A DNA stretch of 64,000 nucleotides. Origin: Nitrospira sp. (GTDB lineage: Bacteria; Nitrospirota; Nitrospiria; Nitrospirales; Nitrospiraceae). The number at the start of each line of letters is the position of its first letter. Within the stretch, counting starts at the first letter, position 1. This document shows, piece after piece, positions 1-64,000 of the stretch. The position numbers were made by a program, and so were the translations under genes. Below the pieces are notes generated by a model. The model ran no database searches and was not told the DNA's origin. It saw only the letters and a list, made by a program, of their open reading frames with translations. The stretch is taken from positions 1,930,721 through 1,994,720 of the forward strand of contig JARFXR010000001.1 in assembly GCA_029194535.1 (NCBI GenBank), given 5' to 3'.

Positions 1-105
1 TGACAGATTTCCTTCCCGTCTGTTAGGGTAACCGGTCAATTTTTCCGATCACTTACGTTCGACCGACCTGCCAGTTTAAGGCGGGAAAGAGGAGCCGCGA
101 CTCCC

Positions 106-1911
106 GTGGGCCGAGGCCTGATTTCTGAGGACATCATCAATCAAATCAGGGATCGGGTCGACATCACGGAGATTGTCGGGCAACACGTGAGCTTGGTCAG
201 GGCCGGCCAGAATTTGAAGGGGTTATGCCCCTTTCACCAGGAAAAGACTCCCTCGTTTACCGTCAGTTCTTCTAGACAAATGTTTCATTGTTTCGGCTGC
301 GGCGCCGGGGGCAACGTCTTTACTTTTCTGACCCGCATCACCGGCGGAAGTTTCCCCGAAGTCGTTCGAGACCTGGGATGCAAGGTTGGCATCGACGTTC
401 CGGACACCGCGGATTCTGGGCCCGCCCAGGCTCAAAATGCTCGCCTCGAGTTGCTGAACCGAAGCGCCGCCGCCTGGTTTCACCGAAATCTTCGCGATGA
501 GCGTCTTGGCGAGGAGGCGCGTGAGTATCTTCGCAGGCGGGGGATTGAGCAACCCACGATCGACCGTTTTGGGGTTGGTGTGGCACCGGGAGAATGGGAC
601 GGGCTGCTCAAGGCTCTGGCCAAGGAAGGATTTCAACAGACCGAACTGGCAGCCGCCGGATTGATCATCGGGCGCGACAACGGGTCCGGATTTTACGACC
701 GCTTCCGTGCACGGGTGATGTTCACGATCTCCGATCTGCGCAAGCGCATCGTGGGATTCGGGGGACGGGTCCTTGGCGACGGCACCCCAAAATATCTGAA
801 TTCACCGGACACCCCGCTGTTCAAGAAGGGGCACACACTTTTTGCCTTGGATCTGGCGCGCGAGGCTATCGCGCGGACCAAGACCGTGATCGTCGTCGAA
901 GGATACTTTGATGCCATCGCTCTGCATCAGGCGGGGCTGATCCATACCGTTGCCACCTTGGGAACCGCTCTGACGACCGATCATATTCACGTGTTACGCC
1001 GGTTTGCGTCAAACGTCATACTGCTCTTCGATCCCGATCCAGCCGGTGTCCGTGCCGCATTGCGAGGACTTGATCTGTTTGTGAACAGCGGGCTCGGCGT
1101 CAAAGTCGTGTCGCTTCCCGTGGGCGAAGATCCAGACACGTTCGTCCGGTCATGCGGTCCGGAGGCGTTCGCGCGGCTGGAGGAACAAGCACCGAGCCTT
1201 CTGGATTTTGCACTTGAACAGAGTCTGCAGTCGGCGCAGGGAGGCACGGTGGAAGGTCGGATCCGGAGTGTGGACGACGTGTTGCGGATTCTCCAGAAGA
1301 GTGAACATCCGATCGAACGGGAAGAGCGCATGAGAATCGTCGCCGAGCGTCTCGGCATCAATCAACAACGCTTGATCGAACGATACCCCGCGTTGGCGTC
1401 GCAGGACAAGCGGCGTCCGCCCGGCGGCAAGCCTGAGGGGCGTCCCGCACCGCTCTGGAGGGGAGCGCCTGAAGAGCGCGATGTGGTGTATTTCCTGCTG
1501 CAGGGGCAATTGTCTCCTCTCGATGTGCGGCGACTTCGGCCTGAAACGTTTACGGTATCGGCCTGTCGAACCTTGGTCGAGCGGGCGTTGGCGCATGTCG
1601 GTCAGGACGGCCGAGTGGGATTGCAGCATCTGCTGGATACGGTCGCCGACGATCCAGAGTGCGGCCCCCTGGCGACGGAATTATCCATGCTGGAGCAGCA
1701 CTTCGACGATGTGCGTGCGCACTTGCAGGATTGCCTTGATCGGCTCGATCGAAAATATGCGGAAGCGGCCTTACGGGAGCTGATCGTGAGGCTCAAGGCC
1801 GCTGAGCGCGACGGACGAACGGAAGAAGCGCGCGCGCTCAATGTGCAAGTCAATGAACTGCGGTTGCGGAAAGCCGGTCAGCCGCCTGTCCTGTCATTGG
1901 TCAAGGAGTAA
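106..1911 (+). CDS. dnaG: DNA primase DnaG
   Basis: Makes RNA primers at the replication fork with the replicative helicase. The N-terminal CHC2 zinc site has Cys41, His44, Cys62 and Cys65. The catalytic RNAP-core/TOPRIM region follows, with an EGYFDAIAL motif near residue 265 and the acidic DPDPAG motif near 308. The C-terminal 150 residues match the position of the helicase-binding domain. At 601 residues it has normal family length. The GTG start is supported by AGGAG at 90-94. The stop lies 2 bp from rpoD, so the two are almost certainly co-transcribed, part of the classic primase-sigma operon. Confidence 0.97.
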
Positions 1912-1913
1912 GC

Positions 1914-3722
1914 ATGCCGAAACAAGAATTGCTCGTGGAAGTCAAGAAGCTCATTTCCATCGGAAAGGAAAAGGGGTTCTTAACCTATGACGAGTTGAAC
2001 AGCACGTTGCCGGCTGAGGTCGTGTCGTCGGAACAGTTCGGCAGCATCATGACGATGTTTGGAGAAATGGACATTGAAATCGTCGACGCCCCCGAAGGGA
2101 GCGAGCGCCAGGCAAAAGCCCGCGATCGTGAGGAAGGGAGCGACGAAGGCGAGGAAGGCGACGGAGGGGAAGAGAACGAGAAGGAAATCGACTTGACGCC
2201 GGGCGCCCTGAGCCGGACGGACGATCCGGTCCGCCTGTATTTGAAGGAGATGGGCAGCGTCGCGCTACTGAGTCGCGAAGGCGAGATCGAAATCGCGAAG
2301 CGGATCGAAGAGGGCAAGCGGGACATCGCCTTTGTCATCTACGGCATGCCCATGACCATCGAATTCATCCTCTCCCTTCGCGAACAACTGAAGGCCGGCA
2401 AAATCGACGTTCGGGAGATCGTGCCCATTGTCGAAACGGAAGAAGATTTCGAGGAAGAAGAAGTTGAAAAAGACTACGAGGAATTGCGGGTCAAGACGCT
2501 GGACGGGTTGAACGCGGTCCGCAAAGTGTCGACGTCCTTGAAGGGGCTTTATGAAAAGTCGCGGCTGGCGGCCAAGGATCCCGTCAAACTGAAGAAGATC
2601 AAGAAGCAAATCGACGCCATCCGCGAGCAGGTCGTCGACAAGATGGAGGCCGTCAATCTGCACGGCGTGCTCAAGGATCGTATGGTTCAGCGCGTCCGCG
2701 AGATGGCCATCCAGATTCGCACGGCCGAGCGTGAGATTGTCAGCTGTCAGCGGCGATTGGGTGTGGGTGGTGAAACCGGCAGCGAACTGCTGCGTAAGCT
2801 GTGTCGGGAGCGGAAGGATGTCTTGACGGTCAAGCGCAAGACCGGGGTGTCCGACGAGATTCTTCAGGACATCAAAAGAGTCTATCAGGCGGCACGAGCG
2901 AAAATACGGCAGCTCGAAGCCGAGGAAGCGCTTGTATCCGGTGAAGAAGTCAAGGACGCCGTCAAACATCTGGACGTCGCAGAAGAGAAGGTCAAACGTG
3001 GTAAGGCCGAGTTGGTTGAGGCGAATCTTCGACTCGTCGTCAGCATCGCCAAGAAATATACAAACCGCGGCCTCCAATTCCTGGATTTGATCCAGGAAGG
3101 CAATATCGGCTTGATGAAGGCGGTGGACAAATTTGAGTACAAGCGCGGATATAAGTTCAGTACGTACGCCACATGGTGGATTCGGCAGGCGATTACGCGC
3201 GCGATCGCCGATCAGGCGCGGACAATCCGGATACCGGTGCACATGATCGAGACCATCAACAAGCTGATCCGCACGTCGCGTCATCTGGTGCAGAAGCTGG
3301 GGCGTGAACCGACGCCGGAAGAAATCGCCGAGCGGATGGATCTCCCGCTGGACAAGGTTCGCAAGATCCTGAAGATCGCTCGGGAGCCGATTTCCCTCGA
3401 GACGCCGATCGGAGAGGAAGAGGACAGCCACCTGGGCGATTTCATCGAGGACAAAAAGGCCATTTCACCTCTGGAGGCGGCCATCCGTTACGATCTCCAG
3501 CGCCAGATCAACAGCGCGTTGGAAACCCTGACGCCGCGCGAGGAGAAGGTGCTCCGTAAACGGTTTGGGATCGGTGAAGCGACGGACCATACCCTCGAGG
3601 AAGTCGGTCAGGATTTTGAGGTGACAAGGGAACGCATCCGCCAGATCGAGGCCAAGGCCTTGCGGAAATTGCGCCATCCGAGCCGGAGCAAGAAGTTGCG
3701 GAGCTTTGTCGAAAGCCTGTAG
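1914..3722 (+). CDS. rpoD: RNA polymerase primary sigma factor (RpoD/SigA, sigma-70)
   Basis: Directs RNA polymerase to housekeeping promoters. A region 1.1-like N-terminus (about 1-55) is followed by a strongly acidic stretch (about 55-90), region 1.2 (about 104-132), a charged helical non-conserved region, and a textbook region 2 ([20 protein letters not shown], then [17 protein letters not shown]) near residues 380-425. Region 4 ends with the helix-turn-helix [20 protein letters not shown]. Length is 602 residues. AAGGAG at the end of dnaG serves as ribosome-binding site. The presence of this sigma explains the TTGACA/TATAAT-type promoters seen elsewhere in the window. Confidence 0.97.
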
Positions 3723-3772
3723 GGACAGAGCGCCAGCATTATTTGACTCCGTCTCGACTGCGGCCTAGAATC

Positions 3773-3832
3773 GACCTGAAGGTCGAGGTTGAGGTCAAGG
3801 CTGAAACTGACTTAAAACTCGACCTTGACCTG
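3773..3832. repeat. Degenerate hexanucleotide tract between rpoD and the tRNA
   Basis: The segment divides into ten consecutive hexamers, most of the form GAGGTT/GAGGTC or the complementary-looking GACCTG/GACCTT. The first half is purine-rich and the second half pyrimidine-shifted, so the tract also contains a 9-bp perfect inverted repeat, AGGTCAAGG at 3792-3800 with CCTTGACCT at 3823-3831. There is no T-run, so a simple intrinsic terminator is unlikely. It may be a decayed minisatellite or an RNA-structure element between rpoD and the tRNA. Confidence 0.5.
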
Positions 3833-3851
3833 AGTGTGGAATTGTTCGGAT

Positions 3852-3928
3852 GGGCCCATAGCTCAGGTGGTTAGAGCGGCTGACTCATAATCAGCTGGTC
3901 CTAGGTTCAAGTCCTAGTGGGCCCACCA
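3852..3928 (+). tRNA. tRNA with CAU anticodon, probably tRNA-Ile2
   Basis: A full 77-nt cloverleaf. The acceptor stem GGGCCCA pairs perfectly with TGGGCCC at 3918-3924, followed by A73 and an encoded CCA. The anticodon loop is CTCATAA, with CAT at 3886-3888, on a 5-bp stem GCTGA/TCAGC. CAU anticodons belong to initiator Met, elongator Met or lysidine-modified Ile2. The 1-72 pair is G-C, which argues against initiator. C4-G69 and C5-G68 are pairs known to be recognised by the lysidine synthetase TilS, favouring Ile2. Presence of the gene is certain; the isotype is inferred. Confidence 0.95.
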
Positions 3929-3988
3929 AAGGGATCAGCAACCGGCGGATCCATTTCGTTTCGGCGACTGACTTGATTTAGGAGAGCA

Positions 3989-4765
3989 TTGAACCAGCGT
4001 CTTTCCTCCCTGATCGAATTGCAGAAGCTGGATCTCCGTATTATGGAGATCTGCGAACAACGCCGAAAAATCCCCGATCGATTGCATCAGCTCGAAACGC
4101 CGTTGCGCGACGCTCGTCAGTTGCTCCAAGAGACAGTGGTCTCGATGGAGGTTGCGGTCAAGGAGCGTCGAGGATACGAACGGGATGTGGAAGCTCAGGA
4201 TGCGCACAACGACAAGATGCGTGCACGGCTCTCGGAGATCAAGACCAATAAGGAGTATCAGGCGCATCTCTTCGAGCTGCAAATGGCCAATAAGAAGAAG
4301 TCCGAAATTGAGGACAAGGTGTTGGCCTGCATGGAAAAGATCGAGGAGCTTCAACGAACGATGAGGGAGGCGCAGGAACGGGTTGAGGCGGTGGAACGTA
4401 CGTTCGCAGAGGAAAAGCGCGTGCTGGATGAACTCGAAGGACGACTCTCCAGTGAGCTTGCGGAACTCGATGTCCAACAACGTGAATGCGCGACCCATGT
4501 CGATCGTGGGCTTCTCGATCGCTATACCAAGCTGAAATCCGCGAGGAAAGATCAGGCTCTCGCCGCCATCAAGGGCGGCATGTGTACGGGATGTCGCCTC
4601 CAAATTCCTCCCCAGTTGGTGGCGGAAGTCAAACGTTCGCAAGACCTCCATACCTGCCCCTATTGTCATCGGATGCTCTATTGGGAGGGAGAGCCGACGA
4701 CGGACAGCAAGCCTGCGACTGAAACCGCAAAAGATAGTTCCCTGGAAGTCGGCGAGTCTGTCTGA
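3989..4765 (+). CDS. Coiled-coil protein with C-terminal C4 zinc ribbon (COG1579 type)
   Basis: A 258-residue protein. Residues about 10-170 are a long charged helical coiled coil. The C-terminus holds a C4 zinc ribbon with Cys199, Cys202, Cys223 and Cys226 (CTGC and CPYC). This layout is that of the COG1579 family, whose function is not firmly known and is often discussed as nucleic-acid related. The start is TTG, supported by GGAGAG at 3981-3986. The gene stands alone between the tRNA and gmd. Family assignment is secure; no specific function is proposed. Confidence 0.88.
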   Translation: MNQRLSSLIELQKLDLRIMEICEQRRKIPDRLHQLETPLRDARQLLQETVVSMEVAVKERRGYERDVEAQDAHNDKMRARLSEIKTNKEYQAHLFELQMANKKKSEIEDKVLACMEKIEELQRTMREAQERVEAVERTFAEEKRVLDELEGRLSSELAELDVQQRECATHVDRGLLDRYTKLKSARKDQALAAIKGGMCTGCRLQIPPQLVAEVKRSQDLHTCPYCHRMLYWEGEPTTDSKPATETAKDSSLEVGESV

Positions 4766-4896
4766 CGTCCGACGCGAGGCCGCCATCAGGACGAACGAGA
4801 GTCTCAATCAGCGTTCGTCATCTGCGTGACAAGTTTTCTATCTGTGGACTTTGGTGGTGGTTCGATCAATAATCCCGCATAACCAGGAGTCCACTC

Positions 4897-5904
4897 GTGA
4901 AAAAAGCGCTCATCACCGGTATCACCGGTCAGGACGGATCGTATCTTTCAGAATTTCTGCTCGCGAAGGGATACGAAGTCTACGGCATTATCCGCCGCTC
5001 CAGCTCCTTCAATACGGGCCGCATCGAGGCGATTTATGAGGATCCCCATGTCCCGCACCGACGGCTCCATCTTGTGTACGGCGATCTTAACGACGCCAGC
5101 TCGTTGAATCACATATTGAGGACGGTGCAACCGGATGAGATCTACAATCTGGGAGCGCAGAGCCACGTGCGAGTCAGTTTCGACATCCCGGAATATACGG
5201 GAGAGATCACCGGATTGGGGACGATTCGACTGCTTGAAGCCATCCGTGAGTCCGGCCTCAGACCGAAGTTCTACCAAGCCTCCTCGAGTGAAATGTTTGG
5301 AAAGGTTGTGGAAGTTCCGCAGCGAGAGACGACGCCGTTCTACCCTCGTAGTCCCTACGGAGCGGCCAAAGTCTATTCGTATTGGATCACGGTCAATTAC
5401 CGTGAGGCGTATAACTTGTTTGCCTGCAACGGGATTCTCTTCAATCACGAATCGCCGAGACGAGGGGAGACCTTCGTGACCAGAAAAATCACTAAGGCGG
5501 CTGCGCGCATTAAGCTGGGTGTTCAACGGGACCTGTTTTTGGGGAATCTCGATGCCAAACGCGATTGGGGGTTTGCAGGCGATTATATCCAGGCTATGTG
5601 GATGATGCTGCAGGCCGAGGCCCCTGATGACTACGTGATTGCCACGGGGGAAACCCATACTGTGCGGGAAATGCTGGAGCTGGCCTTTGACCGGGTGGGG
5701 GTGGATTGGAAAAAGCACGTGAAGATCGACGAGAAGTACTACCGTCCCACCGAAGTGGACTTGCTCATCGGCGATGCCGGTAAGGCGAAGCGGGAGTTAG
5801 GCTGGGAGCCAAAGGTCCGATTCGAGGAGCTTGTGGCGATGATGGTCGATGCCGATCTCGCAATGGAACAAGAACGGTTGGAGGGCGTCAGGCCTAAGAA
5901 ATGA
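4897..5904 (+). CDS. gmd: GDP-mannose 4,6-dehydratase
   Basis: Converts GDP-D-mannose to GDP-4-keto-6-deoxy-D-mannose, the first step to GDP-L-fucose and related deoxysugars for surface polysaccharide. The N-terminal Rossmann motif GITGQDGSY begins at residue 8. The catalytic SSSEMFG segment and the Tyr-x3-Lys motif (SPYGAAK) are present, as is the family signature [15 protein letters not shown]. Length is 335 residues, in the usual range. The start is GTG with AGGAG upstream. The stop overlaps the fcl start (ATGA), so the two enzymes are translationally coupled. Confidence 0.95.
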
Positions 5905-6872
5905 TCGCTTCATCGGTATTTTGGGAGAACAAACGTGTGGTCGTCACAGGAGGGGCCGGTTTTCTCGGCTCATTCGTCGTGGCCCAGCTGCAGGCGCGAG
6001 GGTGCTCGCTGGTGATCGTCCCGCGCAGCCGCCAATACGACCTGGTTCAGATGGCGGCGGTGCAGCAGCTGTATTCAGATGCCAGACCGGATGTGGTGAT
6101 TCATCTGGCGGCGCGAGTCGGCGGCATCGGTGCGAATCAAGCCAACCCGGGAAGATTTTTCTACGACAACCTAATGATGGGGACCCAACTCATCGAGGTC
6201 GGGCGCCAACGAGGAATCAGGAAGTTCGTTGCGCTTGGAACGATTTGCGCGTACCCGAAGTTTGCCCCGATTCCGTTCAAGGAAGCCGACATCTGGAACG
6301 GATATCCCGAGGAGACGAACGCTCCCTATGGTCTGGCTAAGAAGATGATGCTCGTTCAGTCGCAGGCCTATCGACAGCAGTATGGCTTCAATTCGATCGT
6401 CCTGTTTCCTGTCAATCTGTACGGTCCACAGGACAATTTTGATCTTGAAACCTCGCATGTCATCCCCGCTCTTATTCGCAAGTGTACACAGGCAAAGGAG
6501 GCCGGGAGCAACTCCTTTACATTGTGGGGAGACGGTTCTCCCAGCAGGGAGTTCTTGTATGTGGAAGATGCCGCGGAAGGCATCTTATCGGCCGCAGAGC
6601 TGTACGACGGAGATTTACCGGTGAACTTGGGAACTGGAGAAGAAGTGACGATTCGCAATCTTGCCGCGTTGATTGCTGATGAAGTCGGATTTACCGGACG
6701 CATCGAATGGGATGCGACCAAGCCCAATGGGCAACCGCGACGATGCCTTGATGTGAATCGAGCGAAACAGCTCTTTGGATTCAAGGCTAGACATCATCTC
6801 CGTGACGGACTTCACAAGACAATCGTATGGTTCTTAGATAATCGTCACGCATTACGCGAGGTTCGTTTTTAG
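5901..6872 (+). CDS. fcl: GDP-L-fucose synthase (epimerase/reductase)
   Basis: Epimerises and reduces the Gmd product to GDP-L-fucose, using NADPH. Visible features are the Rossmann motif GGAGFLG near residue 17, the active-site segment LGTICAYPK (catalytic Cys kept, the usual preceding Ser replaced by Thr), YGLAKK (Tyr-x3-Lys) and the conserved NLYGPQDNF...[10 protein letters not shown] region with the expected His. Length is 323 residues, as in the family. It overlaps gmd by 4 bp. Together they give the cell GDP-fucose; no glycosyltransferase is adjacent, so the destination is not shown here. Confidence 0.92.
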
Positions 6873-6930
6873 CGACCGACATCGAGCCGAGCTTCATGAT
6901 CCCCCTCTTTCTGCGCGCTTCAAGCTAATT

Positions 6931-7018
6931 TTGTACGATTTGCCCTTCGGTTGTGCGATTTCACCCATCGGATTCTCGCCTAACTCCTTGACGGTCCGCG
7001 GCTTCGTGATCGTATAGC
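6931..7018 (+). promoter_or_regulatory. Tandem 20-bp direct repeat and a weak promoter candidate
   Basis: Two adjacent copies of a sequence of the form TTGTRCGATTT-CC-TCGG lie at 6931-6950 and 6951-6971. Downstream are TTGACG (6988-6993) and TATAGC (7013-7018), separated by a long 19-bp spacer. The arrangement could be an operator and promoter for the TPR gene at 7121, but the spacing is poor and the repeats are imperfect. The rest of the 248-bp gap shows nothing recognisable. Confidence 0.25.
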
Positions 7019-7120
7019 TTGGTCCAACTCTTGCTGATCTGTACCTGTCCGACTGCGAATACAGATCCTCAGTTGCGGAGTCTATGTCTCATGTTCGTAT
7101 CAGCACCGCCGGAATGAACA

Positions 7121-7606
7121 ATGACCGAAAGCTCGGGGGAAACGACCGTCGAGGCAGCAGAATGGTATGAGCGCGGAATCGCACTCAAAAAGGCCGGTCT
7201 CTTCAAACAAGCCATTGATCAGTTTGAAAGAGCAACCGATGATTCTCGGTATGCGCTGAAAGCGTATGCGCAGATCGGACTCTGCCACAAGTCGGTCCGC
7301 CAGTACGAAGAAGCAGTTGGCGCGTTTCGTAACGCGTTGAAGTCGCCGATTGCCTCAATCAGAGAGACCGTGCAGCTGCTGTACGTCCTCGGGCGGACTT
7401 TGGAATCGCTCGGTCGAATCGACGAGTCCCTCGAAGCCTACCGCTGGCTTCGGCGCGAAGATCCACGGTTCAGAGACGTTGTCATGCGGATTGAAGCGTT
7501 GAGTATCAGGAGACCATTGAACCTGAACGATCGGTCTCGCGTCAGAAACCCTTTGGCGAAACAAGCTCTACAGGTCTGGGAAGGTCTTCTGCGACATACT
7601 CGGTAA
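7121..7606 (+). CDS. Tetratricopeptide-repeat protein
   Basis: A 161-residue soluble protein with at least two to three TPR helical hairpins (about residues 9-40, 42-75 and 80-112), recognisable from patterns such as AAEWYERGIALKKAGLFKQA and AYAQIGLCHKSVRQYEEAV. TPRs mediate protein-protein contacts; the partner is not indicated. No signal peptide or membrane segment. The ATG at 7114 is out of frame, so 7121 is the start. Monocistronic: downstream lies a 228-bp gap without a convincing gene, then the convergent end of the large fusion gene. Confidence 0.8.
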   Translation: MTESSGETTVEAAEWYERGIALKKAGLFKQAIDQFERATDDSRYALKAYAQIGLCHKSVRQYEEAVGAFRNALKSPIASIRETVQLLYVLGRTLESLGRIDESLEAYRWLRREDPRFRDVVMRIEALSIRRPLNLNDRSRVRNPLAKQALQVWEGLLRHTR

Positions 7607-7834
7607 ACAGTTCCCCATCCTGCATATGCTCCCGAATCGCTCGTGAACTCTTCGCGGGTTCAGACAATCATCAGTCAACGTGGTACATCACAGGAGACGA
7701 TCCGCTATATCGACCAGCAGCCGTCGATGGACGACAAGCAGGGAGCAGGTCGGTCTTGTCACACCTGTGGAGACTCGCGCAGACGATAGGAGCGATTCCT
7801 CATTCGTTGTCAAGTAACGAACACGGCGAGATTG

Positions 7835-10800
7835 TCATGGTGCTGGCCGTAGTCGGTCGTAGATCGGATATACCTGCTCCAGGTTGGCCCACCGAAGTAC
7901 CTCAAGAGAGTCTTCTACATAGGCCTTCGACCGCATGCCGTTCAGCACGCATGTCACGCCAGGCGTGCTGCTCACGATCCAGAGGGCCTTGCGGGACAGC
8001 GACTCGCTCCATCGGCTGCGCGGGAGAAGGGGATCGAGCGCGGTTGTGACTGCCAGCCTTCGTCGGCGGCTTATCTCCGTCGCGTGACGCCGCAGACCCC
8101 GAAGCAGAGTCAGGAGCTCAGGAACATAGCGTTCCTGCCACTCCTCCCATCGGCCGGCCGCCGCTCGGGCTATCAGACGCGGGATCGCCTGCATGACCTG
8201 GTTCACATGAGGTGCGATCACTTGGTGCTCGATCTGCTCCCACTGCTCGAGCCCTTGGAGGCGCGCGCCCAAAGGTTTCAGCTCGGCCGCCCAATTAAAA
8301 AAGTCGGCCGGCGACATGCCCTGCTGTGGATTGGAGATCAAGGGTGCCAGTGTTTCGCGGTACTCCTGCTCCAATCGGTCTACGGTGTTCACCTGGGTAT
8401 CGAGATCGACGAGGTTGCCTTCAAGCGGAAGGTCCGCGAGCCGTAGCATCCCGCCTTTCGGATCGGTCATGGCATTCAACGGGCGGTTTGCCAAAACCGC
8501 CAGCCGGCTTTGCCGGGCCAAACTGAGCACCGTTTCTTGTTGGTCTCTTCCGGTATTTACTGTCCGAAGCGGGCCGGCTTCAAACAGATTCATGGGACAT
8601 TGCAGCACCGCGAAGTGATGCTGTGATTGTCCCTGTGAAGCCGCGGCCATCTCTGCTGCAGCGAGAAAGCGCGAGAGCGACGTCGCATCCACGGTGCCTG
8701 CGTCGGCCGCGACCGTATTGGAGGAAATGCCATACCAACGGATTCGACCGATCGCCACTTGTGATTCGAAAAAGGCGAACGCCTGCTGCACCCGCTGATA
8801 GAATCGATCGCGCGTATCGTGCAGGTTCGCGCCTTCATGGCGTGCCGCCTCGGACAGGAAGTATTCAGGATTGTGCAGCAGGCAGACATCCAACGCTTGC
8901 AGACCCAGCCGATCGAGCGAGTCCGTCAGCTGGTCGGCCAGAAACTCAGGATCGATACAGTGCCAGATTCCCTCGCCGTACTTGACCATGTCCGAATAGG
9001 GCTTGCCGGACTGCTCGCGAGCCGTCGCCTGGGCCAAGGTCTGACCCTGGACGTATCCGATCTTTGAGACCACAATGAGTTCGGTACGGGCCAGTGTCTG
9101 TTCTGCGCTCAGCCGTCGCAGCACGAAACCGATGGCGCGCTCGCTGTCGCCGTCCATATAGTTGGTCGATGTATCGATCAGGTTCACCCCGTTCTGCAGC
9201 GCCATTTCCAGGGCGCGACTGAATTCCGGATCGCTCGTGTCGATACGGTAGGTGCCGAATCCGAGTTTGGAGACGGTCAGACCGGTGGCGCCGAATGGGA
9301 CATAGCCGTTCTCAAAGCCACCGGATGCACTTGGGCGATTGACCTGCCGCGCCGCATACCTGGCCGTTCCTTCTGGTGTCGCGAAGCCGCTCAGAAGCGG
9401 TCCGTTCAAAAACCGGGCTCCGGTATCCTCCGGCGAAGCCTGCTGAGCCGCTCGGATGGCGTCGGCCGCTTCGCGAGGATCTGTGATAGGACGCCTGCAG
9501 GCAAAATTCCGGCACAGGTAGAGCGCCGCGTTTCCGTTGACCGCGGTCTTACCCGACAGGAGTGGATGAGCCGATGTTCCGTCCTCCTTTTGCGTAACGG
9601 CAAGAATCCGGTTGGGCAGGTAGATCGAGTGCAGCGCGTCCGCAAAGCTCTGCAATCCTGGGTCGTCCTTCCGACCCACCAGTGCAACCTCAAGAGGACC
9701 TTCCGTCAGAAAGTCGACGACCGCCAAACTCTTGGCGAAGGCCTTGGGATATCGGGTGATCTGCTTTCCGTACGCGCGGATGGCGCTGACGGCCGCCTCG
9801 CGAAAGTCCTGTCGGTCGCAATGATGCGCGAGTCTCGCGAGCGCGAAGGCCGCTACGGCGTTTCCGCTGGGTGTGGCGCCGTCCGGCCCTTCCCGGCTCC
9901 GCAGAATCAGCGCTTCGTGCTCTCGTGAACTCGTGAAAAACCCACCATGCACCTCGTCTTGAAACGACGTCAGGATCTGTTCGCCGAGAGATCGCGCTGC
10001 CGATAGGTAGCAGTCCATACTGCATGCTTCGAACAGGTCGATGAGACCCTCCGCAAAAAAGGCATAGTCCTCGAGGACGCCGTCAAGATGGGCCTGCCCG
10101 TTGCGTGATGTTCGCAGGAGACGCCCTGCCATCGTCCGGTGAGTAGCCAGCAGGAAATCGGCGGCCCGGCGGGCTCCTTCGATGTATCGGGGAACATCCA
10201 GCACGCGGCCCGATTCCGCCAGTGTGCCGATCATCATCCCGTTCCACGCGGTGATCACCTTGTCGTCAAGTCCGGGAGGTTGCCGTTGCGCCCTGGCTCG
10301 ATACAGGAGGGGACGACACCGGTCGATGGTGTCCTGGAGAACCCCGGTGGAGACCTGGAGTTCCCTCGCCACCTCCTCGATCGGCCGCAACCGATTTGGA
10401 ATGCTCTGATGTTCCCAATTGCCGTCTTCTGTGATGTCATAGCAGGCGCAGAATAGCCTCGCGTCTTCCTCGTTCTGCACAATGTCCCGAACTTCAGACG
10501 GGGTCCATACGAAAAACTTTCCTTCGACACCTTCCGAATCCGCGTCGGTGGACGAATAGAAGCCTCCAGCCTTGTCGGTCATTTCCCGCAACACGTAATC
10601 GAGCACCTCCTCGACAATCGTACGATAGGTGGGTTGTCCGGTGACCTGAAAGGCCTCCAGATACGAGCGGGTGAGGAGGGCATTGTCATAGAGCATCTTC
10701 TCGAAGTGCGGAACGAGCCACCGTTCGTCTGTGGAATAACGCGCGAACCCTCCGCCGATTTGGTCGTAGATCCCGCCGGCCGCCATGGCGTCGAGCGTCC

Positions 10801-11512
10801 TCGTGACCATCTGAAGCGCTTTCGGATCGCCGGAACGCCTGTGGCAGCGGAGCAACAAGGATAGTCCGGCGGCCGGGGGAAATTTGGGGGCCGAGCCGAA
10901 TCCGCCGAAACGGGGATCGAATTCGTGGTTGAACTCGCGCACCGCCTCGGTCAGCGCCGCATCGCCGACGGTCATGGGAAACGTGGTTTGTGCATCCTGC
11001 CTCAAGCGATCGGTCAGTTTCCGCGCTTGCTGGCGAAGGTCACCTTGGTCCTGTTCCCAGGCCTCGGCGATTTTCTTCAGTAGGGTAGGAAATCCCGGAC
11101 GTCCCCACCGATCATCCGGAGGGAAATAGGTTCCCGCAAAAAACGGTTCCTGTTCAGGGGTCAGAAAGACCGTCATCGGCCAGCCCCCTTGGCCTCGATT
11201 GAGCCCTACGGTGGCCTGCATGTAAATCTCATCGAGGTCGGGGCGTTCCTCCCGATCCACTTTTACGCACACGAAGTGCCGGTTCATCAGTGCGGCGATC
11301 GATTCATCCTCGAACGATTCCCGCTCCATAACGTGGCACCAATGGCAGGCGGAATACCCGATCGACAAGAGTATCGGACGATTCTGCTTCCTCGCGAGTT
11401 CAAGCGCTTCCGGTCCCCAAGGGAACCAATCCACGGGATTGTGTGCATGCTGGAGCAGATAAGGGCTGGTTTCGTGGATCAACCGATTGGGAGCCCGCGA
11501 TGGTGAGGACAT
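7835..11512 (-). CDS. Fusion protein: YyaL/DUF255-type domain plus aldo/keto reductase
   Basis: A single 1225-residue frame. Residues 1 to about 715 are a YyaL/Spermatogenesis-associated-20-type protein: a thioredoxin-like DUF255 domain with CHWC (Cys56, Cys59) and the [19 protein letters not shown] signature, then an alpha/alpha-barrel region like glycosidase or epimerase folds. After a short Ser/Pro/Gly linker (about 716-736), residues 737-1225 form an aldo/keto reductase with the expected tetrad: Asp and Tyr in [14 protein letters not shown], Lys in VVSKIGY and His in LLHNPEYF. The reductase half is longer than the usual 300 residues, with a C-terminal helical extension. AAGGTG precedes the ATG. 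The function of the N-terminal family is unknown; redox activity is inferred. Confidence 0.88.
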
Positions 11513-11702
11513 GGCGTCACCTTAGCATTCCGTGGAAGAGGGGATCAATCAAACAAAGAAGGAGTTCGGTGCCACCGCATTCGAATGCAAGCGGAGCTCA
11601 GGGCCTACACTCGCTCCGGTGTCGCGCCGGCAGATGCCGACGATCGCGATGCGCGTTATGGTATTCTCTTCATTGGCGCCATCATCGTAGTATCGGGTGA
11701 CA

Positions 11703-13145
11703 ATGAACGATATTGGTCCCTATTCCAACTACCGCCTAACCGTCCGCCTCGAACTCGCCAACAAGCCTGGCATGTTCGCAAATGTCGCAGCCGTTCTGGC
11801 CATGGAAGGTGCCAATCTTGGCGCAGTGGACATCGTTTCGGCCACCGCAGCCTACATGGTTCGGGACGTGACGTTCGATGTTCGAGATGAGGCGCACGGA
11901 GAGCATGTGCTTCTGCGTCTTGGAGCGCTTCCGGACGTGAAGGTGCTGTCGGCGTCCGATCGGATTTTTCTACTCCATCTGGGAGGGAAGATCCACGTGC
12001 AGAGCAAGATGCCGGTCAATACCCGCAATGTCCTGTCCATGGTCTACACTCCCGGAGTCGGACGAGTCTCGCAAGCTATCGCCAAGGACAGATCCAAAGC
12101 CTATGCCTTTACCACGAAGAGCAACAGCGTGGCCGTCGTGACCGATGGCTCCGCGGTTCTTGGCCTCGGCAATTTGGGTCCGGAGGCGGCCTTACCGGTC
12201 ATGGAAGGCAAGGCTATGCTGTTCCGGGAATTGGCCGGCATCGACGCGTGGCCGATTTGTCTCGATACGCAAGATGTGGATGCGGTCGTGCGGGCGGTTC
12301 AAGCGATTGCGCCGGGTTTCGGCGCTATCAATCTTGAGGACATCAGCGCGCCACGCTGCTTCGAGATCGAGCGGCGTCTGAAGGAATCGCTGACCATTCC
12401 GTTGATGCACGACGATCAACACGGCACGGCGGTGGTGATTCTTGCGGCTCTCACCAATGCGCTCACGGTCGTCTGCAAGGCGATCGAGGATGTGCGGGTC
12501 GTCGTCAACGGTCTCGGAGCCGCCGGCACGGCCTGCTGTCGAATGCTGCTGGCCGCGGGAGTGTCCCATCTGGTGGGCTGCGACAAACCGGGGATCATTC
12601 TGCAAGGGGATGGTGAGCGCCTGCGTGCCTGCCGTCAGGACCTCTTGTCGTGCCTGACTCCGCTTCAGCCGGCCGGCACTCTCCAAGAAGCCCTCAGGGG
12701 AGCCGATGTGTTCATCGGTCTGTCCGTCGGAAATCTGTTGAAGGCCGAGGATCTCGACCTGATGGCGTCGGACCGGATCGTGTTCGCAATGGCCAATCCT
12801 GATCCAGAGGTGACGCCGGAGTTGGCCGCCTCGCATTGCCGCATTTTCGCGACGGGCAGGTCGGACTTTCCCAATCAGATCAACAATGCTTTGGCGTTTC
12901 CTGGAATGTTCCGCGGCGCGTTGGATGTGCAAGCGACGGCGATCAACGAACCGATGAAACTTGCCGCGGCCAAGGCGCTGGCCGAGACGATTCCCCGCAC
13001 GACGTTGAGCGAAGACTACATTATTCCCAGCGTCTTTGATAAGGAAGTGGTGCCGAGAGTGGCCAAGGCGGTCTCGGCGGCTGCGCACGATACCGGGGTT
13101 GCACGGCGCCGCAATCGGATCAGCGATCAGTTCTCTCCGATCTGA
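11703..13145 (+). CDS. NAD(P)-dependent malic enzyme with N-terminal ACT domain
   Basis: Oxidative decarboxylation of malate to pyruvate. Residues about 8-80 are an ACT regulatory domain (RLTVRLELANKPGMFANVAA). The malic N-terminal domain follows (VYTPGVGRVSQAI, AVVTDGSAVLGLGNLGPEA), then HDDQHGTA and the nucleotide-binding domain with GLGAAGTA. Length is about 480 residues. The start is uncertain: ATG 11703 is chosen, but GTG at 11697 is in frame and neither has a well-spaced Shine-Dalgarno. The ACT domain suggests amino-acid or other small-ligand control. It stands alone near citrate synthase and fumarase, linking C4 acids to pyruvate. Confidence 0.9.
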   Translation: MNDIGPYSNYRLTVRLELANKPGMFANVAAVLAMEGANLGAVDIVSATAAYMVRDVTFDVRDEAHGEHVLLRLGALPDVKVLSASDRIFLLHLGGKIHVQSKMPVNTRNVLSMVYTPGVGRVSQAIAKDRSKAYAFTTKSNSVAVVTDGSAVLGLGNLGPEAALPVMEGKAMLFRELAGIDAWPICLDTQDVDAVVRAVQAIAPGFGAINLEDISAPRCFEIERRLKESLTIPLMHDDQHGTAVVILAALTNALTVVCKAIEDVRVVVNGLGAAGTACCRMLLAAGVSHLVGCDKPGIILQGDGERLRACRQDLLSCLTPLQPAGTLQEALRGADVFIGLSVGNLLKAEDLDLMASDRIVFAMANPDPEVTPELAASHCRIFATGRSDFPNQINNALAFPGMFRGALDVQATAINEPMKLAAAKALAETIPRTTLSEDYIIPSVFDKEVVPRVAKAVSAAAHDTGVARRRNRISDQFSPI

Positions 13146-13167
13146 ACGGGACTCCATCTCCACGCTT

Positions 13168-13195
13168 CTGACGGCTGCGACGCCTGTGCTACAAT
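13168..13195 (+). promoter_or_regulatory. Probable sigma-70 promoter for the J-domain/RNase D pair
   Basis: CTGACG (13168-13173) and TACAAT (13190-13195) with a 16-bp spacer, 31 bp upstream of the ATG at 13227. The -10 is a good match and the -35 moderate. Confidence 0.4.
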
Positions 13196-13226
13196 ACACG
13201 GCGTTTGCAAACCCAACGGGGGCCGC

Positions 13227-13856
13227 ATGCCGTTCTCGGCCGGCAAATACATGAAATTCAGGAGCGGGATGCAAAAGCGCATTGGTTCGCTCCGGTCGAA
13301 AACCGAGGAAAGTATGGACTGTGCCGTGGATACGATGATGCAGGAACGGATTGACAGCTACTTTCGAGTTGAACAGGGACTGGACGAAATCGTCAAGTCG
13401 CTGTTCCAGATCGAGGAGGAATTGGAGAGGATTTCCGATCTGTCTGGGGCCATGCGTCTGGAGTCCCGGCTGGAATTCGTGGAAGACCGCTGGGACGATT
13501 TGGACAGCGAGATCCGGGAACGTCCGCGGCGGCGGCGGCGGAAGCTCAACTTGGCGGACATGTTAAAGGCCGCGAGCGGTGGGGGCGGGGACCTCTCGCA
13601 GGGGACCGGAGTGAACAATGCCGTGGATGCCTATGCCATCATGGGAGTCGAGTTTGGTAGCTCACTGGCCGATGTCACTGCGGCGTTTCGTCACAAGGCC
13701 AAGCAACTCCATCCCGACGCAAACCAGGGCGATCGCAGCTCTGAACCGGAACTCCGGCGCATGTTGGAAGCCTACCAATTTCTCAAGGAATATCTCAGCC
13801 TCACCAACACCGAGCCGATGAAGCCTCCGGATCGGCCGTACAGCCCCGCGGAATGA
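13227..13856 (+). CDS. J-domain protein with C-terminal DnaJ domain
   Basis: A 209-residue protein. The N-terminal 130 residues are charged and helical, with an Arg-rich block (RPRRRRRKL near residue 100). Residues about 132-200 form a J domain with the diagnostic HPD (LHPDANQGD), the part that stimulates Hsp70 ATPase. J domains usually sit at the N-terminus, so this is a specialised co-chaperone; client and partner are not shown. The stop overlaps the RNase D start by 4 bp (ATGA), indicating coupling. The exact start is less certain than the J domain itself. Confidence 0.82.
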   Translation: MPFSAGKYMKFRSGMQKRIGSLRSKTEESMDCAVDTMMQERIDSYFRVEQGLDEIVKSLFQIEEELERISDLSGAMRLESRLEFVEDRWDDLDSEIRERPRRRRRKLNLADMLKAASGGGGDLSQGTGVNNAVDAYAIMGVEFGSSLADVTAAFRHKAKQLHPDANQGDRSSEPELRRMLEAYQFLKEYLSLTNTEPMKPPDRPYSPAE

Positions 13857-15064
13857 ACCAGCGTGTGACCACACTAAGCGAGCCAGGCTACATCACCACT
13901 CGTGCGGCTCTCGAACGGCTGTGCCATCAGCTGCAGGCGAGTGCGGATCTCGCACTCGACACGGAGTTCGTGGGAGAAGACAGTTTCGTTCCTAAATTGG
14001 AACTGATTCAAGTCGCGTCGCACGCCGTCTCCGCCGTCATCGACTTTCCCGCCGTACAGGCAGAGGGTCCGCTCGACGCCCTCTGGGAACTGATCTGTAA
14101 TCCGCGTGTGAACAAGATCGTGCATGCCGGGCGGCAGGATCTGGATCTGTTCGCACTCCATGCCGGGGAGATTCCAAAGCCGTTTTTCGATACGCAAGTT
14201 GCCGCCGCCATGTTGGGATTCGGCGCACAAGCCGCATACGCCAATCTTGTGCAACGCATCGTCGGCACCAAGCTGGCCAAGGCCCACACGTTCACCAACT
14301 GGAGCGCGCGACCGCTTTCGCACGATCAGATCGCCTACGCCGCCGAGGACGTCCAGTTCCTGCTGCCGATTCATGCGCATCTGGTGAGGAAGCTTTCGAC
14401 TTTGGGTCGATTGGATTGGGTCCATGAAGAGTTCGCTCGTCTTGAATCCGTAGTGGGCGAAAAGAGCCGGGATCCGCTCGAACGTTACCAGCGGATTCGA
14501 GGGTGGGATGGCCTCAAGCCCAAGTACGCCGCCGTTCTACGTGATCTCGCTGCCTGGCGAGAAAGCGAAGCTAAACGGCGCAATGTGCCGCGAGGACGAG
14601 TGCTGAGGGATGAAGTGCTGTTGCAATTGGCTCGGCACCCGCCGAGGACGCTGAATGAGATCAAAACCCTCAGAGGGGTGCACAGCTCCGAGGTTGAACG
14701 CAACGGCGAGCACATCTTGAAAACGGTTGAACGCGCGCTGGCGTTGCCTCCCGCGTCCTGGCCACAGGTGCCGACGGAAAAGCGATCGGAACCGGAGTCC
14801 ATCGGAATCGTCGAGCTCCTTCAGGCTGTCCTGAAGGCTCGGGCAGCCGAAGCGGAAATTGCTCCCACTCTGCTGGCGACCACTGCCGACATTCAAGCGC
14901 TGGTCGAGGCCAAGGAGAAAAAAAGCGAGATTGCTCTCCCGCTGTTGCGCGGGTGGCGTCGCGAGGTGGCGGGCGCCCTGATCCTGCAGGTGGTGAACGG
15001 TGAGGTGGTGGTGCGGGTGAGCCGGACGGGGACGTTGCTGTTCACGCCGGACGGTGCGGCGTGA
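13853..15064 (+). CDS. rnd: Ribonuclease D (DEDDy 3'-5' exonuclease with HRDC)
   Basis: A 3'-5' exoribonuclease for tRNA and stable RNA maturation. The DEDDy catalytic set is visible: Asp and Glu in LALDTEFVGED, Asp in HAGRQDLDLF, and Tyr with Asp in DQIAYAAEDVQFL. Residues about 210-300 look like an HRDC nucleic-acid-binding domain (LRDLAAWRESEAKRRNVPRG). Length is 403 residues, slightly longer than the E. coli enzyme. It is coupled to the J-domain gene by an ATGA overlap. Nothing recognisable lies in the 177 bp downstream. Confidence 0.93.
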   Translation: MNQRVTTLSEPGYITTRAALERLCHQLQASADLALDTEFVGEDSFVPKLELIQVASHAVSAVIDFPAVQAEGPLDALWELICNPRVNKIVHAGRQDLDLFALHAGEIPKPFFDTQVAAAMLGFGAQAAYANLVQRIVGTKLAKAHTFTNWSARPLSHDQIAYAAEDVQFLLPIHAHLVRKLSTLGRLDWVHEEFARLESVVGEKSRDPLERYQRIRGWDGLKPKYAAVLRDLAAWRESEAKRRNVPRGRVLRDEVLLQLARHPPRTLNEIKTLRGVHSSEVERNGEHILKTVERALALPPASWPQVPTEKRSEPESIGIVELLQAVLKARAAEAEIAPTLLATTADIQALVEAKEKKSEIALPLLRGWRREVAGALILQVVNGEVVVRVSRTGTLLFTPDGAA

Positions 15065-15241
15065 TACGGCAGAGCTGGTGCGTATGAAGCCGGTTGCCTG
15101 AGCGACTTGAGATCCTACTCGGATCGTACGCGAGCGCTGCCGCCGAGCTGGGAAGATCGGCCGGCACCCGGCATGGCTTCTTCTACCCCGAGAATCAAGG
15201 AGCGACGACGTGCGTAGGTGCCCGAGAACATTCGGCGGAGT

Positions 15242-15592
15242 CTACAGCAGTTGTGCGATTCGGTCGGCGGGCCTGGCCAAGAGAACCGTATCGCCGGTTT
15301 CCACAATCGGGCGTTGAATCAAGTCGGGGTGCTTGATCATCAAGTCGATGAGTTCATCGTCGGGCAGGTTCTTTTTGGCCAGGCCGAGCGCTTTATAGAC
15401 ATCCTCCTTCGTCCGCAGCACCTCGCGAGGTGCTAGTCCGCCTTTCTTCAGCAACGCCCTCAACTTCGCCTTCGTGAAGGGCGTCACATAGTAATTGACG
15501 GTCTTGAACGGTTTTCCGCTGTCTTTGGCCAGTTGAACGGCTTGGCGGCAGGTCGAGCAGGTCGGTTTCTCATAGATGATGATGTCGGGCAT
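15242..15592 (-). CDS. ArsC-family (arsenate reductase/Spx-like) thiol protein
   Basis: A 116-residue thioredoxin-fold protein of the ArsC/YffB/Spx family. The N-terminus has the beta-strand plus CSTC motif (Cys12, Cys15), and the C-terminal half carries the family LIQRPIVETGD segment with Arg. True glutaredoxin-linked ArsC enzymes usually have only one Cys at this place, so a general thiol-reductase role is as likely as arsenate reduction. No arsR or arsB neighbour is present. It faces away from the plus-strand gene at 15685; the 92-bp gap should hold both promoters. Confidence 0.8.
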   Translation of the reverse strand: MPDIIIYEKPTCSTCRQAVQLAKDSGKPFKTVNYYVTPFTKAKLRALLKKGGLAPREVLRTKEDVYKALGLAKKNLPDDELIDLMIKHPDLIQRPIVETGDTVLLARPADRIAQLL

Positions 15593-15684
15593 GTCGACTC
15601 CTCATGGTTGAATTGGTGATCGCTTGACGTCATTTTTCCCGCTATGGTACATGCTAAAGAGTTGCGGGTGCGTTCGTCTTTGCC

Positions 15685-16056
15685 ATGCCCACTGTCGGTA
15701 CCAGCTCGAGCGGTCAGTTCTCCTGTGCGACCACCAATCAGCGCACGCTGCGCGATCTCCGCATCAAACGCAAAGGGCAACCGGTGTTCGTAGTCGGGCA
15801 TCTTGTCGATCGAAAAGGACAGGAGGCCGCTTTTGAGGTGTTCAACGATCGTCTCGCCGTCGTAAAATTTTCGGACGGGGCGATGATCGGATATGACCCC
15901 TTTGAATTGCTATTGCCGACGGACATCGATCAAGAGGGCACGCCTTACTTCGAAATTCGAATCTGCCGTCTCTGCGAGCAGCTGTTTCCTTTAACGGAAG
16001 AAGAGTGCGATGCGCCGGAAGAACCCACGAGTTGCTTCGGTTGTCGGGCAACGTGA
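15685..16056 (+). CDS. Hypothetical protein with C-terminal CxxC pair
   Basis: A 123-residue unrecognised protein. The N-terminal two thirds are predicted beta-rich (GQPVFVVGHLVDRKGQEA, RLAVVKFSDGAMIGYDPFEL). The C-terminus has CRLC and CFGC, about 27 residues apart, probably binding one zinc. No signal peptide. The ATG has no strong Shine-Dalgarno. It ends 10 bp from the convergent gene at 16067. Coding character looks real; no function proposed. Confidence 0.6.
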   Translation: MPTVGTSSSGQFSCATTNQRTLRDLRIKRKGQPVFVVGHLVDRKGQEAAFEVFNDRLAVVKFSDGAMIGYDPFELLLPTDIDQEGTPYFEIRICRLCEQLFPLTEEECDAPEEPTSCFGCRAT

Positions 16057-16066
16057 TCCCCATCCC

Positions 16067-16453
16067 TCAATCCACCAGTGGCGCGATTTCGATGGCTTTC
16101 TTGATGAGGCAATCTCCGGCAAACGATTGCAGCGTCATCGGGAGCATGCTGGCATCGATCACCCGGACGGTCAGCACCTTGTATCCGTCGGCAGCTTTGG
16201 TGCCTTCGATGCGGAGCGCATGACAGATCTCCAGTTTTTTCCAAATCAGGTTGTTCAAGATGGCGTCGGACGCCAGCAGTTTTGTGTCGGAGACTGTATC
16301 GCTGATCGAGGCCTTGACCGCGACGCGGGATCGATCCTTGGGCGGAGCGCTGACTACGGCGAATATCAGCAATTCGTCGTTGCCGTAGCCCACACCTGTG
16401 CCGCCGACGAACAGAGCCGCACCGAGCACCGCGCAACACAGTATCGCCTTCAC
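16067..16453 (-). CDS. Small secreted protein of unknown function
   Basis: The frame stays open upstream to 16690, but the GTG at 16453 is preceded by a well-placed GGAGAG and begins a clear signal peptide (KAILCCAVLGAALFVGGTG, likely cut after Gly-Tyr-Gly). The mature part is about 100 residues, with SDTVSDTKLLASDAILNNL, two Cys (CHAL, GDCLI) that could form a disulfide, and no known domain. Export to the periplasm is inferred. An N-terminal extension of 79 codons, with a hydrophobic segment near its own start, is possible but less likely. Confidence 0.6.
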   Translation of the reverse strand: MKAILCCAVLGAALFVGGTGVGYGNDELLIFAVVSAPPKDRSRVAVKASISDTVSDTKLLASDAILNNLIWKKLEICHALRIEGTKAADGYKVLTVRVIDASMLPMTLQSFAGDCLIKKAIEIAPLVD

Positions 16454-16819
16454 CCGTATCTCTCCGTTTGCCGATCGATCACGCCGGAGTTGCCGGCGAC
16501 CGCGGAGCGCTGATGAGGGGAACTCGCCGGGGGCCGGCCGTGACCAAACGTGTAGGTGCCGACGGCCTTGATCGTCTGACGTTGGAGTGGGTCCGGTCGA
16601 TGTCCAGCGAGAGATCAGCGTGGGAATAAGAACGAGAGTACCGAGAATTACCATCGCCCACAGCGGTGCCGTAGTATGCGCGTCCTGCACTTCACGACTG
16701 AACGCAGTATGCCAAGTGAAGTAGATGATTGCAAGGTGCCGGCTCTCGCATCGCCGACACCGAATGGACGGATAGGTAATCGCTCACACCAATAGCCAAT
16801 CGCTCAAGTAGGAGAGGCC
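16454..16819. other. 366-bp gap upstream of citrate synthase
   Basis: Contains no convincing gene. On the minus strand the frame of the secreted protein remains open and would encode one hydrophobic helix (AMVILGTLVLIPTLISRW) followed by Arg-rich, unstructured-looking sequence, which resembles GC-driven readthrough. No clear promoter or hairpin was found. A small membrane protein ending within this frame cannot be excluded. Confidence 0.4.
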
Positions 16820-17956
16820 ATGCCCCACGATTTCATGCCGGGTCTTGCCGGCGTCCCGGCCGCCAAGTCGGCCATCAGCGATGTGGACGGTTCCCGCGGC
16901 ATTCTCGAATACCGAGGTATCCGGGTCGAGGAACTTTGCGCCAAGTCCTCCTATCTGGAAACCGCCTACCTCCTCCTGTTCGGCCATCTTCCGTCCCAAG
17001 GCCAATTGGCCAAGTGGACGGAGGATGTGACGCGTCATCGCCGGGTGAAGTTCACGATCATCGATTTGATGAAGTGTCTGCCGGAGCACGGCCATCCGAT
17101 GGACGCGCTCCAAGCCGCCATTGCCGCGCTCGGCATGTTCTATCCGGGCCGCAACGTGAAGGACGTTGAGAACAACTACTGGTCGTCGGTTCGTCTTGTC
17201 GCCAAGCTTCCGACGATCGTCGCTGCGTGGGCTCGGCTGCGCCGGGGAGATGAGGCGATCGCGCCGCGCGACGACCTCGAGTTCAGCGAAAACTTCCTGT
17301 ACATGATGACGGAATCGGTCCCTCCTCCAGTGTGGGGCGAGATATTCGACGATTGTCTGATCCTCCATGCCGAGCATACGATGAACGCCTCGACATTCAC
17401 CGGAATGATCACCGCCTCGACGCTCGCCGACCCCTATACCGTGGTGGCTTCCTCCGTCGGGTCGCTCAAGGGGCCGTTGCACGGCGGAGCCAATGAAGAA
17501 GTCGTCCAGATGCTGAGAGAGATCGGCGCTCCCGATCGTGCTCGTGAGTTTGTCGTTCGACGTCTGGCCAATAAACAGAAGCTGATGGGGTTCGGTCATC
17601 GCGTGTACAAGGTCAAGGACCCGCGGGCCGTCATCCTGCAATCGCTTTGCGACCGGCTGTTCAAAGCATGCGGCTCTTCGCCGCTCTACGATGTGGCCAT
17701 GGAGGTCGAGCGGACCGCGGCTGAGCATCTGGACGGGAAGGGGATTTACCCCAATGTTGATTTCTATTCCGGAATTCTCTACGACAAGATGGGAATCGAC
17801 GTGGATCTCTTTACTCCCTTGTTTGCCATGGCGCGTGTCTCCGGCTGGTTGGCCCACTGGCTGGAGCAGTTAGGCGAGAATAAGCTGTTTCGTCCGGACC
17901 AGATCTATTCCGGTGAACACAACCGTTCCTATGTGCCGCTCAGCGAGCGTCCTTGA
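16820..17956 (+). CDS. gltA: Citrate synthase
   Basis: Condenses acetyl-CoA and oxaloacetate to citrate. Catalytic features are the His in HAEHTMNAS, the His in MGFGHRVYK and the Asp in PNVDFYSG; the CoA-binding loop GPLHGGANEEV is present. At 378 residues it is the short, Gram-positive/archaeal type. AGGAGAG lies 6-7 bp before the ATG. If the host fixes carbon by the reductive TCA cycle, as known Nitrospira do, this enzyme would serve an oxidative or biosynthetic branch; that is inference. Confidence 0.95.
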   Translation: MPHDFMPGLAGVPAAKSAISDVDGSRGILEYRGIRVEELCAKSSYLETAYLLLFGHLPSQGQLAKWTEDVTRHRRVKFTIIDLMKCLPEHGHPMDALQAAIAALGMFYPGRNVKDVENNYWSSVRLVAKLPTIVAAWARLRRGDEAIAPRDDLEFSENFLYMMTESVPPPVWGEIFDDCLILHAEHTMNASTFTGMITASTLADPYTVVASSVGSLKGPLHGGANEEVVQMLREIGAPDRAREFVVRRLANKQKLMGFGHRVYKVKDPRAVILQSLCDRLFKACGSSPLYDVAMEVERTAAEHLDGKGIYPNVDFYSGILYDKMGIDVDLFTPLFAMARVSGWLAHWLEQLGENKLFRPDQIYSGEHNRSYVPLSERP

Positions 17957-18092
17957 GCCATTGTTGTCGCCCTCCGTCAAGTGGATGTCCCTCTTGACTT
18001 GACGTCTATCCGAGTTATCTCTCAACCGTGAGCGGAATTCAGCGTGGCGCCACAATACGCTAAACCACATGATGACAAACAGGAGGTCTATG

Positions 18093-18542
18093 ATGGCTCT
18101 TGTACGATGGGATCCGTTCCGCGAGTTGGAAGATATGTCGGAAAGATTGAACCGTGTGTTTGCACGTCCCGCAGCGCGCGTCAGCAATGGCAAGGAGGCC
18201 TTGACTGTTGCGGATTGGATGCCGACTGTTGACATCAGTGAGACCGACGGGGAGTATCTGATCAAGGCAGAACTGCCGGAGGTGAAGAAAGAGGATGTCA
18301 AGGTCACGGTCGAGGACGGCGTGCTGACGTTGCAGGGCGAACGCCGTCAGGAAAAGGAAGAGAAAGGAAAGAAGTTCCATCGGGTCGAACGCTCTTATGG
18401 GAGCTTCGTCCGCAGCTTCACGCTGCCCGAGTCCGTGGACGACGGGGGAGTGAAGGCGGAGTACAAGGACGGGGTGCTGGCCTTGCACCTTCCCAAGACG
18501 GAACGAGTGAAGCCGAAGGCCATTGATGTGAAAGTTGCCTAA
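18093..18542 (+). CDS. Small heat-shock protein Hsp20/alpha-crystallin
   Basis: An ATP-independent holdase chaperone. The N-terminal WDPFRELEDM motif is followed by an alpha-crystallin domain from about residue 43 to 140 (DISETDGEYLIKAELPEV, ending GVLALHLPK). Length is 149 residues from this start. An upstream in-frame ATG exists, but AGGAGG at 18081-18086 places initiation at 18093 (or 18090). Followed at once by a strong terminator, so transcribed alone. A -35-like TTGACT lies about 100 bp upstream without a convincing -10. Confidence 0.95.
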   Translation: MALVRWDPFRELEDMSERLNRVFARPAARVSNGKEALTVADWMPTVDISETDGEYLIKAELPEVKKEDVKVTVEDGVLTLQGERRQEKEEKGKKFHRVERSYGSFVRSFTLPESVDDGGVKAEYKDGVLALHLPKTERVKPKAIDVKVA

Positions 18543-18570
18543 GACCCACGACTAACTGTGTCCAGGGGGG

Positions 18571-18598
18571 AAAGGCCCGTCTACAGGACGGGCCTTTT
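18571..18598 (+). terminator. Rho-independent terminator after hsp20
   Basis: An 11-nt arm (18571-18581) pairs with GACGGGCCTTT around a 5-nt loop (TACAG, 18582-18586) and is followed by T residues. It lies 29 bp after the hsp20 stop and abuts the 3' end of the convergent gene at 18598, so it may serve both directions. Confidence 0.85.
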
Positions 18599-18831
18599 CA
18601 TTTTCTATCCTCCCGCATCACCAATTCCCACGATTCCTTGTCAAGCTGGTGCCGCAGGACATACCGCTGACCGTCGTCCGCTCGTACGCGGAAGTAGCAG
18701 TGGGCATCTGTATACCACCGATCGAGGATGTCTGTGACGACGCGGTACATCTTCCCGTGCGTGAACGAACGGGGCGTGTCCTCGCCTTTATCACCCGCAT
18801 AAGCGTCTACAATCACGTGAGCGGAACTCAT
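18598..18831 (-). CDS. Small conserved hypothetical protein
   Basis: A 77-residue, mainly beta protein. The pattern Y-x-G-DKGEDTPRSF, ILDRWYTDAHCYFRVRADDG and YVLRH...WELV resembles a widespread family of small cytoplasmic proteins of unknown function whose members share the RWxTxxxxYFKVRxDDGxxYxLRH core. No Cys pair, signal or membrane segment. It ends within the terminator of hsp20. Confidence 0.65.
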   Translation of the reverse strand: MSSAHVIVDAYAGDKGEDTPRSFTHGKMYRVVTDILDRWYTDAHCYFRVRADDGQRYVLRHQLDKESWELVMREDRK

Positions 18832-18908
18832 GACCCTTGTGTCGAGTAAGGGGGGGAGTTTATCATGGCGCCCTCGTAAGTCAGAACCCTCATGACGGAG
18901 TCGAACCT

Positions 18909-20366
18909 ATGAAGCAGACACACGACAGCCATCCTACGGATCCCGAGCCATCTGCCGGGGCCATGAGAATCGAGCGCGACACCATGGGTGAACTGGCCGT
19001 GCCGGCTGACGCCTATTACGGCGTGCAGACCGCGCGGGCGGTCGAGAATTTTCCCATTAGTCCATTGCGCATGCCGCGGTCCGTCATTCGGGCCATGGGA
19101 CTGATCAAGCGGGCAGCCGCGTCGGTGAACCAGTCGCTCGGGTTACTTGAACAGCGTCATGCCGACGCCATCAGGCAAGCGGCCACGGAAGTGGTGGAGG
19201 GGAAGCTCGACGACCAATTTCCAGTCGATATCTTCCAAACGGGGTCGGGAACGTCGACGAATATGAACACGAACGAGGTCATCTCCAATCGGGCCACAGA
19301 ATTGCTCGGCGGTGCACGGGGCAGCAAACTCGTGCATCCGAACGACCATGTAAATCTCGGTCAGTCGAGCAACGACGTGATTCCGACCGCCATTCACATC
19401 GCGGCTGCGGAGTCGATGCAGCGGCAGCTGCTTCCCGCGCTGTCCCGGCTGCACAAGGCCCTTGAGGATAAGGCACGGGCGTTCGACACCGTCGTCAAGA
19501 TCGGCCGCACGCATTTGCAGGATGCCACGCCTGTGCGGCTCGGTCAGGAATTCGGCGGCTATGCCAGACAGATTGAGCTGGGGATGACTCGAGTGAAGCG
19601 GGCGCAGGAAGCTTTGAGCGAGGTGGCGCTCGGCGGGACGGCCGTGGGAACGGGCTTGAATTGCCATCCCGAGTTTTCCGGCAAGGTCATGGCCATCATT
19701 TCCCACGAGACCAGTTGCCGGTTTCTGGAGGCCGATAATCATTTCGAGGCGCAGTCTGCTCAAGATTCATTGGTCGAGGCGAGCGGAGCGTTGCGGACGG
19801 TCGCTGTCAGCCTGATGAAGATTGCCAATGATATTCGCTGGCTTGGGTCCGGTCCCCGTTGCGGCCTCGGGGAAATCAGCTTGCCGGAAACACAGCCTGG
19901 GTCGTCGATCATGCCTGGGAAGGTCAATCCCGTCATCGCCGAATCCGTCACGATGGTCTGCGCCCAAGTGATCGGCAATGATGTCACGGTGACCGTCGGC
20001 GGGCAGGCGGCGAACTTCGAGTTAATCGTCATGTTGCCGGTGATGGCCTACAATCTTCTCCAGTCCATCGAGTTGCTGGCGACTGCTTCCAATAACTTCG
20101 CGGTCAAGTGTATCGAAGGCATCACGGCGAATGAAGAGCGTTGCAACAGCCTGATAGAAGAGAGCTTAGCCATGTGTACGGCCCTGGCGCCTGAGATCGG
20201 TTATGAAGCGGCGGCGAAATTGGCGAAGGACGCGTTCAAGTCCGGAAAGACCGTGCGTGAGGTGGCCCAAGAGCAAAAAGTCCTTCCTGAGAAGCGCCTG
20301 ACCGAACTGCTCGATCCCTGGCGGATGACCCAACCAGGAGGACCGGTTGGGAGCGCCGGAGGTTGA
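18909..20366 (+). CDS. fumC: Fumarate hydratase class II
   Basis: Interconverts fumarate and malate; oxygen-stable, Fe-S-free class. The signature GSSIMPGKVNP is present, as are GSGTSTNMNTNEV, HPNDHVNLGQSSND and the conserved His in GRTHLQDATPVRLGQE. From ATG 18909, preceded by GGAG, it is 485 residues, slightly longer than usual because of about 18 variable N-terminal residues. ATG 18963 (RIERDTMGEL) would give the minimal form but lacks a ribosome site. Monocistronic. Confidence 0.95.
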   Translation: MKQTHDSHPTDPEPSAGAMRIERDTMGELAVPADAYYGVQTARAVENFPISPLRMPRSVIRAMGLIKRAAASVNQSLGLLEQRHADAIRQAATEVVEGKLDDQFPVDIFQTGSGTSTNMNTNEVISNRATELLGGARGSKLVHPNDHVNLGQSSNDVIPTAIHIAAAESMQRQLLPALSRLHKALEDKARAFDTVVKIGRTHLQDATPVRLGQEFGGYARQIELGMTRVKRAQEALSEVALGGTAVGTGLNCHPEFSGKVMAIISHETSCRFLEADNHFEAQSAQDSLVEASGALRTVAVSLMKIANDIRWLGSGPRCGLGEISLPETQPGSSIMPGKVNPVIAESVTMVCAQVIGNDVTVTVGGQAANFELIVMLPVMAYNLLQSIELLATASNNFAVKCIEGITANEERCNSLIEESLAMCTALAPEIGYEAAAKLAKDAFKSGKTVREVAQEQKVLPEKRLTELLDPWRMTQPGGPVGSAGG

Positions 20367-20526
20367 CGATGTGGAGCTGCGGCGAATGGATTGCCGTGGC
20401 GACCAGTCAGAGTCGCCAATAACTCGCTCACGGCTCCGAGCTTTTCCCCGGAGCAAAGGTTGGGGGGCCGATTGTACGTCGTGGCGGGTCAGACGCTTGC
20501 GCTCGCGCATCCGTGTAGTCACCATT

Positions 20527-20556
20527 TTGACAGCACTGGAACCGCTATGCTAAAGT
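20527..20556 (+). promoter_or_regulatory. Probable sigma-70 promoter for the flavoprotein gene
   Basis: A consensus TTGACA at 20527-20532 and TAAAGT at 20551-20556 with an 18-bp spacer, 62 bp upstream of the ATG at 20619. Nothing else is recognisable in this 252-bp gap. Confidence 0.45.
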
Positions 20557-20618
20557 CCGCGGAACTTTTGAGGTTCTAGACCATTTTTGTCCCTCCACAC
20601 GGGGAAAGTAATGATCGT

Positions 20619-21965
20619 ATGAGTGCAAAAGCAGCCCATGTGATAATTGTCGCCGGTGCCGGTCCGGCCGGGATGGCGGTTGCCGGAACCCTTGCTAAAG
20701 CGGGACACGAAGTCATTATTTTGAATCGTGATATCAAGTTCGGCGGATTGGCGGAATATGGCATCTTCCCATCCAAACTCAAGCTGCGCGGCGGTCTCAA
20801 GAAACAGTATTGGGAGTTACTCGGACAGGCCAACGTACACTATTTTGGGAATGTCTCGATCGGGACGGGGAAGGATCTCTCCGTCGAGGATGTGCAGGGT
20901 CTCGGGGCCAGCGCGGTCGTTTTTTCCATCGGGGCACAGGGCACCAAGGCTATTGGTGTCGAGGGGGATACGGCTGCAGGGGTTTTTCATGCCAAAGACG
21001 TGGTGTACCACTTCAATCGTCTTCCAGGGTTTGGGGATCGCCCGTTTGATGTCGGTCGGCACGTGGCCGTGATCGGAGCGGGAGACGTGATGGTGGACAT
21101 CGCCCACTGGTTGACTCGATATAAGAAGGTAGAGCGAGTGACCGCGATTGTCCGACGCGGTCCTGCGGAACGGAAGTACAACCCCAAAGAGATCCGCGCA
21201 GTGTGCGCCTATATGGACGTGGGAGACATCACCAGGGAAGTGGAGCGCATCAAGGACCGGCTGATCGCGGTGGGCCAGAAGCCTGATGAAGTTCTGAAGG
21301 CACTCGTCGGTGAATTCACGAAGTGCGAGCCGAAGACCAGCGACGCGAAGATGAGTTTCAAATTTCTGGCTTCACCCAAACGTATCCTCGTCGACGGAAA
21401 CAACCGCGTTCGCGGTTTGGAGATGGAGGATAATAAACTGGAGCCGAAAGGCGAAGACACGGCCGCCGTCGGGCTCAAGCAGTTCTACGAATTTCCTTGC
21501 GACAGCGTCGTCTTTGCGGTCGGCGACAGGGTCGATGAGACTGTGGGCTTGCCGTACAGGAGCGGGGTATTCGTGACGAACCCCAACAAGACGAACAATG
21601 AACCGGACGACGCGCTGTTTCAGGCGTACGACGAAGCCACGGGAAAAGTGCTGGACGGCGTATTTCTTGCCGGGTGGGCGAGAAAGGCCAGCGAAGGGCT
21701 CGTCGGAGTAGCCAAGCGTGACGGAGATTGGTGTGCCGAGGTTGTCGGTCGGTATCTGCTCACGCAGTCGGCGCCAGGCAATCCCAAGTCGACGCTCGAG
21801 AAACTCCAGGCGCTGCTTCGGGAACGGAAGTGCCATCCGGTCGGGGTCAAGGGGCTCCGAGCCTTGGAAGCCGCGGAAAAGGCTCACCAGGCCAAAGGCG
21901 ACTGCATCGGCGAATTCAAGTTTGCGACGAATCTGGAAATGATCCGGCTGATCGAGCAGGGATAG
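20619..21965 (+). CDS. FAD/NADP oxidoreductase of adrenodoxin-reductase (FprA/GltD) type
   Basis: A 448-residue flavoprotein. The N-terminal FAD site has GAGPAG near residue 13. A second dinucleotide site, VAVIGAGDVMVDIAHWL, lies near residue 150. The C-terminal FLAGWARKASEGLVGVAKRDGD matches the region of adrenodoxin reductases that closes over FAD and NADP. The likely role is electron transfer between NADPH and a ferredoxin. GltD is related but usually carries N-terminal Fe-S cysteines, absent here. No ferredoxin or glutamate synthase gene is adjacent, so the partner is unknown. Confidence 0.75.
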   Translation: MSAKAAHVIIVAGAGPAGMAVAGTLAKAGHEVIILNRDIKFGGLAEYGIFPSKLKLRGGLKKQYWELLGQANVHYFGNVSIGTGKDLSVEDVQGLGASAVVFSIGAQGTKAIGVEGDTAAGVFHAKDVVYHFNRLPGFGDRPFDVGRHVAVIGAGDVMVDIAHWLTRYKKVERVTAIVRRGPAERKYNPKEIRAVCAYMDVGDITREVERIKDRLIAVGQKPDEVLKALVGEFTKCEPKTSDAKMSFKFLASPKRILVDGNNRVRGLEMEDNKLEPKGEDTAAVGLKQFYEFPCDSVVFAVGDRVDETVGLPYRSGVFVTNPNKTNNEPDDALFQAYDEATGKVLDGVFLAGWARKASEGLVGVAKRDGDWCAEVVGRYLLTQSAPGNPKSTLEKLQALLRERKCHPVGVKGLRALEAAEKAHQAKGDCIGEFKFATNLEMIRLIEQG

Positions 21966-21998
21966 AGGCGAGCCGGTTCCTTCCGAACGCTCTCCGCA

Positions 21999-22859
21999 CT
22001 ATCCATCGCCCCATTTCAGTTTTTCACGCAGCACATCGTAGTACGTGCTTTCCGGAAAGCGAATCAACCTGGTTTGCAGCTCCGCCACACTCACGACGAC
22101 CGTATCTCCTTGCGTCAGTGCGATACCGACTTGTCCGTCCAACGTGGCCATGGCTCCTTCATCCTTGCTGGTCAAGGTGACGTCGACTTCGACGTTGTCG
22201 GGCACGATCAATGGTCGATGTGTCAGCGTGTGGGGACAGATTGGCGTCAGGATGAGAGCGTGGACGGCTGGCTCCAGAATGGGGCCTCCGGCCGACAGGG
22301 AATAGGCGGTTGACCCGGTCGGCGTGCTCACAATCAAGCCATCTCCTCGAAGATTCGTCACGAATTGTCCGTGGATCGAGATCCGCAACTCAATCATCCG
22401 CGCCAGAGTGCCCTTGCTCACGACGACATCATTGAGGACGATACCCTGCGCAACGGGTTCCCCGTGCCGATGGACGAGCGTCTTGAGCATCAGGCGCTCG
22501 TCCAGGACGAAATCGTTGGCGAAGACCCGTTCCAGAGAGGGGTAGAGGTGTTCGAGGCGCACCTCTGTCAAAAATCCCAGCCCTCCCATATTCACGCCGA
22601 GGACGGGAATGCCACGCTCGCCTGCCAGACGGGCGGCGTTAAGCATGGTTCCGTCTCCTCCTAGGACGAGCAGTACATCCGCTTTATGGGCCAATTGGGT
22701 TTTCTGGAGTCCGCCTTTTTCTTCCAGAAGGGCAGCGGACGTCGTATCCAAGATCGCGTCGATGTTTCGGGCGCGCAGCCACGACACCACAGCCTGCAGG
22801 GTGGTTTTGACCTCCGGAAATTTGGGCTTGGTCAAAATGCCGATGCTCTTGCTTTTCAT
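21999..22859 (-). CDS. nadK: NAD kinase
   Basis: Phosphorylates NAD to NADP. The GGDGTML motif near residue 70 and the NAD-binding DGLIVSTPTGSTAYSLSAGGP block are both intact, as is the C-terminal catalytic-domain sequence LTPICPHTLTHRPLIVP. From ATG 22859 the protein is 286 residues, the usual size. A GTG nine bases upstream (22868) sits closer to the GAGGAG site and may be the real start. Transcribed away from clpC, 3' end facing the flavoprotein gene 34 bp away. Confidence 0.95.
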   Translation of the reverse strand: MKSKSIGILTKPKFPEVKTTLQAVVSWLRARNIDAILDTTSAALLEEKGGLQKTQLAHKADVLLVLGGDGTMLNAARLAGERGIPVLGVNMGGLGFLTEVRLEHLYPSLERVFANDFVLDERLMLKTLVHRHGEPVAQGIVLNDVVVSKGTLARMIELRISIHGQFVTNLRGDGLIVSTPTGSTAYSLSAGGPILEPAVHALILTPICPHTLTHRPLIVPDNVEVDVTLTSKDEGAMATLDGQVGIALTQGDTVVVSVAELQTRLIRFPESTYYDVLREKLKWGDG

Positions 22860-23024
22860 CCAAGGCACTTCGCTCCTCAGATTAGGTAGCCAATGCCGGC
22901 CGGGAAAAGTGCGGGATTCTATCGGGAGGGTTCTTTTGAAGTCAACGAAGCACGTGACATGATCCGCAGTGACGACACGCTGTCCCAATCACGCTTGCGA
23001 TCGTCGTGCGATTCCCGCTCAACC

Positions 23025-23053
23025 TTGACACTGAAGAACCTTCTAGTTAAAAT
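23025..23053 (+). promoter_or_regulatory. Strong sigma-70 promoter of clpC
   Basis: A perfect TTGACA at 23025-23030, a 17-bp spacer, and TAAAAT at 23048-23053. It lies 78 bp before the clpC ATG. No CtsR-type or CIRCE operator is visible. Confidence 0.75.
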
Positions 23054-23130
23054 TAGGCAGATTTTTCGAAGGGTTCGCTTCCACGGGTCAGCACTAGACC
23101 ATCAAGCGAGACCATCAAGAAGGAGGCAGG

Positions 23131-25557
23131 ATGTTCGAACGATTCACGGACAAGGGTCGGAAGATCATCATCCTCGCGCGGGAGGAGGCCGAGCGTCATC
23201 AGAACGACTATCTCGGGACTGAGCATCTTGTACTGGCCATCCTTCGCGAGTCCGACGGAATTGCCCTGATGATTCTGAAGAAGATGGGTCTTTCTACGGA
23301 ACAGATCCGCTTGGAAATCGAACGGAACTTGCCTGGTGGCGGGACCACCATGACCTTCGGTGAAATCCCGTTCAGCCCCCGTGTGAAGAAGGTCATCGAG
23401 TATGGAGTCGAAGAAGCCCGCTTGCTCGGACACAATCACATCGGCAGCGAACACCTTCTGCTCGGACTTCTGCGGGAAGAAGAAGGGATCGGCGGCAAGA
23501 TTCTCCGCAGCCTCGGGGCGAATCTCCTCACGGCACGGCAATTGACAGTGACGTTCTTGCGCAAGTCCGCCCCGCGCGAGCGCGATCGCAAGAGCAATAC
23601 GCCGGCGCTCGACGAGTTCGGTCGGGATCTTACCCAGATGGCCCAGGAGGGTCAGTTGGATCCGGTAATCGGCCGCGCAGATGAAATCGAGCGGGTATTG
23701 CAGATTCTCAGCCGTCGTACGAAGAACAATCCGGTATTGATCGGTGAGTCCGGCGTCGGGAAGACGGCCATTGTCGAAGGTTTGGCGCAGCGGATCGTCC
23801 AATCCGAAGTTCCCGACAATCTGTTGTCGCGACGCGTCATCGCGTTGGATCTTGGTTCCCTGGTCGCCGGGACGAAATACCGCGGTCAGTTCGAAGAGCG
23901 TCTGAAAGTGGTGATGAAGGAGATCGTGCAGGCCGGAAACATCATCATCTTCATCGACGAGTTGCATACGTTGGTGGGCGCCGGCGCAGCGGAAGGATCG
24001 ATCGACGCATCCAATATGTTGAAACCCGCCTTGTCGCGCGGAGAGATTCAATGCATCGGCGCGACGACTCTGGATGAATATCGCAAACACATCGAGAAGG
24101 ACGGCGCCCTCAAACGACGCTTCCAACCGATCTACGTGCAGCCGCCGAGCCTTGACGAAACGGTCCGGATCATTCAAGGACTTCGCGACCGTTATGAGGA
24201 GCATCACGGAGTGGAGATCACGGAGGAAGCGATCGTCGAAGCGGTCAAGCTGTCGGATCGGTATATCACCGATCGGTTTCTTCCCGATAAAGCCATCGAC
24301 TTGATTGATGAAACCGGTTCGCGCGCCAAGCTTCAGACCTATGCGTTGCCCGGAGAGCTCAAGGCGATGGAGCAGGAACTGAAAAAGGTGTCGCGGGATA
24401 AAGAACTGGCGATCTCCATGCAGAACTTCGAAGAGGCCGTGCGTCATCGCGAGGAAGAAGAACGGCTCAGGAAGTTGCTCGACGAGTCCAAACGCGAGTG
24501 GAAAAAGAATCAGGAAAAGCAGAAACCGACGATCGGTAAGGAGGACGTGGCCTATGTCGTCTCCAAGATGACCGGCATTCCGCTCTTCAAACTCGAAGAA
24601 GAAGAATCGAACAAGTTGCTGCGGATGGAGGATTTCCTCCATAAACGAGTGGTCGGCCAAAACGAGGCGATTTCCGCGGTCTGTCGTGCAATCCGTCGGT
24701 CTCGTGCAGGTCTCAAGGAAGCCAAGAAGCCGATCGGTTCCTTCATCTTCCTGGGTCCGACCGGCGTCGGGAAGACCGAGTTGGCACGTACCCTGGCGGA
24801 GTTCCTATTCAATACCGAAGATGCGTTGATCCGGATCGACATGTCCGAGTATCAGGAGAAATTCACGAGTTCGCGTCTCTTCGGCGCTCCTCCTGGATAT
24901 GTCGGTTATGAGGAGGGAGGACAGTTGACGGAGCGTGTGCGCCGCCGTCCCTATTCTGTGGTCCTGTTCGACGAAATCGAGAAGGCTCATCCGGATGTGT
25001 TTAATCTGCTCTTGCAGGTGCTGGACGACGGAGTCTTGACGGACAGTTTGGGTCGCAAAGTCGATTTCAAGAACACCGTCGTGATCATGACGTCCAATAT
25101 CGGCACCAAATTGATTCAGAAGGGTGTGTCCTTGGGATTTCAGAGCACCGAAGCCGAGCAGGATCGACACAAGAAGGAAGAGGTTCTCGGAGAGTTGCGC
25201 CGTCAATTCAGCCCCGAGTTTTTGAACCGCATCGACGAGATCGTGGTATTCCATCAATTGGACAAATCTCATCTCTTCAATATTCTCGACATTCTGTTGC
25301 GCGAACTCAATCTGAGGCTTCTGGAAAAGGGTGTGGAGATCGAGGTCGACGACGAGGTCAAACAGTGGCTCATCAAGGAAGGTTACGAGCCGCTCTACGG
25401 GGCAAGGCCGATGCGCCGAACGATTCAGCGGGCCATCGGTGACCCGCTGTCGGAGGAGATGATTAAGGGCCGGTTCAAAGAGAGTCGCAAAATCAAGGTG
25501 GTGCTACGTGACGGCGCTCCTGCCTTCATTGAACAGGAGGCGATGGCTGGTGTGTAA
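23131..25557 (+). CDS. clpC: ATP-dependent Clp protease ATPase subunit ClpC
   Basis: A Hsp100 unfoldase feeding substrates to ClpP. Two N-terminal Clp repeats (about 1-145) are followed by AAA+ module 1 (Walker A GESGVGKT near 207), a UVR-containing middle domain (about 420-455, [17 protein letters not shown]), AAA+ module 2 (GPTGVGKTE near 548) and the D2-small domain. The UVR domain distinguishes ClpC from ClpA and ClpB. Length is 808 residues. A strong GGAGG precedes the ATG. No mcsA, mcsB or ctsR is adjacent, so the Firmicutes control operon is not conserved here. Confidence 0.95.
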
Positions 25558-25610
25558 CTGATGGCCGCTGGCCGAGTCCCCGCTATCCGAATCATCGCCC
25601 GATTACCAAG

Positions 25611-25667
25611 CCTCGACCCTTGTTGCGTCGCACGCGGCAAGGGTCGAGGTGCTTTGTGCCAAAGCAC
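25611..25667 (+). other. Two back-to-back hairpins between clpC and tsaD
   Basis: Hairpin 1 is a perfect 12-bp stem, CCTCGACCCTTG (25611-25622) with CAAGGGTCGAGG (25638-25649), and a 15-nt loop. Hairpin 2 begins on the last base of hairpin 1: GTGCTTTG (25649-25656), loop TGC, CAAAGCAC (25660-25667). Neither has a T-run, so they are not a typical intrinsic terminator. They may protect or process the transcript. Their position rules against the in-frame GTG at 25649 being the tsaD start. Confidence 0.7.
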
Positions 25668-25681
25668 GTATCCTATCTGAA

Positions 25682-26764
25682 ATGAATCAGTCTGAAATGA
25701 GCGGTTCAGAGATCTTCGACATCGGTTGGATTGGCGGTCCGATCCTGGGTATCGAGACGTCCTGCGACGAAACAGCTGCGGCCGTACTCTGCGGCGACGG
25801 AACGGTTCTGGCCAACCTGGTCTCGTCACAGCACGGGATTCATGCTCGGTTCGGCGGAGTCGTGCCGGAGTTGGCCTCGCGAGCGCATATTCAGAAGATC
25901 GAGCAGATCTCCGCACTTGCCATGGACGAAGCGCAGCTGACGTGGAATGATCTGGCCGCTGTAGCGGTGACCGAAGGCCCTGGACTTGCGGGTGCTTTGA
26001 TCGTGGGGTTGACCTATGCCAAGGCCTTGGCGTTCGCGTTAAACATTCCGGTCATCGGGGTCAGCCACCTAGAGGGGCACATCGCCTCGGCATGGCTGCA
26101 GGACCCATTATTTCCTCGTTCATGCGTGGTATTGGTGGTATCCGGAGGACATACCCATCTTTATCGCATGACGCAGGACGGCGGCTCGAGCTTGCTGGCC
26201 TGTACCAGGGACGATGCCGCGGGTGAAGCGTTCGACAAAGGAGCCCAGATGTTGGGCTTGGAATTTCCCGGTGGGCCGGCGCTGGACAAAGTTGCGCAGG
26301 CGGGGGATCCCGGCAAGATCCGATTTCCGAGGTCCATGGGGAAGCGTAGCCTCGAATTCAGCTTCAGTGGACTCAAGACGTCCTTGCTCTATCGGCTGCA
26401 AGGCATGGATGAAGCGCATCTCACTGCCGCTCGGGCCGATCTGGCGGCCGGCTATCAGGAAGCCATTGTGAGCGTGCTTGTGGAGAAAGCGTTCGCCGCC
26501 GTGCGGCAATGCGGTGTTGCGGCCTTGGCGGTCGTGGGCGGTGTGTCCGCGAATTCAAGACTTCGGTTCCTGTTGAAGCAACGAGCCCAGCGAGACGGTG
26601 TCTCTCTCAGTATTCCGCCGCTTCAGTATTGCACCGACAATGCGGCCATGATCGCCGCCGCAGGCAGGCAGGCCCTGTCGGCAGGCCGACGATTGTCCGA
26701 TGAGGCGGAGGGTCGAATTGCGATGGAACCCGTCTCGGACGTCTCGACAATCGGACCAACATAA
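25682..26764 (+). CDS. tsaD: tRNA N6-adenosine threonylcarbamoyltransferase TsaD
   Basis: Transfers threonylcarbamoyl to A37 of ANN-decoding tRNAs (with TsaB, TsaE and TsaC, none of which is in this window). The N-terminal LGIETSCDETAAAV signature, the metal-binding HLEGH motif and the Kae1 GGHT and GGVSANSRLR motifs are present. ATG 25682 (360 residues) is preferred over GTG 25649, which lies inside hairpin structure; ATG 25697 is a further possibility. No good Shine-Dalgarno precedes either ATG. It is followed after 15 bp by hflX. Confidence 0.93.
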   Translation: MNQSEMSGSEIFDIGWIGGPILGIETSCDETAAAVLCGDGTVLANLVSSQHGIHARFGGVVPELASRAHIQKIEQISALAMDEAQLTWNDLAAVAVTEGPGLAGALIVGLTYAKALAFALNIPVIGVSHLEGHIASAWLQDPLFPRSCVVLVVSGGHTHLYRMTQDGGSSLLACTRDDAAGEAFDKGAQMLGLEFPGGPALDKVAQAGDPGKIRFPRSMGKRSLEFSFSGLKTSLLYRLQGMDEAHLTAARADLAAGYQEAIVSVLVEKAFAAVRQCGVAALAVVGGVSANSRLRFLLKQRAQRDGVSLSIPPLQYCTDNAAMIAAAGRQALSAGRRLSDEAEGRIAMEPVSDVSTIGPT

Positions 26765-26766
26765 CG

Positions 26767-26772
26767 AGGAGG
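26767..26772 (+). promoter_or_regulatory. Shine-Dalgarno that fixes an ATT start for hflX
   Basis: A consensus AGGAGG. Seven bases downstream, in the hflX frame, is ATT at 26780. There is no in-frame ATG, GTG or TTG between this site and TTG 26810, which is 37 bases away and too far to be served by it. Confidence 0.6.
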
Positions 26773-26779
26773 TTACCCC

Positions 26780-28465
26780 ATTTCAGAAGTATTAGGCCAC
26801 GTCACAGGGTTGAAAGCGGGTCAGCTGGGTGCCATTGAGCGGCTGTATAGGCGCCGTGTGCCTCTGGATCGGGTGCTTTCTCTGGAGTTGGCGAAAACAG
26901 TGTGTCAACTGACTCTGGACATTCGACGTCCGATTGCGGTGGTGCTGACGAGGAAAGGGCAGGTGCAGGAGATTATCGTGGGAACTGAGCTGACCCTGGC
27001 TCCAGCGACCTTGGCACGGTTCAGGGCCGGTGTTCAATCTCTGCGGGGCCTTCGTGTGATCAGAACGCAGTTGCACGATCAGCCTCTCAATCAAGAGCTG
27101 CTGACGGACCTGGCTTATTTACGTCTGGATTTGATCGGGGTGCTCACAGTGGCTTCCGACGGGCTGCCGGGCAATTTGTACCTCGCGCACCTTCTGCCTC
27201 CGAACGGAACCGGTCAAATGTTCAATATCCTCAAGACAACGGCGTTTCATCAGTCTCCGGTCGTGTTCGATGTGTTCATCGAGGAACTTGAAGCCGAGTT
27301 GCAGAGGGTGCGTGGTCACGCGACCAGAGATGGAGCGGCATCGGCATTGTTGGTCAGCGCTTCTTCCAGGAGCCGGGCGGAACAGGACGACCGTCTGGGA
27401 GAGCTCGCGGAGCTGGCGATCTCGGCGGGGATTTCCGTCCTCGACCGGCTGGCCCAACGAACGCCGGGAGGCCACCAACGGTATCTGCTCGGGAGCGGAA
27501 AGCTGAAAGACGTGCTGATCCAAACACTTCACCGAGGCGCCGACATGGTCATTTTTGATCAGACGCTTTCTCCGGCGCAATCACGTGCCATTTCCGAAGT
27601 CACCGATATCAAAGTGATCGATCGTACCCAGTTGATTCTGGACATTTTTGCCAGACGCGCCCACAGCCGGGAAGGCAAGGTGCAAGTCGAACTGGCTCAG
27701 CTCCGCTATCTGTTGCCGCGCCTGTCCGGGAAAGGCGCGGAGCTCTCGCGGCTCGGCGGCGGCATCGGCACCAGGGGGCCTGGGGAGGCCAAATTGGAGA
27801 CGGATCGTCGGAGAATCAGAGAGCGCATTACACATCTGGAGAATGACCTACGTCAGTTCGCCAGGCATCAAGGCCAGCGCCGCGCCCGCCGGGCCCGGCA
27901 CGGAATGCCGGTTCTCTCGCTGGTCGGGTACACCAACGCCGGAAAATCGACGCTGCTGAACGTGCTCTCCAAAAGCCATGTTTCCGCCGAAGACCGGCTG
28001 TTTGAAACGCTCGATACAACGAGCCGGCGCCTCCGATTTCCTCAGGATCGGCAGGTCATTGTCACCGATACGGTCGGATTTATCCGGGATCTCCCGCAGG
28101 AATTACTGGGAGCATTCCGCACGACGCTGGAGGAATTACGCGAAGCGGATATTTTGGTGCACGTTGTCGATGCCGGCGCAGCCGACGTCGACGTCCAGAT
28201 TTCTGCGGTGGTGGCGATTCTCAGAGACTTGAACCTCGACGCGATCCCGCGCACGCTCGTCTTCAACAAGTGCGACCGGATCCCGCCAGCCGAGGCGGCG
28301 CTTCTGTGCCGCCGCTACGGTGCCCTCGGGATTTCCGCGATTCATCCGGACACTCTCCACCCGTTGCTGCGACATCTTGAACATCAGCTGGCGCCCATCT
28401 TGCCGGATGCGGGAATGCCTTCCGTCAGGAGGCCGGACAGCCTCGTGCTTGCATCTGGCAGCTGA
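26780..28465 (+). CDS. hflX: GTPase HflX, probably initiated at an ATT codon
   Basis: A ribosome-associated GTPase that splits stalled ribosomes. An N-terminal HflX domain and coiled region (to about 365) precede the G domain: GYTNAGKST (P-loop), DTVGFIRDLP (G3), NKCD (G4). The first conventional start, TTG 26810, cuts into the conserved GLKAGQLGAIERLYRRRVP block. Extending ten codons to ATT 26780 restores it and places initiation 7 bp after AGGAGG. The protein is then 561 residues, long for the family; the extra length is N-terminal. It sits between tsaD and nth, suggesting a shared transcript. Confidence 0.9.
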   Translation: MSEVLGHVTGLKAGQLGAIERLYRRRVPLDRVLSLELAKTVCQLTLDIRRPIAVVLTRKGQVQEIIVGTELTLAPATLARFRAGVQSLRGLRVIRTQLHDQPLNQELLTDLAYLRLDLIGVLTVASDGLPGNLYLAHLLPPNGTGQMFNILKTTAFHQSPVVFDVFIEELEAELQRVRGHATRDGAASALLVSASSRSRAEQDDRLGELAELAISAGISVLDRLAQRTPGGHQRYLLGSGKLKDVLIQTLHRGADMVIFDQTLSPAQSRAISEVTDIKVIDRTQLILDIFARRAHSREGKVQVELAQLRYLLPRLSGKGAELSRLGGGIGTRGPGEAKLETDRRRIRERITHLENDLRQFARHQGQRRARRARHGMPVLSLVGYTNAGKSTLLNVLSKSHVSAEDRLFETLDTTSRRLRFPQDRQVIVTDTVGFIRDLPQELLGAFRTTLEELREADILVHVVDAGAADVDVQISAVVAILRDLNLDAIPRTLVFNKCDRIPPAEAALLCRRYGALGISAIHPDTLHPLLRHLEHQLAPILPDAGMPSVRRPDSLVLASGS

Positions 28466-28498
28466 CCGCTGCAGAATCGGACCGCCAGCTTTACCGAT

Positions 28499-29161
28499 AT
28501 GATCCCCAAGCCGCCCCGGCATATGGTGCGTCGGGAACGCCTCGGCAAGATAGCCGAAGCACTGGTACGTGCCATGCCGAGGGCGAAGATGGAACTCGAC
28601 CACCGTACGCCATGGGAACTCCTTGTTGCCACCATCCTGTCTGCGCAATGTACGGACGAGCGGGTCAACCGGGTCACGCCCGCGCTGTTTCGGCGGTATC
28701 ACACGCCGGCCGAATTGGGTCGGGCCACGCAGCGGGATGTAGAGGAATTGATTCGTTCCACCGGATTCTTCAAGAGCAAGGCCAAGAACATCATCGCCTG
28801 CGGTCGTGTTGTGGAGGAGCGGTTTCGGGGGGATGTTCCGACGACCATGGAAGAGTTGGTCGGGCTGCCGGGAGTCGGAAGAAAGACCGCCAACGTGCTG
28901 CTAGGCAATGTATTCGGCAAACCGGCCATCGTCGTTGATACTCACGTGAAACGAGTTGCCAACCGCCTCGGTTTCACGACCTCCGATGATCCGACTGAAA
29001 TTGAGCGAGTTCTCCAGCAATTGCTTCCCGCCGCGCGCTGGACGGCCGTCTCGCAACGCTTGCTGCTACACGGACGGTACACCTGCACCGCGCGACATCC
29101 GCAGTGCCAACGTTGTCCGATCTACGTACACTGTACGTGGAAACAGAAAGGGCTGGCATGA
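28499..29161 (+). CDS. nth: Endonuclease III (DNA glycosylase/AP lyase)
   Basis: Base-excision repair of oxidised pyrimidines. The helix-hairpin-helix LPGVGRKTANVLL contains the catalytic Lys, and the catalytic Asp lies in IVVDTHVKR. The C-terminal 4Fe-4S cluster has the exact C-x6-C-x2-C-x5-C spacing (CTARHPQCQRCPIYVHC). Length is 220 residues. The stop overlaps the yicC start by ATGA, starting a tightly packed run through gmk, rpoZ and coaBC. Confidence 0.96.
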   Translation: MIPKPPRHMVRRERLGKIAEALVRAMPRAKMELDHRTPWELLVATILSAQCTDERVNRVTPALFRRYHTPAELGRATQRDVEELIRSTGFFKSKAKNIIACGRVVEERFRGDVPTTMEELVGLPGVGRKTANVLLGNVFGKPAIVVDTHVKRVANRLGFTTSDDPTEIERVLQQLLPAARWTAVSQRLLLHGRYTCTARHPQCQRCPIYVHCTWKQKGLA

Positions 29162-30036
29162 TTCGAAGCATGACCGGATTCGGCAGGCAGCAGGCGCCTT
29201 GGCAGGACGGCTCCGTCACGGTCGAGGTGCGCTCCGTCAATCATCGCTTTCTTGAGATCGCCTGCCGCCTGCCACGCGCGCTGAATCACCTGGAAGACAC
29301 GATCAAGAAAGCGACGCAGCAGGTCTGTGCCCGAGGTCGCATCGATCTCACCATCACCGTCCAGAGCGGGAAGGGACGATTGCAAACGGTGAGTGTTGAC
29401 CAGGTCCTGGCGAAGCAGTACCATCAGGCAATTCGTACCCTGAAGAAAACCCTTAAGCTCAGCGGCTCCATCGATGTCGGCCTGATCGCAGGACAGCGCG
29501 ATGTGGTGACCATTACCGACCAACCGATAGAGGACCGAAAGCTGTCGAGGCTGGCTCATCAACTAACCGTCCAGGCGCTTAAAGCTCTGACCGCTATGAG
29601 ACAGCGGGAAGGGGAGGCGATGGTGAAGGATATGCTCGCACGGCTTCATGCGATCCGCGAGCGCAAGATGATCGTCGGGGCGATGGCCTCTCAGGTGGTA
29701 GAGGCCGAATTCGATCGGATGAGAAAGAGGGTCGAAAAATTGATGGGAGGCGAGCCTCCCGACGCGTCTCGTCTGTTGCAGGAGCTGGCCATGTATGCGG
29801 ATCGTGGTGACATTGCGGAAGAAATAGTCAGACTGGACTCGCATATGGTACAGTTTGAGCAAACACTTAACCGATCGGAATCTATAGGTAAAACCCTCGA
29901 TTTTCTGCTCCAGGAGATGGGGCGTGAAATCAATACGATCGGTTCCAAGGCCAACGATGCCGAGATCGCCGGCCATGTGGTTCATATGAAGGCCGAGCTG
30001 GAACGAATCCGGGAACAGGTCCAGAACGTCGAATGA
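29158..30036 (+). CDS. YicC/YloC-family endoribonuclease
   Basis: A 292-residue protein with the family N-terminus IRSMTGFGRQQ, VEVRSVNHRFLEI and the C-terminal DUF1732 ending GKTLDFLLQEMGREINTIGSKAND. Members of the YicC/YloC family have been shown to be endoribonucleases affecting small-RNA and mRNA stability. The frame is open further upstream, but ATG 29158 overlaps the nth stop and begins exactly at the conserved N-terminus. It overlaps gmk by 4 bp, an order (yicC-gmk-rpoZ) shared by many bacteria. Confidence 0.93.
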   Translation: MIRSMTGFGRQQAPWQDGSVTVEVRSVNHRFLEIACRLPRALNHLEDTIKKATQQVCARGRIDLTITVQSGKGRLQTVSVDQVLAKQYHQAIRTLKKTLKLSGSIDVGLIAGQRDVVTITDQPIEDRKLSRLAHQLTVQALKALTAMRQREGEAMVKDMLARLHAIRERKMIVGAMASQVVEAEFDRMRKRVEKLMGGEPPDASRLLQELAMYADRGDIAEEIVRLDSHMVQFEQTLNRSESIGKTLDFLLQEMGREINTIGSKANDAEIAGHVVHMKAELERIREQVQNVE

Positions 30037-30740
30037 GCGTCACGACTGAAAATGCTGCCCCATCGCCGTCCGGACCGGTCCGTTCGTCCATCCATCGGCA
30101 CGGCATCTTATTCATCATTTCCGCGCCGTCCGGGGCGGGAAAAACGACGCTGTGCAAACAACTGATCACGAGCATCCCCGGCCTCTGGCATTCCATTTCC
30201 TGCACGACCAGACCACCGCGGCCGGGTGAAGCGGACGGCCGGGAATATTTCTTCATTGAAGAGGTGAAGTTCCAGGAGATGATCGACCGCCATGAATTCG
30301 TCGAATGGGCGCGCGTTTATGGCCATCTGTATGGGACGCCAAGAAAATCTTTGGCCGACAAACTCGACCAAGGAATTGACGTATTGCTGGAGATCGACGT
30401 TCAGGGAGCGTCGCAGGTGAAGCAGAAGTTTGCCGACGCCGTGTCGATATTTGTCCTCCCTCCCTCAATGACCGCCCTGCGCACAAGGTTGCAAACCAGA
30501 GCCTCGGACTCCACTGAAGAGATCCAGCGCCGTTTGCAGAAGGTCAAGGAAGAGGTTTGGAGCTATCGGGAATACGCGTACATCGTTCGAAACGATGATC
30601 TTGCGCGTTCTCTTCACGACCTTGAGCATATCTTCCTCGCCGAACGATCGAAGACGACGCGAATGGATACGGCATGGATTGAGGCCAATTTTCTCCTCAC
30701 GGACGAGTCAGAATCCGGAGATCGAACAGATCATCCTTAA
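30033..30740 (+). CDS. gmk: Guanylate kinase
   Basis: Phosphorylates GMP to GDP. The P-loop is SAPSGAGKTTL near residue 30, followed by the GMP-binding SCTTRPPRPGEADGREYFF and the EWARVYGHLYGT segment. Length is 235 residues, with about 22 extra N-terminal residues rich in Pro and Ser. Coupled to yicC by ATGA and followed by rpoZ after 20 bp, so nucleotide supply and transcription genes share a transcript. Confidence 0.96.
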   Translation: MSVTTENAAPSPSGPVRSSIHRHGILFIISAPSGAGKTTLCKQLITSIPGLWHSISCTTRPPRPGEADGREYFFIEEVKFQEMIDRHEFVEWARVYGHLYGTPRKSLADKLDQGIDVLLEIDVQGASQVKQKFADAVSIFVLPPSMTALRTRLQTRASDSTEEIQRRLQKVKEEVWSYREYAYIVRNDDLARSLHDLEHIFLAERSKTTRMDTAWIEANFLLTDESESGDRTDHP

Positions 30741-30760
30741 CCAGAAAGGGGTTCCTCCAC

Positions 30761-31120
30761 ATGATCGACATGCTGAATTTGTTGCCGCAGTATACGCCGG
30801 ATCAGTTTGATTCTCGCCACCGATTGGTGATTGTCGCGGCTCAGCGGGCTAAGCACATCCTCCAAGGTTCACGCCCATTCGGCGCCTCACGCTTTACCAA
30901 GGAAACGACCGTGGCGCTCGATGAGGTGCTGCGCGGCGAAGCCAAATACCTCATGGGCAAAGAGGCGCGTGATGCGATGAAGGAAGCCAAGCGTGGGAAA
31001 GAGGGCGAGAGCGAGCGCATGGCCATGATGACCGGCGAGGATGCGCGTGAGATCAAGAAAGAACTGAGCGTATATGTCGATGATACGCCGAAGGCTCCGG
31101 AGCCGGAAACCGAGGAGTAA
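30761..31120 (+). CDS. rpoZ: RNA polymerase omega subunit
   Basis: A small assembly subunit of RNA polymerase. The 119-residue sequence has the omega core (DSRHRLVIVAAQRAKHI, then TTVALDEVLRGEAKYL) and a charged C-terminal tail. Conserved MNOP box-like residues are present but diverged, as is usual outside Proteobacteria. It lies between gmk and coaBC, the standard location, with 2 bp to coaBC. Confidence 0.88.
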   Translation: MIDMLNLLPQYTPDQFDSRHRLVIVAAQRAKHILQGSRPFGASRFTKETTVALDEVLRGEAKYLMGKEARDAMKEAKRGKEGESERMAMMTGEDAREIKKELSVYVDDTPKAPEPETEE

Positions 31121-31122
31121 CC

Positions 31123-32370
31123 ATGGTTTCTGGCCCGATCGGACCGACGCTCGGAGGCAAGCACGTGATCCTTGGGGTTACGGGGAGCATTGCCTCATAC
31201 AAAGCAGTCAGTCTTCTGCGCGCGCTGGTGCGTGAAGGGGCCCGGGTGGACGTCGCGATGACGCAGGCAGCTGCGAAGTTCGTGACTCCCCTGACCTTTG
31301 AGGTTCTCTCGGGCCATCCTGTTGCGGAGGATCTCTTCGAGGCGCATCAGGAAATGAGGCATCTGGCGTTGCCTGAGAGGGCCGACGTCATGGTTGTGGC
31401 TCCCGCGACGGCCAACTTTCTCGCGAAGGCGGCGCTGGGGCTGGCCGACGATGTCTTAACGACGATGTTGCTTACGGCCTCTTGTCCCGTGATCGTCGCG
31501 CCGGCCATGGATGGGGGCATGTGGACGCACCCAACGGTCGTCGAACACGTTCAAATTCTGCGTCGGCGAGGTGTGACCGTGTTGGATCCGGAGGAAGGTC
31601 CTCTTGCCTCGGGTCGCGTGGGTCAGGGGCGGCTGGCTGGGGAAGCCAGGATACTCGATGCGATTGAGGCCGTGCTGCTGCCCCGGCGCGACTGGACCGG
31701 CCAACGGGTGCTTGTTTCCGCCGGGCCGACGCAAGAACCGATCGATCCGGTCCGATATATTTCCAATCGAAGCTCGGGGAAAATGGGTTACGCACTGGCG
31801 GAAGCCGCGAAAGCCAGAGGAGCCTCTGTCGTCCTTGTCACCGGCCCAACTGCTCTTTCTCCACCGCCTGGAGTCGAGATCGTGTCGGTTGAAACGGCGG
31901 AGGAGATGTCCAAGATCTTGACCGTGCGATTGTCCTGGTCGACAGTCGTCATCATGTCCGCGGCAGTTGCCGACTTTAGACCCAAGCATCCGGCCGGTCA
32001 AAAATGGAAGAAGCATCAACTCGAGAATCCCGTGGTGGACCTCGAGCCAACTGGCGATATTCTTGCGGAGCTTTCCGCCAGGCGCACAGGTCAGCTCTTG
32101 GTCGGCTTTGCCGCTGAAACGACGGATCTGCTTCAGCATGCCAAACAGAAATTGGAAACCAAAGGCGTAGATCTGATCGTCGCGAACGACGTGACCACCC
32201 CCGGGGCTGGTTTTGGCAGCGATCAGAATGCCGCGACACTGATCGATCGCGATGGGACCGTCAGCGAGTTCGCGCTGCGATCCAAGCGCCGGCTTGCCGA
32301 CGACATCCTGGATGCCGCTCTGCGGTTGTTGCGAACGGCCGCTCGCAAGCCCGTGGTTGAGGAGGACTAG
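31123..32370 (+). CDS. coaBC: Bifunctional phosphopantothenoylcysteine decarboxylase/synthetase
   Basis: Two consecutive steps of coenzyme A synthesis. The N-terminal CoaC flavoprotein domain (about 1-190) has GVTGSIASYKAVSLLRAL and the substrate clamp PAMDGGMW. The C-terminal CoaB domain (about 195-405) has SAGPTQEPIDPVRYISNRSS, GKMGYALAEAA and GFAAET. Length is 415 residues, as expected. A 3-bp gap follows to the TPR gene. Placement after rpoZ is the same in many genomes. Confidence 0.96.
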   Translation: MVSGPIGPTLGGKHVILGVTGSIASYKAVSLLRALVREGARVDVAMTQAAAKFVTPLTFEVLSGHPVAEDLFEAHQEMRHLALPERADVMVVAPATANFLAKAALGLADDVLTTMLLTASCPVIVAPAMDGGMWTHPTVVEHVQILRRRGVTVLDPEEGPLASGRVGQGRLAGEARILDAIEAVLLPRRDWTGQRVLVSAGPTQEPIDPVRYISNRSSGKMGYALAEAAKARGASVVLVTGPTALSPPPGVEIVSVETAEEMSKILTVRLSWSTVVIMSAAVADFRPKHPAGQKWKKHQLENPVVDLEPTGDILAELSARRTGQLLVGFAAETTDLLQHAKQKLETKGVDLIVANDVTTPGAGFGSDQNAATLIDRDGTVSEFALRSKRRLADDILDAALRLLRTAARKPVVEED

Positions 32371-32373
32371 CCG

Positions 32374-33174
32374 ATGCCGCCGAATCAGAAGCTCTCGGCC
32401 ACTGCCATGGAAATAGATCGAATGGCCCTGCAGTTGGCCAAAGATCCTCAATCCAAAGTGTTTCTGCCGCTGGCGGAAGAATATTGTAAGGCCGGTATGT
32501 GGCAGGAAGCCGCCGGTGTGCTGGAGGATGGACTGAGGTTTTATCCGGGATTCATCACCGCGATGGTGGTTCTTGGTCGCGCCTACGATCAACTCGGGCA
32601 GACGACGAAGGCCAAGGTCCTCCTTGAAGAAGCTGTCAAGTTGAGTCCTGAAAATCTTCGTGCTCACCGAACTCTCATCAAGATTTATGTTGCTCAGGGC
32701 TCGTCGGGCGAGGCGTTGAGAAGCTGCGAGGTGATCCTGGCCTTGAACCCTCGCGATGAGGAAGCACGGTCTATCAGGGAAAAACTGGGGAAATCTACCA
32801 TTCCGGAAGCCGGAAGACCACTACAGGTACGATCCTCCAGCCGTGCCGACCGCACGGACGCCGCAGTTCCTCCTGAGCCGGACAAAGTCGATCGTGAAGA
32901 AACCGGCGGTCCCGGAATCCCATCGCAAGATGTGGTGGTTGATGCGACGACAAAGCATGAGGTCGCAGACCATACGCCGGTCGTTCAGGACGATCAAGTT
33001 GCGCAAGAGCGGTCCGCAGCCGTCGAGTCCTCGCTGAGTGCAGTCGCCCCTGTTCCTGTTCCCTCTCCCCATGCCGCGACCATCGCGCAGCTTGAGGCGT
33101 GGCTCCGCTCCATCGAGCGAGCGCGCTGTGATCGCAACGGATCAGGACGGTCCGGTTCTCCAAGTTCCCGATAG
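32374..33174 (+). CDS. TPR protein with long disordered C-terminus
   Basis: A 266-residue protein. Residues about 25-135 contain three TPR motifs ([60 protein letters not shown]). The rest is rich in charged residues, Pro, Ser and Val, with no domain, ending in a short helix. No signal peptide. It is probably the last gene of the nth-yicC-gmk-rpoZ-coaBC transcript, because a good promoter starts again right after it. No specific function is indicated. Confidence 0.8.
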
Positions 33175-33185
33175 AATTCAGAGGT

Positions 33186-33214
33186 TTGACCCACACCGGA
33201 CGGCCTGTTACAAT
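33186..33214 (+). promoter_or_regulatory. Strong sigma-70 promoter of aroQ-efp-accB-accC
   Basis: TTGACC at 33186-33191, a 17-bp spacer and TACAAT at 33209-33214. It lies 64 bp upstream of the aroQ ATG and just after the preceding TPR stop. Short gaps downstream suggest that one transcript could run through accC. Confidence 0.65.
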
Positions 33215-33278
33215 GCCGCCCTGCCGATCGCCCGAGAAGGTAGCCTGTCGAGCGTTGCATCCGATCACAGAGTTGTTC

Positions 33279-33779
33279 ATGCTACGGATACTCGTATTGC
33301 ACGGTCCGAATCTCAACCTTCTGGGCACCAGGGAACAGGCTATTTATGGTTCCGCACCCCTCGATACCATTGATGCAGATATCGCCAAGTTGGCAGAGGA
33401 GCTTGCCGTCGAGGTCGATATCCGACAATCCAATCACGAAGGGGAGTTGGTGACGTGGATTCAAGAGGCTCGAAACGAGTATCACGGGGTGATCATTAAT
33501 CCCGCCGCTTACACGCACACCAGCGTGGCCATTCGAGACGCCCTGGTAGCCGTGAATTTGCCGGCGATCGAGGTCCATGTGTCCAACATTCATCAGCGGG
33601 AAGATTTTCGTCATCAGTCCTATGTCGCCGGAGTAGCACTTGGGCAGATTTCAGGACTGGGGCCTGTCGGATATCTGTTGGCGCTCCGTGGGCTGCACGG
33701 CCATCTCACGGCTCGCCGTCCGAAGAAAGAATCCTCCTCCAAGACGGCGACTTCTCAGCGACGGGCGGGTCGACGTTAA
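33279..33779 (+). CDS. aroQ: 3-dehydroquinate dehydratase type II
   Basis: Third step of the shikimate pathway. The N-terminal [17 protein letters not shown] holds the catalytic Tyr and conserved Asn/Arg, and [28 protein letters not shown] and [18 protein letters not shown] complete the active site. Residues 1-145 cover the domain; a basic Lys/Ser/Arg-rich tail of about 20 residues follows. Total is 166 residues from ATG 33279. The longer open frame from 33186 would start on the promoter and is rejected. Confidence 0.95.
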
Positions 33780-33831
33780 CGTGTTCACGATTTGACCAAT
33801 CACGATCCAATCAATGTGAAGGGAGTATCGA

Positions 33832-34392
33832 GTGATTTCGACCACTGATTTTCGAGGCGGCGTACGGCTGTTGATCGACGGGGAGCCGTTTTATATCGTC
33901 GAGTTTCAGCATGTGAAGCCCGGAAAGGGCGGCGCGTTTGTCCGTACCAAGCTCAAGAGTTACATCTCCGGCAACGTACTCGATCGGACCTTCCGGTCCG
34001 GCGAACGATTCGAGGAACCGGACCTTGAAGAACGGGAAATGCAGTTTCTCTATGCTACGGGCGACGACTACACGTTCATGGACACGGAAAGCTATGAGCA
34101 ACTGACCTTCGCCAAGAAGCAACTCGGGGATAACGCAGATCTCCTCAAAGAGAACATGGTCGCCAAGATCCTGATCTACGAACATCGCCCGATCGACGTC
34201 GAACTGCCCATTTTTATCGAGCTCAAAGTGGTGGATGCGGAACCGGGTGTGCGGGGAGATACGGCATCCGGCGGCACGAAGCCGGCTATCGTCGAAACCG
34301 GCGCGACGATCAAGGTTCCACTTTATCTGGAGGTGGGCACCGTGATTAAGATCGACACTCGCACAAGAGCCTACGTGGAGCGCGTCCGGTGA
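33832..34392 (+). CDS. efp: Translation elongation factor P
   Basis: Relieves ribosome stalling at polyproline. Domain I has the loop [15 protein letters not shown] with Lys32 at the site that is modified in many bacteria. The OB domains follow, with a C-terminal [20 protein letters not shown]. Length is 186 residues. No epmA or epmB is nearby, so the modification state is not known. The start is GTG. The stop overlaps the accB start (GTGA), a coupling of efp with accB-accC seen in other phyla too. Confidence 0.96.
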
Positions 34393-34961
34393 GCCGGGGC
34401 AAACCACGTCGAACCAAGAAACGGGAAACTCCCATTGTCCTGCCCCAGACCCTGGCGGCGGGATCAGGAGACGCGGGCCGGCCGTTCCTTACGGGAAGCC
34501 AGTCCAAACACCTCCAGGAGTTGGTTGACCTGCTCAAACGCAACAACCTGACCGAACTGGAATTGGAGCGGGAAGGGATGCGCATCAGGATTCGGCATGA
34601 GGCGGGAGTCAAACCCATCACCGCGGCCGTGACCGATATCGCTCCGGTCGGCGCAGGCGGCGCATCCCAACTGGCGGTCTCTCCTGGCGGCACGACCGAG
34701 GACACGGCGGGGCTGGTCACGATCACATCTCCCATCGTCGGTACGTTCTATCGGTCGCCGTCTCCGGATGCCGACCCATATGTCGAGGAGGGTGATTTCG
34801 TCAAGAAGGGACAAGTGTTGTGCATCGTCGAGGCGATGAAGCTGATGAATGAAATCGAGTCCGAAGTCGACGGTCAGGTGGTCAAAATCCTCGCCGAAAG
34901 CACCAAACCGGTCGAGTATGGACAAGCCCTCTTTCGTATCGATCCCAAGGCCACGGCATAA
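34389..34961 (+). CDS. accB: Acetyl-CoA carboxylase biotin carboxyl carrier protein
   Basis: Carries biotin between the carboxylase and transferase of fatty-acid synthesis. The biotinyl domain (about 110-188) contains the EAMKLMNEI motif with the target Lys. The conserved N-terminal helix [20 protein letters not shown] begins near residue 42, so there is a basic extension of about 40 residues compared with usual proteins; GTG 34389 is kept because it overlaps the efp stop. A Gly/Ala/Pro-rich linker joins the parts. Confidence 0.95.
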
Positions 34962-35019
34962 CAGTCCGTGACACGTTCTGCATGACAGACTGATCACCTC
35001 ATCGTACCGGAGCCACAGC

Positions 35020-36360
35020 TTGTTCAAGAAAGTTCTCGTCGCCAATCGAGGGGAAATCGCGCTTCGCGTCATCCGGGCCTGCAAGGAGCTCGGAATCAAA
35101 ACGGTGGCGATCCACTCCGAGGCCGATGCCAACGGGTTGCATGTCCGAGCGGCGGATGAACAGGTCTGCGTCGGCCCCGCTGAAGCGGCCCTCAGTTATC
35201 GCAATATTCCCAACGTGCTAAGTGCCGCCGAGATTACCGGCGCGGACGCGATTCATCCGGGATACGGCTTCCTCTCCGAAAACGCCCACTTCGCCGAAGT
35301 CTGCGAATCGATCGGGATGAAATTCATCGGGCCCACCTCCGAAAATATCGCTCTCATGGGAGATAAGGCCAAAGCTCGTGAGATCGTCGCCAAGCGCGGT
35401 CTGCCCGTCACACCGGGAAGTCCAGGCGGTCTGAAGAGTGAGCAGGAAGCCATGGAAGCGGCTCAGAAGATCGGCTATCCCGTCATCATCAAGGCGGCGG
35501 CCGGTGGCGGGGGCCGCGGCATGCGCGTGGTCAATAAGGCGGATGATCTCGGTCGTGCGTTTCAGGCGGCGCAGGCCGAGGCGAAATCCACATTTGGCAA
35601 CGACAGCGTCTATCTCGAACGGTATTTTCTGGAGCCGCGTCACATCGAGGTTCAGATTGTAGCCGACCATCGCGGTCATGTGGTGCATCTCGGAGAGCGG
35701 GACTGCTCGATCCAACGACGGCACCAGAAGCTGGTCGAGGAAACGCCTTCCCCGGCCGTGGACGAAAAGCTCCGTCGTGAAATCGGACGGACTGCGGTGG
35801 AAGCCGTCAAGGCGGTGCACTATCGCAATGTCGGCACCGTAGAGTTTCTCCTGGATAAGGACCAAAACTTCTTCTTTATGGAAGTAAATACCAGAATTCA
35901 AGTCGAACACCCCATCACGGAAATGGTCACGGGGATCGATTTGATCAAGGAACAAATTCGTCTGGCCGATGGGCAAGCGCTTTCCTTCAAGCAGCAGGAC
36001 ATCAAGCTGAACGGCCATAGCCTAGAATGCCGGATCAACGCCGAAGACCCTGAAAAGTTCACCCCGTCGCCCGGCCTGATCACGAGATACCGCGCCCCAG
36101 GCGGGTTTGGGGTGCGAGTTGATTCGGCGATGGAATCCAACGCCATGGTCGTGCCGCATTACGACTCCATGATTGCCAAGGTGATCACCCACGGACGCGA
36201 TCGGCAGGAGGCCATCGCTCGCATGCGTCGTGCGCTCGATGAATTTGTGATCGAAGGCATCAAGACCACGATCCCGCTGCACAAACGCATCCTCAACGAT
36301 CCCGACTTCCAAAAGGGCCACGTTTCCACGACGTTTCTTGACCGATTCCTCGCCGGCTAA
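35020..36360 (+). CDS. accC: Acetyl-CoA carboxylase biotin carboxylase subunit
   Basis: ATP-dependent carboxylation of biotin on AccB. The N-terminal [18 protein letters not shown], the ATP-grasp glycine-rich loop [10 protein letters not shown], and [19 protein letters not shown] with catalytic residues are intact. Length is 446 residues. It starts with TTG, preceded by GGAG. It follows accB after 58 bp. The stop is immediately followed by the large palindrome at 36361, which may act at the 3' end of this transcript. Confidence 0.96.
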
Positions 36361-36484
36361 CAGGTTGTTGAAAAGGTCCGCCAGCGGCGTTCTCATATCA
36401 CTCGGACCCTCGACGTACTAAACAGAGTACGCTTCGGGTCCTCGTTCACTGCGGCCTCGCTGGACGAACTTTTTGAACAACCTG
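36361..36484. repeat. 124-bp imperfect palindromic intergenic element
   Basis: The outer arms are CAGGTTGTT (36361-36369) and AACAACCTG (36476-36484); the inner stem is GTACT (36415-36419) with AGTAC (36426-36430) around a 6-nt loop. Both pairs are centred on the same point. Between them the halves pair with mismatches (GGACC with GGTCC, CAGCG with CGCTG). No ORF of its own. Elements like this are common between genes in Nitrospira-type genomes, as far as I recall. It could fold into one long RNA hairpin at the accC 3' end. Confidence 0.75.
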
Positions 36485-36517
36485 CTGGAGTGTTCGAGGT
36501 ACAATGACCCTACGGCT

Positions 36518-37150
36518 GTGACTGTGCGTACTCACGAGCTTTCCGGTCTCTATGTAATTCTCGATCCCTCTGTTCGGCCGGATCGCCCGCTTGGAGCGGT
36601 CTTGACGGCGGCGGCGGAAGGGGGAGCCAAGCTCTTTCAGTACCGTAATAAAGTCGCGTCCATGCGAGAGCAGTACGGAGAGGCGTTACCCTTGCGGAAA
36701 TTGGCAGGGGATCTCGGTGTGATGTTCATCGTGAACGATCGGTGCGATTTGGCATTGGCGGTTGATGCCGATGGGGTGCATCTCGGCCAGGACGATCTAT
36801 CTCACGGAGATGCGAGAAAAATCTTGGGGCCGGAGAGGATCATTGGCTTGTCCACGCACAACGCCGAGCAGGTGCGGCAAGCGGATACGATGAAGCCCGA
36901 CTATATCGGCTTCGGTCCGATCTTTAAACCTGGGTCGAAACAAGATCATGATCCGGTAGTGGGAGTGGAAGGACTCACGCAAATCCGTGCACTGACGTCG
37001 CTTCCGATCTTCGCGATCGGAGGCATCCAAACAGAACAAGTATCTGCCGCGGTGCAGGCCGGTGCGAACGGAATTGCCGTCATCTCTGCCGTACTTGCGG
37101 CGCCGGATGTCAAGAAGACGGTCGAGCAACTTATCTCGCTGCTCGCCTGA
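36518..37150 (+). CDS. thiE: Thiamine phosphate synthase
   Basis: Joins the pyrimidine and thiazole moieties of thiamine. A TIM-barrel protein with LFQYRNKVAS (diphosphate/pyrimidine binding), FIVNDRCDLALAVDADGVHLGQDDL, GLSTHNAEQV, DYIGFGPIFKPGSK and AIGGIQTEQV, all family landmarks. GTG 36518 gives 210 residues, the normal size. The longest frame starts at TTG 36473 inside the palindromic element, and GTG 36524 is also possible. No TPP riboswitch is visible. The 3' end overlaps bioD by 20 bp in convergent orientation. Confidence 0.92.
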   Translation: MTVRTHELSGLYVILDPSVRPDRPLGAVLTAAAEGGAKLFQYRNKVASMREQYGEALPLRKLAGDLGVMFIVNDRCDLALAVDADGVHLGQDDLSHGDARKILGPERIIGLSTHNAEQVRQADTMKPDYIGFGPIFKPGSKQDHDPVVGVEGLTQIRALTSLPIFAIGGIQTEQVSAAVQAGANGIAVISAVLAAPDVKKTVEQLISLLA

Positions 37151-37859
37151 CGACGTTCGCCAGATGCAACATCGCAGCGGATTGAGCGAACTTCATCACG
37201 GTCCGCCGGAACTGTTTTGACAATTCCGATCTGTAGGGGAGAGGGCCGAGCACCGGCACACCGGCCTGTTTGCGGAGGATCTCGACGGTCGTGCGCTCCT
37301 GTAGACGATCCAGCTTCGACCTCGCCGGTTTTGTTTGATTGAGCATCACGGCTGCGACGGGAATCCTTCGTCGACGAAGCGCTTCGACGGTCAGCAGCGC
37401 GTGGTTGATCCCGCCGAGCGCGGTTCGACCCACCACGACGACGGGAAACTTCAAGCGGGCGATGAGATCAAGAACTTCGATTCTTGGGCCGAGCGGCACG
37501 TGAACCCCGCCGACCCCTTCTATCACCACATACTCGTAGCGGCGGGAAAGCAAACGATAGACTTTCTGGATCACTCCCAGGTCGATCTGTCGTCTTTCAG
37601 CTCGGGCCGCCGCAAGCGGGGCGAGCGGCAATTCGAATTGAAATGGGCAGATGGCTCCGAGTGCATCGTCGCATTCGGTCACGGCCTGGAGCCGCGCAGC
37701 ATCGGACTGAGCCAATCTGGAAGTCATGATTCCTGTTTCAATCGGCTTCATCACGCCGACCGCCGCCCCTTTGCGCTTCATGTGTACAGTGAGCGCGGCG
37801 GTTACAACTGTTTTTCCGACTCCTGTATCTGTTCCAGTGATGAATACTCCGCTGCTCAT
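37131..37859 (-). CDS. bioD: Dethiobiotin synthetase
   Basis: ATP-dependent closure of the ureido ring, the step before biotin synthase. The P-loop is GTDTGVGKTVV near residue 8, with MKPIETGI, EGVGGVHVPL and LNQTKP further on. ATG 37859 is preceded by GGAGAGG and matches the conserved N-terminus; the open frame to 37922 adds 21 unconserved residues. Length is 242. It lies downstream of the SDR gene on the same strand. Biotin made here would serve the AccB encoded nearby. Confidence 0.93.
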   Translation of the reverse strand: MSSGVFITGTDTGVGKTVVTAALTVHMKRKGAAVGVMKPIETGIMTSRLAQSDAARLQAVTECDDALGAICPFQFELPLAPLAAARAERRQIDLGVIQKVYRLLSRRYEYVVIEGVGGVHVPLGPRIEVLDLIARLKFPVVVVGRTALGGINHALLTVEALRRRRIPVAAVMLNQTKPARSKLDRLQERTTVEILRKQAGVPVLGPLPYRSELSKQFRRTVMKFAQSAAMLHLANVVRRAAR

Positions 37860-37900
37860 TGTCCCTCTCCTGGTTTCCGCTACGGGCGCTGCGGTTGTGG

Positions 37901-38686
37901 TTAGAGGTGTCGGCTGTCGCAATTCCAGATTTGTCCCGAGACATCCTCCGCTTGTGCAACATGAACGACGGTGCGGGCTACCGATTCGATTGAGGGTGTG
38001 CGGTGTAGGGCATGGTCAGCCCAGGTCTCATCGTCGGGCATCGCGCCTTCAGAGAGCGGCGACTTCTGCCAGCCCGGCAGCAGAAGATTGATGCGCACAT
38101 TACGCGCACCCCATTCCAGTGCGGCCGTCCTCATCAGACCGACCAAGCCCGCTTTGGCGGCCGCATACGCGGCCTGTCCGATCCTGCCGTGAAAACCCGC
38201 ATGAGATCCGATAACGACGATTGAACCGCCGTTCTCGGCGCAGAGGATCCGTCCGACCGCCTGTACACAGTGGAAGGTGCCGGTCAGATTCGTTTCGATG
38301 ATCTCTGTCCACTGATCCTCTCGCTGACGCATGATGAGGCCGCCGCCAGCAATGCCGGCGTTACAGACACAGGTCCAAACCGATGGAGCCTTCTTGGCGA
38401 AGACCTCGGTCATCTGTATCACGGCGTGGCGGTCACGGACATCGGCTTGATACAGGGCCCCATCGCCTCCGCTTGTCCCCACCTGCTCGAGCGTGACGGT
38501 AGCCGCTTGTTTGTTCTGATGATAATGAATCCCGACGAACCATCCGCTCGCTGCAAAGGCGAGACTGATTGCACGACCGATGGTTCCCGAGGCGCCGGTC
38601 ACGAGGACGGCGGGTCGGACTGATCGGCTGCCTTGCGCGCTCTCCGCCTCACGATCGGCCTCCGATACGATTCGCGCATCGCGCAT
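37901..38686 (-). CDS. Short-chain dehydrogenase/reductase (FabG-like)
   Basis: A 261-residue SDR. TGASGTIGRAISLAF (cofactor site, near residue 28) and CNAGIAGGG are present, and the catalytic Ser and Tyr-x3-Lys are in GSHAGFHG and AAYAAAKAG. ATG 38686 is preferred; the frame runs to 38755. It resembles 3-oxoacyl-ACP reductases. Lying 41 bp upstream of bioD, it might reduce an acyl-ACP for biotin precursor synthesis, but a general metabolic role is equally compatible. Confidence 0.8.
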   Translation of the reverse strand: MRDARIVSEADREAESAQGSRSVRPAVLVTGASGTIGRAISLAFAASGWFVGIHYHQNKQAATVTLEQVGTSGGDGALYQADVRDRHAVIQMTEVFAKKAPSVWTCVCNAGIAGGGLIMRQREDQWTEIIETNLTGTFHCVQAVGRILCAENGGSIVVIGSHAGFHGRIGQAAYAAAKAGLVGLMRTAALEWGARNVRINLLLPGWQKSPLSEGAMPDDETWADHALHRTPSIESVARTVVHVAQAEDVSGQIWNCDSRHL

Positions 38687-38804
38687 GGCCCGGATTATGA
38701 TTTGGATCGGGAGCCAAGGCAAGTGGAAGGGAAACCGATCGGCTTGCCGCGTCACGCGAGCCTATGATACGGTCACAGAACGGTGATTTATGGAGGCATC
38801 TCGC

Positions 38805-39695
38805 ATGCTGCGTGCGAAGCGACGACCCGATCCATTCGTGACCATGCTCTGTTCACTGCTGCTCGGCCTATCGGCCTCTCTTTCCGTTGCGGCCGAGGAC
38901 CTCGGCACGATCGTTCAGTCGCAGGACTATTTCCCGGATACGATCGGCAGTCACTGGGAGTATCGAGGCCAGATCACTGAAGGGCCGGTTCAGACGATCG
39001 AGCGCAAGTCGTTTCACAACGTATCGTCCGTGATGGGAACGAAATCGTTGAAAGGGGTCACGGTGACGATGTTTCACGATACCAATCCCGGCAATCACGG
39101 CGTCTCCGACAGCTTCTACCGCCGAGACGCGGTCGGTATCGTCTATTACGGGTCTGAGCCGGGAACGCCGTTGGAGAAACAACTGGTTCCCTATCAGATT
39201 GTCCGGTTTCCCATGAAGATTGCGTCTTCATTTTCGCAGTTCGACAAGAAGGAGTTGGATTTTGGGACCGATATGGACCAGGATGGAATCAACGAAAAGG
39301 TCGACGTGCAGGGCAGCTCGACCGTCGTGGGTCAGGAATCCGTCACCGTTCCGGCCGGGACCTTTGCGGACGCCGTGAAAATCGAAGCCAAAATGCAGAT
39401 GACCATTCGATTGTCCGGTGCAAAGAAAACCGTGTCCGGCACGGACGTCATGGCCGCCTGGTTTGTCAAAGGGGTGGGACTGGTCAAGTACGTCGAGCGT
39501 CAGGAGCTTTCGCCGTTGCAGGACCGGGGTGTAATTACCGAGATCACGGAAGAGCTGGAATCGTTTGAGATCAAGCCTTCGAAGGCGTCACTCGGTCGGA
39601 GCGAATCCCCGGCGCAGGGTCTGTTCGCTGACGATTCTCACGACCACAAATTGCAGCAGATAGTCCTCACCACCTGCCTTCGCTCCGATCCCTGA
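38805..39695 (+). CDS. Secreted protein of unknown function
   Basis: A 296-residue protein with a signal peptide (MLCSLLLGLSASLSVAAED, cleavage near AAA/ED after a basic N-region). The mature part is beta-rich with SHWEYRGQ, GVGLVKYVERQE and a segment DFGTDMDQDGINEKVD that resembles a Ca-binding DxDxDG loop. The overall pattern recalls lipocalin-like or LolA-like outer-compartment proteins, without firm identity. ATG 38805 has GGAGG 8 bp upstream, so it beats ATG 38790. Its last 36 codons overlap the 3' end of putA on the other strand. Confidence 0.7.
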   Translation: MLRAKRRPDPFVTMLCSLLLGLSASLSVAAEDLGTIVQSQDYFPDTIGSHWEYRGQITEGPVQTIERKSFHNVSSVMGTKSLKGVTVTMFHDTNPGNHGVSDSFYRRDAVGIVYYGSEPGTPLEKQLVPYQIVRFPMKIASSFSQFDKKELDFGTDMDQDGINEKVDVQGSSTVVGQESVTVPAGTFADAVKIEAKMQMTIRLSGAKKTVSGTDVMAAWFVKGVGLVKYVERQELSPLQDRGVITEITEELESFEIKPSKASLGRSESPAQGLFADDSHDHKLQQIVLTTCLRSDP

Positions 39696-42539
39696 CATCC
39701 GATGGCCTCCGAACGGCTGACGCCCCACTAGGGCGCCGGTGATGGGTCGATTCAAGTACAGGTTTCCCACGTCAAAGTGCCGTCGCGCCAGGTCGAGATT
39801 GGCCGGACTGCGGGAATAGACTCCACCGGTCAATCCGTAATCCGTCGCGTTGGCCAGGCGAAGGGCTTCCTCGAAGGAGGCGGCTTTCATAACGGCCAGG
39901 ACCGGTCCAAAGATTTCCTCCTGTGCAATCCGCGCGTTCGGATTCACGTCGGCAAAGAGGGTGGGACCGACGTACCAGCCAGGCGTGGGGTTTTTCCTGT
40001 CCTGAACCAGACGGGCCTCCTGTTTGCCGACCGCGATGTAATGGAGAATGGTCGATTGTGCCCTCGCATCAATGACCGGACCCATGTGGGTGCCGGGCTT
40101 TTCCGGGTCCCCCACGTGCAGGCAGGCGAGGGCTTCCTGCAGACGACGCAAACAGATGTCGTACACGGCCTCGTGCACGATGACCCGCGAGCATGCGGAA
40201 CACTTCTGCCCGGCATAGCCGGTCGCCGATCTCACGACTCCCGTGACGGCCTCGTCGAGATCGGCGGTGTCGTCGATGATGATGGCGTTCTTTCCGCCCA
40301 TTTCCGCGATTACGCGCTTCACCATGTGTTGACCCGGCAGAACCGTCGCCGTTTCGCGTAGGAGTTCGAGCCCGACCTTCTTCGATCCCGTGAAAGCGAT
40401 GGTGGCGATGTTGCGATGTTGCACCAGTGCCCGGCCGATTTCCGGGCCTCCCGGCATGCAGATCAAGACGTCCGGCGGCACACCGGCCTCATGCAACAGT
40501 GAGACGAGCAGCTGGCCGATGAGCGAGGACCGCTCCGAAGGTTTGAAGATGACGGGATTCCCGGTCACCAAGGCAGCCGATACCATGCCTGTCGGGATGG
40601 CCAGGGGAAAGTTCCAGGGGGAGATCACGGCGGTGACACCGCGCGGGACGAGCACACGATGGTTTAATTCTCCAGGGATCTGTCCCAATCGTGTTGGAGT
40701 CGCCAGTCGCAGCCATTCGCGGGCGTAGAACTCCAGGAAATCGATCGCCTCGGCGACGTCCGCATCCGCTTCCCGCCAAGGCTTCGCACATTCCAAGACT
40801 TGCCAGGCCGCCAATTCGGACTTTCTATCGCGCATCAGACTCGCCGCGCGGCGCATGGTGTCTGCCCGGTATTCTGCCGTGGTCTCGCGCCATGCCTCCC
40901 AGCCATTGAGGCAAGCGTCGACGGCACGGTCGGCATCACCCACCTCGCCGCCGTGAACCCGCGCGACGATCTCGTCAGGACGCGCAGGATTGTGGGAAAG
41001 GAGGATCGGAACCGAGCGCGGGAGGGAGGGAGGATCTGCGTTCCATTGCCGGTCCAGTTGCGTCCTAATGATTCTGATCGCTTCACACATCGCGTGGCGT
41101 GCCGCCCCCTGAGAGAAGTCCTGTATCGGTTCGTTTTGGAAGCCGCAGTCGACTTCCGGTTGGGGTGCCGACGCTGTTTGACCTCCGGCAGGTGGATCGA
41201 GGAGCTGCTGGAGCGGCTCAGACTCGACATATTCCTTGCGAAGGAACGATTCGTTCGAGGTGTTTTCGAGGAGTCGGCGCACGAGATAGGCCATTCCAGG
41301 CAGAAGCTCTCCAACCGGTGTATAGAGGCGCAGGCGGCGGTGCCGCTGTAGGATGGCGTGCTGAAACGGCTCGGCCATGCCGAAGATCATCTGATATTCG
41401 TAGGCCTCCGGTCCTAGTCCTAAGCGTTCGGCCACCGCCTCGATGCAGGCGAGCGTTCTCAAATTATGCGTACCGAAGGCCGGCCGAATCAGGGAGGCAT
41501 GGGCCAGCAGCGTCTCCGCGAGGCCTTCGAAATTCGCATCCGTGTCGGCCTTCCGTTCGAAGAGGGGAATGGGCCATCCCCGTTGACGATAGTAAATAGT
41601 GTCGCTGTCCCAATAGGCCCCCTTGACCAGGCGAATGGTAATCGGCGCTTCTCGCCTGCGGACCCACTCCGTCAACAACCCAACATCGCGGATGGTTTCT
41701 CGATGATAGGCTTGCATGGCAATTCCTGCATGTCGAAAGCTCAGATAGGGGGCTTCTGAGAACAATCGTATGAAGATCGTGATGATCGAATCTTTGGTTT
41801 CGGCCTGCTCCATGTCGAAAATCAGCGAGGCATCCACCTCCTTAGCGGTGTCCACGATCGACCGCAAACGGGGCGCGATCGTGTCATAGGTACCTTCGGG
41901 ATCGATCGGATCAAGGTGGGGGGTCAACGCGGATAGCTTGAGGGACAACTGCACGGTCGGGATCGATCCAAACTGGTCATGCTCCAGGTGGCCGGCGTCG
42001 TGCTGCACGGCGGCAGACCGTGCCAGCGCATGCAAGGCCTCCACGCAACGATCCCGATAGCGATCGGCCTCCTGATCACTGATGGTAGCTTCGCCCAAGA
42101 GATCGATCGACCAGCGCTTTCCGTCTTGGCAGAGTCCCTTCAAAACCGGCACGGCGTCATCGACGGACGAACCGGCGATGAACGTCCTCGCCATCTGTTC
42201 CACCTGAGACCGGATGGCATGGCCGGTGAGTCGTGCGCCGATGCCGGTGGCCGAAAGCGCCCTGAACCCCCATCGCAACCCGAATGCTCGGTCGGTCATG
42301 GAACCAAAGTATTCACCGGCCAAGGCGACGACGCGTTCGTCATTGGGGATGGCGGGCAACACATCGATGAACCGGAACAGCTGAGTCTTAAAGGCCGGGT
42401 CGTGCATGGCCAAGTTCATGGCGGCCTGGGACCACCAGCGTCGCTCGAAGACGGTCGGGGTTCGCCCGGCGGACAATCGTGCGAGGTCTTCACCGATTCT
42501 GCGGATGGCTGTCTCAAGATCGGATGGTGTGGGTCTCAT
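39588..42539 (-). CDS. putA: Bifunctional proline dehydrogenase / P5C dehydrogenase
   Basis: Oxidises proline to glutamate, passing electrons to FAD then quinone, and to NAD. The N-terminal proline dehydrogenase barrel (about 60-430) contains RLVKGAYWD and the flavin-site region. The aldehyde dehydrogenase half (about 500-975) has SPWNFPLAIPTGM, the FTGSKKVG loop and catalytic Cys780 in GQKCSACSRV. At 983 residues, without the DNA-binding domain of E. coli PutA, it is a non-regulatory type. Transcribed from a divergent promoter region shared with the desaturase. Confidence 0.94.
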   Translation of the reverse strand: MRPTPSDLETAIRRIGEDLARLSAGRTPTVFERRWWSQAAMNLAMHDPAFKTQLFRFIDVLPAIPNDERVVALAGEYFGSMTDRAFGLRWGFRALSATGIGARLTGHAIRSQVEQMARTFIAGSSVDDAVPVLKGLCQDGKRWSIDLLGEATISDQEADRYRDRCVEALHALARSAAVQHDAGHLEHDQFGSIPTVQLSLKLSALTPHLDPIDPEGTYDTIAPRLRSIVDTAKEVDASLIFDMEQAETKDSIITIFIRLFSEAPYLSFRHAGIAMQAYHRETIRDVGLLTEWVRRREAPITIRLVKGAYWDSDTIYYRQRGWPIPLFERKADTDANFEGLAETLLAHASLIRPAFGTHNLRTLACIEAVAERLGLGPEAYEYQMIFGMAEPFQHAILQRHRRLRLYTPVGELLPGMAYLVRRLLENTSNESFLRKEYVESEPLQQLLDPPAGGQTASAPQPEVDCGFQNEPIQDFSQGAARHAMCEAIRIIRTQLDRQWNADPPSLPRSVPILLSHNPARPDEIVARVHGGEVGDADRAVDACLNGWEAWRETTAEYRADTMRRAASLMRDRKSELAAWQVLECAKPWREADADVAEAIDFLEFYAREWLRLATPTRLGQIPGELNHRVLVPRGVTAVISPWNFPLAIPTGMVSAALVTGNPVIFKPSERSSLIGQLLVSLLHEAGVPPDVLICMPGGPEIGRALVQHRNIATIAFTGSKKVGLELLRETATVLPGQHMVKRVIAEMGGKNAIIIDDTADLDEAVTGVVRSATGYAGQKCSACSRVIVHEAVYDICLRRLQEALACLHVGDPEKPGTHMGPVIDARAQSTILHYIAVGKQEARLVQDRKNPTPGWYVGPTLFADVNPNARIAQEEIFGPVLAVMKAASFEEALRLANATDYGLTGGVYSRSPANLDLARRHFDVGNLYLNRPITGALVGRQPFGGHRMSGIGAKAGGEDYLLQFVVVRIVSEQTLRRGFAPTE

Positions 42540-42571
42540 GAGGAAGATACGGCTCGATCACAATCTGACAC

Positions 42572-42577
42572 AGTATA
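42572..42577 (-). promoter_or_regulatory. Candidate -10 of putA
   Basis: On the minus strand this reads TATACT, 33 bp before the putA start. The matching -35 position is poor (TTTCAA). It overlaps the promoter region of the divergent desaturase gene. Confidence 0.35.
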
Positions 42578-42593
42578 CACCGCAATGATTTTG

Positions 42594-42622
42594 TTGAAAA
42601 TTATCCGTCACTTCGATACTAT
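42594..42622 (+). promoter_or_regulatory. Probable sigma-70 promoter of the desaturase gene
   Basis: TTGAAA at 42594-42599, a 17-bp spacer and TACTAT at 42617-42622. The ATG is at 42706 with AGGAG before it, leaving an untranslated leader of about 75 bases. Confidence 0.55.
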
Positions 42623-42705
42623 GTGCCAGATACCTGATGAGACAGTGGGCGACCGCCACGACAGACTGATCGCCGGGTTTTCTTCATTTCAACGCGAGGA
42701 GTAGG

Positions 42706-43557
42706 ATGCCCGATACCAAGTGGACTTCGCCGTTTGCGTACAAGACGTTCATCCTGTTTTGCCTGGTAGCCGCAGTGACGTTGATCGGGACGCCGCTGTT
42801 CGGTTTTCTCTATGGCTATACGCTCTTTGATTGGGTGGTGTTCGGCGTCTTATACATTGTGACCGGCATGGGCATCACCGTGGGCTACCACCGCCTGATC
42901 TCGCATCGCAGCTTCGAATGCCATCCCTGGGTGAAGGCGGTGCTGCTGATCGCCGGAGGTTGGGCCCTGCAGAACTCCGCGTTGCGGTGGTGCTCCGACC
43001 ATATTCGCCATCACGCTCGCACCGATCAGGAGGAGGATCCGTATAATGCCCAGAAGGGCTTTTGGCACAGCCACTGTGGATGGTTGTTCGTCAACACCCC
43101 TCATCGAACCGAAAATTATGAACGCCAATTGCGAAAAGACCCGATGATCATGTGGCAGCACCGTCAGTACCATGCCATCGTGATCTCCGGCCTGGCCTTT
43201 CCGCTCATGCTTGGGTTCGTTCACGGAGGTGTTCAGGGCGCGATCGGTTGTTTCATGCTTGCGGGCATGTTCCGCATGTTCATGGTGCTGAATTCGACGT
43301 TTGCGATCAATTCGCTCTGTCATATGTATGGAACGCAGCCCCACAGTAATCATGACAGCAGCCGGGATAGCTGGTTGATCTCCTTGGTCAGTTTCGGAGA
43401 GGGGTACCACAACTATCATCACACCTATGCACGCGATTATCGCAACGGCCCCAAATGGTACAATTTCGATCCATCGAAGTGGATCATCTACTCCCTGTCT
43501 CTCTTGGGACTGGCAACGAATCTTCGTCGGCTCGACCCGACGGTATTTGCCGAATAG
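42706..43557 (+). CDS. Membrane fatty acid desaturase (acyl-CoA delta-9 type)
   Basis: Introduces a double bond into acyl chains, adjusting membrane fluidity. The three His boxes of membrane di-iron desaturases are present: HRLISH (near 63), HIRHH (near 100) and HNYHH (near 239). Four hydrophobic membrane segments surround them (about 14-36, 43-62, 154-175, 180-200). Length is 283 residues. No fused cytochrome b5; electrons must come from a separate donor, and the Rieske protein two genes downstream is a conceivable but unproven candidate. Confidence 0.92.
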   Translation: MPDTKWTSPFAYKTFILFCLVAAVTLIGTPLFGFLYGYTLFDWVVFGVLYIVTGMGITVGYHRLISHRSFECHPWVKAVLLIAGGWALQNSALRWCSDHIRHHARTDQEEDPYNAQKGFWHSHCGWLFVNTPHRTENYERQLRKDPMIMWQHRQYHAIVISGLAFPLMLGFVHGGVQGAIGCFMLAGMFRMFMVLNSTFAINSLCHMYGTQPHSNHDSSRDSWLISLVSFGEGYHNYHHTYARDYRNGPKWYNFDPSKWIIYSLSLLGLATNLRRLDPTVFAE

Positions 43558-43699
43558 CCTCTGCCATACCCCGGTTGTCCCATCCCGGTTGGTCCTACCG
43601 GCCCATTTTCTTTCTCTCCCTTCATCGCTTATGATGCGATTATGCGGACCGCTCGATCTCAGGATTGGGTTCTGGTGTTCGCGAGAGGAGGTCGCTCTG

Positions 43700-44575
43700 A
43701 TGTCAGATGAACACACCCATGCGGCTCAATCGTCGCAAGCCAAAGACAGTCTCATCCCCGGTGTCAAACACATCATCGCCGTCAGCAGCGGTAAGGGCGG
43801 CGTCGGCAAGTCGACGGTTGCATCCAACCTGGCCTGCGCCCTCGCGCTTACCGGGGCAAAGGTCGGCCTGCTCGATGCGGACATTTACGGGCCGAACATT
43901 CCGATGATGATGGGAAGCACCACCGGACCCGAACAAAAGGACGGCAAGATCCTGCCGGTCGAGAATTATGGGGTCAAATTGATTTCGATGGCATTTCTCG
44001 TTCCGGAGGAAGCGCCGTTGGTCTGGCGTGGGCCGATAGTGCACCAGTATCTGCAGGCGTTCTTTCGAGACGTACTCTGGGGAGATCTGGATTACCTCCT
44101 GATCGATCTCCCACCCGGCACCGGAGATATTCAATTATCCTTGTCCCAGATGGTGCCGCTGGCCGGGGCGGTGACGGTGACGACGCCGCAGGAAGTGGCC
44201 CTCTACGACGTGCGCAAGGGCATGGCGATGTTTCAGAAGGTCAATGTCCCCTTGTTGGGGATCATCGAGAACATGAGTTTCTTCGTATGCGGTCACTGCG
44301 GGGAACGGACGGAAATTTTCTCGCACGGAGGAGGGGAGCGCGCCGCTGAGAAGTTGGGGGTGCCCTTTCTGGGGCGTATTCCGATCGATCCGGCCATTCG
44401 TGACGGCGGAGACAGCGGACATCCCATCGTCGTGGCGCATCCGGAGTCGCCGCAGGCCGCCGCGTTCAGAGACATCGCACAGCAGCTCATCGGCCGATTG
44501 GGCGGGACGGCGAAAGAGGGCGCGTCGATCGACCGTCTCCTGAAGAAAATCAAGCAACCGTTCGGCAACCAGTGA
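43700..44575 (+). CDS. apbC: Mrp/NBP35-family Fe-S cluster carrier ATPase
   Basis: A P-loop ATPase that carries and delivers Fe-S clusters. The deviant Walker A SSGKGGVGKSTVASNLA near residue 30, the DADIYGPNIP motif, DLPPGTGD and the C-terminal C-x2-C (CGHCG) for the bridging cluster are all present. ATG 43700 is supported by AGGAGG; the frame extends back to 43427 inside the desaturase and is not used. Length is 291 residues. It heads a run with a Rieske protein and lipoyl synthase, both Fe-S proteins. Confidence 0.93.
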   Translation: MSDEHTHAAQSSQAKDSLIPGVKHIIAVSSGKGGVGKSTVASNLACALALTGAKVGLLDADIYGPNIPMMMGSTTGPEQKDGKILPVENYGVKLISMAFLVPEEAPLVWRGPIVHQYLQAFFRDVLWGDLDYLLIDLPPGTGDIQLSLSQMVPLAGAVTVTTPQEVALYDVRKGMAMFQKVNVPLLGIIENMSFFVCGHCGERTEIFSHGGGERAAEKLGVPFLGRIPIDPAIRDGGDSGHPIVVAHPESPQAAAFRDIAQQLIGRLGGTAKEGASIDRLLKKIKQPFGNQ

Positions 44576-44602
44576 GCGGGACCTCACACTGCGGAGGGAT
44601 TC

Positions 44603-44908
44603 ATGGGAGAGTTTGTACGGGTAGCGGGAACCGGGGACGTCAAGCCGGGCAGCGGGATGGTGGCGGAAGCGCAGGGGAAGACTATTGCTCTCTTCAATGT
44701 TGACGGGGTGTTTCACGCCATCGACAACACTTGCATTCACCGCGGAGGGCCGCTTGGTGAAGGCGAGCTCGAAGGCAACGTGGTGACCTGTCCCTGGCAC
44801 GGCTGGCAGTTCAACGTCACCACGGGAGCGTGTGTGAACAATCCGTCAGGGAAGGTTGAGGTCTACCAGGTTAAAGTCGACGGTGCAGATGTGAAAGTGC
44901 TGCTCTAG
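44603..44908 (+). CDS. Rieske-type [2Fe-2S] ferredoxin
   Basis: A 101-residue soluble Rieske protein with C-x-H (Cys44, His46 in CIHRGGPLGEG) and C-x2-H (Cys63, His66 in CPWHGW). This is the stand-alone ferredoxin type associated with oxygenases or assimilatory reductases (NirD-like), not the membrane-bound bc1 type, since no signal or anchor is present. Its partner is not encoded next to it. A cluster of Fe-S-related genes surrounds it. Confidence 0.9.
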   Translation: MGEFVRVAGTGDVKPGSGMVAEAQGKTIALFNVDGVFHAIDNTCIHRGGPLGEGELEGNVVTCPWHGWQFNVTTGACVNNPSGKVEVYQVKVDGADVKVLL

Positions 44909-44945
44909 TTCCTCACTCGATTGAGACAAGAAAGGGTGAACAATC

Positions 44946-45311
44946 ATGGCGGTCACTGCAATGGAACAGATTGACATCGCTGCCGCGCTGGTCCGATTGT
45001 ACGTCTTCTTAGCCCAATATTTGGACCGCTGTTTGGATGAGGCTGCTCGGAAGACGTATCCTGACACGGAACTGAACAAGCATTTGACCGACACGAGGAG
45101 CCAACTCATGGACATTCTGTCGGTCAACCCCGTGGTGAAGAAGAAGCTGACCGAAGAATGCGACCGCATTCTGGCGCTCGGCGAGACATGTTTGCGAGGC
45201 GGATCCGCCGATCGTCAGGTCCAGGACTCGATACGGGCGGAACGGACGGTGCTCAGACACAAGACCGCCGCGCTTAGCGATTTGGTTGCCGTGTTTCGAG
45301 CCCTCGAGTGA
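44946..45311 (+). CDS. Hypothetical all-helical protein
   Basis: A 121-residue protein, almost entirely helical by composition (ALVRLYVFLAQYLDRCLDEA, KKKLTEECDRILALGETCL), with four predicted helices and three Cys. An AAAGGGTGA sequence precedes the ATG. No known motif. It lies between the Rieske and the next unknown gene with short gaps, so probably in the same transcript; a role tied to Fe-S proteins is guesswork from context only. Confidence 0.65.
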   Translation: MAVTAMEQIDIAAALVRLYVFLAQYLDRCLDEAARKTYPDTELNKHLTDTRSQLMDILSVNPVVKKKLTEECDRILALGETCLRGGSADRQVQDSIRAERTVLRHKTAALSDLVAVFRALE

Positions 45312-45375
45312 GGGATTTAGGCGATCGGCCGTGACTCCCTTGCCAGGATGGCATCATGGAGGACATCAGGGACCG

Positions 45376-45741
45376 ATGTCGAAGAACTGGATCGAGAAAT
45401 ATCAGCTGGCCGGCCTGGACGACCGTGAGCGCGGTTTCAGTCGCCCGGTGGAATTGGAACAGGCCGACCCGGGCTATCGGGCGCACTTGCAGTATGAAGA
45501 CCTCCGTATCTCGACCGACTGGTGTCCCGTTCGGGATGCGATATTGCCGGCTCTGACAGACATGCTTCAATCTCGCGGCTACCGCCAGCTGAAAAGCCAG
45601 TTGATCTTTCGCGGCGAGCTGTATCTGGGCTCGCAGGAACCCTGGATCGAATATCCGGATCCACCTCAGGAATCGTCCGCTTCCGGAAGATGGCTGGACT
45701 CGCTGGCCAGTTGGTTTCGCGCTCACACCGTCCGTCGCTGA
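45376..45741 (+). CDS. Hypothetical protein upstream of lipA
   Basis: A 121-residue protein, unrecognised. It is acidic and aromatic-rich in the first half (SKNWIEKYQLAGLDDRERGF, HLQYEDLRISTDWCP), with a likely helix in the middle and a Trp-rich tail. ATG 45376 follows AGGGA; the longer frame from 45286 overlaps the previous gene and lacks support. It stops 6 bp before lipA, so it should be co-expressed with lipoyl synthase. Confidence 0.65.
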   Translation: MSKNWIEKYQLAGLDDRERGFSRPVELEQADPGYRAHLQYEDLRISTDWCPVRDAILPALTDMLQSRGYRQLKSQLIFRGELYLGSQEPWIEYPDPPQESSASGRWLDSLASWFRAHTVRR

Positions 45742-45747
45742 TCATCC

Positions 45748-46710
45748 ATGGACCTGATCCCTATAGATCGCATCGCCAGACCTGATTCCACATCCAGGTT
45801 GACGCGTAGGGACTCGGCTTCCTCGGGAGACATATCGCGGCCTAGGCTGCCCCCCTGGTTCAGGGTGGAGGCGCAGACCGGTCCCGACTATCTCGACATC
45901 AAGCAGGTGATGGAGCGGCTCAAGCTGCACACGATCTGCGAAGAGGCCCGTTGTCCGAATAGATGGGAATGTTGGAATGCGCGGACCGCCACGTTTCTGA
46001 TCCTGGGGGATGTCTGTACCAGACGGTGTCACTACTGTTCGGTGCAGACCGGCAAGCCGTTGCCTCTCGATCTGGAGGAGCCGAGGCGCGTGGCTGACGC
46101 GGTACGGGCGCTGGGCCTGCGGCATGTGGTGGTAACGTCCGTGAACCGTGACGAGTTGGCGGATGGGGGCGCAGGTGTGTTTGCGGCGACCATCCGGGAG
46201 ACGAGGCGACTCAACCCCGGCTGTACGATCGAGGTCTTGATTCCCGACTTCGGGGGCGACGTGGAGGCAATGAAGGAGCTTTGCGCCGAACGGCCTGATC
46301 TTCTGAACCACAATATCGAAACGGTCGCCCGGCTCTTTCCAGCCATCAGGCCGCAGGGAAAATATGGGCGGTCGATCGGGGTGCTTCGGCAGGCCAAGGA
46401 TCTGGGCATGACCACAAAGTCCGGTCTGATCCTGGGCTTGGGAGAAACGCTCGACGAAGTGAGTCAGGTGATGCACGACCTACGAAACAGCGGGTGCGAT
46501 ATTCTGACGATGGGGCAGTATCTGCAGCCGACCAGGCAACACTTGCCGGTAGCTCGATTCTACGAGCCGGCCCTGTTTGGCGCACTGAAGCTGGAAGCAT
46601 TGGCACTGGGCTTTCGCCATGTGGAATCCGGGCCGCTTGTGCGGAGTTCCTATCACGCGGCCGATCAGGCAAGATCCGATCTCAATAGAGAGACGGAATC
46701 GCTCAAGTAA
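45748..46710 (+). CDS. lipA: Lipoyl synthase
   Basis: A radical-SAM enzyme inserting two sulfurs into octanoyl-lipoyl domains. The auxiliary cluster CEEARCPNRWEC (C-x4-C-x5-C) near residue 64 and the radical-SAM CTRRCHYC near 91 are intact, and the C-terminal RSSYHA contains the Ser ligand of the auxiliary cluster. Length is 320 residues, with about 30 variable N-terminal residues that may include a wrong start; no clear Shine-Dalgarno. No lipB is in this window. Confidence 0.95.
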   Translation: MDLIPIDRIARPDSTSRLTRRDSASSGDISRPRLPPWFRVEAQTGPDYLDIKQVMERLKLHTICEEARCPNRWECWNARTATFLILGDVCTRRCHYCSVQTGKPLPLDLEEPRRVADAVRALGLRHVVVTSVNRDELADGGAGVFAATIRETRRLNPGCTIEVLIPDFGGDVEAMKELCAERPDLLNHNIETVARLFPAIRPQGKYGRSIGVLRQAKDLGMTTKSGLILGLGETLDEVSQVMHDLRNSGCDILTMGQYLQPTRQHLPVARFYEPALFGALKLEALALGFRHVESGPLVRSSYHAADQARSDLNRETESLK

Positions 46711-46787
46711 AGAGCGAGCTATAGCGCCTAAGACATTCTCGCTGCGGAGTGGTTCCACTCCTGCGTCCACACCTTTACGAAACGCTT

Positions 46788-47303
46788 TTATGGAGGAGAG
46801 CCAGACCGTGGTTGGTGAGCGCCGGTCTGTGCCTGGAGGCGGGTCATGACCATCTGCTGTCCCTGGCTGATTTGCTCGGAACTCATCTGTCCCATGACAT
46901 AGTCACGCGCCGCGGGGGCTTTGCTCTCTCCTTGCGCGACCGCTAGACTGAACCAGTAATAGGCCAGAACCGGATCCGGCGTGGTCCCTTGTCCGTTCAT
47001 ATACATGATGCCGAGGTTGTATTGAGCGCGTGGTTCCCCGTGTTCTGCGGCTTGGGTGTACCATCTCAGTGCCAGGGCATCGCTCTGAGGAACTCCTAGA
47101 CCCTGGTCGTACAAAAGCCCAAGATTGTATTGGGCGCGCGCGTCACCGAGATTGGCGAGCGATTCCAGCTCCTTGGCGCTCTTTTCGTAATTCCCCTTGA
47201 GGTAGGCTTTATCGGCGCGACGGTCCTGGCAGGCGAGGAGAAGGACGGCCGCCAGGCAGCAACACAGCGCGACCGAGCCTGAACGGAATGGGGAGCGTGT
47301 CAT
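46788..47303 (-). CDS. Sel1-repeat lipoprotein
   Basis: A 171-residue protein. The hydrophobic N-terminus ends in a lipobox with Cys25 (VLLLAC), so it is probably a lipoprotein. Two Sel1-like repeats follow (ARAQYNLGLLYDQGLGVPQS, PRAQYNLGIMYMNGQGTTPD, 36 residues apart) plus a partial third. Such repeats act as interaction scaffolds at the envelope. The C-terminal tail is Gln-rich. It diverges from the histidine-kinase gene, with 254 bp between. Confidence 0.8.
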   Translation of the reverse strand: MTRSPFRSGSVALCCCLAAVLLLACQDRRADKAYLKGNYEKSAKELESLANLGDARAQYNLGLLYDQGLGVPQSDALALRWYTQAAEHGEPRAQYNLGIMYMNGQGTTPDPVLAYYWFSLAVAQGESKAPAARDYVMGQMSSEQISQGQQMVMTRLQAQTGAHQPRSGSPP

Positions 47304-47499
47304 GGTTCAGTGGTGTCGATGACCATACGATAACCCAAAATCGTGCTCGCCACGGTAATGAGAAATGCGATGGAAGTCAACTAATCAAGCCGACCGGTGA
47401 GCATTGTGTGCGAGCTATGGACAAGCCGTCTCGTTCCAGAGATAGATTCGTCTGAGGGTGCTTGGGTCTGGATCGACCGTGCCGACCGATCGTGTATAC

Positions 47500-47565
47500 A
47501 AGGAGGCTCGTGCGTGCTAGCATGAAGCGATCATGAGCCCGGTTCTGTGGCACCGCCATGTTTAG
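47500..47565 (+). other. Overlapping mini-ORFs leading into the kinase gene
   Basis: AAGGAGG at 47500-47506 is followed by a GTG at 47510 (8 codons, stop TGA 47534-47536; ATG 47522 in the same frame). Its stop overlaps the ATG at 47533 of a 10-codon ORF whose stop TAG (47563-47565) overlaps the kinase start at 47558. The kinase ATG has no Shine-Dalgarno of its own. This could be translational coupling by termination-reinitiation; it may also be chance. Confidence 0.3.
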
Positions 47566-48955
47566 ACCCGTTCCCGTCACGGCGCGGTTCCGCAGGGTGC
47601 CATTGTGGCTGATGACTGCGGCCTTTCTGACCCTCGCGCTGGTGTTGTCCTCCCTGCTACTGTTCAGCCTTCAGCAAGACCAGAGGTTGTTGCAGGATTT
47701 CTCCAGAGACCGATCGGTTCCGGCTGAACGCTTTGTTGCGCTGTGGGAATCGCGCCGCGATTTGATTTTGGTGGCGCTGTTGATATTTCTCGCCGCCGCG
47801 GGCAGCATTGGCGCCGTCACCGCGTTCGTCCATTACGACAATGCGCGCCGCACGCTGGAGGCGGTCAAAGGGCTGGCCCGCAATATCCTGCAGAGCATTC
47901 CAACCGGAATTCTCACGCTGAATCAGAGCGGAGTCATCACCGCCGTGAATCCCGCGGCCGAAGACGTGCTGACACGTTCGTCCGCGGACCTGCTGGGGCA
48001 TGCCTTCGAGTCTGTTTTTGCGCCGGGAGATGTGATCCGCCATGTGCTGGACACTGCCTTGCGAACGCAAGAGCACGTGCGACAGCGGGATCTGCCGTAT
48101 CAGGGCCAGGACCGCATGCCGCGGATGATCCGTGTGACGACGGCTGAACTCACCGACGAGGATGGGCGCTCGGCGGGCATTATTCTCCAGGCGCAAGATG
48201 TAACGGACTGGCTGGCGTTGGAACAGCGGGTGCGCAACGCCGAAAAATTATCGGCGCTGCACACCCTGTCCGCCGGCGTGGCGCACGAGTTGCGCAATCC
48301 CTTGAGCGCCGTGGATCTCAACCTCCACCTCTTGGAAGGCGAGTTGGCCAGACAGTTCGGACCGCGGGAACAGGCGGATCATTATCTTCGGATCTTGAAC
48401 GCGGAGTGCCGCCGCATGTGCGCCATCCTGGATACCTTCATGAAGTTTGCCGGTTCCGGCTCGCTCGGATTGCGTGAAGTGGATGTGCGATCGGTCATCG
48501 ACTACATCATCTCGTTGATGCGCTTCGAAGCCGACGAACGGAGTATCCGGTTGGAGCATCTCGTGGAGGATGGATTGCCCACGGTGCTCGGAGATGAGAC
48601 CCAAATCAGTCAGGTGCTGGTGAACGTGATGGCCAACTCGTTTCATGCTATGCCGAAGGGAGGTCGGTGTCGCGTTGAAGCTCGCCGCGGTCGTGGAGAC
48701 GGAAGGCAATGGGTCGATATTGCGATCGACGATACCGGCAGTGGTATCAAGAAGCAAGATATGACGCGCCTGTTCGAACCGTTTTACACCACAAAATCCG
48801 AGGGGACCGGTCTCGGCCTTGCGATCGCCTACCGGATCATGCAAGACCACGGCGGGACGATTGGGGTGTCGAGTGAACAGGGGCGGGGAACCACCGTTGT
48901 GTTGCAGTTTCCAGTGGCAACAAAACCATCGCACTCCGTGACGGTGACGCCATGA
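47558..48955 (+). CDS. Membrane sensor histidine kinase (NtrB/AtoS-like)
   Basis: A 465-residue sensor. Two membrane segments (about 15-38 and 68-91) bracket a short, 30-residue external loop. A PAS domain (about 105-225, LQSIPTGILTLNQSGVITAV) is followed by a HisKA domain with His243 in AHELRNPLSA and an HATPase with GDETQISQVLVNVMANSF, DTGSGI and GTGLGLAIAY. The tiny loop suggests sensing within the membrane or through PAS. It overlaps the response regulator by 4 bp (ATGA), so the two form a cognate pair. Confidence 0.93.
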   Translation: MFRPVPVTARFRRVPLWLMTAAFLTLALVLSSLLLFSLQQDQRLLQDFSRDRSVPAERFVALWESRRDLILVALLIFLAAAGSIGAVTAFVHYDNARRTLEAVKGLARNILQSIPTGILTLNQSGVITAVNPAAEDVLTRSSADLLGHAFESVFAPGDVIRHVLDTALRTQEHVRQRDLPYQGQDRMPRMIRVTTAELTDEDGRSAGIILQAQDVTDWLALEQRVRNAEKLSALHTLSAGVAHELRNPLSAVDLNLHLLEGELARQFGPREQADHYLRILNAECRRMCAILDTFMKFAGSGSLGLREVDVRSVIDYIISLMRFEADERSIRLEHLVEDGLPTVLGDETQISQVLVNVMANSFHAMPKGGRCRVEARRGRGDGRQWVDIAIDDTGSGIKKQDMTRLFEPFYTTKSEGTGLGLAIAYRIMQDHGGTIGVSSEQGRGTTVVLQFPVATKPSHSVTVTP

Positions 48956-50310
48956 CCAATCGGGCGCGTATCCTGGTGGTGGACGACGAGATCAATATTC
49001 GGAGCGCGCTCGTGACCATGCTGTCGAAGCAGGGGTACGACGTCCGTGGTGTCGGGTCGGGGGAGGAGGCATTGGAAGAACTGACCCGCTACGGCGCAGA
49101 ATTGGCCATCACCGATCTCAAAATGCCGGGCATGGGAGGTATCGAGTTCAACCGTCGCCTGAAGGCTTCATGGCCGGACACCGAGGTCGTGGTCATGACC
49201 GCTTACGGTTCCATCGATACGGCGGTGGAAGCCATGCGGGCTGGCGCCTATGACTACCTGACGAAGCCCATCGACCGTGAGCGGTTCCCGTTGGCCGTCG
49301 CCAAGGCGCTCGAGCGACGAGCCCTGGCCAGCGAGAACAAACAGTTGCGGGACCGCCTCGAAACCAGGATTCGCTTCGAACAGATGGTAGGCGAGAGCGA
49401 ACCCATGCAGCGCCTGTACAGTCTGGTCGAGCTGGTTGCCGAAAGCGGCGTCACCGTCCTGTTGACAGGGGAGAGCGGCACCGGCAAGGAACTTGTGGCC
49501 CGGGCCATCCATCACAAGAGTGTTCGAGCCGACGGGCCGTTCGTGACGTTGAACTGCGGGGCGCTTCCCGAAAATCTCTTCGAAAGCGAGCTTTTTGGCT
49601 ATGAGAAAGGCGCCTTCACAGGCGCGACGGCGACGAAGGTCGGTCGGTTTGAACTGGCGGATGGCGGCACCCTACTGCTCGACGAAGTGGGGGAGTTGTC
49701 GCTGAAGTCCCAGGTCGATTTTCTCCGTGTGCTGGAAACAAAGGAGTTTCGACGGCTGGGCGGGACGAAAGTGGTCAAGGTCGACGCCCGCATTATCGCG
49801 GCCACGAACCGGAATCTGGAAGAAGCCGTCAAGCAAGGCAACTTTCGGGAAGATTTGTATTACCGGTTGAACGTCGTTCCGATCCGCTTGCCGCCGCTTC
49901 GCGAGCGTGGTGACGACATCCCGCTCCTGGCCGAACGCTTTCTCCGGGAGTTCTCCGCGGAGCACCACCGGGAACTCAAAGAGATCCCCCGGGATACGAT
50001 GCGGCTGATGCGGCTTTATGCCTGGCCGGGCAACATTCGCCAGTTAAGAAATTTGATGGAACGACTGGTCATCACAGTCAAGGAGCCCGTGATCCAGCCT
50101 GAACATCTGCCGGAAGAGATTCAGGCGAGTCAGGAGGATAGGCGCACCATGATGGTGACGCTCGGGACCTCGCTCAAGGACATCGAACGAGAGGCGATCC
50201 GCCGAACATTGGCCGAGGTCGTCAATCACCGCGAGAAAGCGGCGAAGCTTCTTGGTATCAGCCTCCGCGCGCTTCAATACAAGATCAAAGAATACGGGAT
50301 CCACGAGTAG
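48952..50310 (+). CDS. Sigma-54-dependent response regulator (NtrC family)
   Basis: A 452-residue activator. The receiver domain (1-120) has Asp11, Asp12 and phospho-acceptor Asp55. The AAA+ domain (about 140-370) has Walker A GESGTGKE, the sigma-54 contact loop ESELFGYEKGAFTGA, and DEVGELSLKSQVDFLRVLE. The C-terminus is a Fis-type helix-turn-helix (REKAAKLLGISLRALQYKI). GAFTGA means it must act on sigma-54 RNA polymerase. Two dyads and a -24/-12 promoter directly downstream are a likely target. Confidence 0.95.
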   Translation: MTNRARILVVDDEINIRSALVTMLSKQGYDVRGVGSGEEALEELTRYGAELAITDLKMPGMGGIEFNRRLKASWPDTEVVVMTAYGSIDTAVEAMRAGAYDYLTKPIDRERFPLAVAKALERRALASENKQLRDRLETRIRFEQMVGESEPMQRLYSLVELVAESGVTVLLTGESGTGKELVARAIHHKSVRADGPFVTLNCGALPENLFESELFGYEKGAFTGATATKVGRFELADGGTLLLDEVGELSLKSQVDFLRVLETKEFRRLGGTKVVKVDARIIAATNRNLEEAVKQGNFREDLYYRLNVVPIRLPPLRERGDDIPLLAERFLREFSAEHHRELKEIPRDTMRLMRLYAWPGNIRQLRNLMERLVITVKEPVIQPEHLPEEIQASQEDRRTMMVTLGTSLKDIEREAIRRTLAEVVNHREKAAKLLGISLRALQYKIKEYGIHE

Positions 50311-50348
50311 GCTTTACCAGCGCGGATACTGCGACAGGTTCATTCGAC

Positions 50349-50403
50349 CTGCAAATCTTGCAGCGGATTTTGCGCTGAGAGCAGGAATCTGCAATTCTTG
50401 CAG
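50349..50403. promoter_or_regulatory. Tandem 15-bp dyads, likely activator-binding sites
   Basis: Two palindromes CTGCAA-N3-TTGCAG at 50349-50363 and 50389-50403, identical at 14 of 15 positions and 40 bp centre to centre. They begin 39 bp after the stop of the sigma-54 regulator gene and lie about 140 and 180 bp upstream of the predicted start of the -24/-12 promoter at 50511, the standard geometry of NtrC-family upstream activating sequences. Confidence 0.6.
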
Positions 50404-50510
50404 AGACGATGAAAGACGCTACCTTTCTGTAGTCCCTTTCCTTTGCGTCATTCGCGTAAACACGCCGTCTTCTTAGCATCTTCCATTCAGCCCCCGGTCT
50501 GATTATTCCA

Positions 50511-50524
50511 GGCACCATCCCTGC
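50511..50524 (+). promoter_or_regulatory. Candidate sigma-54 (-24/-12) promoter
   Basis: GG at 50511-50512 and GC at 50523-50524 with exactly 10 bp between, in the context CCAGGCACCATCCCTGCA. The GGCAC part matches the sigma-54 consensus; the -12 half is CTGCA instead of TTGCA. Transcription would start near 50535, 20 bp before the small TPR gene. Confidence 0.5.
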
Positions 50525-50554
50525 ACGGTCAGAAGGAACTGACTTGTCAGATTC

Positions 50555-50791
50555 ATGTCCAGCGAATGGAATCATCGACTCACGGCACTGCAGCAGGCCC
50601 TGACTCTGTGCCCGACGGATGGGAGCGCGCGTTGCGAACTGGCCTCCTTGCTGGAACGTCTGAATCAGTCTGAGGAGGCACTCGTCCATTGGAAGAGGGT
50701 GCTGGCCGCGGACCCCAATAATCTTCAGGCGCGGGAAGGTATCGCCCGCTGTGTGATAAAGGCGGGACGTCCGTTGCAGTCCCCTCTCTGA
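50555..50791 (+). CDS. Small TPR protein
   Basis: A 78-residue protein with about two TPR hairpins (RLTALQQALTLCPTDGSARC, ARCELASLLERLNQSEEALV, HWKRVLAADPNNLQAREGIA). The -ADPNN- turn is typical TPR. First gene after the candidate sigma-54 promoter; its AAGGAA lies between the repeats of a GTCAG/CTGAC dyad 16 bp before the ATG, farther than ideal. Followed after 2 bp by another small ORF. Confidence 0.6.
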   Translation: MSSEWNHRLTALQQALTLCPTDGSARCELASLLERLNQSEEALVHWKRVLAADPNNLQAREGIARCVIKAGRPLQSPL

Positions 50792-50793
50792 GA

Positions 50794-50952
50794 ATGCGCA
50801 GGCAGGTCTTGTGGGAAATGCTCGATGGCCTACCTCGCAACGGCGGGGATTTCTTTTGGATGCAGGTGAAACCGGTTCTATCCAGCGAAGCCGTGGTTCG
50901 TGTCCGTGCACTGATCGAACACCGAACCATCGTGGCAAGAGGGATTGTGTGA
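50794..50952 (+). CDS. Possible small protein, 52 residues
   Basis: Starts with ATG 2 bp after the small TPR stop. The product has a balanced composition (WEMLDGLPRNGGDFFWMQVK, then a helix ending ALIEHRTIVARG) and no known motif. Support comes from the tight packing: its stop overlaps the next start by 4 bp (GTGA). No strong ribosome site of its own; translation would depend on coupling. Confidence 0.35.
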   Translation: MRRQVLWEMLDGLPRNGGDFFWMQVKPVLSSEAVVRVRALIEHRTIVARGIV

Positions 50953-51116
50953 GGGCTTCAGCGAGTCTAAGAGAAGGAAAATCCGTGGCAGCGCTCTACA
51001 GGCAAGGATACGACGGCCTTCTGGATGCCGAACCCGTGTCCGTTCAGCCGGTCTGGGTCGCTGTGGTTTGGGAGTCGACACATGACAGTAGAACCTATCT
51101 CAAAATTCGTTTATGA
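50949..51116 (+). CDS. Possible small protein, 3' end altered by a MITE
   Basis: A GTG start overlaps the previous stop and is preceded by AGAGGGA. The 55-residue product runs SVAALYRQGYDGLLDAEPVS, then VQPVWVAVVWES. Its last eight or nine codons lie within the inverted-repeat element beginning at 51089, so the original C-terminus was probably replaced by the insertion. Coding status is uncertain. Confidence 0.3.
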   Translation: MRASASLREGKSVAALYRQGYDGLLDAEPVSVQPVWVAVVWESTHDSRTYLKIRL

Positions 51117-51242
51117 CGGGATGGGGTCTGCTGTCGTCATTCCCGCGCAGGCGGGAATCCAGACTATTCAGGTCACTCTGGATGCCCGCTTTCGCGAGCA
51201 TGACCGGTTCTTACCGGAATACCCATTTTGAGATAGGTTCTA
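51089..51242. mobile_element. MITE-like element with 16-bp perfect terminal inverted repeats
   Basis: GAACCTATCTCAAAAT at 51091-51106 is repeated in perfect inversion at 51225-51240, enclosing 150 bp. Both ends are flanked by TA (51089-51090 and 51241-51242), which would fit the TA target duplication of IS630/Tc1-type transposases. It has no transposase and contains an internal palindrome. It separates the sigma-54-linked small ORFs from the cupredoxin-like gene. Confidence 0.75.
51136..51204. repeat. 69-bp palindrome inside the MITE (REP-like)
   Basis: Begins GTCATTCCCGCGCAGGCGGG and ends with its approximate inverse (TCTGGATGCCCGCTTTCGCG, then AGCATGAC). The core TCATTCCCGC...GCGGGAATCCAG is a well-known intergenic repeat motif found in many Gram-negative genomes. 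Here it is nested in a terminal-repeat element. Confidence 0.6.
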
Positions 51243-51271
51243 ATCAGGCCCCAATGAGGAAACAAGGAATA

Positions 51272-52210
51272 ATGACGCATCGATGTATTCTCGCCACGAT
51301 AATGACGGTCACGACAGGTCTGGTTTCGCCGGCGATGGCCTCGTATGAAGCGATCACGGTACAGGACGGTGGAACCATCACGGGGATCGTGACGCTCGAT
51401 GGGGCGGTCCCCAAGCCCAAAGGATATAACCTGACGACGCTGCCGGATCCGCTCTATTGCGGACGCATTTCCGACGGACAGGGTTGGCGGATTTTGCAGC
51501 CGTTCGACGTCGCGCCGACCGGCGAGTTTCGCGACGTGGTCGTCTATCTGGATGGCGTCGGTCAAGGCAAGCCCTTCGAAGAAGCAGGCATCCCGCAGAT
51601 CGAAGCGAAAGACTGTCGCTTCCTGCCGTTTACCACGATCGTCCGCGACGAAGAGTCCGTGACCGTCGTCAACATGGACCCGGTGATGCACGATATTCAA
51701 GCCTATGAAACGTCGCACCTGGGCGCACGCGTCCTGTTCAATGTGCCGTTGCCGATGAATCCTCTCCACCCACGCAACTTTAAGGATCGCAGTGAGGCCG
51801 CCCTCTATCATCGTCACATGGCCGGCGCGCCAATGAAAGAGCTGGTCAAGCTCAGCAAGGGTCGTCGAATCTTCGTGATGCAGTGCGGCTTCCATGCCTA
51901 CATGGAAAGCTGGGGAGTGGCCGTGAGCAATCCCTATTTTGCCAAGACGGACGAGCAGGGTCGCTTCACCATCACCGGTGTGCCGGCCGGCACGTACAAG
52001 CTGGTGGTCTGGCACCCCTACGTCCGAACCGTCACCGAACAAACAGTCACCGTAGAGCCCAAGGGCACCGCCTCGGCGAGATTCACGATACCGGCTCCGA
52101 CCGGTCGGCTCTATGCCAACGAGGTGCTGGATCACGAGTATGTGCGGTACGGCGTGACTGAGAATGTGAAGAAGGAAATCGATCCGATGATTCAGAAGCA
52201 GGGCCACTGA
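51272..52210 (+). CDS. Secreted cupredoxin-like protein with carboxypeptidase-regulatory-like domain
   Basis: A 312-residue periplasmic protein. The signal peptide runs to about residue 26 (ILATIMTVTTGLVSPAMA). The middle part has the layout of a type-1 copper site: His140 in NMDPVMHDIQ and Cys205-x2-His208-x2-Met211 in CGFHAYMESW. A Gly-rich beta-sandwich (FTITGVPAGTYKLVVWHPYV) near 230-270 resembles carboxypeptidase-regulatory or Greek-key domains. ATG 51272 has AAGGA nearby; the frame running back to 51113 crosses the MITE and is rejected. It lies 73 bp before hyfB. Copper binding is inferred from motif only. Confidence 0.72.
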   Translation: MTHRCILATIMTVTTGLVSPAMASYEAITVQDGGTITGIVTLDGAVPKPKGYNLTTLPDPLYCGRISDGQGWRILQPFDVAPTGEFRDVVVYLDGVGQGKPFEEAGIPQIEAKDCRFLPFTTIVRDEESVTVVNMDPVMHDIQAYETSHLGARVLFNVPLPMNPLHPRNFKDRSEAALYHRHMAGAPMKELVKLSKGRRIFVMQCGFHAYMESWGVAVSNPYFAKTDEQGRFTITGVPAGTYKLVVWHPYVRTVTEQTVTVEPKGTASARFTIPAPTGRLYANEVLDHEYVRYGVTENVKKEIDPMIQKQGH

Positions 52211-52283
52211 TCTCGAGCACTCTGCAACAGGCTACCATGGTTCCAGCGTGAAAGACATCCGGTTCGTCAAGTACATATAGTTG

Positions 52284-54311
52284 ATGGCCATTTTTCTCAC
52301 AGTCATGCTGGCGGTGTATGCCGCCGGGATTGTTCTTCCGCTCACTATTCCGGTCAGACCGACCCTCCAAAACCTCCTCGCGAACAGCCTTGCAGGTGTC
52401 GCCGCTACACTGGGGATCGTCCTCGGCGCCACCGGGGTCGTCGCACCGGATCCGCTGACCCTAACCTGGTCCTCGTCGATACCGCTTCTCGCCTTTGCCG
52501 TCCGCCTCGATGCTCTGGCGTCGTTCTTCCTCTTGACCATCTCTCTTGTGGGTCTTGCCGCGGCGATCTATGCCGTCGGGTATCTGCGACATCTGCCCAG
52601 CCGTGTGTCACCGGCCGCGCTGGGTGCGCTTTTCAACGCGTTTCTTTGTGCGATGACGCTTGTGGTGATTGCGGACAACGGCTTCTTATTTCTCATCGCC
52701 TGGGAGCTGATGTCGTTGATCTCCTACTTGCTCGTGGTCACGGACCACGAAGATCCGGACGTGCGATATGCCGGGTTCCTGTACCTGATCATGGCCCACA
52801 TCGGAACCGCGTTCATTGTCGTGATGTTCCTTCTGCTGTTCCAACAGGGGAACACGTTCTCCTTCGAAGCATTCCGTCATCCCGAACGGGTGCTGCCGAC
52901 CTCGCTGCAGACGGTCGTTTTTCTGGCGGCTCTGATCGGATTCGGAACCAAGGCGGGGATCGTGCCTCTGCACGTGTGGTTGCCCTACGCCCATCCCGCC
53001 GCCCCGTCGCATATTTCGGCCCTCATGTCCGGAGTGATGATCAAGACGGCGATCTACGGAATCTTGCGGGTGTCGTTCGACTTTCTCGGTGGCCAGTTCC
53101 CTTGGTGGTGGGGATTCTTGGTCTTGGTGATCGGCGCAGTCTCAGCCGTTCTCGGAGTGATGTACGCCTTGATGGAGCACGATCTCAAACGACTCCTGGC
53201 CTATCACAGTGTGGAAAACATCGGGATTATCCTGCTCGGTCTCGGTGCCGGGATGCTGTTTCACGCCTATGGATTGGAAGACCTGGTAGCACTGGGTTTG
53301 TTGGCCAGCCTGTATCATACGGTCAATCACGCTCTGTTCAAAGCCTTACTGTTCCTCGGGGCCGGGGCACTGCTCTCCGCCACCCGGACCCGCAACATGG
53401 AAGAATACGGCGGTTTGCTGCGTCGCATGCCCTGGACCGGGGCATGTTTCCTCGTCGGCGCGGTCTCCATTTCGGCGTTACCGCCCACCAACGGATTCGT
53501 CAGCGAATGGTTGGTCTTTCAAACGCTCTTTCAGAGCGGTCAGGTCCCCTCGCTCTTAATGAAGCTCATGCTGCCGCTCGCTGCCGCGATGCTCGCATTA
53601 ACCGGAGCCCTGGCATTGGTTTGCTTCGCGAAGGCGTTCGGCATTTCATTCTTGGCGCTGCCGCGTAGCTCTCATGCCCGACATGCCGAAGAAGTCTCCT
53701 GGACCATGAGGATCGGGATGATCATTTTGGCGGCGACCTGTGTGCTGCTCGGACTGGCACCGATGGTCGTCGTGCCGCTACTCGATCATGTGATTCAGCC
53801 GATGACCGGCCGTTCGATTGCCGGGCAGATGCTCGCCCTGGGCGGATGGACGCTGATCCCGGTCGATGCCGAGTTTTCCAGCCTCTCGTCACCGGTATTG
53901 GCGATGCTCATCGCTGGTTCCGCGATGATGGCTCTTGCACTGACTGCTCTGGCTGGAGGATGGCGCGAGAAGCGGTATGCCAGAACCTGGGGGTGCGGTC
54001 TGAATTTGTCACCTCGCATGGAATATACGGCTACGGCCTTCGTCCAACCGATCAAGCGGGTATTCGGGACGATATATCAGCCGACCCTCAAACTCGAAAC
54101 CGAGTTGATGCACGAATCGCAATACTTCGCCAAGAGCCGGCGTTTCACCGTGCGCATTGAGCCGATTTTCGAAACATACCTGTACCTACCGGTGGCCGCC
54201 ATCATGCCTGCACTGGCGGACCGGCTCCGGGTGATCCAGGCGGGGAGTCTCCACGTCTACCTGGCCTATATATTCGTCACCCTCGTACTGCTGTTGTTGA
54301 TTGCGCTGTAA
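52284..54311 (+). CDS. hyfB: HyfB-like antiporter subunit (Ehr/hydrogenase-4 type)
   Basis: A proton-channel membrane subunit related to NuoL/Mrp antiporters. It has about 16 hydrophobic helices over 675 residues, with conserved features AWELMSLISYLLVVTDHE, GTKAGIVPLHVWLPYAHPAAPSHIS, LMEHDLKRLLAYHSVENIGI and FKALLFLGAGALL. The C-terminal extension matches HyfB and not NuoL. TTG 52281 directly precedes ATG 52284; neither has a Shine-Dalgarno, and a 10-codon ORF ends 3 bp before the ATG. It opens a six-gene operon. Confidence 0.9.
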   Translation: MAIFLTVMLAVYAAGIVLPLTIPVRPTLQNLLANSLAGVAATLGIVLGATGVVAPDPLTLTWSSSIPLLAFAVRLDALASFFLLTISLVGLAAAIYAVGYLRHLPSRVSPAALGALFNAFLCAMTLVVIADNGFLFLIAWELMSLISYLLVVTDHEDPDVRYAGFLYLIMAHIGTAFIVVMFLLLFQQGNTFSFEAFRHPERVLPTSLQTVVFLAALIGFGTKAGIVPLHVWLPYAHPAAPSHISALMSGVMIKTAIYGILRVSFDFLGGQFPWWWGFLVLVIGAVSAVLGVMYALMEHDLKRLLAYHSVENIGIILLGLGAGMLFHAYGLEDLVALGLLASLYHTVNHALFKALLFLGAGALLSATRTRNMEEYGGLLRRMPWTGACFLVGAVSISALPPTNGFVSEWLVFQTLFQSGQVPSLLMKLMLPLAAAMLALTGALALVCFAKAFGISFLALPRSSHARHAEEVSWTMRIGMIILAATCVLLGLAPMVVVPLLDHVIQPMTGRSIAGQMLALGGWTLIPVDAEFSSLSSPVLAMLIAGSAMMALALTALAGGWREKRYARTWGCGLNLSPRMEYTATAFVQPIKRVFGTIYQPTLKLETELMHESQYFAKSRRFTVRIEPIFETYLYLPVAAIMPALADRLRVIQAGSLHVYLAYIFVTLVLLLLIAL

Positions 54312-54322
54312 CGGAACGACGG

Positions 54323-55288
54323 ATGCTGATCCCGACTATCCTGTCTGCCATTGTCCTCTCGGTGACCCAGGTGCTCGTCCTGGTGATGCTGGCGCCGCTC
54401 ATCGTCGGGCTCATCCGCAAGGTGAAGGCTCGGCTCCAATGCAGGCGTGGACCAAGCCTTTTCCAACCCTACGCGGACCTGGCCAAGCTGTTCAGAAAGC
54501 AGTCGGTTATTTCGTCGACCACTTCGTGGATCTTCACAGCGACGCCGTACATTGTTTTCGGCTCTACCTTGACAGCTGGCTTGCTGGTGCCGGTCTTCGT
54601 CGCTCAGGTTCCCCTGAGCTTTGCGGGCAACATCATCGCGCTCGTCTACTTGTTCGCCCTCGGTACGTTCTTCCTGATCCTGGCCGGGCTCGATGCGGGT
54701 TCGGCATTCGGCGGCATGGGCGGCAGTCGTGAGGCCATCGTCGCATCACTGACGGAACCGGCCATGATCTTGTCGATCTTTGCCATCGCCCTGACGGCCG
54801 GGTCAACCAACCTCAGCACGATCGTCCACAAGACCGCGCTGCTCGAGGGAGTGGCCACTGATCCGGTGCCACATCTGATGGCGCTCGCGGCGCTGTTCAT
54901 CGTCACCCTCGCGGAAACGGGCCGTGTTCCCGTCGACAATCCCGCCACCCATCTCGAACTCACTATGATTCACGAAGCCATGATTCTGGAGTACTCAGGC
55001 CGGTACCTGGCCCTGCTCGAATGGGCTTCGGCCATCAAACTGTTGGTATTTCTGACGCTCATCGCCAACGTGTTCGCTCCCTGGGGTATCGCCACGGACC
55101 CAACGCCCCTGGCGCTCGTGGTCGGGGGCATGGTCTATGTGGCGAAGGTATCGCTCCTGGCGGCACTGATCGGCTTGATCGAGTGTATGTTCGCCAAACT
55201 GCGCCTTTTCCGCGTCACCGATCTGCTCGGCGTCGCCTTCATTCTGGCGCTGCTGGGGCTGCTGTTTTTTTACATTTTGCAAGACTGA
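54323..55288 (+). CDS. hyfC: HyfC/HycD-like (NuoH-like) membrane anchor subunit
   Basis: The NuoH homologue that anchors the peripheral arm. 321 residues and about eight hydrophobic helices, with RKVKARLQCRRGPSLFQPYADLAKLF (the conserved cytoplasmic loop) and LAETGRVPVDNPATHLELTM, the family signature with charged residues in the quinone-cavity region of complex I relatives. ATG 54323 follows hyfB after 11 bp. Close homologues are the group-4 hydrogenase C subunits. Confidence 0.92.
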   Translation: MLIPTILSAIVLSVTQVLVLVMLAPLIVGLIRKVKARLQCRRGPSLFQPYADLAKLFRKQSVISSTTSWIFTATPYIVFGSTLTAGLLVPVFVAQVPLSFAGNIIALVYLFALGTFFLILAGLDAGSAFGGMGGSREAIVASLTEPAMILSIFAIALTAGSTNLSTIVHKTALLEGVATDPVPHLMALAALFIVTLAETGRVPVDNPATHLELTMIHEAMILEYSGRYLALLEWASAIKLLVFLTLIANVFAPWGIATDPTPLALVVGGMVYVAKVSLLAALIGLIECMFAKLRLFRVTDLLGVAFILALLGLLFFYILQD

Positions 55289-55290
55289 CC

Positions 55291-55959
55291 ATGTCCTGGC
55301 TCACGCCTCGTATCGGCGCGCAACTCGTGGATCTCGGATCGGCCATGCTGCTGCTCACGTGCTTTGCGATCGTGGCCCAGCGACGGCTATCCGCCTGCGT
55401 GGATCTCTTCGCCCTGCAGTCCGCCTTCCTCGCTATGACCGCGACGCTGGTGGCGTTTCTGACCGGGACACGGCACATCTATATTGCCGCGGCTCTGACG
55501 GTGGTCGTTAAGAGCGTCGTCATTCCGCACGTGCTGCGGCGGGTGATCGAGCGCCTGAATGTCACGCGCGAACTCGTCATGAATGTCAATGTTCCGGCAA
55601 GCCTGCTGATCTGCGGAGCCCTGGTGATGACTGCCTTCATCATCACGCAACCCATCATTTCGTTCGGCCACCTGCTGACCCGAAACTCACTCGCCATTGC
55701 GCTGGCCATCGTACTGATCGGGTTTTTCACGATGATCGCGCGACAGAAGGCCGTCACCCAGTTGATCGCCTTTCTGGTCATGGAAAACGGACTGTTCTTG
55801 GGCGCAACCGCGGCGACGTACGGTATGCCCTTGATCGTCGAGTTGGGCGTCTTTTTCGACGTGCTGATCGCGGCGCTGATTGCCGGCATCTATACGAACC
55901 GGCTGCAGGATGCGTTCGACAGTGTGGACACCAGCCGTCTCAGCGAGTTGAAGGAATGA
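55291..55959 (+). CDS. hyfE: HyfE-like membrane subunit (NuoK-like)
   Basis: A 222-residue membrane protein of the HyfE family, related to NuoK with extra N-terminal helices. Six to seven hydrophobic segments; IAAALTVVVKSVVIPHVLRR and ARQKAVTQLIAFLVMENGLF are characteristic. ATG 55291 lies 2 bp after the hyfC stop; a longer frame overlapping hyfC is not used. The stop overlaps hyfF by ATGA. Confidence 0.88.
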   Translation: MSWLTPRIGAQLVDLGSAMLLLTCFAIVAQRRLSACVDLFALQSAFLAMTATLVAFLTGTRHIYIAAALTVVVKSVVIPHVLRRVIERLNVTRELVMNVNVPASLLICGALVMTAFIITQPIISFGHLLTRNSLAIALAIVLIGFFTMIARQKAVTQLIAFLVMENGLFLGATAATYGMPLIVELGVFFDVLIAALIAGIYTNRLQDAFDSVDTSRLSELKE

Positions 55960-57470
55960 CGCCCACAATGACGACCATTGCCGTGGCCGTACTGCTGTGC
56001 GCGCCGTTCACGGCCGGGTGCTGGAGCCTCCTCATTCGTAGTTCCCAACAACTCCACCTGGTAAATCTCGGCAGTATGGGCCTCCTGGTGGCGGCGGAAA
56101 TTCTGCTCGCCCGAACGGTCCTGACACAGGGTTCAGTGATGGTATTTGACGAGATGGTCTACATCGACGCCCTCTCGTCGGTGATTCTGTTCATCATCGG
56201 CACCGTCGGTCTGGCCTGCTCGCTCTATATGCGGTCGTACATGGATGAACAGGTGGCCAGGGGAACTATTGCGCCCCACCGACTGAACTTGTTTTTTTTC
56301 CTGTTTCACATGTTCTTGCTGGCCATGGTGCTCGCCACGGTGGCCAACAGTCTTGGCGTGCAATGGGTGGCGATCGAAGCCACAACGCTGGCGACGACCT
56401 TCTTGATCGCGTTCTGGCGCCGGCGCGAGTCGCTCGAGGCTGGGTGGAAGTATCTGATTCTCTGCTCGGTCGGAATTTCGCTGGCCCTGTTCGGCGTCGT
56501 CCTCATGTACTATTCGTCTCTCCGCGTGCTCGGCGACGTGAATTCGGCGCTGAACATCACCCAGTTGCAGGCGATCGCCACGCAACTGGATCCGCACATT
56601 CTGAAGCTTGCCTTCGTCTTTCTCTTCGTCGGCTACGGGACGAAGGTCGGCCTCGTGCCGATGCACAGTTGGTTGCCTGACGCCTATACGGAAGCCCCGG
56701 CGCCGGTCGCCGCCATGCTCGCCGGCGTGTTGGAAACGGTCGCCGTCTATGCCATCCTGCGTAGCAGGGGTATCGTCGATCAGGCCGTCTCGCCAGAATT
56801 TTCCGGCAGCCTGCTGGCGCTGTTCGGCCTGGTGTCCTTCGCGATTGCAGCTCTGTTTCTGCTGCTGCAGCACAACTACAAGCGGCTGTTGGCCTATTCC
56901 AGCATCGAGCACATGGGTCTGGCGATGGTCGGATTCGGAGTCGGCGGACCGATCGGCGTTTTCGGCGGTTTGTTCCATTTGGTGAATCATGCCTTCGCGA
57001 AATCGCTGGCGTTCTTTGCGGCCGGCAATATTCACCGGCGCTACAAGACGGTGGAGATCGGGGAGGTGCAGGGGTTGGCCAGCGTCTTGCCCGGTTCCGC
57101 GCTGGCGCTGATGGTCGCGGGGCTCGCCTTGGCGGCGCTACCGCCCTTTGCGCTCTTTGCCAGCGAAATGCAGATCGTCACCGCGCTGGGCACCTCGGGT
57201 TTCCCGGGCGGGTGGGGGGCTCAGGGAGTGGGCGGCTCCGTCCTGCTCTTGCTGCTGTGCGGCCTCGTGGCGTTTGCCGGCTTTCTCTACCGCATTACCG
57301 GCATGGTCTGGGGGCCTGCGCCTCAAACCGTGGTGCAGGGAGAACCTTGGTCGGCCGGACATCTCTCGCTTCTCTTCCTAAGCCTTCTTCTCGCCGGATT
57401 GGGCTGGGTCTTGCCTCCGCCCTTGCACCAGTTGCTTGAAACGGCCTCCACCTTGTTGGTCGGCCGATAG
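55956..57470 (+). CDS. hyfF: HyfF-like antiporter subunit (NuoN/NuoL-like)
   Basis: The second antiporter-like subunit, 504 residues with about 14 hydrophobic helices. It has the conserved GYGTKVGLVPMHSWLPDAYT and LLQHNYKRLLAYSSIEHMG, including the Lys on the broken helix that moves protons in complex I. Overlap with hyfE (ATGA) implies coupled synthesis. Together with HyfB it gives two predicted pump modules. Confidence 0.9.
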   Translation: MTPTMTTIAVAVLLCAPFTAGCWSLLIRSSQQLHLVNLGSMGLLVAAEILLARTVLTQGSVMVFDEMVYIDALSSVILFIIGTVGLACSLYMRSYMDEQVARGTIAPHRLNLFFFLFHMFLLAMVLATVANSLGVQWVAIEATTLATTFLIAFWRRRESLEAGWKYLILCSVGISLALFGVVLMYYSSLRVLGDVNSALNITQLQAIATQLDPHILKLAFVFLFVGYGTKVGLVPMHSWLPDAYTEAPAPVAAMLAGVLETVAVYAILRSRGIVDQAVSPEFSGSLLALFGLVSFAIAALFLLLQHNYKRLLAYSSIEHMGLAMVGFGVGGPIGVFGGLFHLVNHAFAKSLAFFAAGNIHRRYKTVEIGEVQGLASVLPGSALALMVAGLALAALPPFALFASEMQIVTALGTSGFPGGWGAQGVGGSVLLLLLCGLVAFAGFLYRITGMVWGPAPQTVVQGEPWSAGHLSLLFLSLLLAGLGWVLPPPLHQLLETASTLLVGR

Positions 57471-57485
57471 CATGAGGAGGACGCG

Positions 57486-59072
57486 ATGTCGGATGATGCA
57501 TTGATTGATGAGCAGCTTCGCGCGGCCTTCCCGACGTTGCCGCCAGCGTCGTCATCCCGCGCGGGCGTGATCCAGTATCGTGTGGCTCCTGCTCAATTGC
57601 TCGCTCTCGCAAGCTGCTTGCACCGCAAGCTACAAGGCCGATTGGCGCTGCTGTTCGCCCTCGACGGCAGACCGATCGCGGACCGATACGAGATTCAGTA
57701 CCTCTTCGGGCTGGGATCGCGCGGGCCCTGGGTATTGCTGACGCTGGAGCGGACGGGGGGTGATCGGCTCTTTCCATCGATCACACCGTCTGTCCATGCG
57801 GCGCAGTGGTACGAACGAGAAGTTCGGGACCAGTATGGATTGATTCCGCACGGCCATCCGGATCTGCGCCGTTTGGTCCGGCACGAACACTGGCCGAAGG
57901 GAACACATCCGCTCAAGAAGGACTTTTCCTGGGACCGGGAGCTGGAACGGCAACCGGGTGAGTATCGGTTTCGTCACGTGGAAGGAGAGGGCGTATTTGA
58001 AGTCCCGGTCGGCCCGATCCATGCCGGTATTATTGAGCCCGGGCACTTTCGCTTCTCCGTAGCCGGCGAACCGATCATGCAGCTGGAGGTGCGTCATTTC
58101 TGGAAGCACCGAGGCATCGAAAAACTGTTCGAGCAACAGCCGCTCGCGGCCGCGCTGCCGCTTTCCGAACGGATCTCCGGCGACACTACGGTCGGCCACG
58201 GTCTCGCGTACTGCCAGGCTATCGAGACGGTGATGCACATGACGGTGCCGCGGCGAGCCCGCTATCTGCGCTCCCTGTTTCTGGAGCTGGAACGACTTCA
58301 CAACCATCTTGGGGATGTGGGGGCGATCTGTAACGATACGGCCTATGTGCTGGCCCATGCGCATTGCGCGCGGATGAAGGAACAGCTCATGCAGCTCAAC
58401 GATCGTCTGACCGGCTCGCGATTCTTGCGCGGAGCCCTCTGTCTGGGAGGGGTTGTTCACGATCTCGCCCCCCGGAGAATGGAAGAGGTGGTGGACGAGT
58501 TGAATCGGATTGAGCAGGACTTCTCAGAACTCGAGGCCATCATTCTTGCGAACGCCTCCTTGACCGACCGGCTCGAAACCACAGGGGTACTTGCGGAACG
58601 GATCGCCTGGGACCATGGGGTCATCGGGGTGGTTGGGCGGGCATCGGGACTCGACCAGGATGTGCGGCGTGACCGTCCCTTTGCGGCTTACGACGAATTG
58701 CCGGTGAAGGTGACGCTCTACCGGTACGGCGATGTCCGCGCCCGTCTGCGGGTGCGTATCGACGAGATTCACGAATCCGTACGCCTCATCCGTGAGATCG
58801 CTCGGCTGATTCCACCCGGAGGGCTCGTCGCTGAATCGAGCGATCTTCCGACGGTAGGAGACTGGGCCGTCTCAGCTGTCGAAGGCTGGCGCGGCGAAAT
58901 TCTCTGTTTCGTCATGGCGGGGGAGCAGGGTCGGATCCATCGTTGCAAGGTGCGCGATCCCTCCTTTGTGAACTGGCCGGCTATTCAGTGGGCTGTAACG
59001 GGAAATATACTTCCCGATTTCCCGCTCATCAATAAGAGCTTCAATCTCTCGTACGCCGGGAATGATCTCTAG
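57486..59072 (+). CDS. hyfG: HyfG-like large subunit without NiFe cysteines (Ehr type)
   Basis: A 528-residue fusion of a NuoC-like N-terminal domain (about 1-165, ending EREVRDQYGLIPHGHPDLRR) and a NuoD/hydrogenase-large-subunit-like domain (from GPIHAGIIEPGHF). In hydrogenases the first nickel motif is R-x-C-G-x-C; here it is R229-I-S231-G-D-T234. The C-terminal DPCxxC is replaced by NKSFNLSY near 516-523. No nickel site can form, so the protein cannot be a hydrogenase. This matches energy-converting-hydrogenase-related complexes. The complex-I quinone Tyr region reads HFWKHRG, also altered. The electron partner is unknown. Confidence 0.9.
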   Translation: MSDDALIDEQLRAAFPTLPPASSSRAGVIQYRVAPAQLLALASCLHRKLQGRLALLFALDGRPIADRYEIQYLFGLGSRGPWVLLTLERTGGDRLFPSITPSVHAAQWYEREVRDQYGLIPHGHPDLRRLVRHEHWPKGTHPLKKDFSWDRELERQPGEYRFRHVEGEGVFEVPVGPIHAGIIEPGHFRFSVAGEPIMQLEVRHFWKHRGIEKLFEQQPLAAALPLSERISGDTTVGHGLAYCQAIETVMHMTVPRRARYLRSLFLELERLHNHLGDVGAICNDTAYVLAHAHCARMKEQLMQLNDRLTGSRFLRGALCLGGVVHDLAPRRMEEVVDELNRIEQDFSELEAIILANASLTDRLETTGVLAERIAWDHGVIGVVGRASGLDQDVRRDRPFAAYDELPVKVTLYRYGDVRARLRVRIDEIHESVRLIREIARLIPPGGLVAESSDLPTVGDWAVSAVEGWRGEILCFVMAGEQGRIHRCKVRDPSFVNWPAIQWAVTGNILPDFPLINKSFNLSYAGNDL

Positions 59073-59084
59073 CCGGAGGTGCAC

Positions 59085-59630
59085 ATGTTCCGCATTCTTA
59101 AGAAAAGCCTGAAGACAGGAATCGTGACGGGCCGTCATTCCGCCCCCACGGAATCGGCGGACGGAGGGCTTAGAGAAGCTCGCCAGAAAGCCGAGCCGTT
59201 CAGACGCTCGTTGACCATTCGGGAGGTCGATACGGGCTCCTGCAATGCCTGCGAGATGGAGATGAACGCCCTGACGAACCCCGTCTATGACATTGAGCGA
59301 TTCGGCATCCATATCGCCGCGTCCCCTCGTCATGCCGATGCCCTCGTGGTCACCGGGCCAGTTACCGTGAATATGGAACGGGCGTTGAAAGTTGTATATA
59401 GACAAACCCCGGATCCGAAGCTGGTGATCGCTCTGGGCGACTGCGCCATCAACTGTGGGCTGTTCAAGGGAAGCTATGCTGTGACCGGGCCGGTCGAGCG
59501 TCACGTGCCGGTGGATGTGCGCATCCCAGGATGTCCTCCCAGGCCCGAAGCGATTATTGAGGTGCTCCAAGATTTGAGGAGGAGGCGACAAGGAGAAGAT
59601 TTTCGAAACTGCCCCGATGAACACGGATAG
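59085..59630 (+). CDS. hyfI: HyfI-like (NuoB-like) 4Fe-4S subunit
   Basis: The small Fe-S subunit of the complex. Residues after about 45 form the NuoB-like fold with Cys53-x2-Cys56 (GSCNACEMEM), GDCAINCGLF and GCPPRPEAIIEVL, enough ligands for one 4Fe-4S cluster near the junction with HyfG. ATG 59085, 5 bp after GGAGG, gives 181 residues. It is the last gene of the run. No polyferredoxin (HyfA/HyfH), HyfD, maturation or formate dehydrogenase gene follows. Confidence 0.9.
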   Translation: MFRILKKSLKTGIVTGRHSAPTESADGGLREARQKAEPFRRSLTIREVDTGSCNACEMEMNALTNPVYDIERFGIHIAASPRHADALVVTGPVTVNMERALKVVYRQTPDPKLVIALGDCAINCGLFKGSYAVTGPVERHVPVDVRIPGCPPRPEAIIEVLQDLRRRRQGEDFRNCPDEHG

Positions 59631-59814
59631 CCCGTTGGAGACATCCTACACAGCTTCCTCTTGAATCCCGCGCCCACGTCCGTCGTGCTGCTGGCTCGCT
59701 CACATACGCATGTCGATTGTTGTGCGATCTGGCGGTGACCCGCCGGGCTGTGTTAGCGTAGATCCAAAGATGGGATCCTTGGCTGGATGGGACCCAGCGG
59801 AGAACGCGTATAAG

Positions 59815-59843
59815 TTGACATAATAGCGCTTATCAGACATAAG
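59815..59843 (+). promoter_or_regulatory. Candidate sigma-70 promoter for the TrkA-C-like gene
   Basis: TTGACA at 59815-59820 and CATAAG at 59838-59843 with a 17-bp spacer. The predicted start site is only about 6 bp before ATG 59856, implying a nearly leaderless mRNA or a later translation start. Confidence 0.4.
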
Positions 59844-59855
59844 AGATATCGTCGG

Positions 59856-60494
59856 ATGGTGTCCCTGGAATTCATCGGCCGCTTGCAGAAGGAACTGTCG
59901 CTGACCGGCAGCGCCGTCTACGAATCGGTCGTGGCGGTGGCGGAGCGTGTCAATCGGAAGGTGCATATCCTGCGTCTGCACAGCCAGGCCGCCCAGCTCT
60001 TGAGCCAGATCGAAAGCGCGCACGGCGAATTGGGGCACCGGATTGCCGACGTCATTTCCGACAAGATATCGGCTGGCCGGGGCAGCCTCTCGATCGCGCC
60101 CGACGAGCTTCAACGGACGTTAGATCAGTCGCTCGGGCGTATCCGCGACCTGAAGCAGGCGCTGCATCACGTCGACGGACAGATTCGCGAACTGAAGATG
60201 GAAACCATTCACGAGGACCTGCTGACGCTTCAGCGCGACTTGAGTCTGCATTCGGTTGCGTTGGAACGGATGTTCGTGGCCCGGCGCGCTCCTGCCATCG
60301 GAAAACATGCCTCGGATCTGACGCTCCCGGCATCGGTCCGATTGCTCACTGTGTTTCGGGGACCGTTTCTGATCCCGCCGTCCGACTCCTTGGTGTTCCA
60401 GCCGGATGACATCGTCGTGGTCATGGGGTCGCGTTCCGAGTTGGACCAGGTAGCGACCTGGTTCGGGACGTCCCGAAAAGTCAAGCCCATTTAG
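59856..60494 (+). CDS. Coiled-coil protein with C-terminal TrkA-C/RCK-C-like domain
   Basis: A 212-residue soluble protein. The first 145 residues are helical and probably coiled coil (VVAVAERVNRKVHILRLHSQ, IRDLKQALHHVDGQIRELKM). The last 55 residues (VRLLTVFRGPFLIPPSDSLV, FQPDDIVVVMGSRSELDQVA) read like the RCK-C/TrkA-C regulatory domain of K+ channels and transporters, which binds small ligands. No channel part is present. It lies between the Ehr-type operon and htrA with its own promoter candidate. Function unknown. Confidence 0.7.
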   Translation: MVSLEFIGRLQKELSLTGSAVYESVVAVAERVNRKVHILRLHSQAAQLLSQIESAHGELGHRIADVISDKISAGRGSLSIAPDELQRTLDQSLGRIRDLKQALHHVDGQIRELKMETIHEDLLTLQRDLSLHSVALERMFVARRAPAIGKHASDLTLPASVRLLTVFRGPFLIPPSDSLVFQPDDIVVVMGSRSELDQVATWFGTSRKVKPI

Positions 60495-60560
60495 CGCGAT
60501 GGCTGACCCGGCGACCTCCCGTATGTTTCTCGATTCCCGGTGGTGTACACTGCCGAGACC

Positions 60561-61961
60561 ATGACACTAATAGTTTCGTTCAGAAGACCCCCCGTTCTGT
60601 TCGTCATGCTGGCGACCCTTGTGGTGTGTATCATCTCCGTGCAGCGCACGGGCGCGGGAGCTGCGGAGGCCGGAAGGGCGACCGGTCTGCAGATGTTGGA
60701 GGAGATTCAAGCAGTCATCACCGAGTTGGCCGAAACGACTAAGCCGTCGGTGGTCAATCTCTTTCCAGTGAGCCCGAGCGGAAAAGGACGGGATTTTCTG
60801 CAGGAGCGGACGCCGAACTCTCCCGGTTCCGGCTCCGGCGTCCTCATCGATCCCGACGGTCATATCGTCACGAACAATCATGTCATCGGGGATGCGAGCG
60901 AAGTTGAAGTACGGCTCTCCGACAAATCGAAGCTGATCGCGCAGGTCGTCGGCAAGGATCCGGATACCGACTTGGCTGTCCTGAAGGTCACCGCCGATCA
61001 TCCCCTCCCCTATGCCAAGTTCGGCGATTCGTCCGGGGTGCGCGTGGGGCAATGGGTCTTGGCTGTCGGCAATCCGTTCGGCCTGGATCGGACGGTGACG
61101 CTCGGTGTCGTGAGCGGGATCGGTCGTGAGAACGTCAATCTGTCTCGGTACGAGAACTTTATTCAGACCGATGCTTCGATCAATCCGGGCAACTCCGGGG
61201 GGCCGCTCTTTAACTTGCGTGGCGAGGTGATCGGCATCAATACCGCCATCATCAACTTTGCGCAAGGGATCGGGTTTGCCATTCCGTCCAACATGGCCAA
61301 GCAGGTACTGCAGCAATTGGTGGCCCAAGGCCGTGTCATCCGAGGATGGTTGGGCGTGGGCATCCAGCCGTTGACGCCGGAGTTGGCCAGGAAGTTCGGT
61401 GTGACGGAAAACGAAGGGGTGCTTGTCAATGAAGTCTTCGAGAAGGATCCGGCGGCGGCGGCCGGCATCAAACCGGGCGACATCATCACCAGGATCGAAG
61501 GCACCGTGGTGGACACCCCCAACCGGCTCTCCCGAGTCGTGGCAGGGTTGCAACCGGGTGCCACGGCCAAGGTCGAGGTGGTGCGGGACAAGAAACGCAT
61601 GGTGCTTGATGTCGCTCTGAGCGAACGACGGGATCAAGCGGTGGTCGCCTCCCTCCCGCCGTCACGTACGGACGTGAAGCTGGGGCTGGACCTTCAGGAT
61701 CTGACGGCCGCCTTGGCGGACAAGTTTCGGTTGCGGGAAACACGCGGCGTGCTGATTACCAAAGTGGAACCGGGAAGCCTGGCTCAATCCGAAGGGCTGC
61801 GAGAGGGCGATCTGATCAAAGAAGTCAACCGCGTCGACGTCGGTTCTGTCGGTGAATTCACGGCGGCCGTCTCAAAGATCCGCCGTGGTGAGACCGTCCT
61901 CTTGCGCGTGCTGCGGGAGAATCGAGCCTTTTACGTCGTCTTGAAAGCGGGAGATCCATAA
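60561..61961 (+). CDS. HtrA/DegP-family periplasmic serine protease
   Basis: An envelope quality-control protease of the Do family. A hydrophobic N-terminal signal/anchor (about 11-28) precedes the trypsin-like domain with catalytic His107 (TNNHVIGD), Asp137 (DTDLAVLK) and Ser212 (INPGNSGGPLF), numbered from ATG 60561. Two PDZ domains follow (about 250-345 and 365-460). In-frame GTG codons at 60540 and 60543 are alternatives. Length is 466 residues. It ends 8 bp from the convergent EF-G-like gene. Confidence 0.93.
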   Translation: MTLIVSFRRPPVLFVMLATLVVCIISVQRTGAGAAEAGRATGLQMLEEIQAVITELAETTKPSVVNLFPVSPSGKGRDFLQERTPNSPGSGSGVLIDPDGHIVTNNHVIGDASEVEVRLSDKSKLIAQVVGKDPDTDLAVLKVTADHPLPYAKFGDSSGVRVGQWVLAVGNPFGLDRTVTLGVVSGIGRENVNLSRYENFIQTDASINPGNSGGPLFNLRGEVIGINTAIINFAQGIGFAIPSNMAKQVLQQLVAQGRVIRGWLGVGIQPLTPELARKFGVTENEGVLVNEVFEKDPAAAAGIKPGDIITRIEGTVVDTPNRLSRVVAGLQPGATAKVEVVRDKKRMVLDVALSERRDQAVVASLPPSRTDVKLGLDLQDLTAALADKFRLRETRGVLITKVEPGSLAQSEGLREGDLIKEVNRVDVGSVGEFTAAVSKIRRGETVLLRVLRENRAFYVVLKAGDP

Positions 61962-61969
61962 GGGCTTCG

Positions 61970-64000
61970 TTATGGAGCGGTGACGGTCTGCCGTGCCGCT
62001 TTCTGCTCCTCCAGGATCTTCAGAGTGATCTCTCGAGGGACCTCCTCATAGCGAGCCAGCTCCATCACATAGCTCCCTCCGCCCCCGGTCAACGCATTGA
62101 GCGTAGTGGTGTAGGTCATGAGTTCGGACAGGGGGACCAACGCCTTGACCAACTCGGCATGCCCTCGCGCCTCCACGTGCTGAATCCTACCCCGCCGGGC
62201 GTTGAGATCGCCGATCACGGCTCCGATATGGTCGGCCGGCGCGTCGATTTCCACGTTCATCACCGGTTCCAGAAGAACAGGATGGGCCGTCTCCATTGCT
62301 TTCTTGAAGGCCATGGAAGCCGCGATCTTGAACGACATCTCTGAGGAATCGACGACATGGTATGACCCGTCATAGACCGCCACACGGATGTCGACGACGG
62401 GAAATCCCGCAAGCGTGCCGTGATGCATGGCCTCCACGACGCCTTTTTCGACGGCGGGAACGAAGTTTCTTGGGATGACGCCTCCCACGATCCGGTTTTG
62501 GAACGAAAAGCCTGTTCCTCTGGCGGTCGGGACAATCTCCAGCCAGCAGTCGCCGTATTGACCGTGGCCGCCGGTCTGCTTCTTGTACTTGCCTTGCGCC
62601 TGCGCCGTGCCGCGGATCGTCTCCCGGTATGGGATCTTTGGGGTATGAATGACGACATCGGCTCCATACTTGCGATGTAATTTTTCCAGAGCCAGATCGA
62701 GATGGAGCTGTCCCATGCCGCTCAGGACCATCTCTTTCGTGTCCGCGTTTCGTGAAAAATCGAGCGTCGGGTCCTCTTCGATCAACTTGTGGAGGCCAAG
62801 ACTGACCTTGTCGATGTCGGCGCCCGATTTTGGTTCGACCGCGAACGACAACACGGGACGCGGAAGGGCCGGCCAAGAATAGCGAACCGGATCTCGCTCC
62901 TCGCACAGGGTATCCCCCGTTTGGGCGTCCTTCAGTTTTCCGATGGCGATGATCTCCCCTGCTGTGGCCGATGGTACCGCCATGTGCTTTTTTCCGAGTA
63001 GCGTATACAAATGACCGCATTTCTCTTTGATCTGTTTCGATCCGTTATAAACGGTGGAGTCGGTCTGCAAGACTCCTGAGACGATACGGACGTAAGACAG
63101 GCGTCCGACAAACGGATCGATGAGGGTCTTGAAGATGAATCCCGAAAAGGACGCTCGATGGGGATTGGACGCGGCGGCCTCTGCACCGGCGAGTTGGTCC
63201 CCGTCGGTGACAGGCACCGCCTGCGGCCGTTCTTCCGGCGATGGAAGCCATTCCTTGATGGCCGCCAGCAAGGGGGCGACCCCGACGTTTCTCAACGCCG
63301 AACCGCTGTACAGCGGAACCAATCCGGTCTTGTGCACGCCGATCCGGATACCGGTCGCCAAGTCGCTGGCCGTCAGCTCTCCTGCAGAGAGGTATCGCTC
63401 CAACAATTGGTCGTCCATGTCGGCGACGGCCTCTTGCAGGCGTCTCAAGCCCTCGGTGGCCTGAGGCTGTATTATTTCAGATACGGCGCAGGTTTCGCAT
63501 TTGGGGCTGTCGGCCTTGGAGCGGAGGACCGTTTGCCCGAGGAGGTCGACGACTGCTTCCATCACCCCTTCGTGATAGAGGGGCAGCGTCATGGGTATGG
63601 GACTGACGTCGAGGTCCCGCCGGCAAGCCGCCAACAGGTCGTCTAGCGGCTTCGAATGGTTCTCGGGTTCATTGATGAACAACAAACATGGGAGATGTCG
63701 CTCCCGGACGCGGGCCCAGAGCCGAATCAGTTCGCTGCGGATGCCGGTGTCGGGATTCAGCACGACGATGACGGCATCTGCGGCTTCAAGCGCGGTCAGC
63801 GGTTCGCCCAGGAGGCTTAACGAGCCGGGTGTGTCCAGGAGCGTGATGGAGGTCTGATTCCACGCGAATCGGAGGAGACCGGTGCTCACGGAGCTGCGGT
63901 GGTGCTGCTCCTCGGGTTCGAAGTCCGATATGGTCGAACCTTGGGCAATCGTGCCAAGTTTGGAGACGGCCCCGGCGCAGAAGAGCAGTGCCTCCGTGAG
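61970..64000 (-). CDS. EF-G-like GTPase (partial, 5' end beyond window)
   Basis: The frame stays open to the window edge, giving the last 676 residues of an EF-G paralogue. Visible are the switch region (SDFEPEEQHHRSS), DTPG (G3), domain II, domain III, the IPYRETI domain IV with the HGQYGDC loop, and the domain V end with GGGGSYVMELARYEEVP. The G4 motif, NKxD in translation factors, is N-E-P-E here (FINEPEN), so guanine specificity may be lost or altered. It belongs to the EF-G-like/FusA2 group, not the main translocase. The P-loop lies outside the window. Confidence 0.9.
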   Translation of the reverse strand, partial: LTEALLFCAGAVSKLGTIAQGSTISDFEPEEQHHRSSVSTGLLRFAWNQTSITLLDTPGSLSLLGEPLTALEAADAVIVVLNPDTGIRSELIRLWARVRERHLPCLLFINEPENHSKPLDDLLAACRRDLDVSPIPMTLPLYHEGVMEAVVDLLGQTVLRSKADSPKCETCAVSEIIQPQATEGLRRLQEAVADMDDQLLERYLSAGELTASDLATGIRIGVHKTGLVPLYSGSALRNVGVAPLLAAIKEWLPSPEERPQAVPVTDGDQLAGAEAAASNPHRASFSGFIFKTLIDPFVGRLSYVRIVSGVLQTDSTVYNGSKQIKEKCGHLYTLLGKKHMAVPSATAGEIIAIGKLKDAQTGDTLCEERDPVRYSWPALPRPVLSFAVEPKSGADIDKVSLGLHKLIEEDPTLDFSRNADTKEMVLSGMGQLHLDLALEKLHRKYGADVVIHTPKIPYRETIRGTAQAQGKYKKQTGGHGQYGDCWLEIVPTARGTGFSFQNRIVGGVIPRNFVPAVEKGVVEAMHHGTLAGFPVVDIRVAVYDGSYHVVDSSEMSFKIAASMAFKKAMETAHPVLLEPVMNVEIDAPADHIGAVIGDLNARRGRIQHVEARGHAELVKALVPLSELMTYTTTLNALTGGGGSYVMELARYEEVPREITLKILEEQKAARQTVTAP

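Follow-up and report, generated by a model that had tools for sequence, protein, structure and literature searches.

A two-component gene pair with a sigma-54-type response regulator, followed directly by two palindromes and a -24/-12 element, raises the question of what such a system controls. The locus lies in a 64,000-nucleotide stretch of the genome of Nitrospira sp., a nitrite oxidizer (contig JARFXR010000001.1, positions 1,930,721 to 1,994,720; hereafter the window). An earlier note, made from the letters of the window alone, had described kinase, regulator, sites, and promoter as a self-contained signaling unit. Judged from the same arrangement in about 45 relatives, the system most likely switches on the neighboring genes for an Ehr (hyf-like) complex. 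The features are collected in Table 1.

Table 1. Features of the two-component locus and its predicted target genes (window positions)
Feature	Position	Strand	Remarks
Sensor histidine kinase, 465 aa	47558-48955	+	N-terminal membrane segments; Pfam PAS, HisKA (His243), HATPase_c
Sigma-54 response regulator, 452 aa	48952-50310	+	Pfam Response_reg, Sigma54_activat, AAA_lid_14, HTH_8 (Fis-type)
Distal dyad CTGCAAATCTTGCAG	50349-50363		Predicted enhancer site 1, centre about -179; exact CTGCAA-N3-TTGCAG
Proximal dyad CTGCAATTCTTGCAG	50389-50403		Predicted enhancer site 2, centre about -139; exact CTGCAA-N3-TTGCAG
-24/-12 promoter AGGCACCATCCCTGCA	50510-50525	+	GG 50511-50512, GC 50523-50524; predicted transcription start about 50535
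TPR protein, 78 aa	50555-50791	+	First gene 3' of the promoter; Pfam TPR families
CUP, predicted secreted beta-sandwich protein	51272-52210	+	C-terminal Pfam CarboxypepD_reg; predicted start, ATG 51254 also possible
HyfB-like membrane subunit	52281-54311	+	NCBIfam hydrogenase 4 subunit B, 751.6 bits (cut-off 667)
HyfC/NuoH-like membrane subunit	54323-55288	+	Pfam NADHdh
HyfE-like membrane subunit	55291-55959	+	Placed after hyfC and before hyfF; frame of ORF 55021-55959; predicted start
HyfF-like membrane subunit	55956-57470	+	Pfam Proton_antipo_M; NCBIfam hydrogenase 4 subunit F below cut-off
HyfG/EhrL-like large subunit (no CxxC)	57486-59072	+	Pfam Complex1_49kDa, Complex1_30kDa
HyfI/NuoB-like small subunit	59079-59630	+	Pfam Oxidored_q6

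The two-component pair and its predicted sites

The regulator gene overlaps the kinase gene by 4 bp. The earlier note had read the regulator as a sigma-54 activator from its GAFTGA motif (residue 220), and this is borne out by the full domain set of such an activator: a REC domain with the phospho-acceptor motif TDLKMPG at residue 54, an AAA+ domain with a Walker A motif near residue 173, and a Fis-type HTH. Among the measured parts of the regulator, conservation was highest in the region of the recognition helix (0.957). The same reading supposed an rpoN gene, and the genome carries a single copy (PF04552, E = 1.6e-56, G000:C2:185521-186003). The best NCBIfam models were AtoS for the kinase (281.8 bits, cut-off 646) and AtoC for the regulator (483.9 bits, cut-off 714); the regulator scored 440.4 bits against the NtrC equivalog, below the cut-off of 558.6. 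The regulator is AtoC/NtrC-like, yet none of the named equivalogs shown was matched above its cut-off. Its closest named relatives in a genome collection belong to Nitrospira and to Nitrospiraceae MAGs. Membership in the PrsK/PrsR (PEP-CTERM) system, suggested by weak TPR/PrsT and PrsR scores, was rejected, as neither protein reached the NCBIfam cut-off (regulator, 399 of the 502.6 bits needed; kinase, 89.3 of 300 bits).

The two CTGCAA-N3-TTGCAG palindromes are present as the earlier note had described them, identical at 14 of 15 bases and 40 bp apart from start to start. Pattern searches of the whole genome (3,979,322 bases in five contigs) returned no other exact copy, with about 0.19 copies expected from base composition. 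The proposal to define a regulon by such a scan thus yielded no site beyond the locus itself, and so no wider regulon. Allowing up to one mismatch gave 22 sites, compared with eight for a reversed control pattern, and none of 13 one-mismatch sites that were fetched had a second dyad arranged with a sigma-54 box.

The GG-N10-GC behind the dyads was likewise confirmed. The element AGGCACCATCCCTGCA matches the sigma-54 consensus (TGGCAC-N5-TTGCA-like) at 9 of 11 bases, GG-N10-GC included. By itself such an element is unremarkable, with 139 matches at up to three mismatches in the window and 153 expected, whereas the composite pattern TGCAN5TGCA-N95-125-GGCAYN6TGCA matched the genome once and its reversed control never. 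The significance of the promoter therefore comes from its link to dyads at the right distance and not from the -24/-12 element alone. Counted from a start placed about 12 bases after the GC, the dyad centres fall where the earlier note had put them (about -180 and -140).

Conservation of the proposed switch in Nitrospiraceae

Orthologues of the regulator, 73-91% identical, occurred in 51 of 147 Nitrospiraceae genomes, the source genome included, and the predicted switch is conserved in about one-third of the family as sampled. An independent pattern search found dyads plus promoter in 47 of the 147 genomes, compared with one genome for the reversed control. The pattern was present in 43 of the 51 genomes with a regulator orthologue and in 4 of the 96 without; the compared genomes are related, so that Fisher p values overstate their independence. 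Broken contigs account for three of the four exceptions, which show such a cut or carry the TPR gene: in G132 and G141 the regulator gene is truncated where the contig ends, and in G127 the contig begins after the regulator. The match in the fourth, G036, is probably due to chance. Eight regulator-bearing genomes lacked the strict pattern. The reading in the earlier note of a sigma-54 activator with predicted enhancer sites ahead of a -24/-12 promoter is thus supported: relatives keep the arrangement, and it goes with the regulator gene.

The arrangement recurs downstream of the regulator orthologues in sense orientation and, apart from second target copies, adjoins the regulator gene; the TPR gene lies anywhere from about 40 bases to well over 1 kb away. 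We aligned 51 promoters selected for the presence of a dyad. An exact TGCA-N5-TGCA proximal dyad at a fixed, narrow distance from the -24 box was found in 50 of them, a figure that this selection biases upward, in contrast to the pattern search. That distance is 117-122 bp (about 121) across divergent intergenic sequence. Exact TGCA-N5-TGCA motifs numbered 81 in the aligned set and 0.08 in shuffled sequences. In 30 of the 51 a distal dyad precedes the proximal one by 40-44 bp, or about four helical turns. GGCA and TGCA of the -24/-12 element are invariant, partly because the selection demanded GG and GC. Taken across the family, this geometry is a clean case of constrained enhancer-promoter spacing outside Proteobacteria.

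Some promoters differ in detail. At about 11 loci (including L026, L103, L106-L109, L115, and L123) the distal dyad lies about 100 bp upstream of the proximal one instead, and this group also has a different -12 side, CAGTATGCA, which together suggest a second enhancer geometry. The aligned promoters also share a conserved TAAG/GTAAG block, which spans about -53 to -40 relative to the -24 box. An IHF-like match falls on the minus strand at -52/-53 from the -24 box in 24 of the 51 loci, and the genome has four HU/IHF-family genes. No good IHF match was found between dyads and promoter in the window; the block, IHF-like in about half of the relatives, is unconvincing here as an IHF site.

Among the 80 loci kept from outside Nitrospiraceae, regulator identity drops to about 50%, and no close relative of an operon gene lies next to the regulator. 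The few composite matches found there look like chance.

Genes behind the promoter

The hyf-like operon of Nitrospira is already known (PMC5596200), and the complex encoded here agrees with published hyf-like/Ehr complexes both in its hyfBCEFGI order and in having no CxxC in the large subunit (PMC5596200, PMC7305129, PMC10284858, PMC12542776); the missing CxxC was found earlier by others (passages of PMC7305129, PMC10284858, and PMC12542776). Group 4 [NiFe] hydrogenases are recognized by two CxxC motifs, and the HyfG/EhrL-like large subunit has none. Hyf/complex I-like subunits combined with such a large subunit correspond to Ehr as defined in PMC10284858. The complex is widespread in Nitrospira, including comammox strains; in published papers its role is called open and its large subunit unsuited to hydrogen chemistry.

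We determined the gene order in the relatives by tblastn, using the window genes and additional genes taken from one of these genomes. Kinase, regulator, dyads, and promoter are followed by an optional lipoprotein, small protein, and CODH-like protein (PF02552), then by TPR, by an optional PFOR-like and second CODH-like protein, and finally by CUP, hyfB, hyfC, hyfF, hyfG, and hyfI. In most relatives the promoter precedes TPR, CUP, and the hyf genes on the same strand. The gap between TPR and hyfB is about 10 bp in L055 and 67 bp in L054, and that between TPR and CUP is tens of bp in L056 and L128. The unit proposed by the earlier note therefore stands with respect to kinase, regulator, predicted sites, and promoter; it is not self-contained, since the promoter in relatives heads an output operon of TPR, CUP, and Ehr genes.

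The genes of the region do not all travel together. Close relatives of the TPR protein were found in 52 genomes, 49 of which also bear the regulator; three have TPR alone and two the regulator alone. Thirty-four genomes with an hyfG match lack the regulator, and eight with the regulator lack an hyfG match. Eight hyf regions fetched from regulator-less genomes (L247-L254) contained neither a TPR gene nor the dyad-promoter arrangement. These distributions argue that regulator, dyads, promoter, and TPR gene form a cassette, which is placed at the head of the Ehr region. Two of the regulator-less hyf operons (L253 and L254) are each preceded by a single, unrelated sigma-54-like match.

Three genomes indicate that the target is the Ehr region broadly rather than the hyf genes alone. 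G048 and G092 have no hyfG match, and their promoter stands before CODH-like and PFOR-like genes. In G002 (L255, G002:C76) a second composite dyad-promoter lies 3' of hyfI and before a lipoprotein gene, and the regulator seems to serve two operons, as far as the predicted sites can tell.

In the window, TPR and CUP are separated by about 480 bases that hold a weak terminator-like stem (50833-50848) and a MITE-like element. Read-through as far as the hyf genes is for this reason less certain in the window than in the relatives, and the continuation from TPR into CUP and hyf is the weakest step of the reading. The MITE-like element (51089-51242) has perfect 18-nt terminal inverted repeats, TAGAACCTATCTCAAAAT, and its 16-nt end occurs in 17 copies in the genome.

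A probable dedicated switch, its alternatives, and known systems

We put at roughly 0.78 the probability that the locus is a sigma-54 two-component system dedicated to one target region, made up of kinase, regulator, two predicted sites, promoter, and the TPR-CUP-Ehr genes. On a signal, the membrane kinase would phosphorylate the AtoC/NtrC-like regulator, which would then bind both CTGCAA-N3-TTGCAG sites, about four helical turns apart, and oligomerize. DNA looping and GAFTGA-driven ATP hydrolysis would open the sigma-54 promoter, and the transcript would begin with the TPR gene and most likely run on into CUP and the hyfBCEFGI-like (Ehr) genes. The dedication to the Ehr region, after the manner of AtoSC, is drawn from two observations: the promoter in relatives heads the TPR-CUP-Ehr operon, and the regulator-less hyf operons examined have neither dyads nor TPR.

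The sites and promoter might act as described and yet drive TPR alone, perhaps as part of the regulatory circuit, with CUP and hyf served by a promoter of their own. TPR tracks the regulator far better than hyf does (the 49 genomes with both), some hyf operons exist without the regulator, and TPR is parted from CUP in the window by the long gap with its possible terminator and MITE-like element. In relatives, however, CUP or hyfB often follows TPR within tens of bases, and CODH-like or lipoprotein genes stand between promoter and TPR at many loci, which means that the promoter serves an operon and not TPR alone. A separate promoter also found little to recommend it, the single sigma-70-like match between TPR and hyfB being no better than chance. 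We regard control of TPR alone as unlikely.

Still less probable, in our estimate, is that the dyads are bound by another protein, such as a repressor or a different sigma-54 activator. Binding by the adjacent regulator is a prediction, and these genomes commonly encode paralogous sigma-54 response regulators, which appeared as weaker candidates in the orthologue search. Against this, the pattern accompanies the regulator in most genomes that have it, is practically absent elsewhere, and adjoins the regulator gene, and the distance between dyads and promoter suits an enhancer and not an operator. That the palindromes are chance occurrences or hairpins in RNA, for instance one that terminates the regulator gene, is scarcely credible. 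Each could fold into a stem of 6 pairs closed by a 3-base loop, but no T run follows the stems, the fold is no better than that of shuffled sequences (z = -0.92), and Rfam gave no match, so that an RNA element or terminator was rejected. Two exact dyads 40 bp apart also exceed the fraction of one expected in the genome, and the locking of the dyad position to the promoter in relatives already contradicts this explanation.

The dedicated switch that we favor combines parts known from several systems. In NtrB-NtrC, tandem dyad enhancers lie upstream of a -24/-12 promoter, and the system described here shares this layout in its predicted sites and, in its regulator, the domain order of NtrC. It differs in missing the NtrC cut-off, in its CTGCAA-N3-TTGCAG site, and in having no global regulon in this genome. 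FhlA, which controls formate hydrogenlyase/hyf operons, carries GAF domains as sensors and lacks a REC domain. FhlA and the regulator described here are both sigma-54 activators connected, the latter by prediction, with a hyf-type complex, whereas the present system is a kinase-regulator pair and its large subunit lacks CxxC. An FhlA homologue had been proposed as the hyf regulator of Nitrospira by analogy with E. coli (in the relevant passage of PMC5596200).

The closest parallel is AtoS-AtoC with atoDAEB of E. coli, in which a PAS kinase and a sigma-54 response regulator have their main target operon close by; AtoS and AtoC also supply the best NCBIfam models for both proteins. The AtoC sites upstream of atoD, GCTATGCAGAAATTTGCACA, span -184 to -144 (passages of PMC3118216), and are likewise paired TGCA-based palindromes at a comparable place upstream of a sigma-54 promoter. 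The AtoC sites are adjacent and of the form TGCA-N6-TGCA, whereas the dyads here lie 40 bp apart and read TGCA-N5-TGCA. Both proteins also miss the equivalog cut-offs by far, and the target is the hyf/Ehr region, not acetoacetate catabolism. The two-component sigma-54 kind is already known; no report of such a system paired with Ehr turned up in the literature searched, where the selected passages of open-access papers name no adjacent two-component system or such promoter for Nitrospira Ehr.

A dedicated, conserved sigma-54 switch suggests that the Ehr complex is made on demand and not constitutively. The switch would offer a handle on a respiratory-type complex: a condition or ligand that activates the kinase would make the role of Ehr testable. 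More broadly, the Ehr complex and the CODH-like, PFOR-like, and TPR proteins may constitute, in many Nitrospira, one inducible energy-conversion module, whose private sigma-54 two-component switch would be gained and lost as a cassette of kinase, regulator, dyads, promoter, and TPR. We hold the odds of this wider proposal to be about even; were it true, the signal of the kinase would reveal the purpose of the complex.

A CODH gene beside the hyf-like operon is described for Ca. N. nitrosa (in the part of PMC5596200 consulted), which fits the CODH-like genes found in the relatives. In many Nitrospiraceae the region contains proteins resembling CODH epsilon (PF02552) and PFOR domain II (for example, L065 7308-8000 and 9071-10522), which may prove decisive for understanding the Ehr complex.
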